Positions 1 to 46,436 of a stretch of DNA of 46,436 nt are shown here, in pieces. Location: positions 16,404-62,839 of the forward strand of contig JAQULR010000001.1 in assembly GCA_028749205.1 (NCBI GenBank). Direction: 5' to 3'. The notes beneath the pieces were generated by a model that saw only the letters and a list, made by a program, of their open reading frames with translations, was not told where the DNA came from and did not search any database. The position numbers were made by a program, and so were the translations under genes. Each line of letters starts with the position of its first letter. Within the stretch, counting starts at the first letter, position 1. Source of the DNA: Acidobacteriota bacterium. Lineage in GTDB: Bacteria; Acidobacteriota; Aminicenantia; Aminicenantales; Saccharicenantaceae.

Positions 1-57
1 GAGAATAATCTATCCACAGAAGGAAAATCGTTCTGGTTGGCCCGAGCTATTTTTTAA
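1..57 (+). CDS. possible 3' tail of an upstream gene (partial)
   Basis: Frame 1 is open from the first base to a TAA at 55-57 and encodes 18 residues ending in SFWLARAIF. This may be the end of a gene that begins outside the window. Eighteen codons is too short to tell a real tail from chance, and no family is recognisable. Confidence 0.2.
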   Translation, partial: ENNLSTEGKSFWLARAIF

Positions 58-231
58 TAACCCAGGTAAACTGAGATTTACTATCAGTATAAAAATGGTC
101 AAGATCTGTTGGCTTTTGAATTTAGCTGCCAGCAGCTTAGCTCTATTCCCCTAAAGCAGAGGATCCTGGCATCTAATTTGCTCTTTTTGAAGATGCCCGC
201 TAAGGGCAGAATAAATTAAAAGGAGGTTAAC

Positions 232-456
232 ATGAAAAACAACACTTCAAAAAAACTTTTGGTAATCACCCTACTTTTTGCGGCAATTTTCTCTCTACTC
301 CCCGGAGTCATTCAAGCTGCCAAAGTTGATTGCTTCGCCGAATTTGAAAGATGTATTAACGAGGATGTCAGGACCTCATTTTTCAAGGGCTTTTTTGATT
401 TCCTGGATTGCGAGACCTCGCTGGCAGCCTGCCTGAAAAAAGCATTTAGCAATTAG
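232..456 (+). CDS. small secreted protein with two CX6C pairs
   Basis: This encodes 74 residues whose family I do not recognise. An N-terminal signal peptide is clear: lysines at 7-8, a hydrophobic stretch at about 9-28 and a likely cleavage after AxA-like residues near 29-30. The mature part is about 44 residues and contains exactly four cysteines, C34, C41, C60 and C67, arranged as two CX6C pairs. The spacing suggests a two-helix hairpin held by two disulfides, which is inference. An excellent ribosome-binding site (AAGGAGG, about 221-227) precedes the ATG, suggesting high expression. A strong hairpin lies 50 bp downstream, before the beta-propeller gene. A membrane-anchored CPAC thioredoxin-fold protein two genes away could be its disulfide partner. 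It could be a structural, toxin-like or signalling peptide; the sequence does not decide. Confidence 0.75.
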   Translation: MKNNTSKKLLVITLLFAAIFSLLPGVIQAAKVDCFAEFERCINEDVRTSFFKGFFDFLDCETSLAACLKKAFSN

Positions 457-505
457 GGTAAAGAAGCATCATGAAAGACATTGCCGCTATTTACAAAAGC
501 AAAAT

Positions 506-533
506 GGGAGGGCCTCTTCTTGGGGCCCCTCTC
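506..533 (+). terminator. GC-rich hairpin between the small secreted gene and the propeller gene
   Basis: Bases 506-514 pair with 524-533 (one bulged C at 526, one G-U pair), giving a 9-bp GC-rich stem with a 9-nt loop. An A-rich run (about 495-504) lies before it and a pyrimidine-rich tail (CTCTTCATCT) after it. This is the shape of a leaky intrinsic terminator or an mRNA 3'-end stabiliser. It would let the small secreted protein be made in excess of the downstream genes. If the propeller gene started at the upstream ATG (471), this hairpin would sit inside coding sequence. Confidence 0.5.
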
Positions 534-551
534 TTCATCTGGGGAATACCA

Positions 552-1616
552 TTGACCGGAAAATTCTTTACCACATTTTTTCTGTCCCTCATAATAAGTC
601 TTGGTTTGTTGTTTCTGTCGACACCAGACCTTCAGGCCTCAACAGCTCAAAAGAAAATAGTAGAGAAGCTAATTCCGTTAATAGAGGACTCTTCTCTTTT
701 TTATGGACAAGACCAGAATTATTTCTTTAATTCGCCCAGCTGTCTACAGGTGACCGATGAATGTATCTATGTATTGGATACCAGTAACCACAGATTGCAG
801 ATCTTCGACTTAAATGGCAAATTCCTAAAATCAATCGGAGGCCCTGGTCAAGCTCCTGGAGAATTCAACAATCCTGAAGGTATGTTTATTGATGCCAAAA
901 GAAATATCATCTATGTAGCTGATACCAGAAATCTCAGACTTCAGGTGTTGAGCCTTGAGGGAAAAGTAGAATCAACTGTCAATCTTAATTTTCCCCCAGT
1001 AGGAGTGGCAGTTAGAGAAGAGAAAATTTATCTTCTGGCATTCCCGGGCAACACTCTTATTCGGAAAGAAGAGCCGCTGGTAAAAATCTACCGACAAGAT
1101 TTCAGCCCGGCCGGCGCTTTTTTCAAGCCAGTCAAAACCGATGACTTAGTAATGAATATTATGGCTAATCAGCTTGCTTTTAAGATGGATCGCTCAGGTC
1201 AACTGGTTTGTGCCAGAAAGTTTGCTCTTAATCAGGTCCAGGTTTATGATCATCAGGACCAGCTAAGCCATAGCTTTGAAATAATTTATAAAGGTAGCAG
1301 CGTGGCCAAACCTGAGCTTAACTTTAAAATCAAAAGTGACCTTGACCTAACAAAAATTGCTTTTATCTTAGCCGACCTGGCCTTCGATTCTGAGAATAAT
1401 TATTATTTTTTAGCTGGGATTACCGGTAGGAAAGCAGATGACCAGATCGATAAAGAACGAGAAATTTATAAATACAGTCAGCAGGGTAAGTATCTGGGAA
1501 CAATGGTTCTTCCCGAGCAGGCTATCCTGATGGCCATCGGGTCAGATGATTCAATTTATCTCATAGACAGTAACTATTCGCTCAGAAAATTCAGAGTCAA
1601 GAGGAATCGCCAGTGA
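552..1616 (+). CDS. secreted NHL-repeat (6-bladed beta-propeller) protein
   Basis: The frame contains NHL-type propeller repeats: SNHRLQIFDLNGKFLKSIG, then GEFNNPEGMFID and IIYVADTRNLRLQVLSLEGK, with further weaker blades to the C-terminus. NHL propellers are binding scaffolds, usually for proteins or ligands, without intrinsic catalysis. The longest open frame begins at ATG 471, which would place 27 unusual residues before the signal sequence and put a strong hairpin in the coding region. A TTG at 552 gives a canonical signal peptide (MTGKFFTTFFLSLIISLG..., hydrophobic to about residue 22) with GGGGA 6 nt upstream, so I prefer it (354 aa). The gene follows the small CX6C protein and overlaps the next gene by 4 bp (GTGA), so the three are probably co-transcribed. 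The ligand is unknown; the small secreted protein is an obvious candidate, by inference only. Confidence 0.75.
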   Translation: MTGKFFTTFFLSLIISLGLLFLSTPDLQASTAQKKIVEKLIPLIEDSSLFYGQDQNYFFNSPSCLQVTDECIYVLDTSNHRLQIFDLNGKFLKSIGGPGQAPGEFNNPEGMFIDAKRNIIYVADTRNLRLQVLSLEGKVESTVNLNFPPVGVAVREEKIYLLAFPGNTLIRKEEPLVKIYRQDFSPAGAFFKPVKTDDLVMNIMANQLAFKMDRSGQLVCARKFALNQVQVYDHQDQLSHSFEIIYKGSSVAKPELNFKIKSDLDLTKIAFILADLAFDSENNYYFLAGITGRKADDQIDKEREIYKYSQQGKYLGTMVLPEQAILMAIGSDDSIYLIDSNYSLRKFRVKRNRQ

Positions 1617-2215
1617 AAAATCTAAAGGTTTTGCTTCCTGGATTCATTTTATTCTCGCTCTCCCTTCTCTGGGGCTACCATAATCGGATACAGTTCAACC
1701 AATGCTATCAATTCAATCAAGAACTGCTTCAAGAATTGAAGTCAGTTAGCAGAACCGAGAAACCAGAAGAGCACTTTTTGGATGAGGGAGATAGCTTCGA
1801 CCATCCGCTTACCCTATCACTGATAGACGACCGCACAGTATCTCTTGGGGCGCAGGATTCATGTCTGCTCATTTTTTTCGAGACTGCCTGTCCGGCCTGC
1901 CTGCAAGCAGCCCTGGAACTCTATTTAGATTTTCTTCCGTATGAAGAGCAGGGATTATCTATTATCTCAGTGAGCCGTGACCTGCGAGAGAACCTGCTTT
2001 CCTTAACCAGTGAGCTCAACTGGCCGATGGCCATAGCTCATGATTCTACAGGCCAACTTCACCGACTTTTTCGGATTTCTAGCACTCCATCCATAGTTTT
2101 TATTGGCCAGGGAGTTATAAAACTAAAAGCCAACGCCATGTCTATCGATCGGCGGTTATCTGAATTTCATCAGGTGATTGCGGAAGTCAGGCATCTCCCT
2201 CCAGGCACCTCTTAA
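1613..2215 (+). CDS. membrane-anchored thioredoxin-fold (TlpA/redoxin-like) protein
   Basis: This 200-residue protein starts at a GTG that overlaps the stop of the propeller gene (GTGA), indicating translational coupling. One N-terminal membrane segment (about residues 5-22) anchors an extracytoplasmic domain. The thioredoxin-like core carries a CPAC active site (C93 and C96, in FFETACPAC) and the cis-proline loop STPSIVF (P159), both diagnostic of thiol-disulfide oxidoreductases. Additional cysteines are C31 and C84. Family members such as TlpA, ResA and MauD reduce or form disulfides in exported proteins. Beside a secreted four-cysteine protein, a role in its folding is a reasonable inference. 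A peroxidase role is unlikely because the AhpC peroxidatic PxxxTxxC motif is absent. Confidence 0.8.
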   Translation: MKNLKVLLPGFILFSLSLLWGYHNRIQFNQCYQFNQELLQELKSVSRTEKPEEHFLDEGDSFDHPLTLSLIDDRTVSLGAQDSCLLIFFETACPACLQAALELYLDFLPYEEQGLSIISVSRDLRENLLSLTSELNWPMAIAHDSTGQLHRLFRISSTPSIVFIGQGVIKLKANAMSIDRRLSEFHQVIAEVRHLPPGTS

Positions 2216-2240
2216 GACGATTGGCCGCATGTCTGCTGGC

Positions 2241-2259
2241 AAGTAGTCGGGACTTTTTT
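2241..2259 (+). terminator. weak terminator-like hairpin
   Basis: AAGT-(7 nt)-ACTT is followed by a run of six T. The stem is only 4 bp, so this is a marginal candidate for ending the three-gene secreted locus. Confidence 0.25.
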
Positions 2260-2322
2260 CATGAATACTGCTCGAAACACCTTAGCAATTATTCGCTGAT
2301 CTTCTCTGATACTTTTTTAGCC

Positions 2323-2384
2323 AAAAATCGGTGGCTTGACATAACTGGTCCCTAATCTTTAATATACTCAGGACACCGATTTTT
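2323..2384. repeat. 11-bp perfect inverted repeat enclosing the accA promoter
   Basis: AAAAATCGGTG (2323-2333) and its exact reverse complement CACCGATTTTT (2374-2384) are separated by 40 bp. The -35 and -10 elements lie entirely between the arms. The second arm ends in a T run. The repeat could be paired operator half-sites, a cruciform, or the stem of a long hairpin in read-through RNA. Confidence 0.6.
2336..2365 (+). promoter_or_regulatory. sigma70-type promoter for accA-hisS-aspS
   Basis: TTGACA (2336-2341), an 18-bp spacer and TAATAT (2360-2365) form a near-consensus promoter. Transcription would start near 2372, leaving about 42 nt before the accA ATG, with a GAGAG ribosome-binding site. 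Confidence 0.65.
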
Positions 2385-2413
2385 TGATACAATTATTAAA
2401 AAGAGAGTACCAG

Positions 2414-3379
2414 ATGAAGGAAAAGATTGATTTTTATTCTCTGGAGCAACCCATAGTTGTTCTAAAGGAGCAGATTGAGGCCCTGGAGGCCAGTGAAGAT
2501 TCCAATCGAAAGGAAAAGATAGCTACTATAAAAAATCAGATAGAAAAGGAATGGGAAAGAATTGTCCCGATGCTGTCCTCAGTACATATAGTCCAGATTG
2601 CCCGCCATCCAAAGAGACCTTATACTCTCGACTATGTTAATGCCCTTTTCCAGGATTTTATTGAATTTCACGGAGACCGCCGGTTTGCCGATGATCCAGC
2701 CCTGGTGGCCGGACTGGCTTTCTACAGAGGGCAGACTGTCGCAGTCATCGGTCATCAGAAAGGGAGAACCACCAAAGCCCGGATAGAACGCAATTTCGGT
2801 CAGCCCAATCCTGAGGGCTACCGTAAGGCCCTGCGAATCATGCAGATGGCAGAAAAATTCGGTTTCCCAGTCATTACTTTTGTAGATACTCCTGGAGCTT
2901 ACCCCGGCCTGGGTGCCGAAGAGCGGGGTCAGGCTGAAGCCATAGCTTACAACCTGAAAATAATTTCTCGCCTCAAGACCCCCATCATCAACATAATCAT
3001 CGGGGAGGGCGGAAGCGGTGGAGGGCTTGGCATCGGCTTCGGTGATGCCCTGCTGATGCTGGAATATGCTTTCTATTCGGTTATCTCCCCTGAAGGTTGT
3101 GCGGCCATCTTATGGAAAGACCAAGGACCGATGGCGGTGGAGCGGGCAGCTGAAAATCTCGGCCTGCGCTCTACTAAGCTGCTGGAACTTGGAATAGTAG
3201 ACAAATTGATCCCGGAGCCGCCCGGGGGTGCCCATATGGATTATGAAACGACTTTTAAGAATGTCGACAGGTATCTAAACCAGACCCTAAAGAAGATACA
3301 GGAGCTTTCCTTAGAAGACTTATTAGCAGAACGCTACCGCAAAATCAGACGGCAGGGGATGTTCGAAATAAAAAATTAG
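2414..3379 (+). CDS. accA: acetyl-CoA carboxylase carboxyltransferase subunit alpha
   Basis: AccA and AccD form the carboxyltransferase that moves CO2 from carboxybiotin to acetyl-CoA, giving malonyl-CoA for fatty-acid synthesis. The sequence has the family's typical blocks: RHPKRPYTLDYV, the GDRRFADDPALVAGLA segment, GHQKGRTTKARIERNFG, FVDTPGAYPGLGAEERGQAEAIA and the glycine-rich GEGGSGGGLGIGFGD oxyanion region. From ATG 2414 the protein is 321 residues, matching the usual 315-325. An upstream TTG (2384) would add 10 residues, but ATG 2414 has GAGAG at a good distance and is preferred. accD is not in the window. It leads a block with hisS and aspS (49-bp and 29-bp gaps). Confidence 0.95.
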   Translation: MKEKIDFYSLEQPIVVLKEQIEALEASEDSNRKEKIATIKNQIEKEWERIVPMLSSVHIVQIARHPKRPYTLDYVNALFQDFIEFHGDRRFADDPALVAGLAFYRGQTVAVIGHQKGRTTKARIERNFGQPNPEGYRKALRIMQMAEKFGFPVITFVDTPGAYPGLGAEERGQAEAIAYNLKIISRLKTPIINIIIGEGGSGGGLGIGFGDALLMLEYAFYSVISPEGCAAILWKDQGPMAVERAAENLGLRSTKLLELGIVDKLIPEPPGGAHMDYETTFKNVDRYLNQTLKKIQELSLEDLLAERYRKIRRQGMFEIKN

Positions 3380-3428
3380 CTTTTGAAGGGCTGACTGAAT
3401 TCAGGAGACTCACCGCAGGCTGAATAAA

Positions 3429-4700
3429 ATGAACAAAGACCAGCTAAAAAAAGGACTAACAGCCATCAAAGGCACCAGGGATATCCTGCCTGAAGAAGCC
3501 CAATTGTGGCAGATAGTTGAAGCTATGGCTAAGAGCATCTTTGAACTCTATGCTTATCGAGAACTTCGGGCTCCAGTGATCGAGCCAACCGAACTTTTTG
3601 AAAAGGGAACCGGGGCCTCTTCTGATATCGTTACGAAAGAAATGTACACCTTTAACGATAAAGGGGGACGTTCTGTCACCCTTAGGCCTGAATATACTCC
3701 TTCGGTGGTCAGGGCCATAATAGAGCATCGGCTTGACCTCCAGGGTTTCCCCTTGCGTTTCTATTACATCGGCCCAATGTTCCGTTATGACCGGCCTCAA
3801 AAAGGCAGGTACCGCCAGTTTCACCAGATAGATGTGGAAGTTTTTGGAGAAAAGGACCCGGCCGTGGATGCTGAGATCGTAGAAATGGCCCATCGGTTAC
3901 TTAATAAACTTGGGGTAGGAAATGTTATGACTTTGGTCAACTCAGTTGGGTGTAAGAGCTGCCGCCCGACATATGGCCAGGCACTCAGAAAGGTGGCTCT
4001 TGAATCCCTTGATAAGCTCTGCCCGGATTGCCAGAGAAAAGCTGAATTGAACCCCCTTCGAATTTTCGACTGCAAGCTCGAAACCTGCCAGAAGACCGCC
4101 AGTACTTTCCCACTAATAACTGACTTTCTCTGTGCTGAGTGTCGGGAACATTTTGAGAAATTTTTAAGCTACCTCGATTTTTACGGCATTAGTTATAAAA
4201 TCGAACCCACTCTGGTTCGCGGTCTTGACTACTACACCAAAACTGCCTTTGAAATTGTGACCGGTGACCTTGGTAGCCAGAATGCTATCTGCGGTGGAGG
4301 CCGTTATGATGATATGGTCAAGGAATTTGGCGGCCCCGAACTCTGCGGCATTGGTTTTGCCATGGGCCTGGAAAGACTGCTGTCCGTGGCTAAAATTAGT
4401 CCAGCCCGGAAAAATTTTGTTTATTTCGCCTATATGGGTGAAGAGGCTAAAAAAGAAAGCCTGCGGGTAGCCAGATATCTGCGCTCAAAAGGTATAGAAT
4501 GTCTGGTAGAATTTAAAGACCGCGGCTTAAAAGCTCATTTCAGCCGGGCAAATAAAATTGGAGCCAATTGGGTATTAATAATAGGTGAAGATGAACTGAG
4601 CCAAGGTAAACTGCAGATTAAAGATATGGTGACTTCCAAACAGCACCAAGGAACAGCTGAAGAGTTAGCTCGCATATTGACAGATAAAAGGAGCCAGTAA
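3429..4700 (+). CDS. hisS: histidyl-tRNA synthetase
   Basis: This cytoplasmic class II synthetase charges tRNA-His. It shows class II motif 2 (MFRYDRPQKGRYRQFHQIDVE), the histidine-specific LVRGLDYYTKTAFE block and motif 3 (GGGRYDDMVKEFGG ... GIGFAMGLERLL), followed by a C-terminal anticodon-binding domain. The length of 423 residues is normal. An insertion at about residues 180-240 holds CxxC pairs (CKSC, CPDC, CAEC plus single cysteines), a zinc-ribbon-like insert seen in many bacterial HisRS. The ribosome-binding site is weak, although AGGCTGAATAAA precedes the ATG. The pairing of hisS with aspS is common in bacteria. Confidence 0.95.
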   Translation: MNKDQLKKGLTAIKGTRDILPEEAQLWQIVEAMAKSIFELYAYRELRAPVIEPTELFEKGTGASSDIVTKEMYTFNDKGGRSVTLRPEYTPSVVRAIIEHRLDLQGFPLRFYYIGPMFRYDRPQKGRYRQFHQIDVEVFGEKDPAVDAEIVEMAHRLLNKLGVGNVMTLVNSVGCKSCRPTYGQALRKVALESLDKLCPDCQRKAELNPLRIFDCKLETCQKTASTFPLITDFLCAECREHFEKFLSYLDFYGISYKIEPTLVRGLDYYTKTAFEIVTGDLGSQNAICGGGRYDDMVKEFGGPELCGIGFAMGLERLLSVAKISPARKNFVYFAYMGEEAKKESLRVARYLRSKGIECLVEFKDRGLKAHFSRANKIGANWVLIIGEDELSQGKLQIKDMVTSKQHQGTAEELARILTDKRSQ

Positions 4701-4729
4701 AAGGCCAAGATAACCTCAGGAAAAATCAA

Positions 4730-6520
4730 ATGGCTAAGACTGCTGAGACGAATCAAAGCTCGAAAAGAACCACCTATTGTGGTGATTTGCGGGAAGACCA
4801 TGCCGGGCAGGAAGTGGTCCTGACTGGCTGGGTTCAGCGGGTCCGGGATATCGGGAATCTGGTTTTTGTTGACCTGAGAGATCGCACGGGTTTGGTCCAG
4901 TTAGTAGCCAGAAATGAGCAGCCAGAGCTCTTAGAGCAAGCTAAAAAATTAAGAAGCGAATTTATTATCAAGGTCCGAGGCACGGTAAAAAAGAGAGAAG
5001 CAGGAGCTAGCAATCCTTCGATGCCCACAGGTGAGGTTGAGGTCGAGCTATCTGAAATAAAGATTCTAAACCTAGCTAAAATTCCGCCTTTTGTTATCAC
5101 TGACCCTCCTCAGGCAGCTGAAGAATTACGCTTTAAATACCGGTATCTTGACCTAAGGCGGCCGGCCATGCAGCGCAATATTTTCCTCCGGCATCAGGCA
5201 GCTCTGCTAACCAGAAACTTTTTGAGTCAAAAAGACTTTATCGAAATAGAGACCCCGTTTTTAACCAAATCTACCCCCGAGGGGGCTCGGGATTACTTAG
5301 TACCAAGCCGGATCCATAAAGGAAAATTTTATGCCCTGCCTCAATCTCCTCAGCTTTTCAAACAGATGTTGATGATCGCTGGATTTGACCGCTACTTTCA
5401 GATTGTCCGGTGCTTTAGAGATGAAGATCTTCGGGCAGATCGTCAACCTGAGTTCACCCAAATAGACATAGAAATGAGTTTTATTGAACGCGAAGATCTT
5501 TTCGACTTGACCGAAGAACTGATGGTTGAATTTTTCAGTCTGGCTGGAGAAAAGGTTAGCCGGCCTTTCCCAAAGCTTGGATATGAAGAAGCCATGAACA
5601 GATATGGTACAGACAAGCCTGACCTGAGAGACCCGATTGCCATTGAGGATTTGACCCAACTGGCCAGCCAATCTGGTTCGGAACTCTTATCAGGAATAAT
5701 ACAAAATGGTGGGGCGGTAAAAGGTTTGCTGGTTAAAGGGGGAGGCAGCTTGCCCCGCTCGAGACTGGATAAGTTGCAGGAAGAGGCCAAAATCCTCGGG
5801 GCAGGAGGTCTTATCTGGATAAAGAAAACTGAAAACGGCTTAAAAAGCTCTCTGAAATTAGAACCGGAAAAAATGAGAACTATCTGGGAAAGACTTAACG
5901 CCGAAGACCAGGACCTGGAATTGTTGGTAGCTTCCCCTGGAGAAGTGGCCTCAAGAGTCCTGGGTGAGTTCCGCAAAAATTTTATTTTAGAAAAAATCAA
6001 AGCCGGAAAACTGCCAGACATGAATTTAGCTTTCTGCTGGGTGACCGATTTTCCGCTTTTCGAATGGAGTGAAGAAGACCAGAAGATTGTCTCTGTCCAC
6101 CATCCTTTCACTTCTCCGCATCCCTCTGACCTGGACCTAATGGAGCAGGATCCTTTTAAAGTTAAAGCTCTGGCTTATGACCTGGTGATCAATGGCTATG
6201 AGGTAGGCGGCGGCTCTATCAGAATTCACCAGCCGGAAACTCAAGCTAAAGTTTTTAAGGTCCTCGGATTGACCCCAGAACAAGCTGAAGAAAAATTTGG
6301 CTTTTTCTTAGAGGCCCTGACCTACGGAGCTCCTCCCCATGGGGGAATTGCCCTGGGTTTTGATCGATTAGTGATGCTGCTGTGTGGAGAAGAATCTATC
6401 AGAGAAGTCATCCCTTTCCCTAAAACTACCAGTGCCCTGTGCCTTCTAACCGGTTCTCCTTCTGCGGTAGATGAAAACCAGCTAGCTGAACTCGGCCTTA
6501 AAATCAAAAAACAAATATAA
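4730..6520 (+). CDS. aspS: aspartyl-tRNA synthetase (bacterial type with GAD insert)
   Basis: This class II synthetase of 596 residues has the long bacterial form. The N-terminal OB-fold anticodon domain is at about 15-115 (GWVQRVRDIGNLVFVDLRDR). The catalytic core follows (YRYLDLRRPAMQRNI, TPEGARDYLVPSR, FRDEDLRADRQPEFTQIDIE). A GAD insertion domain is at about 300-415, and motif 3 is in GGIALGFDRLVMLL. CAGGA lies 8 nt upstream of the ATG. It could be discriminating or non-discriminating (charging tRNA-Asn as well); the sequence alone does not decide and gatCAB is not visible here. It ends the accA-hisS-aspS block; base composition drops sharply just after it. Confidence 0.95.
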   Translation: MAKTAETNQSSKRTTYCGDLREDHAGQEVVLTGWVQRVRDIGNLVFVDLRDRTGLVQLVARNEQPELLEQAKKLRSEFIIKVRGTVKKREAGASNPSMPTGEVEVELSEIKILNLAKIPPFVITDPPQAAEELRFKYRYLDLRRPAMQRNIFLRHQAALLTRNFLSQKDFIEIETPFLTKSTPEGARDYLVPSRIHKGKFYALPQSPQLFKQMLMIAGFDRYFQIVRCFRDEDLRADRQPEFTQIDIEMSFIEREDLFDLTEELMVEFFSLAGEKVSRPFPKLGYEEAMNRYGTDKPDLRDPIAIEDLTQLASQSGSELLSGIIQNGGAVKGLLVKGGGSLPRSRLDKLQEEAKILGAGGLIWIKKTENGLKSSLKLEPEKMRTIWERLNAEDQDLELLVASPGEVASRVLGEFRKNFILEKIKAGKLPDMNLAFCWVTDFPLFEWSEEDQKIVSVHHPFTSPHPSDLDLMEQDPFKVKALAYDLVINGYEVGGGSIRIHQPETQAKVFKVLGLTPEQAEEKFGFFLEALTYGAPPHGGIALGFDRLVMLLCGEESIREVIPFPKTTSALCLLTGSPSAVDENQLAELGLKIKKQI

Positions 6521-6564
6521 ACTGGGTAGGCAAACAAAAGATTTTTCGCATATTTTATTTCGTT

Positions 6565-6570
6565 TATAAT
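6565..6570 (+). promoter_or_regulatory. -10 element of the nuclease gene
   Basis: A consensus TATAAT lies 18 nt upstream of the nuclease ATG. No convincing -35 is visible at the expected distance (TTTTTC at 6542-6547). The nuclease therefore probably has its own, weaker promoter, separate from the methyltransferase. Confidence 0.4.
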
Positions 6571-6587
6571 AAGGTAAAGTAAAAATC

Positions 6588-7082
6588 ATGCCAGGCAATC
6601 GTGAAGAAAGAGGCCGAAGGGCCTCAATTGAGGGCTTCGCTAACGAAAAAATTCTATGTGGAATCCTTATGAAAAAATATGGAAACGTGTCGTTAGTCGA
6701 TCTGCCACTTTCACCTTATGACATTATCATCGTTAGAAAATTAGCCAGTGGTTCAGAAGATATTATCAGAATTCAGTCTAAAACCGCAAGAAAATCAGTA
6801 AGCTTTATAGGCGGATCTCGTGGAGGCATAGATAGAACATATAAGTCTGGAGTTAAAACATATATTCAAACAACAAAGCATTCTGATTGTGTAGTTGGGG
6901 TTCATCATGAGGATAATAAAACAGAATTATACTTTGTTCCTACAGTTTTAATAGAGAAATTGGGAAAGAAATCTATCTCTTTAACAAAGATATGTAAGTT
7001 GAAGGAAAATTATGAAATTCTTGAAAACTGTAAGAATAAATCTTTCGTTCTCAAAAAAGCAAAAGAATTTAAAATTTTATAG
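6588..7082 (+). CDS. putative restriction endonuclease, PD-(D/E)XK-like fold
   Basis: This 164-residue protein resembles small PD-(D/E)XK nucleases of the group I intron-associated type. It has an N-terminal helix with GRRASIEGFANEKI, then D45 in SPYDIIIVRK, 17 residues, and Q63-S-K65 in IRIQSKTA, giving a D-X(n)-(E/Q)-X-K metal and catalytic signature. This is followed by an aromatic strand pattern ending in TELYFVPTVLIE. It converges on a DNA methyltransferase gene with 1 bp between the stop codons, so a type II restriction role is the best reading (inference). The pair is clearly more AT-rich than aspS and the M16 genes on either side, with AAA/ATA-rich codons, suggesting horizontal acquisition. 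Alternatives are an orphan homing or repair nuclease. The recognition sequence cannot be read. Confidence 0.6.
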   Translation: MPGNREERGRRASIEGFANEKILCGILMKKYGNVSLVDLPLSPYDIIIVRKLASGSEDIIRIQSKTARKSVSFIGGSRGGIDRTYKSGVKTYIQTTKHSDCVVGVHHEDNKTELYFVPTVLIEKLGKKSISLTKICKLKENYEILENCKNKSFVLKKAKEFKIL

Positions 7083-7083
7083 T

Positions 7084-8328
7084 CTATCTCCTTTTCAGGA
7101 TTACTAGATTTTCTACTTTTGTTCGCGCATCAGGTCTCCCGGAAGCAGGATTTATTTTATAAGAGAACAACCTCCTGCTGACTATCTTATCCACTAATGT
7201 AATCTCATACCTCCAACCTAATTTTGAGAAATGTTCGACAAAAATCTTATCAATAGGAATTGATATACCACGTGAGCTAGCATGACCCACAAATAAAAAC
7301 AAATATGATGTAATTTTCTCTTGAAGACGAGTTAATGCTCCCAAAACACCCCAAAAATATCTTTGGAACACCTTTTTGATATGTACTTCGTTAATTTGTC
7401 CAAGATACTGTTCATATGTTTTCGAGTATATGTCTATAGGATCAATATCGCGATATGGAATTTCTAACTTGCTCAGCTGCTTTATATATTCTTCTTTATA
7501 TCCAAGCCAAAAAAGGTCAAGCTTGGCCTGCCTTATATATTCCTGGGATTGAAGATATGGCGGAGAAGTAATTAATATATCCTTTTCTTCTTTTAATTCC
7601 TGTTTTAAGCTGTCAACTCCGGCCAAAATATTGAATTTCACATCACATGGAAATAATCTCTGATACTCAACAATTCCCTTAAGTACTCTATTTATCTCCG
7701 ATTCTAACAATTCATAAAATTTCTTTTTCCAATCTAATTCTAATAGATTCTCTATTCTTTTTATCGATCTCGAAGATCTTGATAACTTTTGTCTCTGAGA
7801 GTCATCAAATGAAAAATATCTTGATACTTTTAGCAACGGTATAGTTAATATCATCTTTATTTCATTTTCAGGCAATGAATGATAATATCCCCACACTTGA
7901 GAAAAAAATGAAATGAACTGAGAGGGATACCAATATTCTATTCTTGGCCAATCAGGAAGAAACTCTTTTCTATTTGATATAAGGTCCTTAAATATTCCAT
8001 TTATTTCAACTGATATAGGTTTCATTATAGAAATCCTATGCAAGATTCCTAAAAGAGGATTTAGATCCCACAACTCATAATCGTTAGCATATAACCTTGA
8101 TATCACTCCGACTGTACCATAACCAGCAAAGGGATCAAATATCGACATCTCAGGTTTAGAATATTTAGAAAGTATATATGCAATCACATGTGGTATAAAT
8201 TTCGCAGGGTATCTGTAGAGTCCAAAAGTTGCATGTGTTGTTGAGGGAAATCTTATACTCTTCCTGAATTGTATTTCTTTTAGTTTTGATTGAATTTCAA
8301 CTTCGCCTTCTCTAATCCTTCTTGACAT
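7084..8328 (-). CDS. DNA methyltransferase (SPPY type) of a restriction-modification pair
   Basis: This 414-residue protein transfers a methyl group from AdoMet to an exocyclic amino group of A or C. Motif I is DPFAGYGTV (65-73) and catalytic motif IV is TSPPYL (254-259). A motif X-like segment, YRYPAKFIPHVIAYIL (about 38-53), precedes motif I, so the order is X-I-IV. SPPY is typical of N4-cytosine and some N6-adenine enzymes. About 180 residues between I and IV could hold target recognition. The start codon lies inside the 3' end of an upstream ribbon-helix-helix ORF (17-bp overlap), so translation is probably coupled and expression depends on that gene's promoter. Its stop faces the nuclease stop at 1 bp. 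The modified base and target are not deducible. Confidence 0.85.
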   Translation of the reverse strand: MSRRIREGEVEIQSKLKEIQFRKSIRFPSTTHATFGLYRYPAKFIPHVIAYILSKYSKPEMSIFDPFAGYGTVGVISRLYANDYELWDLNPLLGILHRISIMKPISVEINGIFKDLISNRKEFLPDWPRIEYWYPSQFISFFSQVWGYYHSLPENEIKMILTIPLLKVSRYFSFDDSQRQKLSRSSRSIKRIENLLELDWKKKFYELLESEINRVLKGIVEYQRLFPCDVKFNILAGVDSLKQELKEEKDILITSPPYLQSQEYIRQAKLDLFWLGYKEEYIKQLSKLEIPYRDIDPIDIYSKTYEQYLGQINEVHIKKVFQRYFWGVLGALTRLQEKITSYLFLFVGHASSRGISIPIDKIFVEHFSKLGWRYEITLVDKIVSRRLFSYKINPASGRPDARTKVENLVILKRR

Positions 8329-8482
8329 TTATCCTATTAATCTCCTTCTCGATTAGGTATTCAATATATTCACTTATTTTCATCCCTCTTTGAAGTGCTG
8401 ATAGCTTTGCTTTGAACCATAAATCTGGATCAATTCTTATGCTAGTTGTTATTCGTTTCTCACTTACTTCTTTCTTTTTCAT
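8312..8482 (-). CDS. ribbon-helix-helix DNA-binding protein, likely controller of the R-M cassette
   Basis: This 56-residue ORF has the Arc/MetJ/CopG pattern: a basic N-terminus, a beta strand (RITTSIRID), helix A (PDLWFKAKLSALQRG) and helix B (KISEYIEYLIEKEINRI). RHH proteins bind palindromic operators as dimers of dimers. It overlaps the methyltransferase start by 17 bp and is read first from a near-consensus promoter whose -10 is embedded in a perfect 14-bp palindrome. Autorepression and control of the methyltransferase are therefore likely (inference). AGGGG lies only 2 nt before the ATG, and the leader would be about 11 nt. An antitoxin-like role is possible, but no toxin gene adjoins it. 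It is short enough to be missed by length-filtered gene callers. Confidence 0.7.
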   Translation of the reverse strand: MKKKEVSEKRITTSIRIDPDLWFKAKLSALQRGMKISEYIEYLIEKEINRINVKKD

Positions 8483-8493
8483 GACCCCTATGT

Positions 8494-8528
8494 ATTAATA
8501 TATTAATGTAGTTTTTAATACTTGTCAA
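8494..8528 (-). promoter_or_regulatory. promoter of the RHH-methyltransferase operon with embedded palindromic operator
   Basis: Reading the minus strand, TTGACA (8528-8523), a 17-bp spacer and TAATAT (8505-8500) form a near-perfect promoter. The -10 sits inside the perfect 14-bp palindrome ATTAATATATTAAT (8494-8507), which is ideally placed for a repressor to exclude RNA polymerase. Confidence 0.7.
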
Positions 8529-8538
8529 TATTTTCCTA

Positions 8539-8551
8539 TTACCAATGGTAA
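8539..8551. repeat. short inverted repeat upstream of the RHH promoter
   Basis: TTACC-AAT-GGTAA lies just upstream of the -35 element of the RHH operon. It could be a second operator, but a 5-bp-arm palindrome can occur by chance. The rest of 8552-8744 is AT-rich with no gene visible. Confidence 0.3.
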
Positions 8552-8744
8552 CTTGTCTTTTTTCATATAAAAGACGGTAAAGTCAATCGATTCGTCTCAA
8601 AATATCTTAATCGTGAGACAATTATCAAAATAGGCACTTAGATTATCTTCAACCAATGCTGATGTGTAAAAAGTAAGGCCGCTTTTTTATTGGCTGTGCT
8701 CTACAAAAATAAATCTTAGAAATATCCTAATATTTTTTTACTCT

Positions 8745-10217
8745 CTACTCCACCAGTTGACCTGTAAGGGGATCAAGGAGTTTTACCCTGTGGACTTTCC
8801 CCAACCTGTCAAGAGGACCGGGGAATTTTTCAGAGCCTTTGTTGCATGGCTCCCAGTCACCGACAATCATTATTACCATTTTATCAGGCTGGATGTATTT
8901 GTTAGCTACCTCCATAACCTTCTCTTTGGTCACTGCTCTGATTTTATCCCGGTAGGTGGCATAATAGTTCATCGGCTTGCCCTGGAGCTCTAAGTTAGCG
9001 AAATTAACCATGGTTCCAATAGGGCTCTGGAAAAAGTCAGCAAAACTCTCCAGGTAATAATTTATGGCTGTCTCCATTTCGGCCTCAGAAACTGGTTCTT
9101 TTCTTATTCTTTCAAATTCTTTCAAGATTAGAGAGATAGCATAACCAACTGTTTCTGATTTTGTCTGGACATAGCCGGAAAAAGTTCCTGGAAATCCCCA
9201 GCGGTAGGTAAACCGGCTTCCAGTGTTGTAAGCTAAACCTTCATCCGACCTGACCTTGGAGGTAATTCTTGAGGTAAAACTCCCACCACCCAGGATGAAA
9301 TTCATTACCTGAACAGCAAAATAGTCAGGATTGGTATCTTCTATTCCAAGGTGCCCTACTGAAACATAACCCTGATTGATTTTCTTTTGGATGAAATATA
9401 CTCCTGGCTCAGGTTGGGGGAAATTACGGCTGATGTTCGGAAAAGACAGAGATTTGTTGGACCATTTAGAAGCATATCTGTTTATCTTGGTTCTAAGCTG
9501 ACCTCGACTGAAATCCCCGGCAGCAGCAATAATGATATTTTTTGGGAAAAAGTATTGGCTGTGAAAAGCTTTAAGATCTGATTGGCTAATACCTTCAACC
9601 GTGGCTTTAGTAGCCTGATAGGTCAGCGGATGCTCCCCATAAAGAACTTTCTCAAACTCTCTGGCCAGGATCTGGCTCGGGTTATCGTTAGCTGTTCGCA
9701 TCTGCTCTATTATTCTTCCTTTGGCCAGTTTAAGGCTGTCCTCACGGAACTCAGGGTTCATTAGGACATCGAAAAAGATATCCAACCCTTCGTCTAAATC
9801 CTTACTAAGAACAGACAGCGACAGTGAAGCTGTTCTTTCTCCGACAGAGAAATTCAAGCTGCCGCCTAGAAAATCTATTCGCTCTTCAATTTCTGGCCCG
9901 GACCTGGTCTTTGTTCCACCTTTTATCAGACAATCAGACAACAAAGAATCGAGTCCAGCTTTTTCTTTTGGGACATAAAGGCCACCCGTATGAATAATCG
10001 CTACGATATTGATTATTGGCAGTTCTCTTTCTTCTCGAACATAAGCTCTTAAGCCATTTGACAGGACAACCCGATAATCAGCCGGGTTGGGAGGTTCAAA
10101 TTTAAGGGGAGGGAACTTCAGCTCCTCCGGTCTGGACACCTGGGCCAAAACCAGGCTAAATCCAGAAAAAAGCAGCAGACATATTAAGAATACAGCTTTT
10201 ATCTTTTTCATGGTCAT
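8745..10217 (-). CDS. M16 family peptidase homologue lacking the zinc motif (partner subunit)
   Basis: This 490-residue secreted protein has a signal peptide (about 1-25, ending in VLAQ) and the two-domain M16 (pitrilysin/MPP) architecture. Conserved pieces include VVLSNGLRAYVREERELPI, the GLYVPKEKAG loop and GGGSFTSRITSKVRSDEGLAY in the C-terminal half. Where active M16 enzymes have HxxEH, this protein reads LDSLLSDCL, so the zinc site is absent. In two-subunit M16 systems (such as MPP alpha/beta), the zinc-less partner holds substrate. It begins 6 bp after the active subunit gene, with a GGAGGGATGACC context before the ATG, so the two are co-translated. Substrates are probably periplasmic or imported peptides (inference). 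Confidence 0.9.
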   Translation of the reverse strand: MTMKKIKAVFLICLLLFSGFSLVLAQVSRPEELKFPPLKFEPPNPADYRVVLSNGLRAYVREERELPIINIVAIIHTGGLYVPKEKAGLDSLLSDCLIKGGTKTRSGPEIEERIDFLGGSLNFSVGERTASLSLSVLSKDLDEGLDIFFDVLMNPEFREDSLKLAKGRIIEQMRTANDNPSQILAREFEKVLYGEHPLTYQATKATVEGISQSDLKAFHSQYFFPKNIIIAAAGDFSRGQLRTKINRYASKWSNKSLSFPNISRNFPQPEPGVYFIQKKINQGYVSVGHLGIEDTNPDYFAVQVMNFILGGGSFTSRITSKVRSDEGLAYNTGSRFTYRWGFPGTFSGYVQTKSETVGYAISLILKEFERIRKEPVSEAEMETAINYYLESFADFFQSPIGTMVNFANLELQGKPMNYYATYRDKIRAVTKEKVMEVANKYIQPDKMVIMIVGDWEPCNKGSEKFPGPLDRLGKVHRVKLLDPLTGQLVE

Positions 10218-10223
10218 CCCTCC

Positions 10224-11714
10224 TTATCTTCTTCCCTGACCACGGGAATAGACAGCCACCAAACAGTTATCTTTAACAAAATATTTAGTGGCCACGTTTT
10301 TAATATCTTCAGCAGTCACCTTTTTTAGGTCTTCCAGGTCGGTTAGCAAGGATCTCCAGCCACGATTCAGTTCGGCCCGACCTACTCTCATTGCCAGGAA
10401 CATCGGAGATTCCAGGCTACGAATAAAACTGGCTTCGGCCCTGTTTTTAGCTTTCTGCAGTTCCTCGGCAGTCACCGCCTCTTTTTTTATTTTGTCTATT
10501 TCTTCCCAGACATCTTTCTCCAGATCTTCTGGCTGAATGCCCTTCTGGAGTTTTGGTATTACGTTGAAGGTAAAAGCCCCGGTATACCATTGGGGTCTGG
10601 CCATAGCCATGGCTCTGATGGCTACATCCTTTTCTTTTACCAGGACTTTGGTCAACCGACCAGTTTCTCCTGACAGGATGCTAGACAGAAGGCTTAAGGC
10701 CGGGACATCTGGATGCCCGTCTTCAGGAATATGAAACCACATCTGAAGGCTGGGCATTCCTGGGCCCTCACCGTACATTCTCTTGTGGGAATTCTGGGGA
10801 GGAACACTGGTCCGGATAGGTTCTACATCTTTTCCCTTCGGTACCCGGCCAAAATATTTTTCTGCCAACTGGATTATTTCTTCAGGCTTAAAATCTCCCA
10901 CATAAATAGCTACCGCGTTATTGGGAACATAGTATTTATTGTTGAATTCGATTAGGTCTTGTTTGGTAATTCTTCTCAGATCGTCCATCCAGCCTATTAC
11001 CTGCCAGTGATAGGGTGCACCTACATAGAAGGTGGCTCGAACCTGCTCATTAAACAGAAATCCGGGCCTGTTCTCGCTGAGACGCCTTTCCTCCATAACC
11101 ACATCTTTTTCTGAATAGAATTCACGGAAATAAGCATTCATCATCCGATCTGATTCCAAGAGCATTTGGAGCTCTACCTTGTTAGACGGGAGAGTGACAT
11201 AATATCCAGTTACCTCATCTGAAGTAGAGGCATTAAGTCCAGTTCCCCCATTCTTCATATATGTTTCCCAGAGATGGTCTTTGATGATATACTTTTTTTC
11301 AGCTTTAATCAGTTCATCTACCTGTTTCTGCCATTCAGCAATTTTCTGCTGGTCTCCATCCCGTTTCCAGTATTTTTCCCGATAGATTTTTTCCATTAGC
11401 TCATCAATCTGTTTGTTTATAGCATCATCTGCCTCAAAATCTGTAACTCCCATAATCCTAGTCCCCTTAAACATCATATGCTCATGAACATGGGCAATGC
11501 CTGTAATCCCAGGCCGCTCATTGATGGAACCTACCTTATAATAGATGTGGCAGACCACTCTTGGTACTCCAGGCTTAGGAATCATCAGGATTTTCAAGCC
11601 GTTGTCCAGGACATGTTCCTTGACCTCAAGCTTGAGCTGGGCAGAAGCCGCCGTCCCTAAAGCCAGAAGCAAGGAGCAACCAAGCAACAGAACTGCAACT
11701 TTTCTAAAGTTCAT
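10224..11714 (-). CDS. M16 family zinc metallopeptidase, catalytic subunit
   Basis: This 496-residue secreted peptidase has a signal peptide (about 1-25, ending ASA|Q) and the inverted zinc motif HxxEH as H75-V-H-E78-H79 (GIAHVHEHMMFKGT). A downstream glutamate in VVMEERR (E208/E209) is the likely third zinc ligand. Residues of about 95-150 form a charged helical insertion between these elements, followed by GGTGLNASTSDEVTGYY, as in a known long-spacer M16 subgroup. GGAGG lies about 8 nt before the ATG. It is the first gene of a two-gene operon with a zinc-less partner and probably forms a heterodimeric clamshell protease in the periplasm. Confidence 0.92.
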   Translation of the reverse strand: MNFRKVAVLLLGCSLLLALGTAASAQLKLEVKEHVLDNGLKILMIPKPGVPRVVCHIYYKVGSINERPGITGIAHVHEHMMFKGTRIMGVTDFEADDAINKQIDELMEKIYREKYWKRDGDQQKIAEWQKQVDELIKAEKKYIIKDHLWETYMKNGGTGLNASTSDEVTGYYVTLPSNKVELQMLLESDRMMNAYFREFYSEKDVVMEERRLSENRPGFLFNEQVRATFYVGAPYHWQVIGWMDDLRRITKQDLIEFNNKYYVPNNAVAIYVGDFKPEEIIQLAEKYFGRVPKGKDVEPIRTSVPPQNSHKRMYGEGPGMPSLQMWFHIPEDGHPDVPALSLLSSILSGETGRLTKVLVKEKDVAIRAMAMARPQWYTGAFTFNVIPKLQKGIQPEDLEKDVWEEIDKIKKEAVTAEELQKAKNRAEASFIRSLESPMFLAMRVGRAELNRGWRSLLTDLEDLKKVTAEDIKNVATKYFVKDNCLVAVYSRGQGRR

Positions 11715-12076
11715 TCCTTTACCTCCTTCTCAGATGAAAATTTTACTTGTTTGTTTATCTATAAAAACCCGCCTTGGGAAGATACTACTATACTATTTAT
11801 TTTAGACGAAACCATTTTTTAAATCTTCCGCTCTTGATCCTAAGCCAAGGCCAAACAGCCTAGTTCTGCCTGAATTTTTCCCCTCTAAATAAATGATCAA
11901 TCGAAGACAATGAGTGGCCTTAAACAAAAATCGAAGACTTAATAAGAATTTTTTAGATAGCTTCACTCCCCACATTGCTCAGCTACTGACTTTCCTCTCT
12001 GTAATGATCAAAAAGCTTAAAATCTGCTCAAATCTAAGAACGAACCAGAATATAAATTTATTAAAAATATTTTTTC

Positions 12077-12105
12077 TTGTCAAATGCCTCCAGGATAAGT
12101 ATTAT
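12077..12105 (+). promoter_or_regulatory. promoter of the amino-acid permease gene
   Basis: TTGTCA (12077-12082), a 17-bp spacer and TATTAT (12100-12105) make a good sigma70 promoter. Transcription would start near 12112, giving an unusually long 5' leader of about 190 nt before the ATG at 12301. Confidence 0.6.
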
Positions 12106-12141
12106 TTTTGACTTAGGCTGGATTATCGTAGGTGGTAGTTC

Positions 12142-12239
12142 CCGAAAGAAGAAATTTCGGAGTTAGGATAAAACAGCCAATGATTCGATGTCTTGAAAAT
12201 CAGAAATCTCAATCCGAATATCGAAAGAGATTCGGTTTT
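12142..12239 (+). promoter_or_regulatory. structured leader, possible attenuator upstream of the permease
   Basis: Three short stems can form. CCGAAA/TTTCGG pairs at 12142-12147 with 12155-12160. AATCTC/GAGATT pairs at 12205-12210 with 12227-12232. CCGAAT/ATTCGG pairs at 12214-12219 with 12230-12235 and is followed by TTTT. The last two are mutually exclusive because both need 12230-12232, and the last resembles a weak terminator. This is the layout of an attenuation switch, but the stems are only 6 bp and match no riboswitch class I know. Confidence 0.3.
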
Positions 12240-12300
12240 ATGAATGGCGAAGATTAACTATGAAGATTAAACCTCATTCCTTGTCTTAAGGAGATAGGCT

Positions 12301-13698
12301 ATGAACCTCTGGGTCAAGAAGAGACCTGAAGATTTGCTGCAAGCCTCAGAACAGACTCAGCTTCGCAAAAGCTTGCGGGCCGTCGATTTGGCCGCGCTGG
12401 GAATTGGTTCAGTGGTTGGCACAGGAATCTTTGTGGCTACTGGGCAAGGCGCCCATCTGGCTGGCCCAGGAGTTTTGCTTTCTTTTATCATTGCCGCCAT
12501 AACGGCCGGGTTGTGTGCCCTGACTTATTCAGAATTAGCCAGCATGTTTCCAGTAGCCGGAAGTACTTATTCCTATTCTTATGCTGCTTTCGGTGAAGTG
12601 ATCGCCTGGATAATTGGTTGGGACCTGATGCTGGAGTATTTAGTCTCAGCCAGTGCGGTGGCTTCTGGGTGGTCGACAACTTTTATGGGGCTTCTGGAAA
12701 ACTTAGGGGTAAAGTTACCCAAAGCCATAAGTCTAACTCCTTTGGCCGGTGGAATTGTGGATTTGCCAGCTATTCTGATTACCTTACTGATCACTTGGAT
12801 CCTTTATTTGGGTATAAGAGAAAGTTCAGTCACTAATAATATTATTGTGGTAATAAAAGTCGCAGTTATCGTTCTGTTCATTGTCTTGGGAATCAGCCAC
12901 GTTAATTTGAATAACTTGACACCATTTGCCCCGTTTGGCTGGAAAGGGATAATGTCAGGAGCAGCCATAATTTTCTTTGCTTATATTGGCTTTGATGCTG
13001 TTTCTACAGCCGCAGAAGAAACCATCAACCCTAAAAGAGACGTTCCCTTAGGCTTGATGATCTGCCTGGGGGTGGTCATAATCTTGTACGTTGGAGTGGC
13101 CTTTGTCCTGACCGGAGTGGTTCCTTTCCAGGAAATCGACGTAGGAAATGCCCTACCCGCAGCCCTGGCCCGAATCGGGATTCAATGGGGCGGAGCCCTG
13201 GTAGCCACAGGGGGCATCATCGGGATGATCTCAACTCTATTGATAACGGTCTACGGGCAAGTACGAATTTTTATGGTTATGGCCAGAGACGGACTCCTGC
13301 CTGAAGTTTTTTCTCGAGTTCATCCCAAGCACCGCACACCTGTCATCTGCACCTGGATCACCGGAGCTCTGACAGCAATAATCGCCGGCTTTTTTCCCCT
13401 GGGGGTAATCATCGAGCTGTGCAATATAGGAACGCTTTTCGCTTTTGTCTTAGTGTCGGTTGGAGTGATCGTTTTGCGGCATACCCAACCTCAGGTAGAA
13501 AGAAAATTCAGAACTCCTCTTGTCCCATTCACTCCTCTTATCACCATTGGTTTTTGCTTATACTTGATGACTAACCTACCGATCTTGACCTGGGTAAGGT
13601 TTGTTGTCTGGTTAGGGGCCGGCCTAATCATCTATTTCATTTATGGGCTACATCATTCAAAACTCCAGAAGCGCTTTAATGCTAAAAATCAACCTTAG
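12301..13698 (+). CDS. APC-superfamily amino-acid permease (cationic amino-acid transporter-like)
   Basis: This 465-residue integral membrane protein has about 12 hydrophobic helices and the APC signature GIGSVVGTGIFVATGQGAHL in helix 1. It also has SYSYAAFGEVIAWIIGWDLMLEY and the FFAYIGFDAVSTAAEETINP block typical of the CAT/YfnA-YhdG type permeases. These carry amino acids inward by proton or cation symport. AAGGAGAT precedes the ATG at a good distance. It stands alone, with a long leader (12112-12300) that may regulate it. The specificity cannot be read; cationic or branched-chain amino acids are both possible. Downstream to 14130 no convincing terminator is seen. Confidence 0.9.
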   Translation: MNLWVKKRPEDLLQASEQTQLRKSLRAVDLAALGIGSVVGTGIFVATGQGAHLAGPGVLLSFIIAAITAGLCALTYSELASMFPVAGSTYSYSYAAFGEVIAWIIGWDLMLEYLVSASAVASGWSTTFMGLLENLGVKLPKAISLTPLAGGIVDLPAILITLLITWILYLGIRESSVTNNIIVVIKVAVIVLFIVLGISHVNLNNLTPFAPFGWKGIMSGAAIIFFAYIGFDAVSTAAEETINPKRDVPLGLMICLGVVIILYVGVAFVLTGVVPFQEIDVGNALPAALARIGIQWGGALVATGGIIGMISTLLITVYGQVRIFMVMARDGLLPEVFSRVHPKHRTPVICTWITGALTAIIAGFFPLGVIIELCNIGTLFAFVLVSVGVIVLRHTQPQVERKFRTPLVPFTPLITIGFCLYLMTNLPILTWVRFVVWLGAGLIIYFIYGLHHSKLQKRFNAKNQP

Positions 13699-13859
13699 TC
13701 ATACAATCGGGCCGAGCTCAAGATTCTGCTTAGTAAATAATTTATCTGGAGCGGCCTAAGGCAAGCTGGTCTGGACTATTCGCCCAGGGGATAGGAAAAA
13801 AGTTTGGCTAAAGGAGAATTGCTGTCTAAAACAGAAAAGTTTATCCTGAGCTGCTTTTT

Positions 13860-13885
13860 ACTAAAAGTCCTAAATTACTTTTAGT
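13860..13885. repeat. 9-bp perfect inverted repeat
   Basis: ACTAAAAGT (13860-13868) and ACTTTTAGT (13877-13885) are separated by 8 nt. There is no following T run, so an operator or mRNA-end hairpin is more likely than an intrinsic terminator. Confidence 0.5.
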
Positions 13886-13901
13886 CCTCATATTCTTCAA
13901 T

Positions 13902-14066
13902 ATGAAATATAGCTACTTAAGAAAAACCAACCTTACTGATGGCGAATGGTGGGATGCAGAATTTAGAGCTAGCGGGCAATTCTCCCGATTCATCCAATAC
14001 CACAAGCTGGTCCAAGAGTTTTCCCAAACGAGGTTATCATTTGACAATTATTTCAGAATTGCATAG
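13902..14066 (+). CDS. doubtful 54-residue ORF upstream of the radical SAM gene
   Basis: ATG 13902 opens a 54-residue frame ending at TAG 14064-14066. The product is rich in aromatic residues (several F and Y plus the WW in GEWWDAEF) and has no cysteine. There is no Shine-Dalgarno sequence, and its 3' end runs through the radical SAM promoter. A frame this long arises by chance fairly often. I list it only because short precursor peptides can sit beside radical SAM/SPASM enzymes. Confidence 0.18.
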   Translation: MKYSYLRKTNLTDGEWWDAEFRASGQFSRFIQYHKLVQEFSQTRLSFDNYFRIA

Positions 14067-14069
14067 ATT
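14041..14069 (+). promoter_or_regulatory. promoter of the radical SAM gene
   Basis: TTGACA (14041-14046), a 17-bp spacer and TAGATT (14064-14069): a perfect -35 with a 4/6 -10. The leader would be about 55 nt and ends in AGGAGAGGATA before the ATG. Confidence 0.5.
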
Positions 14070-14130
14070 AATATAAAGAGGGACGGATTAAATAAAAATA
14101 TTACCGTTTTCATTTCGATAGGAGAGGATA

Positions 14131-15606
14131 ATGGATATCGAAAGGGAACGAAATTATCAGAGAAGAAAAGCTCAAGCTTCAAGGGTCCGAACTATCGCCC
14201 GGTTAATTCCAGTTATTAAAAGCATTAAGCCTGTAGCCTATCACCTGCTTAGTTCCTGGGAAAAGCAGATACGCAAAAACGCAGAAATTGATATAGCCAA
14301 AGGACATGAGCCTCCGGGGGCTATAAGAGACCGAATGGAGATAGGGGTGGCTGTTCTCAGGACTATTGGCCGGGCCATAATAGAAGATAGAATTTCTTCA
14401 GCCACCATTGAGAAACTTCTCAATATATTGGTCGGTGAGGCTATCATTAAACAGGGTGACAAAGCAGCCAAGGAAGAATTCAGAGCCAGATTCGGAAGTG
14501 CCCCCCCAGCTTTCGTTCTAATAAGCCCTACCAAAAAATGCAACCTCCTATGTACCGGTTGTTATGCTGATTCAGACAGGACAGAGATTAAATTATCCTG
14601 GCCAGTTTTAGACCAGATTGTGAGTGAGGCCAGGGAGCTGTGGGGTTGCAGATTCTTCGTCTTAAGCGGTGGCGAGCCTCTTCTTTATAGAGATGAGGGT
14701 CACACCATAATGGATTTGGTAGAAAAACACAGCGATTGTTTTTTCCTTATGTACACCAACGGGACTCTGATTGATGAAAAGATGGCCAAAAGAATGTCCC
14801 TGGCCGGCAATATAATGCCAGCAATTTCGGTGGAAGGACTTAAAGAGAGAACGGAAGCAAGACGAGGTCGGGGGATTTTTGACCGTATCCTGAAGGCCTT
14901 TGACAATCTGAGACAAGAAAAGGTCTTTTTTGGAATTTCGGTGACTATTACCAGAGAAAATGCTTATGAGGTTTTTTCTGACGAAACTATAGATTTCTAT
15001 TTTAATCAACAGAAAGTTAATTTTGCCTGGGCATTTCAGTATATGCCTATCGGCCGGGCTTATACTCTGGACTTATTGCCAACTCCTGAGCAAAGACGTT
15101 GGATGTTCCAGAGAACCTGGGAGTTGGTTTATGATCGGCATCATTTTCTCATTGATTTCTGGAACAGCGGGACCGCTACTAAAGGTTGTATTGCCGCCGG
15201 TCGCTCGGGGGGTTATCTGGTTGTAAACTGGGATGGCTCAATAACCCCATGTGCTTTTATTCCCTATTCTCCAATTAATATCAATGATATCTACAATCAG
15301 GGCCAGAACCTTAACCAAATCTGGGAACATCCCTTCTTAGCTGATCTCAGAAAGTGGCAGAAAGAATACGGTTACTCCAAGAACCACTCCAAAGAAGGGC
15401 CGGTTAAAAATTGGATCATGCCCTGTCCTATGAGGGATCACTTCCGCGATATGTATGAGCTTTTACAGAAACACCATCCCAAACCGCTTGACCAAAATGC
15501 CGCTGAGGCTTTATCTGACCCGGATTATTATAAAGGCCTGGTTGAATACAACCAAAGGGTAGCCGATTTGATGGATCCTATTTGGGAAGAAAAATATATC
15601 CGATGA
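14131..15606 (+). CDS. radical SAM enzyme with SPASM-like C-terminal region
   Basis: This 491-residue protein has a helical N-terminal region (about 1-125) and then a radical SAM core. It carries CNLLCTGC (C137, C141 and C144; CX3CX2C for the SAM-cleaving 4Fe-4S cluster) and the SAM-binding SGGEPLLY (179-186). The C-terminal part has GCIAAGRSGGYLVVNWDGSITPCAF followed by MPCPMRDHF, cysteine spacing that resembles a SPASM/twitch auxiliary-cluster domain. A strong AGGAGAGG ribosome-binding site precedes the ATG. It is monocistronic, between a permease and the convergent manC. The substrate is unknown: SPASM enzymes modify peptides or proteins, but related cores also act on lipids and cofactors, and no convincing substrate peptide gene adjoins it. 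Confidence 0.85.
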   Translation: MDIERERNYQRRKAQASRVRTIARLIPVIKSIKPVAYHLLSSWEKQIRKNAEIDIAKGHEPPGAIRDRMEIGVAVLRTIGRAIIEDRISSATIEKLLNILVGEAIIKQGDKAAKEEFRARFGSAPPAFVLISPTKKCNLLCTGCYADSDRTEIKLSWPVLDQIVSEARELWGCRFFVLSGGEPLLYRDEGHTIMDLVEKHSDCFFLMYTNGTLIDEKMAKRMSLAGNIMPAISVEGLKERTEARRGRGIFDRILKAFDNLRQEKVFFGISVTITRENAYEVFSDETIDFYFNQQKVNFAWAFQYMPIGRAYTLDLLPTPEQRRWMFQRTWELVYDRHHFLIDFWNSGTATKGCIAAGRSGGYLVVNWDGSITPCAFIPYSPININDIYNQGQNLNQIWEHPFLADLRKWQKEYGYSKNHSKEGPVKNWIMPCPMRDHFRDMYELLQKHHPKPLDQNAAEALSDPDYYKGLVEYNQRVADLMDPIWEEKYIR

Positions 15607-15711
15607 TTAACCAGGTCGGATTTGATTGGTTTACCAGGTATGGACATTTATTTTAAGCTGAGCTAAATAATTTTTAATTAGAGAAGCTACTGCTATTTTA
15701 GCTTTATTAAC

Positions 15712-16833
15712 TTACACATATTCTGGGAGATCCTTTTTTAGTTTTTCTACCAGCTCTTTGACCCTCTGGTCCTGATCTTTTTTACAGATAAGGAGAGCAT
15801 CTCCAGAATTGATCACCATCAGATTTTCAACCCCAATGAGAGCAGTTATTTGCCCTGGATTAAGGACCAGGCAATTTCTGGCATCCAGCGTCAGTAACCG
15901 ATCCCGGGAACTATTGCAAGCTTCATCCTTAGGTAAATACTCATAAAGGCTACCCCAGGACCCCAGGTCCGACCAGCCAAAATTGCCGGGATTCATGAGT
16001 GAACCAGTGACTTTTTCAATCAGGGCATAGTCGATAGAAAGGGCCGGGATTTCCCGGAAAACCCGGGCAATTTCTCGGCGATCATGCCTTCTTAAAGCTG
16101 AGAGCAGCTTAATCCAGGCCGAGAAAAGTTCAGGGGCAAATTCTCTTAAATTTTCCTCAAAGGTATCCGCCCGCCACAGAAAGATTCCGCTATTCCAGTA
16201 ATAGTCTCCTGATTGAATAAATTCCAGGGCCGAGGGTAAGTCGGGTTTTTCTCTAAATCCTTTTACTTTATAGAATTTCTCACCGTCAACTTTTTTGCTA
16301 TGTTTAGAGGAGATATGGATATACCCATAGGCAGTAGCCGGAGAAGTTGGGGGAATGCCAAACATAACTATTTTTTTAAATTCATAGGCCGCCCTGGCTG
16401 CTCTTAGCAACTTCTCTCTAAAAGCTTCTACCTCACTTATAAAATGGTCTGCCGGCAGAGCTATCATGACAGCTTCAGGATTTTCCAAATATATAACTGC
16501 AGTAGCCAGAATCAATGAAGCTGCTGTATTACGAGCCTCAGGCTCGACCAGAAAATTTTTTTCAGGTAGCCTGGGAAGCAGCCGTCTGAGGATTCTGGTC
16601 TGGCTGGAAATCGCCACCGAATAAATCCTGGAATTTGGCACCAATCCTTTAATCCTATTGACAGTTTCTTCAATCAGCGGCTTGTCGCTGGTGATCTTAA
16701 GATACTGTTTAGGACTCCGCTGGCGGCTTAGAGGCCAGAAGCGAGTGCCGCTCCCACCGGCTAAAACGATTGCTCTCAGGTCAATTTCCCCTGTTCCGGA
16801 GAGTTTAGACGACTTTATTTTGTTCATAGCCAT
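15712..16833 (-). CDS. manC: mannose-1-phosphate guanylyltransferase
   Basis: This enzyme makes GDP-mannose from mannose-1-phosphate and GTP, for glycans. It has the nucleotidyltransferase signature IVLAGGSGTRFWPLSRQRSPKQYL, the metal-binding ALPADHFI and the product-site block GNFGWSDLGSW. It lacks the isomerase domain of bifunctional ManC/ManA proteins. The longest frame starts at 16866 inside the mutase gene. I choose ATG 16833 (373 aa) because GAGG sits 5 nt before it, and the mutase stop TGA forms part of that Shine-Dalgarno (TCATGAGGTAAAAATG), so translation is coupled. Together with the upstream mutase it forms the two-step mannose-6-P to GDP-mannose route. Confidence 0.92.
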   Translation of the reverse strand: MAMNKIKSSKLSGTGEIDLRAIVLAGGSGTRFWPLSRQRSPKQYLKITSDKPLIEETVNRIKGLVPNSRIYSVAISSQTRILRRLLPRLPEKNFLVEPEARNTAASLILATAVIYLENPEAVMIALPADHFISEVEAFREKLLRAARAAYEFKKIVMFGIPPTSPATAYGYIHISSKHSKKVDGEKFYKVKGFREKPDLPSALEFIQSGDYYWNSGIFLWRADTFEENLREFAPELFSAWIKLLSALRRHDRREIARVFREIPALSIDYALIEKVTGSLMNPGNFGWSDLGSWGSLYEYLPKDEACNSSRDRLLTLDARNCLVLNPGQITALIGVENLMVINSGDALLICKKDQDQRVKELVEKLKKDLPEYV

Positions 16834-16840
16834 TTTTACC

Positions 16841-18235
16841 TCATGATAGGTTTTTTTCACCATCAAGCTTTTTTATTGCTTCTTCTAATATCTGCTGAAT
16901 TTCTTTCTGTATCTTTTTCAGAGCCTCAGGGCTGTTAGCTTCAAATCGCAAAACTATAACCGGCTGAGTGTTGGAAGCCCGGAGCAATCCCCAACCATGG
17001 TCAAAAACCGCCCTCACTCCATCTATGTCTATTAACTGGCGGATATCAGGCCGGCGGCTAAGAGCTTCCTTAACCAGCTCGACAATCTTAAATTTGACTG
17101 CGTCAGAAGCATAGATACGGATTTCTGGTGTACTATATGTTTTTGGCAGATCAGCCAGATGCTCGGAAAGCTTTTTGCTGGACTGAGAAATTATTTCCAG
17201 CAACCGAGCTGAGGCATAGATGGCATCATCAAAGCCAAACCAGCGGTCGGCAAAAAAGATGTGTCCACTCATCTCCCCAGCCAGCAAGGCCCGTTCTTCC
17301 TTAATTTTCTTTTTTATCAGGGAGTGACCGGTCTTCCACATAATCGCCTTGCCGCCCAGGCGTCTAATTTCATCATAAAGGACACTGGAGGCCTTCACTT
17401 CCGAGATTATGGCCGCGCCCGGATACTTGGCCAGAAGGTCTCGGGCAAAAATTATCATTAGCTGGTCCCCCCAGATAATTTCACCGGTTTCATCCACCGC
17501 TCCGATCCGGTCAGCATCCCCATCATAGGCCAGGCCGAGTTCGGCACCACTCTCAATTACTTTGGTCTTTAATTCTTTAAGGGCTTCGGGAAGGGTCGGA
17601 TCCGGATGGTGATTGGGAAAGCGGCCATCCATTTCAGTATAAAGCTCAATAACTTCCGCTCCCAACCTTTTGAAAAGCGGGGCAGCTACCGGTCCGGCCG
17701 TCCCATTTCCGGCATCGATGACCACCTTGACAGGTCTTTGTAATTTGATCTGGCTGTTTACATAATCAAGGTAATCCGGGATTGGATTATAAGCTGTTTG
17801 CTGCCCTGGGCCCTGAGCCTTTATGATTTGTTTATCGTTGATGATATCATAAATATCCATGATTTCGGGTCCATGAAGGGTGTCTTCTCCTATCATCACC
17901 TTGAAGCCATTAAATTCAGGAGGATTATGAGAACCGGTTATCATAACCGCAGCTTCTTTTTTTTTGTAGAAAACAGTAAAGTAGACCAGCGGCGTCGGGA
18001 CTACCCCCAGGTCCACCACCTGGCAGCCTGAGGTCAAAAGCCCTTCTATCAGTCCCTTAGCCAGTTCAGGAGAGCTAAGACGGCAGTCCCTACCGACAGC
18101 CACTTCCTGTTTACCGGCTCTCTGAACCTTAGTAGCCACTCCTTTACCAATCTCTACCGCCAACTTTCTATTTAAATCTTCACCGACCACTCCTCGGATA
18201 TCATATTCTCGGAAAATTTCTTTCTTGAGTTTCAT
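16841..18235 (-). CDS. manB: phosphomannomutase/phosphoglucomutase
   Basis: This alpha-D-phosphohexomutase of 464 residues interconverts hexose-6- and hexose-1-phosphates. The phosphoserine loop TGSHNPPEFNGFK (S102), the magnesium site DGDADR (238-243), the sugar-specificity loop GEMSGHIFF and a C-terminal phosphate-binding RASNTQPVIVLRFEA are all present. Specificity may cover both glucose and mannose, as in AlgC-type enzymes; the adjacent manC argues for mannose. GGAGGAAGGG lies directly before the ATG. It is the first gene of the pair with manC. Confidence 0.93.
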   Translation of the reverse strand: MKLKKEIFREYDIRGVVGEDLNRKLAVEIGKGVATKVQRAGKQEVAVGRDCRLSSPELAKGLIEGLLTSGCQVVDLGVVPTPLVYFTVFYKKKEAAVMITGSHNPPEFNGFKVMIGEDTLHGPEIMDIYDIINDKQIIKAQGPGQQTAYNPIPDYLDYVNSQIKLQRPVKVVIDAGNGTAGPVAAPLFKRLGAEVIELYTEMDGRFPNHHPDPTLPEALKELKTKVIESGAELGLAYDGDADRIGAVDETGEIIWGDQLMIIFARDLLAKYPGAAIISEVKASSVLYDEIRRLGGKAIMWKTGHSLIKKKIKEERALLAGEMSGHIFFADRWFGFDDAIYASARLLEIISQSSKKLSEHLADLPKTYSTPEIRIYASDAVKFKIVELVKEALSRRPDIRQLIDIDGVRAVFDHGWGLLRASNTQPVIVLRFEANSPEALKKIQKEIQQILEEAIKKLDGEKNLS

Positions 18236-18572
18236 CCCTTCCTCCAGGCTTTTCTTAACTTTAATTAGATTATTTTTTAATAAAGCAACCTATAAATAGC
18301 TTAATATATTTTTTACCTTTTTTGAAACCTATTTTTTATCATCGTTTTTCTGAATTACTAAACTACTAATCGATCATTTGTCGAGGAGAGTCAGGAACCT
18401 GAAAGGGAAATTGGGCCCATAATACGATTTCCTAAAATCGGCCCGGGCCCAAGATTTTCCCGATCATCTGGCTCGCTTTCATGGCCAGCCAGAGATTCAC
18501 CAATTGCTTAAATGATTAAACGCCAACTGTATTTCTTTTATTATCAAATAGATAAGGCTATTCGCAGTCCTT
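18236..18572. other. 337-bp intergenic region between pyrG and manB
   Basis: This holds the 3' flank of pyrG and the upstream signals of manB. The AT-rich part at 18250-18340 probably contains the manB promoter, but no unambiguous -35/-10 pair stands out. A strong nested inverted repeat lies at 18411-18452. No gene is visible. Confidence 0.5.
18411..18452 (-). terminator. nested inverted repeat, probable pyrG 3' hairpin
   Basis: The outer arms TTGGGCCC (18411-18418) and GGGCCCAA (18445-18452) enclose inner arms CGATTT (18425-18430) and AAATCG (18435-18440) with a 4-nt loop. The structure lies about 120 bp past the pyrG stop. It could end pyrG transcription, although the T tract is poor on both strands, so a rho-dependent or mRNA-stabilising role is equally possible. 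Confidence 0.45.
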
Positions 18573-20171
18573 TTAGCGACTCCGGAAATTGTAGGCTGCT
18601 TTAATAAAAGAGCTAAACAACGGATGAGGTTCACTAGGCCTGGATTTAAATTCGGGGTGGAACTGACATCCAACAAACCAAGGATGCTTTTTGATTTCAA
18701 TAATTTCTGCCAGCCCGTAAACAGGGTTGCGACCTGAGATTACCAGGCCAGCCGAAGACAGAGTCTCTTCGTATTCCGGGTTGAATTCATAGCGATGGCG
18801 ATGCCGCTCGCTTACGAGTTCTCTTTGATATACAGAATAAGCCAGAGAGCCTTTCTTCAGCTGGCAATCATAGGCCCCAAGTCTCATCGTCCCTCCGAGG
18901 TCAGCATCTTTCTTTAGTAGGCGCCAAAGCCTGAAGATTTTATGCGGGGTGGCCTCATCGAACTCCTCGCTATTAGCCCTGTCCAGGCCGGCAACATTCC
19001 TGGCAAATTCTACAGTTGCACATTGCATTCCCAGGCAGATACCCAGAAAAGGAAGCTCATTTTCTCTAGCATAAGTTATGGCTTTTATCTTGCCTTCAAT
19101 TCCCCTTTGGCCAAAGCCACCCGGCACCAGTAAGCCATCTTTATCCTTCAGAACTTTCTGTGGTTGGCCTTCTTCCAGGGCTTCAGCTTCTATCCAATCA
19201 ACATTGACTTTAAGCCGGTTAGCCAGACCCCCATGGTCCAGCGCCTGGTAAAGACTCAGATAAGAATCGCGAAGTCCAATATACTTTCCGACTATAGCAA
19301 TATTAACCTCATCTTCAGGTTGATGCCAGCGTTGAACCAGTTCCTGCCAGGAGCCCAAATCAGGATTTCTCGTCTGAAGGCCAAGATTCTTAAGAATTAT
19401 GTTGTCTAAGCCCTCTTCGGCAAAATTTAAAGGAATATCATAGACAGAAGGAGCATCCATCGCAGGAACCACAGCTTCCAGCGGGACGTTGGTAAACATG
19501 GAAATTTTCGCTTTAAGCTCAGGTGAAAGCTCCCTGTTAGCCCGGCAGAGGAGGATATCTGGCTGTATACCAATCGCCCTGAGTTCCTTAACGCTGTGCT
19601 GGGTGGGTTTGGTTTTCAACTCCCCTGAAGCTTCTATTAATGGTATCAGGGTCATATGAATAAACAGGGTGTTCTCACTCCCTAAGGACAATCTCATCTG
19701 CCTTATAGCTTCCAGAAAAGGCTGGCTTTCTATATCTCCTACAGTTCCGCCAATTTCTACTATGACAATATCATTGCTTCCAGCAACTGAATAGAAGGCA
19801 TTTTTAATTTCGTCTGTAACATGAGGAATAACCTGGACTGTTTTCCCAAGGTAATCGCCCCGTCTTTCTTTTTTGATAATTAACTCATATATCTTCCCCG
19901 CCGTCCAGTTATGTGCCCTACTGGTTCTGGTAGAAGTAAAACGCTCATAGTGCCCGAGATCAAGATCAGTTTCGGCCCCGTCATCGGTCACATAAACTTC
20001 TCCATGCTGAAAAGGACTCATGGTTCCAGGGTCAACGTTCAAGTAAGGGTCAAATTTTTGGAGTGCTACCTTATATCCATGCGCTTCGAGCAATAAACCA
20101 ATAGAAGCAGCCGCTATTCCCTTGCCCAGCCCAGAAATGACCCCACCGGTTACAAAAATAAACCTGCTCAT
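18573..20171 (-). CDS. pyrG: CTP synthase
   Basis: PyrG converts UTP to CTP using ATP and glutamine-derived ammonia. The N-terminal synthetase domain (about 1-265) begins [22 protein letters not shown] and includes [16 protein letters not shown] and [12 protein letters not shown]. The C-terminal class I glutamine amidotransferase (about 290-530) has the nucleophile in FLGICLGMQ and the catalytic pair in QFHPEF. The length of 532 is normal. GGGAGA precedes the ATG, and TATAAT lies at 20204-20209 upstream. It is probably monocistronic, as the bactofilin gene upstream ends about 190 bp away. Confidence 0.96.
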
Positions 20172-20203
20172 TAGTATTTTCTCCCTATTATCATTTGAGG
20201 CCT

Positions 20204-20209
20204 ATTATA
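20204..20209 (-). promoter_or_regulatory. -10 element of pyrG
   Basis: TATAAT on the minus strand lies 33 nt upstream of the pyrG ATG, with no clear consensus -35 at 17 bp (TTTATG). Confidence 0.4.
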
Positions 20210-20364
20210 AACCTGCTAAGCAAACTCATAAAAGGGTATTTTTCTCTAAGCACTGGAATCACCCAGAAACTTTTAAGGCCTCGCCTGGGTAGGAAATACA
20301 CGAAGAAGCATTCATTCATAGACCACAAGTCTTTTATTATTGCTAACCGTTCCCAGATTAACCT

Positions 20365-20772
20365 TTAGCTTTTTATATCTTTCTTATCCTGCTCTTTTAT
20401 CGCCGAAGCCTCAGTGATTTCGCTGGTCTGACAATTGGCTTCAAGAAAGGCCCCTTCTTCTACCACTAATCGTGGAGTTACCAGGGTTCCATAAACACGG
20501 CCCTTGTTATGAACCTCAATCCTATCCTTAGCCTGCAGGTTTCCTCTGATTTCTCCATTTATAATAAGCTGGCCCACTTTGATATCTGCTTCGACCTTGC
20601 CTTTTTCTCCAACGATCAACATAGAATCAGAAAATATTTTCCCCTGAAAATATCCTTCTATGCGAAAAGAACCCTTAAAATTCATCTCTCCTTTTATCTC
20701 AGTCCCGTGATCAATCAGCCCCGCTAAACGAGATTCATCAACAAATTCTTTGCCTTTTTCTTTTTCTTTCAT
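20365..20772 (-). CDS. bactofilin
   Basis: This 135-residue bactofilin (DUF583) has the hallmark right-handed beta-helix core of short repeats: GTEIKGEMNFKGSFRIEGYF, GKIFSDSMLIVGEKGKVEAD, VGQLIINGEIRGNLQAKDRI and KGRVYGTLVTPRLVVEEGA. Charged disordered tails flank it. Bactofilins polymerise into cytoskeletal filaments. The ATG overlaps the parB stop (ATGA), making it the last gene of mnmE-mnmG-parA-parB-bac. Bactofilin linked to ParAB recalls the myxobacterial BacNOP/PadC-ParABS scaffold, so a role in organising segregation is a reasonable inference. Confidence 0.9.
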   Translation of the reverse strand: MKEKEKGKEFVDESRLAGLIDHGTEIKGEMNFKGSFRIEGYFQGKIFSDSMLIVGEKGKVEADIKVGQLIINGEIRGNLQAKDRIEVHNKGRVYGTLVTPRLVVEEGAFLEANCQTSEITEASAIKEQDKKDIKS

Positions 20773-21617
20773 TTCTTAACTCCTTTTATCTTATCATATA
20801 TGCGGTTAAGATCGTCCATGGAAAAATAGAAGATTTTTATTGAGCCCTTGTTCCGATTTCCTGTAATGGCCACCTTTGTCCCCAAATATCTTATCATTTC
20901 TTCCTCTATAGCTTTAAGGTCAGGATCTTCCAGACTTTTTTGAGCTCTTGGGGGCCTTTCCTTAAACCTCTGAACAAGCTTTTCTGTCTCTCTGACAGAA
21001 AGCTGCTTTTCCACTACCAGCTTTGAAGCCTGAATTTGCATACTACTATCTTCTAAAGCCAGAATAGCCCTGGCCTGACCCAGGGACAGCTGTCCTTCTC
21101 TAACCAACTTTTTTACTTCCTCCGGGAGCTTTAATAGCCTGAGGTAATTAGCCACCGAGGCCCGGTCTTTACCAACCTTATCAGCTATTTCCTGCTGAGT
21201 TAGTTCAAGCTCCTGGACTAACTGATTGAAGGCTTGAGCAACCTCAAGAGGATTTAAGTCTTGACGATGGATATTCTCAATCAACTGAATTTCTAGTTGT
21301 TTTTCTCGAACAATGTTCCTGATAATTACGGGAATCGATTTCAGCCCGGCTTTCTGTGCTGCTCTCCATCTTCGCTCGCCAACAATTATTTTATAGTAGT
21401 CTTGTTCTGGTGCCACCAGAATCGGCTGAATTATTCCAGTTTCGACTATAGACTTGGCCAGTTCATCAATAGATTGATCATCAAACTTAGTCCGCGGCTG
21501 CTGAGGATTCGGCTTGACTTTTTCAATTTCTACTTCAGCATAACGATCTTGCTTTAAGATCCCGAATTCATCTGGAATAAAGGTTCCAAGCCCTTTTCCT
21601 AACGCCTTTTTGGTCAT
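20769..21617 (-). CDS. parB: chromosome-partitioning protein ParB
   Basis: ParB binds parS, spreads as a CTP-dependent clamp and works with ParA in origin segregation. The 282-residue protein has an N-terminal KALGKGLGTFIP tag for ParA. The ParB/Srx CTP-binding domain follows (QPRTKFDDQSIDELAKSI, GERRWRAAQKAGL, ENIHRQDLNPLEVAQAF), then a helix-turn-helix (LTQQEIADKVGKDRASVANYL) and a C-terminal dimer domain. Its ATG overlaps the parA stop by 4 bp. Its likely site, a perfect parS, lies 0.8 kb upstream. Confidence 0.95.
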   Translation of the reverse strand: MTKKALGKGLGTFIPDEFGILKQDRYAEVEIEKVKPNPQQPRTKFDDQSIDELAKSIVETGIIQPILVAPEQDYYKIIVGERRWRAAQKAGLKSIPVIIRNIVREKQLEIQLIENIHRQDLNPLEVAQAFNQLVQELELTQQEIADKVGKDRASVANYLRLLKLPEEVKKLVREGQLSLGQARAILALEDSSMQIQASKLVVEKQLSVRETEKLVQRFKERPPRAQKSLEDPDLKAIEEEMIRYLGTKVAITGNRNKGSIKIFYFSMDDLNRIYDKIKGVKK

Positions 21618-22369
21618 TTTTTCATTAGCTCCTCTGCCAGTGTCAGATAGGCTTCAGCTCCCTTTGATTTTGGATCGTAGAGAACTATAGGCTTCCCGAA
21701 ACTGGGAGCCTCAGCCAGCCTTATACTCCTGGGGATTATAGTATTAAGCAGGACTCCTTGCAACGATTGTTTTATCTCTTCAGCCACCTGTCTGGATAGA
21801 TTGGTCCTTTCATCAAACATCGTTAAGAGAATGCCCTCAATATAAAGCTTAGGGTTGAAATAGGTCCTGACCATTTCCAGGGTGCGAAAAAGGTCTGGAA
21901 TCCCTTCCATGCAGAAAAATTCGGCTTGCACCGGGATGAGGATGGAATCCGAGGCGGTCAAGGCATTGATTGTCAGAAACCCTAAGGATGGTGGGCAATC
22001 AATCAAGATGAAGTTAAAGAGTTTTCTGATCTTTTCCAGGCTCATTTTGAGTCTATTTTCTCTGTCCTCAAGCTGGTAGAGTTCGGCCTCAGCCCCGCTC
22101 AATTCGGGAGAACATCCACAAAGGAAAAGATCGGTCATCTCAGTTTGAACCAGACAATTCATGACGTCCTGGCCATTTACCACAGCTTGATAGATGCCAT
22201 TACCTTTTTCTTTGGCCCGGCCAAGCCCCACGGTGGCCATGCCCTGAGGGTCCAAATCAACAATCAAGACCCTCAAGTTTTTAAGAGATAATGAAGCACC
22301 TAAATTAATAGCGGTGGTTGTCTTCCCGACACCACCTTTCTGATTGGCAATAGCTATGATCTTATTCAT
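21614..22369 (-). CDS. parA: chromosome-partitioning ATPase ParA
   Basis: This Walker-type ATPase forms DNA-bound gradients that move ParB-parS complexes. It carries the deviant Walker [15 protein letters not shown], the Walker A' [11 protein letters not shown] and [12 protein letters not shown]. The longest frame begins 9 codons upstream (MFHVEH...), but those codons are the translated parS palindrome. The standard start [13 protein letters not shown] (ATG 22369) gives 251 residues and overlaps the mnmG stop (ATGAATAA), so coupling replaces a strong ribosome-binding site. The rsmG/gidB gene that often sits between mnmG and parA is missing. Confidence 0.93.
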
Positions 22370-24245
22370 CTGGACCAGATGTTCCACGTGGAACATTATT
22401 CTTAAGATTCTTTTTTCGTATTACCTCAAGATATAGATAAATATTATAGAGAGCTGCCGGAGTAATTCCAGATATTTTTTTTATCTCTCCTATGGTTACC
22501 GGCTGGTTTTTTTCCAGCTTTTCTACCTGTTCTCTGGTCAGACCGGGAATCTCTTTATAATTAATACCAGAAGGAACCGAGAGGCTGTCAAGTTTCATTA
22601 TCCGGGCAATCTCTTTTTCCTGTTTGCGGATATAACCCTCATATTTTATCTCAGACTCGATAAACCTGGCCTCCTCGTCAGAAAGTTCAACAGGAAGGCT
22701 AACTTGTCTTTTAACTAATTTTAAATCTACATCAGGTCGCCTTAGATAATTAGCCAGAGTTGTGGCCTCCCCATTGGCCCCCTTAATTTTTTCGCGGTTC
22801 ATAAAATCAAAAACCAGCCTAACCTTTTCCTGTCTTTTTAGAAATTTTTTATAATCCTTCTCTGCTATCAATCCAAGATTGAATCCATAAGGTAACAAGC
22901 GTTTATCGGCATTATCAATTCTTAAATTAAGCCGGTATTCAGCCCGCGAGGTGAACAGGCGGTAAGGTTCTTCTAAGCCCATAGAAACCAGATCGTCTAT
23001 CAAAACCCCTATGTAGGCTTCATGTCTGCCAAGAATAAAGGGCTGTTGTCCCCGAAGATTCAGAACAGCGTTAATCCCAGCCATCAGCCCCTGGGCGGCA
23101 GCTTCTTCATAGCCTGAGGTACCATTAATCTGCCCGGCAAGATAAAGATTTTTGATGTTTTTGGTTTCCAGGGTCGGTTTTAGCCCTGTCGTACTGATGG
23201 CATCATATTCAATTCCATAGGCTGGCCGCAAAATCCTGGCCTGTTCCAGCCCAGGGATGGTGGTCAAGATTTCTTTCTGAACCTCATAAGGCAAACTGGA
23301 CGACAGTCCGTTAACATAAATCTCGGCCGTAGTTAGCCCTTCAGGCTCAAGGAAGAATTGATGGCGAAGATGATGAGGGAATTTGACTACTTTATCCTCA
23401 ATTGACGGGCAATATCGGGGACCAACACCTGTTATCTTACCGCTGAAAAGCGGAGATTTGTCTAAATTCTTCTTGATCACTTCATGAGTTTTCTGATTAG
23501 TGTAGCCTGCGTAACAAATAATCCGGTTTTCCAGTTTCCTACTTGTTCTTAAAGAAAAGGGGACAGGTTCATTATCACCTGGTTGAGGTGAAAATTTATC
23601 CCATTCAATACTGTTTTTGTCCAGTCTCATTGGAGTCCCGGTCTTCAATCTGATAACCTTAAATCCGGACTCTTTTAAGAATTCAGCCAGTTCTAAGGCT
23701 GCGGGTTCGTTGGCCCGCCCAGCAGGATAGCTGTTAAGCCCTATATGAATCAGACCGTTAAGAAAAGTCCCTGGGGTCAGAATGACCGCCCCAGCTTTTA
23801 TTCTGGTTCCATCCCGACAGATAATCCCTTTAACCTGACCTTCTTCAATGATTAACTCGCTGGCAATACTTTGAAATAATCTTAAGTTGTTTATTTTTTC
23901 CAGCCACTTCTTCATTGTTAAGCGATATTTAGCTTTATCGCATTGCGCTCGAGGTCCCTGAACAGCTCCTCCTCGACTGCGGTTCAAGAGCCTGAAATGA
24001 ATGCCAGTCTCATCAGCCAGAAGGCCCATTAAGCCACCCAGCATATCGATTTCTCTTACCAGATGCCCTTTGGCCAGGCCACCTATAGCGGGGTTACAAG
24101 ACATTTGGGCAATGGTCTCAAAATTAATGGTCAGCAGGCAGGTCGCTGCACCTAAACGGGCAGAGGCGGCGGCCGCTTCACAACCAGCATGGCCGGCTCC
24201 CACAACCACTACCTCAAATTCTTCATCAAAACGATTTTGGCTCAT
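22362..24245 (-). CDS. mnmG: tRNA uridine-5-carboxymethylaminomethyl modification enzyme MnmG (GidA)
   Basis: With MnmE, this FAD protein modifies U34 of tRNAs reading NNA/NNG codons. The 627-residue protein starts with the FAD-binding [18 protein letters not shown] and contains [48 protein letters not shown] and [17 protein letters not shown]. Its C-terminal helical domain binds MnmE. Its ATG overlaps the mnmE stop by 4 bp. The last codons ([11 protein letters not shown]) are encoded by the parS site, so this coding tail doubles as a centromere element. Confidence 0.96.
22380..22395. other. parS: parS centromere site
   Basis: TGTTCCACGTGGAACA is a perfect 16-bp palindrome matching the bacterial parS consensus (TGTTNCACGTGAAACA, one position changed so that it becomes fully symmetric). 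It lies inside the last codons of mnmG, 11 bp upstream of the parA start. No second copy was seen in the window. Confidence 0.93.
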
Positions 24246-25618
24246 TTCCCCACGCAGAACCGCTTAAAAATCCCTTCCAAGACTTCCTGACTCTTGATTT
24301 CGCCCGTCAACTGACCTAAAGGAGTAAGGGCCCCTCTTATCTCTTCCACTACAATCTCGCCGCCATACCCGCTCTCAACCATTCCAAGAGCTTTGGCTAG
24401 AGGTTCTTTCATTTTCTCTAAAAGAATTTTCTGGTGCTCATGAAGTATTATTTCTTCCTGCTTCGCCTGATCAGGAGAAAAAGTTGTTAGCATCTGCCTT
24501 TTGAGTTCATCCAGGTTGGTTCCTCGTAAGGCCGAGATTTTAACCACCGGAGTATCAGGGCAGAATTCTATCATTCTATTCCAATCTATTTCTGGCTTAA
24601 GGTCGCATTTATTAAAAACTAACACCTTTTTCTTATTCTTAAATCTTTCGAGAAGATTTAAATCCTGGAGGTCTTCTTTTCTTGAAACATCCAGAATCAG
24701 GAGAAGACCGTCAGCCTCCTCAGCCACCTTTTGGCTCCTTTTTATCCCTTCTTCTTCTACTGGATGTTCGGTCAGGCCAAAACCAGCCATATCGACCAGT
24801 CTCATCAGGACTCCGTCAACCTGGATATTTTCCCTGATGTAATCTCTGGTAGTTCCCGGGTGGGGCGTAACTATAGATCTCTCTTCTTCCAGTAAAGCAT
24901 TGAACAGGGTAGATTTACCGACATTAGTTTTTCCCAGAAGGGCCACCGTTAATCCTTCCATCATGACTCGCCCTTGCTCATAACTTTTGATGAGCTTTTC
25001 CAGACATTTTAACAGATCATTTAATAAACCTTTGATCGTCTCAGGCTGTAAGCCATGATCTTCATCTGGAAATTCAAGGCTGGTTTCCAAAAGGGATAGT
25101 AATTCTACCAGTTTGTCTCTTGTCGAGAAAATTTTTCGGGACAAACTGCCTTGAAGCTGATTAAAAGAAACTTTGGCCTGGTCAAGGGTTGAAGCTCTTA
25201 TCAGGTCATTTATAGCTTCAACCTGGATAATATCAAGTCGACCATTTAGGTAGGCTCTCAAAGTAAATTCACCTGGACGAGCCAGCCTGGCACCCGCTTT
25301 TATTCCTAATCTTACCGCCTCGGCCAGGAGAACAGGAGAGCCATGAAGATTTATTTCTACAACCTCTTCTCTGGTGTAAGACTTTAAGGCAGGAAAGTAG
25401 CAGAAATAACCGGCATCGAGAGTTTCCTGTCTTTCGAAATCAAGAAGATATCCAAAGCAGAGGGTACCAGGACGCTTTTCAGGTGCTAAGCCCTTGATAG
25501 CGAATATTTTTTGAGCAATCGACAAAGCTTCTGACCCACTAAGCCTGACAATACCAATGCCTCCCGGCCCCGGAGGAGTAGAAACGGCAATAATAGTATC
25601 TTCAAGAGTTTGAATCAT
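24242..25618 (-). CDS. mnmE: tRNA modification GTPase MnmE (TrmE)
   Basis: This 458-residue protein acts with MnmG on the wobble uridine. The N-terminal tetrahydrofolate-binding domain starts [22 protein letters not shown] helical domain follows, carrying the inserted G domain: G1 [10 protein letters not shown]2 [10 protein letters not shown]3 DMAGF (most homologues have DTAG) and G4 NKCD. The C-terminal CVGK motif is required for catalysis. A 283-bp gap separates it from jag upstream, so it may have its own promoter, although I see no strong one. Confidence 0.95.
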
Positions 25619-25901
25619 GCCATAATTTTAGCTTTTGACAGAACGATAGTAAAGGCTCGGCCGGCCAAGGTCCTGGCTTCTCTATCAATTTTCGCTTCTC
25701 TAATTTCAGATGTTTCTGATAATAATCTTCTGGTTAACAAAAAAGTCCAATTGGCCTTGATTAATAGCGAATAATACAAGTCAGAAATACTTTCACCCTG
25801 GAATGTCTGTCAACAGTAAAAAGTACTTACTGGTGGCTCGGCTGGGATTTGAGACAATCTTCTAAAACCGGTTTCTGTCTTGCTGTTTTTGCCTGACTAT
25901 T

Positions 25902-26579
25902 CTAATCAGCAAAATGGCGTTTTTTCTGGCTATCATTCTGAACCGGGAAAACCCTAACCTTTTTTAAGAAGCCTTCGCCCAGGCTTTCGGTGGTCAAACC
26001 AGATAGTTTGTTCACCGCAATATGGATGATTCGTCTTTCATATGGGTTCATAAGATCTAGAACTTCTTCCTGTCCAGTTTCTTTGACTTTCTGAGCTACC
26101 TCCAGGGCTAAGGCTTTAAGCCTTTTTTCTTTTCGGCTTCTGAAGAACTCGCAATCTGCCTGGACTTTCTTCGTTGAAATTTTGTTGAGCAGGTGCTGTA
26201 TGGCCAGTAACAGAGCCCCTTCATTCTTTAGCAGCAGTGACCGGTCCTCACCGTCAAAAATTACATAAACCAACTGATCTCTTTTTTTTATCTGGTAGCT
26301 CAAGTCCAGAGGAAAAACTTTCATCAGGTTGCTTAAGAAATTGGCCACCTGATCTTCTTCTTCTTTATTTTTTGGCCAGGCTCTTATGACAATTTCTTTA
26401 TTCTTCAGACCAAAAAGCTTGGTTTTCTCAGTAACAATCTCGTAGTTGAACTGCTCCCGAGGAAGCTTTAAGACATGCTCTGCCAGGCTAAGAACGTCCT
26501 CAAGGCTTCTGCCCTTAAATTCTTTTTTATCAATTAGTTGATTGTTAGTGGGCTGATTATCTTTTTCTTCTTTTTCCAT
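25902..26579 (-). CDS. jag: Jag/KhpB RNA-binding protein
   Basis: This 225-residue protein has the usual domains: Jag-N (about 18-70, EFKGRSLEDVLSLAEHVL, KLFGLKNKEIVI), a KH-type region (about 85-150) and a C-terminal R3H domain (about 150-215, MNPYERRIIHIAVNKL). Family members bind RNA and affect envelope growth and division. The KH loop is unusual: where homologues have GxxG (as in LIGRRG), this reads LLKNEG, so the first glycine is lost. The gene overlaps the end of yidC by 23 bp, matching the conserved yidC-jag pairing. Confidence 0.88.
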   Translation of the reverse strand: MEKEEKDNQPTNNQLIDKKEFKGRSLEDVLSLAEHVLKLPREQFNYEIVTEKTKLFGLKNKEIVIRAWPKNKEEEDQVANFLSNLMKVFPLDLSYQIKKRDQLVYVIFDGEDRSLLLKNEGALLLAIQHLLNKISTKKVQADCEFFRSRKEKRLKALALEVAQKVKETGQEEVLDLMNPYERRIIHIAVNKLSGLTTESLGEGFLKKVRVFPVQNDSQKKRHFAD

Positions 26580-28269
26580 TTTCCCTATTTCTCTCCCTCT
26601 TGCGAGCCATCATCCGGTTCATAATGGCCTGCTGAGCTATCTGCAAAACATTATTAGTTAACCAATAAAGGACCAGTCCCGCCTGAAAATTCATGAAGAA
26701 AATTGTAAAAATAAATGGCATTAACAACATCATTTTTTGCTGGGCCGGTTCAGCTGTCGACGGGGTCATTTTTTGAGAAATAAACTGACTGATTCCCATC
26801 AAAATTGGGGTTATGTAATAAGGATCCTTAACCGACAGGTCCCTGATCCATAAAATAAAAGGGCTGTGCCGTAATTCTACAGAAACCACCAGCATTCTGA
26901 AAAAACCCCAAAAGATAGGAAGTTGAATTAACAGAGGCAAGCAGCCACCAGCTGGATTGATACCATGCTCCTTATAAATCCTCATCATCTCTTCGTTCAT
27001 TTTTCGTCTCTGCTCAGGATCCTGTTTAACCTTCTTGTATTTTTTTTGTAAGGCTTTTATCTTGGGCTGGATTTCTTGCATCTTGGCCATAGATTTGGTC
27101 GAGCTATAGGTTAACGGGAATAAGATAATTTTTATAATTATGGTCATAATGATTATAGCTAGACCCCAGTTGGGTACCAGACTATAGAAATACCTGGTAG
27201 CTACCAGAAAGATTTCAGCAATGAAACCGAAAAAACCGAAATCTATTATTTTTTTGGTGTCATGTCCGTAGGCCATTAACCTATGGCGTTCTTTTGGTCC
27301 TAAGTAAGCCTCCTGAGGCTCACTTACTGCCAGATAAAAATACGGCAAGACTGCTATTTTGCCGTTGGCCTGAGGTTCGCTGACTTCTGTTTTAAAAGCA
27401 AAAGCCTGGCTCTGAAGCGGGTCCAGAAGGAAAAGGGCAGTAAAGTAATTTTCCTCATAGGCCGCCCAATCTAAACCAAGATAATGGACTGCTTCGTTTT
27501 CTAAGGCGATCTTCTTTTCCTTAAGCCTGGTTACCTTCTTATCCCGGTTAGACAAAAAAGCTGCCCCACGGTTGGCACTGAATTTTTGCTTCAATTCTTC
27601 CTGACTTAAGGTGCCGATACCAGGGCCCCAGAGGTAAACAGGCTCAATTTCTTTTCCGGCAATTTCCAGACTGGTGTTTATCTTAAAATTGTAATCACTA
27701 CCGTTGAAAATGAACTGTTTACGAATTTTTATAGTATTCCCATCAGAATACTCGAATTCCAACCTGGCCGTGTCATTTTCACCTAAAGTTCGCCGGTCAG
27801 CCTCTACTTTATAAAGAGCCTCGTTGGCTCTTTCCATTAATCCGGAGTCGTCCAGCTTAAGAGCTAAAGGATAAAGGCCAAACTTCCCGGCATTATCCGG
27901 GACCAGATCAAGGAGTTGCACTTCTGGATCATTTTTGTCAGGCAATTTCTTCAAGTGTTCTTTCAATTTCCAGCTCTTGAGCACAGCCCCACGGTTGCTC
28001 CAGACCGCAGTATATAGAGGGGTGTCAATGGTGATTTCCTGCTCTCTTTCAGCAGTTACGGCCTCAGTCGGGGCGGGTAATTTATCTCCTCCGATTTCAG
28101 CCTCAGCCACGGATGCATCTAACCTGTCTTGTTCTGCCTGAATTTTCTCAACTTCTGGTGGCTGTTGAGGAACCACCTGTTCTGATTGCGGCGGTTTGAC
28201 AAAAACCAGCTGATAAAGAAACAGAACCAAAAAAGACAGGACAATGGCCAGAATCAGTCTTTTTTCCAT
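26557..28269 (-). CDS. yidC: membrane protein insertase YidC
   Basis: YidC inserts and folds inner-membrane proteins with or without Sec. The 570-residue length, an N-terminal membrane segment (about 4-22) and a large periplasmic beta-domain (about 60-340) mark the Gram-negative type. The conserved core has NWGLAIIIMTIIIKIILFPLTYSSTKSMAKMQEIQPKI with its hydrophilic-groove arginine equivalent nearby, then GGCLPLLIQLPIFWGFF and the last helices. A strongly basic tail (RKRERNRENGKRRKR) probably contacts ribosomes. AGAGGAGATT lies before the ATG. Confidence 0.96.
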   Translation of the reverse strand: MEKRLILAIVLSFLVLFLYQLVFVKPPQSEQVVPQQPPEVEKIQAEQDRLDASVAEAEIGGDKLPAPTEAVTAEREQEITIDTPLYTAVWSNRGAVLKSWKLKEHLKKLPDKNDPEVQLLDLVPDNAGKFGLYPLALKLDDSGLMERANEALYKVEADRRTLGENDTARLEFEYSDGNTIKIRKQFIFNGSDYNFKINTSLEIAGKEIEPVYLWGPGIGTLSQEELKQKFSANRGAAFLSNRDKKVTRLKEKKIALENEAVHYLGLDWAAYEENYFTALFLLDPLQSQAFAFKTEVSEPQANGKIAVLPYFYLAVSEPQEAYLGPKERHRLMAYGHDTKKIIDFGFFGFIAEIFLVATRYFYSLVPNWGLAIIIMTIIIKIILFPLTYSSTKSMAKMQEIQPKIKALQKKYKKVKQDPEQRRKMNEEMMRIYKEHGINPAGGCLPLLIQLPIFWGFFRMLVVSVELRHSPFILWIRDLSVKDPYYITPILMGISQFISQKMTPSTAEPAQQKMMLLMPFIFTIFFMNFQAGLVLYWLTNNVLQIAQQAIMNRMMARKRERNRENGKRRKR

Positions 28270-28278
28270 AATCTCCTC

Positions 28279-28488
28279 TTAAGGAACAGGGTCAATGCCT
28301 CCCTCGTTAAGCGGATGACATCTCAATATTCTTTTCCCTCCGAGCCAGCTACCTTTTATCAGCCCATATCTTTGAATGGCCTCATAGGTATAGTCTGAAC
28401 AGCTGGGATAATACCTACAGTGATGGCCAAGCAGCGGTGACAGTAAGAGCTGATAGGCCCTGATCAGCCCAAGGGCAATGTATTTCAT
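28279..28488 (-). CDS. yidD: YidD membrane insertion efficiency factor
   Basis: This 69-residue protein matches the YidD family: [14 protein letters not shown], the cysteine motif [17 protein letters not shown] and [14 protein letters not shown]-like residues ending GGIDPVP. It assists YidC at the inner membrane. The longest frame starts 11 codons earlier (28521), but GGAG precedes ATG 28488 at a good distance, and 69 residues is the usual family size. It lies between rnpA and yidC, its conserved place. Confidence 0.92.
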
Positions 28489-28510
28489 TAAAACTCCGTC
28501 TTTCTTAAAA

Positions 28511-28852
28511 CTATAAATCAAGCCTGCTGATCATTGATTTGTATTCCGCTTGCAATTCCTCCCAAGACAGCTTGGGGATTTCTTTCTGAGCAATAAATAT
28601 CAGATCACAAGGCTGCCTCAGCAAATGCTTATTCCTCCGGAAAAGCTCTTTGAATCTTCTTTTAATTCTATTCCTGACAGTGGCTTTCCCAATTTTTTTA
28701 CTTACCACAACAGCCATTCTAGAATACTCCAGGCCGTTTGGTTGAAAGACCAGGTGGAAATACCTACTCTTTAACCGGCGCCCCCGCCTGTATAATTCAG
28801 TAAAATCTTTCTGTTTTCGGATTCTTTCAATCGGTCTCAGGCGTTCATCCAT
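28511..28852 (-). CDS. rnpA: ribonuclease P protein component
   Basis: RnpA assists the RNase P RNA in trimming tRNA 5' ends. The 113-residue protein is basic and has the family's [21 protein letters not shown] strand and the RNR helix [23 protein letters not shown]. The ATG at 28852 overlaps the rpmH stop (TGATG). A TTG one codon earlier is less likely. Confidence 0.95.
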
Positions 28853-28986
28853 CAAACCGCAAGTCTCTTGCGCCCTTTAGCCCTTCGATTCTTAATAACT
28901 TTCTGGCCGCCTTTGCTACTCATCCTGACTAGGAAGCCATGTGTTTTTTTTCTCTTTCGGTTATTCGGTTGAAAAGTTCTCTTCAT
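28852..28986 (-). CDS. rpmH: 50S ribosomal protein L34
   Basis: This 44-residue protein is clearly L34: [19 protein letters not shown], then [23 protein letters not shown]. It is shorter than the length cut-off of many ORF scans. It heads the rpmH-rnpA-yidD-yidC-jag operon. The ribosome-binding site is poor (GAG about 10 nt upstream). No dnaA lies upstream; the divergent carD gene occupies that place. Confidence 0.97.
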
Positions 28987-29017
28987 TTTCGCTACTCGCT
29001 ACTTGATTTAAGGTTGT

Positions 29018-29047
29018 ATCTTAAACGAAGACAAGCAGTTCTGTCAA
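29018..29047 (-). promoter_or_regulatory. promoter of the rpmH operon
   Basis: On the minus strand, TTGACA (29047-29042), an 18-bp spacer and TAAGAT (29023-29018) precede rpmH by about 31 nt. The -35 is perfect and the -10 matches at 4 of 6. Confidence 0.55.
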
Positions 29048-29130
29048 GTTCCCGGAGCCCTAAATTATTTTCTTATTTCTAAGCCGACTTATCCCTCTCG
29101 AGACAGATTATTTCAAAAGGCGAGTTTGGT

Positions 29131-29159
29131 TTGACTATAAAGATAATATAGACTATAAT
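29131..29159 (+). promoter_or_regulatory. carD promoter predicting a leaderless mRNA
   Basis: TTGACT (29131-29136), exactly 17 bp and TATAAT (29154-29159) are near consensus. A start site 7 nt past the -10 falls at 29166 (G), 3 nt before the carD ATG (29169), leaving no room for a ribosome-binding site. Confidence 0.7.
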
Positions 29160-29168
29160 TTATAAGAA

Positions 29169-29687
29169 ATGGATTCCCTAAAAATTGGTGACAAGGTCAT
29201 CTATCCCACCCAGGGACTCGGAATTATAGAAAATATTCAAGAAGAATCATTCGATGGACAAGCGTTCCATACTTTCTATATCCGTCTTCTGAACAGCAAT
29301 ACTCTAGTCGTTATCCCGAGCAACTCAGCGGCTGAGATTGGTTTAAGAAGGCCTACCTCCCAGAAGGCTGTAAATAAATTTTTCCACTTCCTAAAGACTT
29401 GTCCTGTGGATATAGGTAGTGACTGGAAAGAACGTTACAAAGAAAATATAGATTTGATGAGATCCGGCCAGCTCGAAGATATGGGAATGGTGTATAAAAC
29501 CTTGTTCCTTCTCAGTCAGACCAAGTCTTTGTCTTTTCGGGAAAAGAAGATGCTGGAAAAATGTCGAGAACTAATAATTACCGAATTGGCGGTTTCCTCC
29601 GGCACAGCTCCTGAGAAAATCAGCTCCAAACTGGACAGTTGCCTGGCAGTCTGTCTTAAAGAGCTGAAGCTCGATTCTGACCTGTGA
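29169..29687 (+). CDS. carD: CarD/CdnL-family RNA polymerase-binding transcription factor
   Basis: This 172-residue protein has the N-terminal Tudor-like RNAP-interaction domain (about 1-60: IGDKVIYPTQGLGIIENIQE and FYIRLLNSNTLVVIPSN) and a C-terminal all-helical DNA-contact domain (YKENIDLMRSGQLEDMGMVYKTLFLLS, LSFREKKMLEKCRELIITELA). CarD stabilises open complexes, especially at rRNA promoters. It has no Shine-Dalgarno, and its promoter abuts the ATG, so the message is probably leaderless. A CNNM/CorC-type gene starts 10 bp after its stop. Confidence 0.92.
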   Translation: MDSLKIGDKVIYPTQGLGIIENIQEESFDGQAFHTFYIRLLNSNTLVVIPSNSAAEIGLRRPTSQKAVNKFFHFLKTCPVDIGSDWKERYKENIDLMRSGQLEDMGMVYKTLFLLSQTKSLSFREKKMLEKCRELIITELAVSSGTAPEKISSKLDSCLAVCLKELKLDSDL

Positions 29688-29697
29688 TTTTTCTTAA

Positions 29698-30963
29698 ATG
29701 TTAACTGAATTAGGTCTGTTTCTACTGTTCCTAGTATTAAGCGCTTTTTTTTCTTCATCAGAAACTGCCTTCATTTCTGTAAATCCTTTCACTCTGGAAT
29801 ATCTGGAAAAAAAGGGCTCTGAAAAAGCCAGATTGATTCGCACCACCTTGAATAGGCTGAGTGAATTGCTATCAGCTATCCTGATAGGGAATAATCTGGT
29901 AAATGTGGCGGCGGCTTCCATCGCCACTTCCATTTTTATGAAGCTGACCCCAGATCCTAACCAGGCCGTCCTGATAGCTACTCTAGTCACCACGCTTTTT
30001 CTCCTGGTATTTGGCGAAATCATTCCCAAGACTATCTCTGCCTTCCGTCCGCTTAAAGTCGTCTCCCTCTACATATATCCCATCCGGTTGATTTATTTTC
30101 TCTTTTATCCTCTAACCAGACTTTTTGCCTTGCTAACCAACCTATTCATTCCTCCAGAAGAACAGAGACGCCAGGCCTTTACCCCTCATCTGAGTGAAGA
30201 AGAAATCAAACTTATTATCACCTCTGGAGCTAAAGGCATGTCCCGCCTGCGCAAGAAAATGCTGGCTGGAATCCTCGACCTTAACCAGAGACCGATTAAA
30301 GAAATAATGATTCCCCGAACCCAGGTCAAAGCTCTTGACATTAAGGCTACTCTGCCCGAAATACTGAAAACTGCTCAGGACAGCGGTTTTTCGCGATATC
30401 CAGTGTACCGCGAAACTATTGACAACATCGAAGGGGTCCTTCACATCAAAGATATTCTTCCTTTTCTCGATTCCAGACAAGAATTTCACTTGACCAGCTT
30501 GTTGCGTAAACCAATTTTCGTGCCAGAACTAGCCAGTATCGAAAAAGTCCTACTCCAGATGCAGGAAAAAGCCAACCATCTGGCCTTAGTGGTTGATGAG
30601 TTCGGAAATTTTGAAGGGATAGTCAGTCTGGAAGATATCCTGGAAGAAATTGTCGGTGACATCAGGGATGAATACGACCGAAAAACTGAAGAATGGTTTC
30701 AGCAGGTCGGTGAAAACGAATACATAATTAAGGGCTCAGCTTCGATTAAAGAAATAAATGAAACTCTTAACCTGAGCATACCAGAGAGAAAAGACTACAC
30801 AACTCTGGCCGGGCTTTTTTTGTACCATTACGGACACTTGCCGGCAGAAAAAGCTTCCATTAAGATAAAATCGCTCCAATTCACTGTAGAAAAAATGAAT
30901 CGCCGGCACTTGAGCCTCATCAGGATTAAGGTCTTGGCTCCAGAAAAACCAGAGGCTGTTTGA
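29698..30963 (+). CDS. CNNM/CorC (hemolysin C)-type membrane transporter with CBS pair
   Basis: This 421-residue protein has an N-terminal DUF21/CNNM membrane domain (about 1-170, starting with LFLLFLVLSAFFSSSETAFIS, whose SSSETA is the family hallmark, then LIGNNLVNVAAASIAT and FGEIIPKT). A CBS pair follows (about 195-320: IMIPRTQVKALD, VVDEFGNFEGIVSLEDILEEIVGDI), then a C-terminal CorC/HlyC domain. These proteins are linked to magnesium or cobalt efflux. There is almost no ribosome-binding site in the 10-bp gap after carD, so translation may be coupled. The stop overlaps smpB (TGATG). Confidence 0.92.
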   Translation: MLTELGLFLLFLVLSAFFSSSETAFISVNPFTLEYLEKKGSEKARLIRTTLNRLSELLSAILIGNNLVNVAAASIATSIFMKLTPDPNQAVLIATLVTTLFLLVFGEIIPKTISAFRPLKVVSLYIYPIRLIYFLFYPLTRLFALLTNLFIPPEEQRRQAFTPHLSEEEIKLIITSGAKGMSRLRKKMLAGILDLNQRPIKEIMIPRTQVKALDIKATLPEILKTAQDSGFSRYPVYRETIDNIEGVLHIKDILPFLDSRQEFHLTSLLRKPIFVPELASIEKVLLQMQEKANHLALVVDEFGNFEGIVSLEDILEEIVGDIRDEYDRKTEEWFQQVGENEYIIKGSASIKEINETLNLSIPERKDYTTLAGLFLYHYGHLPAEKASIKIKSLQFTVEKMNRRHLSLIRIKVLAPEKPEAV

Positions 30964-31415
30964 TGAAAATAGTAGCTACCAACAAGAACGCTTATTATAA
31001 CTACCAAATACTTGAAACTGTGGAGGCTGGATTAGCCCTCACTGGAAGTGAAGTCAAGTCAATTAGAGAAGGCCGGATAAGCCTGAAGGAGAGCTATGCT
31101 GAGTTTAAAGGCAGAGAGCTATTTTTGATAGACTGCAACATCAGTCCATATCATGCTGCCAATGTCTTCAATCATGAACCCACCCGACCCCGGAAACTTC
31201 TTCTTCACCGCAGAGAGCTAAAACGGCTGGCCGGAAAAGTGCAAGAACGAGGGTTTACTCTCATCCCAACTAAAGTATATCTGAACGACCGTGGTTATAT
31301 AAAAATAGAGCTAGCCTTAGCCCGCGGTAAAAAGACTTATGAAAAACGCCAAGAAATTAAAAAACGTGAGGTTGAAAGAGAAATAAGGAGTGAAATAAAA
31401 AAACGCCTACGCTAA
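30963..31415 (+). CDS. smpB: SsrA-binding protein SmpB
   Basis: SmpB binds tmRNA and is needed for trans-translation on stalled ribosomes. The 150-residue protein has NKNAYYNYQILETVEAGLALTGSEVKSIREG, the DCNISPYHAAN strand, LLLHRRELKRLAGKVQERG and the basic C-terminal tail (KKTYEKRQEIKKREVEREI) that enters the decoding centre. ATG 30963 overlaps the previous stop, with AGAGG 7 nt upstream; a TTG one codon earlier is less likely. No ssrA gene is seen nearby. Confidence 0.96.
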   Translation: MKIVATNKNAYYNYQILETVEAGLALTGSEVKSIREGRISLKESYAEFKGRELFLIDCNISPYHAANVFNHEPTRPRKLLLHRRELKRLAGKVQERGFTLIPTKVYLNDRGYIKIELALARGKKTYEKRQEIKKREVEREIRSEIKKRLR

Positions 31416-31429
31416 CTATTCCGAGTTAT

Positions 31430-32419
31430 CTATAAAGTGAGCTTGTCCTGCTTTGTTTTGGTCTTAGTCAGCTTCCAGGCCAGCCAGAGAGCTTCCTTAA
31501 AACTCTCGGGCCTGGCCAGACCTTTGCCCGCCAGATCAAAAGCCGTCCCATGATCGGGAGAGGTGCGAACAAAAGGCAAACCCAAGGTCAGGTTGACTCC
31601 CGTTTCAAAAGATACCAACTTGAAGGGGATAAGCGCCTGGTCATGATATAGGGCTACGGCCATCGTCTCTGGTTTATCAAGAACTTTATGAAAAATAGTA
31701 TCAGCCGGAAAAGGACCTGATATCTTCAGGCCACTGGAGCGAGCTGCTGTCACTGCGGGCAGGATTTCTTCTTCTTCCTCCAAGCCAATTGAGCCTTTTT
31801 CTCCAGCATGAGGATTCAAACCGCAAACCAGTAGCTCTTCGATTCCCAAATTACAGCGCCTGAGCTGCCTCTCTAGATTAAGAAAAAATTTCAGCAGTAG
31901 CTTCTTTTTTATCCGGGCTAAGGCTTCTTTCATGGGCACATGATGCGTATACAGGGCCAGACGCAGCCTCCTGGACCAAAAACTCATGATGGCCTCAGGA
32001 AAAAGATGCTCCAGATATTCTGTATGACCGCGAAATTTAATTCCAGCCAACTGCCAGCTAATTTTAGAAATGGGGGCAGTTACCAGCGCTTGGATCTCAC
32101 CTTTTATGGCAGACTCAACAGCTGCTTTAAAAAAAGAAAAAGAAGCCAAGCCAGACTCAGCAGCTGGAGAGCCAACCTCTATCCTGTCCAAGGGTTTTCC
32201 AATTTCCCGGAGAATGAGGTCTTTTTCCGTAGGATTATTTATCAACCAGCCAGCGGGCAGCTTCAGTAATTCTGACCTTTCAAGAAGGATCCTTTTCTGG
32301 CCGAAGATTATGAATTTAGCTTCGGGCAACCAGTTAGGGTTTTGAAAAAGCCTCAGGATAATTTCTGCTCCAACCCCAGACGGATCGCCCAGAGTCAGGC
32401 CAATTACCGGAAGGCTCAT
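31430..32419 (-). CDS. pdxA: 4-hydroxythreonine-4-phosphate dehydrogenase
   Basis: PdxA oxidises 4-phosphohydroxy-L-threonine in DXP-dependent vitamin B6 synthesis. The 329-residue protein starts PVIGLTLGDPSGVGAEIIL and has the metal-binding histidine segments FRGHTEYLEHLF, VCGLNPHAGEKGSIG and ALYHDQALIPFK, with SPDHGTAFDLAGKG near the end. Its ATG overlaps the stop of the Hfq-like gene (ATGA), so the two share an mRNA. It converges on smpB with 14 bp between stops. No pdxJ is in the window. Confidence 0.95.
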   Translation of the reverse strand: MSLPVIGLTLGDPSGVGAEIILRLFQNPNWLPEAKFIIFGQKRILLERSELLKLPAGWLINNPTEKDLILREIGKPLDRIEVGSPAAESGLASFSFFKAAVESAIKGEIQALVTAPISKISWQLAGIKFRGHTEYLEHLFPEAIMSFWSRRLRLALYTHHVPMKEALARIKKKLLLKFFLNLERQLRRCNLGIEELLVCGLNPHAGEKGSIGLEEEEEILPAVTAARSSGLKISGPFPADTIFHKVLDKPETMAVALYHDQALIPFKLVSFETGVNLTLGLPFVRTSPDHGTAFDLAGKGLARPESFKEALWLAWKLTKTKTKQDKLTL

Positions 32420-32805
32420 TTGCTCTTTCTTGCTTCTGCGGCCGGAGTTTTTTCTGCCTTGCCTGAAGAACCCGAGGCTCCCGGGTTCTCAGACTTTTCT
32501 TCTTGTTCCAGCTTGTAAAGGTATTTTACCTGGCGCTTATAGATGAGCAGGTTGGGAGCTTTTTCCCGGTTCAGCTTGAAACAGTTGCGATCGTACCACT
32601 CAATATATCCTGTCACCCGCTCGCCATCAGCCAGGGCTACCACCATTCGGGTCTTTTTGTTCATCTGCTTTAGGAAGTAATAATTTTCAGCATGGGTATC
32701 AGTTGGAGGCGTCATTCTTTTCTTGGCGGCTTCCTTTTCCCTGGCTTCTTTGGTCATCTTTTCCTTAACCTCAGAAAGATTAGGCCGGATTAGCTTTCTT
32801 TGCAT
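32416..32805 (-). CDS. Hfq-like Sm-fold RNA-binding protein with long basic N-terminal extension
   Basis: The 129-residue product has a central Sm-like segment (about 46-98). NYYFLKQMNKKTRMVVALAD and GERVTGYIEWYDRNCFKL resemble Hfq's Sm1 motif; LLIYKRQVKYLYKL resembles the Sm2 YKHAI-type strand. Hfq is normally 70-100 residues; here a 40-residue charged N-terminus (lysine, arginine and glutamate rich) and a disordered acidic or Ala/Ser tail flank the core. A role as an sRNA chaperone is inferred from the fold pattern. The longest frame starts at 32880, but GAGGG before ATG 32805 decides the start. The promoter is at 32852-32880; pdxA follows with a 4-bp overlap. Confidence 0.7.
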   Translation of the reverse strand: MQRKLIRPNLSEVKEKMTKEAREKEAAKKRMTPPTDTHAENYYFLKQMNKKTRMVVALADGERVTGYIEWYDRNCFKLNREKAPNLLIYKRQVKYLYKLEQEEKSENPGASGSSGKAEKTPAAEARKSK

Positions 32806-32851
32806 TAGTACCCTCGCTTTATGAGAAGAGCTATATTTTAGAATTAGAAAG

Positions 32852-32880
32852 AGTATAACACCTGAGGGGGAAAAATGCAA
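32852..32880 (-). promoter_or_regulatory. promoter of the hfq-like/pdxA operon
   Basis: On the minus strand, TTGCAT (32880-32875), a 17-bp spacer and TATACT (32857-32852). The leader would be about 40 nt with GAGGG near its end. Confidence 0.55.
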
Positions 32881-33100
32881 TAAATCTGGTTTACCCCAAA
32901 TTCACCGCCTAAATATTTTGGATATTAATTTTTCAGTTTTTCAACGGAAATTTCAGATGGTTTATTTCTCCTTAGCTATCTGTAATAGGATTTCAGGCTT
33001 AATGAAGTCCTTTTCCCCTGAAACCAGCTACTCGAGGCAGTCTTCCCCCTTTCCTCCCTTAACCCGGAGCTAAGTTCTCCTCTCTTATCCTGCTGGGACA

Positions 33101-33399
33101 CACCCCAACTCCAATATCCTTGACCGGGCATCTTTTAACAGCCCAAAACTGGGTTTTCCCTTAGAGGAGGCCGTCATTCAAGCTGCCACCAAAAGATTCC
33201 GACCAGTTCTGATGACTGCCCTGACCACTTTACTCGGGCTGGTTCCTTTGCTGTTTGCTCAGGGCCCCGGCTCTGAGGTCCAACGACCTTTAGCTGTGGT
33301 GGTGGTTGGGGGATTGATTACTTCTACTTTTTGACCCTGCTGCTTCTACCAGTACTCTACCGCTGGCTCGAACAAAAAAAATTTAGAACAAGGCCCTGA
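33101..33399 (+). pseudogene. 3' remnant of an RND (CusA/AcrB-type) efflux pump gene
   Basis: Frame 33149 onward reads FPLEEAVIQAATKRFRPVLM, TALTTLLGLVPLLFAQGPGS, EVQRPLAVVVVGGLITSTF and then stops at TGA 33332-33334. Shifting one base resumes TLLLLPVLYRWLEQKKFRTRP to TGA 33397-33399. This is the conserved C-terminal part of RND pumps (RPVLMTALTT, GGLxTST, LLLPVLY). A single T lost from the run at 33328-33332 explains the frameshift. Upstream of about 33100 no pump sequence is recognisable, so more than 900 codons are gone. The rest of the 742-bp gap (32806-33547) holds the hfq-like promoter and nothing else I can identify. Confidence 0.85.
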
Positions 33400-33547
33400 C
33401 TTAGTTTTCTTAATCCAGTTTTTATCCCTAAGAGGCAAGAGCAGCTGTCTTCTATGGACAAGACAGCTTGAATATGAGGTGCTTTTCATTTTAATCTTGG
33501 CTGAAAAATAACAAGAACATTTAGGTTTATGAATATAGTCTTATCCT

Positions 33548-35119
33548 CTATTTGGTGCTAAGGAATTCAACCAATTTCATGTTCTTATTTTTCAGGCTCA
33601 AACCAAGTACTCGGTCTAGGTTAGCCAGCGATACATTGTAATCAATTATAGCCTTCAGTTCAGTTGATCGGGCATTTGCCAGGTCTCTCTGATACATTAA
33701 AACAATATAGTTAGTACTCTGACCAACTTTCAATTTTTCTTCTTCAGCGGTAAGCTTTTGCTCTTGAAGTTCCCGGGCAACTCTGTAGGCCTGAACCCTT
33801 TTTTGATTAGCTTCTGTAGCTCTCAGGGCATTTTTTATTTCTAGCATGACTTGCTGCTCTTGCTGTTTCAGATTTAAGACGGTTTGATCTAAACGTGTTT
33901 TAGCCTCGGCATAACTTGCTCTGGATAACAAATTGTTTAAAGGTATATTCAAGCTTAGACCAACCGACCAGTTCTGATATTTAAAGTTCAGAGCGTCCTT
34001 GATAGCATCCTTTCTTGGTCCCGAAATAGTCTCCACTGGCTCAGGATTAAATGGATTCTCTGGATCATATATGATCCGGTCTCCAGACACTCCAGGACTC
34101 CAGTAAGAAGCATTAAGATTAAGGGCTGGCAGAAGTTGATTTTTGGTCACCGAGAGATTAAATTGCTGATTCTGAAGTTCTATTTTTAAACCTTTAAGGT
34201 CAGGCCGATTGTTCAGCGCAATAGCCAGGGCTTCTTCCAGGGAGATTTCTTTCTGCTCAAATTTAGGGCTGTCTACCGGCATAATAGCAACATATTCATT
34301 TTCTTCTTCCTCGGCCATATTCATCAAAATTTTAAGCTGGTCTTCAGCATTTTTGACAGCTACCTCTGCTTGGATTATATCGGCTTCCCTGGTAGCTACT
34401 TCAGATTGAGCACTCAAGACTTCTATCGGAGCCAGAGCTCCTATCTCCACAGACCTTTTATTTTTCTCCAGAAGCTCCTGGGCTAATTTCAAAGATTGCT
34501 GCCGAACTCTAAGGTCTTCGATAGCATAAACTAAATTCCAATAGGCTTGTTCTGTAGAATATATGACATCATGCAGTGTCTTTTCTAATTGAGTCTCAGA
34601 AACAGCCAGATTATTCCTGGCAATAATTATCTCCCTCTGGCTGATATTATAGCCGAAATTCTGAAGCAGAGGCTGGGTAAATTCAAAGCGTAAGGTGCTC
34701 CCATATCGGGGATTTATCGTCTGAAACCTCTGGGTAGTCTCATTTTTGTAAGAATCCATACTGACAGTTAAAGACCCACCAAAAGGAATGGACTGAGAAA
34801 TGGCTCCAGAAATGGAATTGTATTTCGTTTGGATGCTTTCTTCAGATTCCAGCCAGGAATATGAGCCTGATTCGTTATCTCTCAAATTAAAATTGAAAGA
34901 AAGGGTTGGATAATATTTTTCTTTCGCCTTTGATAAGCTGGCAGCAGCCAGTTCAGGATTGAGTTCCTGAATAGCCACCGACAGATTATTCTGCATAGCC
35001 CTGACTATGCAATCCTCAAGGGTCAGCCGCAGGACTTTTTCCTCCTGGGCCTGTCCCGGTAGGGCTGTCAGAACGACTGATATAAGCAATATGCTTAGCC
35101 TCCTAACTGTTTTCTTCAT
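33548..35119 (-). CDS. TolC-family outer-membrane efflux protein
   Basis: This 523-residue protein has a signal peptide (about 1-24, ending PGQAQ) and two outer membrane efflux domains rich in alpha-helical heptads. The first contains LEDCIVRAMQNNLSVAIQEL and TQPLLQNFGYNISQREIIIA; the second contains LEEALAIALNNRPDLKGLKI and LSLNIPLNNLLSRASYAEAK. It would form the trimeric outer-membrane tunnel for the MacAB pump encoded upstream. It is the last gene of the sigma-to-TolC operon (65 bp after the permease), with GGGAGGTTACC before the ATG. Confidence 0.93.
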   Translation of the reverse strand: MKKTVRRLSILLISVVLTALPGQAQEEKVLRLTLEDCIVRAMQNNLSVAIQELNPELAAASLSKAKEKYYPTLSFNFNLRDNESGSYSWLESEESIQTKYNSISGAISQSIPFGGSLTVSMDSYKNETTQRFQTINPRYGSTLRFEFTQPLLQNFGYNISQREIIIARNNLAVSETQLEKTLHDVIYSTEQAYWNLVYAIEDLRVRQQSLKLAQELLEKNKRSVEIGALAPIEVLSAQSEVATREADIIQAEVAVKNAEDQLKILMNMAEEEENEYVAIMPVDSPKFEQKEISLEEALAIALNNRPDLKGLKIELQNQQFNLSVTKNQLLPALNLNASYWSPGVSGDRIIYDPENPFNPEPVETISGPRKDAIKDALNFKYQNWSVGLSLNIPLNNLLSRASYAEAKTRLDQTVLNLKQQEQQVMLEIKNALRATEANQKRVQAYRVARELQEQKLTAEEEKLKVGQSTNYIVLMYQRDLANARSTELKAIIDYNVSLANLDRVLGLSLKNKNMKLVEFLSTK

Positions 35120-35184
35120 GGTAACCTCCCATTTATTGGCAGTAGTTGCTTTGTATTTTATTTTTTTAGGTTTCCCACGCCGGA

Positions 35185-36411
35185 TTACTCATAGCGCAGG
35201 GCTTCGATCGGATCGAGTTTTGAGGCTTTTCTGGCGGGATAATAACCAAAGAATATCCCTACCGAGGCAGCAAATATGAAGGCCAAAAGAACGGAACCGG
35301 GTGTTACAACTGTAGTTATATCACCAAAAGCAGGGATATACTTCATAAGTCTTGAAGCGCCCACTCCAACCAATATTCCGATTATTCCGCCGGAGATGCT
35401 AAGAACCACGGCTTCAATTAAAAACTGAAGCAGAATGTCTTTTCCTCGGGCTCCAACTGCTAACCGAACCCCGATTTCTCTGATGCGCTCAGTAACTGAG
35501 ACCAGCATGATATTCATGATGCCGATTCCACCGACTATAAGTGATATGCCAGCGATCGACCCAAGAAGGATAGTCATAATCTGGCTGGACTCCTGGGCAC
35601 TTTCAGCCACATCAGTCATATTCCTGATCCGAAAATCATCTTCTGAACCAGGAGCTATCCGGTGGCGTTCCCTCATTAAGGCGGCTATCTGTCTTTGGGC
35701 TTCATCAGTCATCTCTGCCGAGACTGCCATTACATCAATAGAGTTGATATAATCAACATTCCTCAATCTTTTCATAACTGTGGTGTAGGGTACGGCAATC
35801 ATATCATCACGGTTAAACCAACCACCCTGCTCTCCTTTTGATTCCAGAACGCCTATAACTCTAAAGGGAATATTAGATATCCTGATGATTTTCCCAATGG
35901 GGTCCTCATTTTCAAAAAGATTCTCCCTAACCAGGCTACCCAGGACACAGACTTTAGCAGAGGTCAGAACATGAAATTCATCGAAATATACTCCCTCGGC
36001 TACTGGCCATCTTCTCACCTCTGGAAATTTCTCACCGGTTCCCTGGATCTGTGTGTTCCAGTTCTTATTGGCGTAAATCACCTGGGCTCTGGTATTAATC
36101 GAGGGAGAAGTAGCTGCTACTGCATCGCAGTACTGCTCAATCGCCTTAGCATCCTCAGGTTTAAGAGTGTTATAACCACCAGCCCCAGTAGAAACCCCCC
36201 GGAACTGACGACTCGCTGGCTGGACAAAGAGTAAGTTTGTTCCCATAGCAGCAAAATGGTCCTCAATCCCTTTTCTGGCTCCTTCTCCGACACTAACCAT
36301 GGCAATGACTGCAGCCACTCCAATTATTATGCCCAGAATGGTCAGGAAAGATCTCATCTTATTCCGGGCTATAGCCCGGAAAGACACCTGTAATATTCTA
36401 AAGATCTTCAT
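35185..36411 (-). CDS. MacB-type ABC transporter permease
   Basis: This 408-residue permease has the MacB topology: one N-terminal helix (MRSFLTILGIIIGVAAVIAM), a large periplasmic MacB core domain (about 50-280) and an FtsX domain with three C-terminal helices (IAGISLIVGGIGIMNIMLVS, then VRLAVGARGKDILLQFLIEA). ATG 36411 is chosen: the ATPase stop sits in GGAGGATGATATG, so the ribosome-binding site of this gene overlaps the previous coding end. Here ATPase and permease are separate genes, unlike fused E. coli MacB. MacB works by mechanotransmission to expel periplasmic substrates through TolC. Confidence 0.93.
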   Translation of the reverse strand: MKIFRILQVSFRAIARNKMRSFLTILGIIIGVAAVIAMVSVGEGARKGIEDHFAAMGTNLLFVQPASRQFRGVSTGAGGYNTLKPEDAKAIEQYCDAVAATSPSINTRAQVIYANKNWNTQIQGTGEKFPEVRRWPVAEGVYFDEFHVLTSAKVCVLGSLVRENLFENEDPIGKIIRISNIPFRVIGVLESKGEQGGWFNRDDMIAVPYTTVMKRLRNVDYINSIDVMAVSAEMTDEAQRQIAALMRERHRIAPGSEDDFRIRNMTDVAESAQESSQIMTILLGSIAGISLIVGGIGIMNIMLVSVTERIREIGVRLAVGARGKDILLQFLIEAVVLSISGGIIGILVGVGASRLMKYIPAFGDITTVVTPGSVLLAFIFAASVGIFFGYYPARKASKLDPIEALRYE

Positions 36412-36412
36412 A

Positions 36413-37138
36413 TCATCCTCCTTCAGCTGAGGGCTGCTGACCCGCCTCTTGATTGATTTCCTCTCCAACTATTAGACCATCTTTGAGGTAAAGCCGCCGT
36501 TTGGCATAAGAAGCAATCACCGGGTCATGAGTGACCATGATCAAGGTTATTTTTCTCTCCTGATTTAAACGGCAGAAAATATCCATTATTTCAGCTCCAG
36601 TTTTGGAATCGAGATTGCCAGTAGGTTCATCCGCCAGGATCAAGGAAGGGTCATTCACTAAAGCTCTGGCAATGGCTACCCGTTGCATTTGCCCTCCAGA
36701 AAGCTGATTGGTCCGGTGGTGTTCCCAGCCTTTCAAGCCCACTGAGGCTAAAGCTTCCATAGCCTTTTCTTTAGCATCTTTTCCATTCAAGTGAGAATAA
36801 ACCATGGGCAGCTCAACATTCTCCAGGGCACTGGTTCTCGACAGAAGGTTAAAATTCTGAAAAACAAAGCCAATCTTCCGGTTGCGAATCATAGCCATCT
36901 CGTCCCGACTCAGTTTGGAGACATCTGTTCCTTCTAAATAGTATTTGCCTGAAGTAGGCCTATCAAGCAAACCCAGAATATTCATCAGAGTGGATTTTCC
37001 AGAACCTGATGGGCCCATGATAGCTAAAAATTCAGAATACTCCAGGCTGTAAGTGATGCCCTTCAAGGCCTGAACCTTCACCTCTCCGATTTGATAAATT
37101 CTGACTATATTTTCCAGTCTGATAATTTTGTTGTCCAT
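36413..37138 (-). CDS. MacB/LolD-type ABC transporter ATPase
   Basis: This 241-residue ATPase has Walker [16 protein letters not shown], a Q-loop in [22 protein letters not shown], signature [15 protein letters not shown], Walker [13 protein letters not shown] and the switch histidine in MVTHD. The [14 protein letters not shown] and [12 protein letters not shown] segments are typical of the MacB/LolD subfamily. It powers the adjacent permease. It follows macA by 17 bp and precedes the permease by 1 bp. Confidence 0.95.
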
Positions 37139-37155
37139 TTTAGTTCCCCTTACCT

Positions 37156-38496
37156 TTACCTTCCTATCCTTATAGCGCCCGGCGGTCCAGGCCTACCTGA
37201 GGAACTAGAAGAAACATTAGAAGACGCAGTTAAGATCCCAACAATGACCTCGTCACCTTCTTTCAAACTGTCACCCAGAATTTCGGTATAAGTATTATCG
37301 GTAACTCCCGTCCTGACAAAAACCACCTTGAGCTTACCATTCTCATCAACCATCCAGACTCTAGTCGGGGCTCTTCTCTGGCCGGACTGACCTCTGCTGC
37401 CAAGCATAGCCATCTCCCCGGGTTGAGCTTGAGCCGTTCTGACCGATGGACTGGAGCCTTCTCTCCCTTGTTGTTGTCTTCTGGCCGACATTTCTTCAAA
37501 AGCCGATTGCATGATCTTCTGCAATTCTTCAGGTTTCAGGTTAGGAGTAAACCGAAGAGCCGCATTGGGCACCCGGAGAACGTTTTTGGCTTCCTCCACA
37601 ATGATTGAGCAGGTAGCCGTCATCCCGGGAAGTAACTTCAAACTCGAATTATCAACGTCCAGAACTGCGGTGTACTGAACAACATTACTCGTTACCAGAG
37701 CAGCATAACGCACCTGTCGCACCTGGCCCCAAAAAGTCTCATTCGGAAAAGCCTCAACTGTGAACTTCACTTTTTGACCCTCTTTTACTCTGCCCACGTC
37801 GGCTTCATCCACCAGACATTCGACCTGCATTTTGGTCAGGTCATTGGCAATCTTAAAAAGAACAGGCGCTTGAAAACTTGCCGCCACCGTCTGGCCAACA
37901 TTGACATCTCTCGAAATGACAATCCCATCAATCGGTGATCTGATGATAGCATAACTCAGGTTGACTTTACTGGCATCTAATTGATATTCAGCCTGAGCCG
38001 CTCTGGCTTCAGCCGAAACCAGGTCAGCTTTGGCCTGGAGATAGGCAGATTCAGCCTGGTCCATTTCTTCCTGAGATATTAATTTTTTCTCAAATAAACT
38101 TTTAGCTCGCTCAAAATTTTTCTGGGCAATCTCTAAGGATACCTTTGACCTTTCAACTGAAGCCATGGCACTGCGGTAGTTAGCTTCGTTCTGTTCAATT
38201 TGAGCTTTTAGCTGAGATTGGTCCAGCTCAGCCAGGATATCTCCCTCTTTTACTCTGGAATTAAAGTCGACATATATTTTCTCAATTTTACCCGACACCT
38301 GACTACCAACTTCGACCAGGACCACCGGGTTTAATTGACCAGTAGCCATGACTACGGCTTCGATATCGCCACGGTCAACTTTTTCAGTCCTGTATTGAAG
38401 TTTGCCGTTGGAACTATTATTTAAAAGCGTAAAGCCAACCACCAAAGCAACAATTACCACAATACCTGCAATGATAAATAAGGTTTTCTTCTTCAT
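37156..38496 (-). CDS. MacA-type periplasmic adaptor (HlyD/RND membrane-fusion family)
   Basis: This 446-residue adaptor has one N-terminal membrane helix (about 5-25). A biotinyl-lipoyl-like first half follows (GQLNPVVLVEVGSQVSGKIEKIYVD), then a long coiled-coil hairpin (about 80-150, LDQSQLKAQIEQNEANYRSA onward), the second lipoyl half (IIRSPIDGIVISRDVNVGQTV) and a beta-barrel/membrane-proximal domain. It bridges MacB and TolC. A region of about 335-385, rich in Q, R, S and G, is a low-complexity insertion. The start ATG overlaps the Spy-like gene stop by 4 bp, with AAGGAG upstream. Confidence 0.93.
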   Translation of the reverse strand: MKKKTLFIIAGIVVIVALVVGFTLLNNSSNGKLQYRTEKVDRGDIEAVVMATGQLNPVVLVEVGSQVSGKIEKIYVDFNSRVKEGDILAELDQSQLKAQIEQNEANYRSAMASVERSKVSLEIAQKNFERAKSLFEKKLISQEEMDQAESAYLQAKADLVSAEARAAQAEYQLDASKVNLSYAIIRSPIDGIVISRDVNVGQTVAASFQAPVLFKIANDLTKMQVECLVDEADVGRVKEGQKVKFTVEAFPNETFWGQVRQVRYAALVTSNVVQYTAVLDVDNSSLKLLPGMTATCSIIVEEAKNVLRVPNAALRFTPNLKPEELQKIMQSAFEEMSARRQQQGREGSSPSVRTAQAQPGEMAMLGSRGQSGQRRAPTRVWMVDENGKLKVVFVRTGVTDNTYTEILGDSLKEGDEVIVGILTASSNVSSSSSGRPGPPGAIRIGR

Positions 38497-38936
38497 TTTC
38501 TTTCTCCTTTATTTTCTGCTCCTGCTGCAGATTTAGGTTTATCCCCACGACGATCCGGGGCCTCCCCTCTGCGCTTGCGCGTATATTTTTCCATCAATTC
38601 TGCCATTTTTTTCTCTTGTTCCGTGGTTAGAATCTCATCCACTTCAGTTTTGAGCTGTTCTCTCAGCTCTCCCAACCGGCGATGGACTTCTTTCCCGAAG
38701 GCTTGAAATCGTTCTTCGCTCCGCTTGAAGGCTTCCCGGATCTGAGTTTCCTGTTCTGGAGTTAACTGAAGCTCCTTAGAAATGATTTCCAGGGTAGGGA
38801 AAGGCTCTTGCTTTGGTCTCGGCTTTGGCTTCTGTTTATCAAGAAATGTTTTCCCGCCAAAGACGCCAACCGCTACGCCCAGAGCAAAGACCACGATCAA
38901 AGATAAGGCTACCCACAGTTTATATTTATTATTCAT
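38493..38936 (-). CDS. Spy/CpxP/ZraP-like periplasmic sensor or chaperone
   Basis: This 147-residue protein has an N-terminal membrane or signal segment (about 8-28) and a helical hairpin with the family-type motif LQLTPEQETQIREAF. A long charged coiled coil follows (about 65-115, FKRSEERFQAFGKEVHRRL and LREQLKTEVDEILTTEQEKK), then a basic tail. Spy/CpxP/ZraP proteins sense misfolding or metals in the periplasm. It sits between the anti-sigma and macA genes with 4-bp overlaps on both sides, so it is probably part of the stress-sensing module. Confidence 0.75.
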   Translation of the reverse strand: MNNKYKLWVALSLIVVFALGVAVGVFGGKTFLDKQKPKPRPKQEPFPTLEIISKELQLTPEQETQIREAFKRSEERFQAFGKEVHRRLGELREQLKTEVDEILTTEQEKKMAELMEKYTRKRRGEAPDRRGDKPKSAAGAENKGERK

Positions 38937-39430
38937 TGTTTGTTTCTCCCGCTAATTTCCTGGCTATCCAGACCAGCAAACAGAATTAAAAGCTGGCGAT
39001 TTTCGGGCTTCTCTTCCTCAAAGATAGCTTTAGTTGCAGTGGGTGGACCCTGAATCTGAAAAAGCACCATCTCTGACTGACTCATCTGAACCTCTTCTGG
39101 TTGCACTAAGAAAAGTACGCCCATAAGAATTACGGCTACCACTAAAAAAACGGGGACGGCTGCTGCATACCATCTTTCTACCATGGCCCAAACAGAAGCT
39201 CTGGAACTGGCCTTGAGCCTGGCTTTCAACCTCTGTTCAAAATAGGGAAGTGGTTCTGCTTCTTTTATTTTCAGCCCGGTCATCATATCTTTCATCTTCT
39301 GGTAATCGGTCAACATTTGAGCACAGGAAGGACAGACTTTCAGGTGTTCCTTCAGCCGGTCCGAGCTTCCGGCCTCTAACCGGCCATCAACCAGCCTGGA
39401 AATCAGTTTTTCAGCTTGATGACAATTCAT
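38933..39430 (-). CDS. zinc-finger anti-sigma factor
   Basis: This 165-residue protein has a cytoplasmic ZAS domain with the signature HX3CX2C (HLKVCPSCAQ) plus the upstream NCH, then a single membrane helix (about 89-109, VPVFLVVAVILMGVLFLV) and a periplasmic tail of about 55 residues. Such proteins hold an ECF sigma factor until a signal arrives. ATG 39430 is chosen over one two codons upstream because the sigma gene's stop lies inside the Shine-Dalgarno (GGAGGATGACCATG). Its partner sigma gene is immediately upstream. Confidence 0.88.
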   Translation of the reverse strand: MNCHQAEKLISRLVDGRLEAGSSDRLKEHLKVCPSCAQMLTDYQKMKDMMTGLKIKEAEPLPYFEQRLKARLKASSRASVWAMVERWYAAAVPVFLVVAVILMGVLFLVQPEEVQMSQSEMVLFQIQGPPTATKAIFEEEKPENRQLLILFAGLDSQEISGRNKQ

Positions 39431-39432
39431 GG

Positions 39433-39999
39433 TCATCCTCCTTCCTGGCTCAATAATGGAGCCAGCTTTTTTCTTAAAAGCCTTCTCGCCCTAAACAACC
39501 GGGAATCCACGGTTCCCGGCGACAGTTTCAAAATCTTGCTAATCTCTTCATAACTCAATCCCTGAATGTCTCTCAGAGATAATATTAGACGATATTTCTC
39601 GGGCATTTCTTCCAGCTTTTGTTTTAAGAGAATCTTACGCCTTTCTTCCTCCTGCTTTTCAGCCATTTTCAAGGAAACCTCCTCTTCGGGAAGGCTGGGC
39701 TCGGGAATATCTTCCAGCCGGAGGTCTTTTTCTTCTTTTTTATGTTTTCTTAGATAATCCCTGATGTGATTGATAGCAATCTGATAAAGCCAGGTGCTAA
39801 ACTCCGATTCAAACCTGAATTTAGGCAGAGAAAAATAGACTTTGAGAAATATCTCCTGAACTAAATCATCAGCAGTTTCCCGATTGTGAACTAAGTTAAC
39901 GGCCAGGCCGAACACCTTGTTCTGATAAGCCCTTACCAGCATAGTGAAAGCCTCCTCGTTTTTCTGCTGCGCCAGTCTAACAATTTCGTTCTCTTCCAT
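39433..39999 (-). CDS. ECF sigma factor (RpoE-like)
   Basis: This 188-residue protein has sigma region 2 (AFTMLVRAYQNKVFGLAVNL, ADDLVQEIFLKVYFSLPKF, FSTWLYQIAINHIRDYLRK) and region 4 (MPEKYRLILSLRDIQGLSYE, then EISKILKLSPGTVDSRLFRA). It lacks regions 1 and 3, as is typical of ECF factors. It heads the operon sigma, anti-sigma, Spy-like, macA, macB ATPase, macB permease and tolC. A possible ECF promoter (GGAAG-N16-CGTC) lies at 40031-40055, suggesting autoregulation. Confidence 0.93.
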   Translation of the reverse strand: MEENEIVRLAQQKNEEAFTMLVRAYQNKVFGLAVNLVHNRETADDLVQEIFLKVYFSLPKFRFESEFSTWLYQIAINHIRDYLRKHKKEEKDLRLEDIPEPSLPEEEVSLKMAEKQEEERRKILLKQKLEEMPEKYRLILSLRDIQGLSYEEISKILKLSPGTVDSRLFRARRLLRKKLAPLLSQEGG

Positions 40000-40030
40000 T
40001 TAGGTCTCACTTGGCGACCCCGTTAAATTA

Positions 40031-40055
40031 GACGAGGATCGCTCAAAAATCTTCC
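40031..40055 (-). promoter_or_regulatory. possible autoregulated ECF promoter
   Basis: On the minus strand, GGAAG (40055-40051), 16 bp and CGTC (40034-40031) resemble the GGAAC-N16/17-CGTC pattern used by many ECF sigma factors. It lies about 30 nt upstream of the sigma gene. Exact specificity cannot be read. Confidence 0.4.
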
Positions 40056-40468
40056 TTAAACTCAGCCTGGATTATCCAAAAATAACTTCTGCCACCTTCC
40101 TTATCTGAGATATATAAACCAAACAATAAGCATAACAATCTTCTACCAGAGATTGTTACCCAATAAATATTTGTTTCCCCTTAATCGTTTAAATGAATGA
40201 TTATCTTCCACGGGTTAATACTAAAACGGCTATAGTTATTCTAAGCGAAAATCCCTAAGCCTTCCGGCATTTTCAGATTATATACTGCCTGGAAAATTTT
40301 TTATACTTGAACTTTAAGAAATATCAAAAATTCGGTCGGCAGTTACCCTTGGCTTGCATGATCCATAAAAATGGAGCTGTCTCGAGATTTTCTGTCCGCA
40401 TTGATAAGACAATTAGAATGTGGAAAAATGAAGAAACGGAAAATCGCCGGAAGGGGATAAAACAGGTT

Positions 40469-40498
40469 AACCTGGATTATTTGTGCATAATCCAGGTT
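40469..40498. repeat. 12-bp perfect inverted repeat, likely apgM operator
   Basis: AACCTGGATTAT (40469-40480) and ATAATCCAGGTT (40487-40498) are separated by 6 nt. A partly overlapping palindrome AGGTTAACCT lies at 40464-40473. The right arm overlaps the -35 box of apgM. There is no T run, so an operator is likelier than a terminator. Confidence 0.65.
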
Positions 40499-40525
40499 GA
40501 TAAGTAATGAGTTATTCAATATAAT
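40497..40525 (+). promoter_or_regulatory. apgM promoter predicting a leaderless mRNA
   Basis: TTGATA (40497-40502), 17 bp and TATAAT (40520-40525). The -10 is embedded in the palindrome ATTCAAT-ATA-ATTGAAT (40514-40530). The ATG begins 7 nt after the -10, so the transcript should start at or within a base or two of the start codon. Confidence 0.7.
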
Positions 40526-40531
40526 TGAATT

Positions 40532-41737
40532 ATGAATTGGGAAGAATTAGCCAAAACATTAGTTCAGCCAACTGATTCTAAGATAGTATTACTGGTTATG
40601 GATGGCCTGGGCGGGCTTCCAGTCAATGGGTTAACCGAGCTGGAGGCAGCCCGTAAACCCAATCTAGACGAAACAGCCAGGCGGGGTATCTGCGGATTGA
40701 CTGACCCTGTTTTTATGGGCATAACCCCGGGTTCGGGACCAGCTCATTTAGCTCTGTTTGGATACGATCCCCTACGTTTCCAACTGGGACGTGGTATCTT
40801 GGAAGCTATGGGCACGGGGGTAGAAGTTGGACGGGAGGATGTGGTGGCTAGGGGTAACTTTGCCACCTACAAAGACGGCCTGGTAGTTGATAGAAGGGCA
40901 GGCAGGATTTCAACCGAAGAAAATGCCAGACTCTGCGATTTTATTAATCACCAGATAAAAGAGATTAATGGAATAAAAATAAGTCTTTATCCAGGAAAAG
41001 AGCATCGCTTTGTGTTAAAGATTTCAGGTTCCGGCCTGTCAGATGCCCTGACAGACGCTGACCCTCAGAAAGAGGGACGGCCAGCAGTCCCGGCCAGAGC
41101 TCTCCAGCCAGAGGCACAATTTACAGCCGACATTGTAAATAGGTTTCTGGAAGAACTGAAAATGGCTCTGTCTTCTGAGCCCAAAGCCAATTACGCCTTG
41201 CTACGTGGTTTTTCTAAATTCCCCTCTCATCTTCCAGCTATGCCTGATATCTACCAGATTCAACCAGCGGCCATCGCTAATTATCCCATGTACCAAGGCC
41301 TAACCAGATTGCTCGGTATGGAAGTTCTGGAAGTCGGCCCATCCACTGAAGAAATTTTTGAGGTTCTGGAAAAAAATTATCACCGCTTCAATTTCTTCTA
41401 TTTACATTTTAAAAAAACTGATTCGGCCGGAGAAGACGGCCGCTACGAAGATAAAATTAAAGCCATAGAAGAGATCGACCATTATATCTCCCGTCTATGG
41501 GAGCTCAAGCCTGAGGTTTTGGTCATTACCTCTGATCATTCAACACCTTCAGTCCTTAAATCTCATTCCTGGCATCCTAATCCTTTCGTGCTGGTCTCAG
41601 ACAAGGCTGCCCCGGATGAGGTCACCCATTTCACCGAAAGAGATTGTCGCCGCGGCAGCTTAGGTCGTTTCCCCTCGCTCTATGCTATGCCACTTATGCT
41701 GGCTTACTCTCTTAAGCTAAAAAAGTATGGCGCCTGA
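40532..41737 (+). CDS. apgM: 2,3-bisphosphoglycerate-independent phosphoglycerate mutase, archaeal type
   Basis: This 401-residue ApgM-type enzyme (alkaline phosphatase superfamily) interconverts 3- and 2-phosphoglycerate. It has metal and catalytic segments KIVLLVMDGLGGLP, ITPGSGPAHLALFGYDP (nucleophile serine), VVARGNFATY, FFYLHFKKTDSAGEDG and LVITSDHSTPSVLKSHSWHP. No Shine-Dalgarno precedes the ATG; the promoter abuts it. No alternative in-frame start lies before the conserved MDGLGG core, so the leaderless start is not an artefact of start choice. Confidence 0.93.
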   Translation: MNWEELAKTLVQPTDSKIVLLVMDGLGGLPVNGLTELEAARKPNLDETARRGICGLTDPVFMGITPGSGPAHLALFGYDPLRFQLGRGILEAMGTGVEVGREDVVARGNFATYKDGLVVDRRAGRISTEENARLCDFINHQIKEINGIKISLYPGKEHRFVLKISGSGLSDALTDADPQKEGRPAVPARALQPEAQFTADIVNRFLEELKMALSSEPKANYALLRGFSKFPSHLPAMPDIYQIQPAAIANYPMYQGLTRLLGMEVLEVGPSTEEIFEVLEKNYHRFNFFYLHFKKTDSAGEDGRYEDKIKAIEEIDHYISRLWELKPEVLVITSDHSTPSVLKSHSWHPNPFVLVSDKAAPDEVTHFTERDCRRGSLGRFPSLYAMPLMLAYSLKLKKYGA

Positions 41738-41803
41738 GTTTTCATCTATTGCTTTAAACCGAGCTTATAGATATTGCTATTATTGAAAACAAAAGCAGGA
41801 TTG

Positions 41804-42997
41804 ATGCGGCCAATAATAAAGTTCCTGGCGTTTTCGAGTGTTATCCTGGTAACTATGGTCGCTACTGCGGGCCAGCAAGCTGACCCCAGGGCTGAGGTTC
41901 TCAGTTGGCGTTATCATCAGCATCCGGATTTTTTCCGGATTGTCCTGGACTTGGAAAAAATCCGAGAATATTACTCGGCTGAGTTAACCTCACCTGAGAG
42001 GTTTTACCTGGATATCTTTCAGGCCAAGCTAAAACCTGGTCTTCACGGAACTTCTGTCCAGATTAATTCTCCCAGTGTGAAAGCTCTTCGTCTGGCTCAA
42101 AAAAACCCATCAACTGTCCGTTTGACTTTAGAACTTGTTCCTGGAGCCAAGAAGGGAGAAAGAATTTTCTACCTAAAAGAACCTACCAGGCTGGTGGTCG
42201 ATATCTATTCTACCAAGCCAGCAGCCATCTCCGGTGGAGACGAAATATCTTCAGAAAAACCACCCCAACCTCCGGTCCCATCGAGCTCCGGCTATTCTCT
42301 TGTTAGGCAGCTCGGTCTTGGGGTAAAACGAATTGTTCTAGACCCAGGCCACGGAGGGAAAGATCCGGGCTGCCTCAGTCCCTCGGGACTTAAAGAAAAG
42401 GACGTGGCCCTGGACCTGGCCAAAAGATTGAAAACCATTTTAGAAACTAAAGGAAATTTTGAGGTCTTCTTGACTAGGGAAACTGACATCAATCTGCCTC
42501 TGGAGAAAAGGACAGCTTTTGCCAACGAGAAAGGAGCTGATCTATTTATCTCAATTCACCTGAACGCCAGCCCGAGAAAAAACCGGACTGGAGTGGAGAC
42601 CTTTTATCTGAACTTCAGCCCTGACCCGGCTGTCAATGAGCTGGCAGCCAGAGAAAATGCTTCCTCTACTAAAAATATCAGAGACATGAAACTCATCGTA
42701 GATAAAATAATAAAAAATTCAAAATATCAAGAATCCCGGGACCTGGCCGAGAAAATCCACCGTAATTTGCTCCAGCATCTGACAAAAAATTATGGCCCCA
42801 GACAAGACCTAGGAGTTAAAGGAGGCCCATTTTGGGTGCTGATTGGCAGTGAAATGCCGGCTATTTTAGTAGAAGCCTCTCATCTTTCCAATGCCAAAGA
42901 AGAGGCAGCTCTTAAAACGGATAGCTACCGGGAGGCTGTAGCCACTGGCCTCTTTCATGGTATTATGGAATATGTAAAATCGTTAGGAAAAGGATGA
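41804..42997 (+). CDS. N-acetylmuramoyl-L-alanine amidase with AMIN domain
   Basis: This 397-residue secreted amidase has a signal peptide (about 1-24) and an AMIN domain (about 30-125, RIVLDLEKI, RFYLDIFQAKL) that targets peptidoglycan or septa. A linker rich in P and S follows, then an Amidase_3 zinc domain (about 178-395). The zinc and catalytic segments are IVLDPGHGGKDPG, a downstream SIHLNAS histidine and the glutamate in AILVEASHLSN. ATG 41804 is chosen, with AGCAGGA before it; an upstream TTG would spoil the signal peptide. The DUF362 gene starts 4 bp later. Confidence 0.9.
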   Translation: MRPIIKFLAFSSVILVTMVATAGQQADPRAEVLSWRYHQHPDFFRIVLDLEKIREYYSAELTSPERFYLDIFQAKLKPGLHGTSVQINSPSVKALRLAQKNPSTVRLTLELVPGAKKGERIFYLKEPTRLVVDIYSTKPAAISGGDEISSEKPPQPPVPSSSGYSLVRQLGLGVKRIVLDPGHGGKDPGCLSPSGLKEKDVALDLAKRLKTILETKGNFEVFLTRETDINLPLEKRTAFANEKGADLFISIHLNASPRKNRTGVETFYLNFSPDPAVNELAARENASSTKNIRDMKLIVDKIIKNSKYQESRDLAEKIHRNLLQHLTKNYGPRQDLGVKGGPFWVLIGSEMPAILVEASHLSNAKEEAALKTDSYREAVATGLFHGIMEYVKSLGKG

Positions 42998-43001
42998 CTT
43001 A

Positions 43002-43886
43002 ATGCAAAGACGAAGCTTTATCAAGAGCTTGATCATCGGGGGATTAGCCACCAGGTTATCCCCAGAACTACTGGCTCAACCAGCCCATCCTGAACTGGCT
43101 GTAGCTCAAGGCGAAACCCCGGCCGCTATAACTCAGGCGGCCTTAAAAATCTTGGGAGGTATGGAGAAATTTATCGGCCGTGGGGATAAGGTTCTCATCA
43201 AACCAAACATCGGCTGGGATCGAACTCCTGAAATGGCGGCCTGTACCAATCCCGAAGTTGTCAGAGCTCTGGTGGAAATGTCTTATCAGGCGGGCGCCAA
43301 ACAAGTCATAGTTATGGATAATACCATCAATCAGGCAAGACGATGTTATGTTCGTTCGGGAATTCAGGAGGCCGCCCGAGAGGCTGGAGCTAAAGTTCTG
43401 TTTACCGACGAAAATCGCCTGAAAAAGATGTCGATAAACGGAGAATGGTTGAAGGAATGGGATGTTTTTCAGGATTTTGTAGAAGTCGATAAACTCATCA
43501 ATGTTCCCATTGCTAAAGTACACAGTCTCTCCCGAGTGACCTTGAGCTTAAAGAATTGGTTAGGAGCCGTTGGTGGCAACAGGAATCAGTTTCATCAGAA
43601 GATAGACCAGGCCATGGTAGACTTGGCAGCTTTTTTCAAGCCCACCTTGACTGTTCTGGATGCTTATCGGATTTTATTCCGCAACGGACCTCAAGGAGGT
43701 CGGGTATCCGATACTAAGTTAATGAAAACTGTGGTAGCCGGCGTTGACCAGGTCGCCGTTGATGCCTATGGGGCCACCTTCTTTGATTTAAAGCCTGAGG
43801 AAATTTATTCACTCCAGCTGGCTCAAAGCCGGGGCCTGGGGAATTTCGATCTGGAGAAACTTAGGATTGAAAAGAGAGCAGTCTAA
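43002..43886 (+). CDS. DUF362 protein with Tat-type signal
   Basis: This 294-residue protein has an N-terminal twin-arginine-like signal (MQRRSFIKSLIIGGLATRLS), suggesting export in folded form, perhaps with a cofactor. DUF362 features are KVLIKPNIGWDR, PEVVRALVEMSYQAGAKQVIVMD, NVPIAKVHSLSRVTLSLKNWLG and GVDQVAVDAYGATFF. The DUF362 role is unknown, but these proteins are often found with ferredoxin domains or genes. Here there is no built-in 4Fe-4S domain; a polyferredoxin gene overlaps its 3' end by 20 bp. AAGGA precedes the ATG. Confidence 0.85.
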   Translation: MQRRSFIKSLIIGGLATRLSPELLAQPAHPELAVAQGETPAAITQAALKILGGMEKFIGRGDKVLIKPNIGWDRTPEMAACTNPEVVRALVEMSYQAGAKQVIVMDNTINQARRCYVRSGIQEAAREAGAKVLFTDENRLKKMSINGEWLKEWDVFQDFVEVDKLINVPIAKVHSLSRVTLSLKNWLGAVGGNRNQFHQKIDQAMVDLAAFFKPTLTVLDAYRILFRNGPQGGRVSDTKLMKTVVAGVDQVAVDAYGATFFDLKPEEIYSLQLAQSRGLGNFDLEKLRIEKRAV

Positions 43887-45462
43887 AAAATATTTTTGGC
43901 TTCAGAGATTACGGATTCTGTCTCAAGCAGGTTTTTTTGGGTTATTCTTTTTTTTATTCTTGACTACTCACTACCCGGGTCAAGATTATTTAACCACTAC
44001 TGTAGAGAGGTTTTTCCATTTGGACCCTTTACTGGCCCTGACCACTATCATTGCTTCCAGATTAATTGTTGCCGCTTTACTCCTCTCTGTTATTACTCTG
44101 GTGCTAACACTTCTCTTTGGTCGTTTCGTATGTGGGTGGGTCTGTCCCTTAGGAGCTCTACATCAGTTTTTCTCTTTTATTTTTAAGAAATCCAGACTTT
44201 TAAAACCAAGAAGGGATGATCAGATGAGCTTAGCTCCTAAGTATTTTGTTCTGATACTTGTCCTGGCGGCAGCCATTTTTTCAGTCAATCTGGTTGGTTA
44301 TCTTGACCCGCTATCTTTTCTTTACCGGTCTTCTGCCGTCTTTGTTTCTCCCATCTTAAACCTGTTGCTCAGTCAATCCGGATCTCTGGCTTATGCGGTG
44401 GGACTACCTGGCCTGGGACAGACCCTGGGACAGACCAAAGGTAACCTGGCTCTAAACAGTATTTTTCAGAATGCCCTGTTGATCGGAATACTTTTTTTGA
44501 CGGCAGTGCTTCTAAACATCTGGAAAGAAAGGTTCTGGTGCCGTTATCTCTGTCCGACCGGGGCTTTGCTCGGGATTTTTTCTCGGTTTAACCTTTTCAA
44601 ACTGAGAATTAACCCCGAAAAATGTATCGATTGCCATCTTTGTTCAATCCATTGCCAGACCAACGCCAGACCATATCCCTCTGACGGGTGGAGGAGCTCA
44701 GAATGCCTTTATTGTGAAACCTGTGCGGCCATTTGCCCGACTGGAGCCATCAGCTTTCCTATTAAATTCCAGAAAGAAAAGATAACAGGCGTAGATTTAA
44801 GCCGCCGTAAGATTCTCTTGACTTCGCTTACAGGTCTAATACTGGCGCCTATTTTCAAAATTACAGCCCATCGTCAGAGAGCTCATCCAGCTTTAATCAG
44901 GCCTCCAGGTGCTCTTCCTGAGTCAGAATTCCTGGAAAAATGTGTCAAATGCGGGGAGTGTCTGAAAGTCTGTCCGACCAATGCCCTGCAACCTGCTTTA
45001 TCCGAGGCCGGACCAGAAGGTGTCTGGACTCCAGTCCTGGTACCCCGCATCGGATACTGTGAATATTACTGTTCTCTATGCACCCAGGTCTGCCCGACTG
45101 GAGCCATCAGAGAGCTGACTATTGAGGAAAAAATAGAGGTAAAAATAGGAACAGCCTGGATTGATAAGAATCGCTGTCTGCCTTATGCTTTGGGGAAATC
45201 CTGCATAGTCTGCGAAGAACACTGCCCGGTCTCTCCCAAGGCGATCAAACTGATACGAGTCCAGACTCTGACTCCTGATCAGAAAATGGTTTCTAATCTG
45301 GCCCCCTTTGTTGATGTTGAGTCCTGCATCGGTTGTGGCATCTGTGAAAACAAATGCGTGGTCCTGGATCTTCCTGCTATCCGGGTAAGCAGTGTTGGCG
45401 AGCAGCGTTCCCCAGAAAACCAGTTGATCCTACCTATTGCCGAAGAGCCGGAACAATTTTAA
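43867..45462 (+). CDS. membrane polyferredoxin, NapH/NapG-like fusion
   Basis: This 531-residue protein has about four membrane helices in its first 235 residues, with the NapH-type CGWVCPLGALHQFF and FWCRYLCPTGALLG. Cysteine clusters follow: CIDCHLCSIHC, CLYCETCAAICP, CVKCGECLKVCP, CEYYCSLCTQVCP, CIVCEEHCP and CIGCGICENKC, for up to six iron-sulfur clusters. Between the second and third clusters lies a twin-arginine-like stretch with a hydrophobic segment (SRRKILLTSLTGLILAP), as if an exported NapG-like ferredoxin had been fused to NapH. It probably moves electrons from the quinone pool to a periplasmic partner, plausibly the DUF362 protein. The start is a TTG inside the DUF362 end, with no better alternative; it is the least certain part. 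Confidence 0.85.
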   Translation: MKREQSKKYFWLQRLRILSQAGFFGLFFFLFLTTHYPGQDYLTTTVERFFHLDPLLALTTIIASRLIVAALLLSVITLVLTLLFGRFVCGWVCPLGALHQFFSFIFKKSRLLKPRRDDQMSLAPKYFVLILVLAAAIFSVNLVGYLDPLSFLYRSSAVFVSPILNLLLSQSGSLAYAVGLPGLGQTLGQTKGNLALNSIFQNALLIGILFLTAVLLNIWKERFWCRYLCPTGALLGIFSRFNLFKLRINPEKCIDCHLCSIHCQTNARPYPSDGWRSSECLYCETCAAICPTGAISFPIKFQKEKITGVDLSRRKILLTSLTGLILAPIFKITAHRQRAHPALIRPPGALPESEFLEKCVKCGECLKVCPTNALQPALSEAGPEGVWTPVLVPRIGYCEYYCSLCTQVCPTGAIRELTIEEKIEVKIGTAWIDKNRCLPYALGKSCIVCEEHCPVSPKAIKLIRVQTLTPDQKMVSNLAPFVDVESCIGCGICENKCVVLDLPAIRVSSVGEQRSPENQLILPIAEEPEQF

Positions 45463-45615
45463 GGTTCTTTTTCCCTGAAAACTTAAATACTGACCTCAAC
45501 ATAAGCAAAGCCAGCCCTATTTCTCATATCTTATATTATAGAAGGGTAAGGCATCCCTGGGCTAAAATACAGGTCTTGCTGATGCCCTGTAACTGGTTAT
45601 TAAAAAGCAGGGTAA

Positions 45616-46436
45616 TTATTCAAATTTTTTAAGAAGCAAGCAGGCATTAGTGCCACCAAAACCAAAGGAATTAGTGATGGCATAGACCAGATCGGCTGAC
45701 CTGGCCTTGTTCGGCACATAATCCAGATCACAGTCAGGATCAGGAAATTCATAATTGATGGTCGGAGTAAGAATCTGATGGTAAAGGGATAAGGCAGTAA
45801 TAGCTGTTTCTACCCCGCCAGCGGCTCCGAGCATGTGCCCTGTCATAGATTTGGAAGAACTGATAGCTAGTCTGAATGCTTGTTGGCCAAAAAGCTTCTT
45901 AATAGCCAGAGTTTCCGCCTTATCATTGTAAGGAGTAGAGGTGCCATGGGCATTGATATAGGCGACGTCTTGTGGACTGATCCCGCCATCATTCAGGGCC
46001 ATTTGCATTACCCTGGCAGCCCCCTCACCGTCAGGACAGGGAGCCGTAACATGATAAGCGTCGCCGTTTAAGCCGTAGCCAACAATCTCGGCATAAATTC
46101 TGGCCCCCCGATTCTGGGCGATCTCTAACTCTTCCAAAAGAAGAATTCCAGCCCCTTCGCTCATCACAAATCCGTCTCTTTGTGCATCAAAAGGCCTGGA
46201 GGCTTTCTCCGGTTCATCGTTTCTCTCGGATAGAGCTTTCATGTTACAAAAACCGGCCAGACTGAGGGGGGTAATGGAAGATTCCGCTCCTCCAGCGATC
46301 ATTCGATCTGCTACCCCAAACTGAATCATTCGGACAGCTTCCCCGATAGCATGGGCTCCGGTGCTACAGGCCGTGGCATTAGAAATATTGGGGCCCGTGG
46401 CCTGAAACCGAATCGAAATATGGGCTGGGGCTTCAT
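45616..46436 (-). CDS. fabF: 3-oxoacyl-ACP synthase II (partial, 5' end outside window)
   Basis: The last 272 residues of KAS II are present; the frame is open to the window edge, so the ATG at 46329 is not the true start. The active-site cysteine is in [19 protein letters not shown], the two histidines are in [15 protein letters not shown] and [14 protein letters not shown], and the C-terminal [15 protein letters not shown] is typical. It extends fatty acids by condensing malonyl-ACP and connects with accA elsewhere in the window. About 140 N-terminal residues lie outside. Confidence 0.95.

Follow-up and report, generated by a model that had tools for sequence, protein, structure and literature searches.

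The reviewed controller (C) proteins of restriction-modification (R-M) systems are helix-turn-helix (HTH) proteins (PMC3874152). Ribbon-helix-helix (RHH) proteins are known from toxin-antitoxin (TA) operons, where omega and PaaR act as strict repressors encoded at an upstream position (PMC3874152). RptR is a different small repressor, found in type I systems and composed of four helices with a resemblance to the TetR-like HTH (PMC12255303). Searches of open-access literature found no RHH protein described as controlling a type II R-M system, which is weak evidence of absence.

The locus considered here lies in a stretch of 46,436 nucleotides from an Acidobacteriota bacterium, analysed at its full length and called the window below. 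It is a genuine variant of type II R-M systems, in which the nuclease family is uncatalogued and the RHH partner is restricted to one clade. The following features belong to the cassette.

6521..8744, no strand: cassette-bearing segment between aspS and an M16-peptidase gene, from comparison with congeners
6588..7082, plus strand: nuclease of 164 aa, candidate restriction endonuclease (ORF list, family alignment, structure model, Foldseek)
7084..8328, minus strand: type II methyltransferase of 414 aa, SPPY class (N4-cytosine type) (motifs, PADLOC, homologues)
8312..8482, minus strand: RHH ORF of 56 aa, putative regulator, located before the methyltransferase gene and overlapping its start (model, Foldseek)
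8312..8328, minus strand: out-of-frame overlap of 17 bp between the RHH end and the methyltransferase start (ORF coordinates)

The three ORFs were re-read in the window. The original prediction was exact to the base in their positions, in the convergence of the nuclease and methyltransferase genes, whose stops are separated by a single base (7083), and in the 17-bp overlap. Its description of the cassette as AT-rich also stands, since the GC content is 32% and 35.5% in the 1-kb bins 7001-8000 and 8001-9000, compared to 40-49% in the rest of the window. The reading as an R-M cassette is borne out by the type II models that match the methyltransferase and by the linked nuclease. The nuclease and the methyltransferase are kept together in many genomes, and thus the cassette is beyond chance; the complete trio of RHH protein, nuclease and methyltransferase was met again in distant archaea.

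The segment is flanked by aspS (4730-6520, plus strand) and the M16-peptidase gene (8745-10217, minus strand). The gap between these genes is 112-365 bp in six congeners, all without the segment, and 2.2 kb in the window. The methyltransferase occurs in no other of the 142 genomes of the class that were searched, and its best relatives are mostly archaeal. Given these absences and the archaeal relatives, the cassette was most likely gained by horizontal transfer. A GC-rich hairpin GAGGCCCTTCGGCCTC (minus strand, window positions 6610-6625), terminator-like on that strand, lies within the 5' end of the nuclease gene. A search against Rfam produced no match.

Motifs YPAKFIP (X region), DPFAGYGT (I) and TSPPY (IV) were read directly in the methyltransferase, in the order X-I-(variable region)-IV, and the PADLOC model MTase_II matches residues 29-412 (E 3e-26). 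Judged by its sequence, the protein is a full-length type II enzyme of the SPPY class, and such enzymes are expected to methylate cytosine at N4. Scanning 84,980 species genomes yielded 80 loci with methyltransferases 34-63% identical to that of the window. In the tree built from 87 methyltransferases, one clade pairs with the nuclease family of the window. The sister clade pairs with an unrelated 335-aa protein, and nested within it are enzymes whose partners carry the NgoFVII C-terminal DNA-binding domain. Many members of the family have no recognised partner. The 335-aa partner (L068:5215-6195 and about 20 other loci) belongs to no Pfam family and has a weak match to PADLOC REase_II; it probably represents another uncatalogued restriction enzyme family. 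Asgard archaeal methyltransferases with no recognised nuclease beside them (L048, L066, L079, L081, L089, L093, L095) are possibly orphans. A single 726-aa ORF at L120:3080-5260 appears to be a fusion of an L002-type nuclease segment to a methyltransferase.

The window nuclease has no match among the restriction enzyme models of Pfam, NCBIfam and PADLOC, and no true match among PDB sequences, plasmids, phages and viral contigs. A profile match to the PDB entry 21nr (E 6e-5) was rejected as a repetitive low-scoring artefact. The structure model of the nuclease (pLDDT 88, pTM 0.84) is most similar to I-Ssp6803I by Foldseek (E 2.7e-4, probability 1.00), followed by MepB, HinP1I (0.97), MspI (0.87) and the SPARDA nuclease (up to 0.85). 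By this model, the nuclease is predicted to adopt a PD-(D/E)XK fold like that of I-Ssp6803I. The putative active site consists of E20, D45 and Q63-x-K65, where Q replaces D/E. The catalytic pattern D..QxK is known from I-Ssp6803I and HinP1I. Among 15 aligned homologues D45, Q63 and several glycines are invariant, and the lysine K65 is changed to arginine in three relatives (L046, L050, L161). In the SPARDA nuclease (DREN) the equivalent residues D41, Q60 and K62 are catalytic (PMC12205087). In AvaII the metal is bound by D147 and Q161, so that glutamine Q161 serves as a metal ligand (PMC7337904). The enzyme had been described as PD-(D/E)XK-like, and this holds for the fold but not for the active site, which is D..QxK rather than (D/E)xK. 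The profile comparison proposed with that description gave no matching family model, whereas the fold search supported the assignment. In one Bathyarchaeota locus (L045:3668-4189) the nuclease gene is broken by a stop or a frameshift beside an intact methyltransferase gene.

Nuclease homologues adjoin the methyltransferase in 16 loci of the scan and in three further genomes; counted as a family, the nuclease forms 19 cassettes in bacteria and archaea besides that of the window. In one archaeal class, 257 genomes were searched with a nuclease profile, which identified the nuclease in five; an independent search for the methyltransferase identified exactly the same five. Across the window's phylum (396 genomes) no other nuclease match fell below E 0.005, and in the class of L047 (80 genomes) only L047's own fell below 1e-5. 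The co-occurrence in the same five of 257 genomes and the lack of further matches in the 396 and the 80 genomes are strong evidence that the nuclease and the methyltransferase form one system.

Pfam gave only sub-threshold matches to the 56-aa ORF (CopG_antitoxin, E 0.012; MatP_C, E 0.016). Its model (pLDDT 86) contains helices at residues 19-31 and 36-55, with a strand that pairs only in the dimer. The top Foldseek matches of the model are the RHH proteins MatP, VapB, TacA, SvtR, NikA and Arc, mostly with probabilities of 0.9-0.99 and with E-values above 0.04, the latter being weak because the protein is short. The ORF is predicted from the model to encode an RHH protein. This identification, made originally from the sequence, is supported by the model and the fold matches, with Pfam remaining below threshold. 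It is also beyond chance, since four further members of the clade have an RHH ORF 5' of the methyltransferase gene. The fold is RHH and not the HTH fold of the C-protein family. No toxin gene lies beside the window RHH gene.

The original prediction suggested a search for the overlap of RHH and methyltransferase genes in homologous cassettes. A co-directional RHH gene does recur, but in only half of the testable clade members, and tightly coupled in only three cases. For the methyltransferases with 300 bp or more of upstream sequence (10 in the clade and 68 outside), a profile search detected RHH proteins before five of the clade members (window, L046, L047, L160, L161) and before none of the 68 others (Fisher 1e-5, relatives being counted as independent). 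The testable clade members L045, L048, L054, L066 and L162 lack it. Because the RHH protein is missing from half of the testable clade members and from 68 relatives, cassettes of this type can do without it. The five proteins and four other RHH proteins served to train the profile; in leave-one-out tests each of the five was the best non-training match among 14,419 ORFs, although for L160 at E 0.06.

Tight coupling was seen in the window, in a Thermoplasmata genome and in a genome of a Bathyarchaeota class, that is, in different phyla. The junction in L160 is a GTGA overlap or a 5-nt gap, and in L047 two co-directional genes are separated by 2 nt. RHH and methyltransferase genes are also co-directional in L161, at a distance of 143 bp, and in L046, where a small membrane ORF sits between them. 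This predicted membrane ORF (L046:776-970) shares ATGA with the RHH stop. Two of the other RHH proteins are 35 and 21% identical to that of the window, and parsimony on the tree requires 4 changes in RHH presence, so a single ancestral acquisition is not supported. The link between RHH protein and methyltransferase is genuine, though patchy and confined to the clade. The orientation of the nuclease gene differs: it is convergent in the window and in L046, follows the methyltransferase gene on the same strand in L160 and L161, and is divergent from the RHH gene across about 115 bp in L047. A viral contig (L126:2621-5266) encodes, on one strand and in this order, an RHH protein, a different nuclease (388 aa, L002 type) and a related methyltransferase. 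The latter two genes overlap, and a second REase-like ORF of 339 aa follows. The L126 RHH protein is more divergent, with weak Pfam RHH matches and E 0.2 with the RHH profile.

The following candidate regulatory sites were found in the window.

6565..6570, plus strand: TATAAT, -10-like hexamer 17 bp before the nuclease ATG (read in sequence)
8494..8507, no strand: perfect 14-bp palindrome ATTAATATATTAAT over the -10 box, candidate RHH operator (sequence search)
8500..8528, minus strand: sigma-70-like promoter of the RHH-methyltransferase operon, TTGACA, 17 nt, TAATAT (10/12 matches)
8539..8551, no strand: inverted repeat TTACCA-T-TGGTAA upstream of the -35 box, weaker operator candidate (7.5% of shuffles equal)

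The promoter of the RHH-methyltransferase operon has a consensus -35 box and a reasonable -10 box, and a Shine-Dalgarno-like AGGGG directly precedes the RHH ATG. Sigma-70-like sites are no more numerous in the region than in shuffles. Even palindromes as long as 14 bp appeared in 2% of dinucleotide shuffles of the 100 bp upstream of the RHH gene. The TATAAT hexamer before the nuclease gene is without a good -35 box and is possibly a weak promoter. Neither candidate operator was found before the nuclease gene in the window, and no operator-like sequence common to the cassettes was found by eye. A direct repeat GACAAGT upstream of the RHH gene was rejected, as 55% of shuffles contain one.

The control of the methyltransferase by the RHH protein that the original prediction proposed is plausible. 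We consider it fairly probable that in this horizontally acquired type II R-M system an RHH autorepressor sets the level of the methyltransferase. The methyltransferase would protect host sites by methylation of the cytosine-N4 type, and the small nuclease, through its D-QxK active site, would cut unmethylated sites. A single transcript would serve for both the RHH protein and the methyltransferase, with translation coupled by the overlap. An RHH dimer would most likely bind its own promoter region, with the palindrome over the -10 box as the candidate site, and repress it. Upon entry into a naive cell, methyltransferase production would be strong at an early stage; later, autorepression would hold it at a set level leaving enough restriction. 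This course would fit the promoter elements described above and resemble that of omega-type TA operons (PMC3874152). We infer cleavage, methylation, a target site and repression with its direction. The wider proposal is that RHH proteins make up an R-M controller class of their own in bacteria and archaea, with another arrangement on the viral contig, which repress and translationally couple the methyltransferase and accompany an undescribed I-Ssp6803I-like family of restriction nucleases. We regard the chances of this proposal as evenly balanced.

Since the placement of the nuclease gene varies between convergent, divergent and tandem, the RHH protein could also act on the nuclease. Regulation of the whole system, as by a classical C protein, instead of chiefly limiting the methyltransferase, would agree with the order RHH, methyltransferase, nuclease on one strand in L160 and L161 and with the divergent genes in L047. 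However, it seems rather unlikely, as in the window and L046 the convergent nuclease gene lies at the opposite end of the cassette, has a putative promoter to itself and has no candidate operator before it. Another reading makes the RHH protein a DNA-binding partner of the methyltransferase, for targeting or scanning, and no transcription factor. The tight coupling suggests matched amounts of the two proteins, and the RHH-containing DndE is a DNA-scanning subunit of a DNA modification system (PMC10853773). On the other hand, DndE has two tandem RHH units, the window protein is single-domain and repressor-sized, and most close methyltransferases have no RHH protein at all, which makes such a partnership highly improbable.

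A common small regulator or antitoxin remnant could also have come to lie before the methyltransferase gene by chance, as RHH proteins are abundant, the five have diverged, and the linkage is loose in L161 and L046. We consider this improbable in view of the restriction of the RHH gene to the clade, the three tight junctions in different phyla and the missing toxin gene in the window. As to the nuclease, a homing endonuclease and the SPARDA effector nuclease are closest to it in fold, and it might be an enzyme of the homing or collateral type that lies next to an orphan methyltransferase. There is very little chance of this, as the nuclease co-occurs perfectly with the methyltransferase, HinP1I and MspI are also fold neighbours, and relatives of the methyltransferase have other restriction enzymes as partners, including MvaI/BcnI-family and NgoFVII-like ones.

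If methyltransferase autorepression by the RHH protein is true, a restriction cassette can solve its timing problem by means of another DNA-binding fold, and by restraining the methyltransferase instead of activating the nuclease. In addition, a recurring family of small nucleases, absent from the family libraries searched (Pfam, NCBIfam, PADLOC), is named here.

The window nuclease has the PD-(D/E)XK fold in common with I-Ssp6803I (2OST), HinP1I/MspI and SPARDA DREN, but it has no significant sequence match to solved structures and its context is a type II R-M system. Plasmid R-M systems of the MvaI/BcnI type (L038, L041, L042, and the related L039) likewise contain a restriction nuclease, a small regulator and a distantly related methyltransferase (about 24% identity). 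However, the regulator there is of the HTH type (annotated in L038 and L041) and the nuclease belongs to the MvaI/BcnI family (called by eye in L039). The TA operons of the omega-epsilon-zeta and PaaR types are similar in having an upstream RHH repressor in an addiction module (PMC3874152), whereas the cassette has a methyltransferase and a nuclease in place of antitoxin and toxin. The RHH protein of L047 has a sub-threshold match to Omega_Repress (E 7e-6). Finally, as in the type II R-M systems with C proteins (Esp1396I, Csp231I, Kpn2I), a small DNA-binding protein in the cassette likely balances nuclease and methyltransferase; unlike in these systems, the regulator is an RHH protein encoded directly before the methyltransferase in the same direction.
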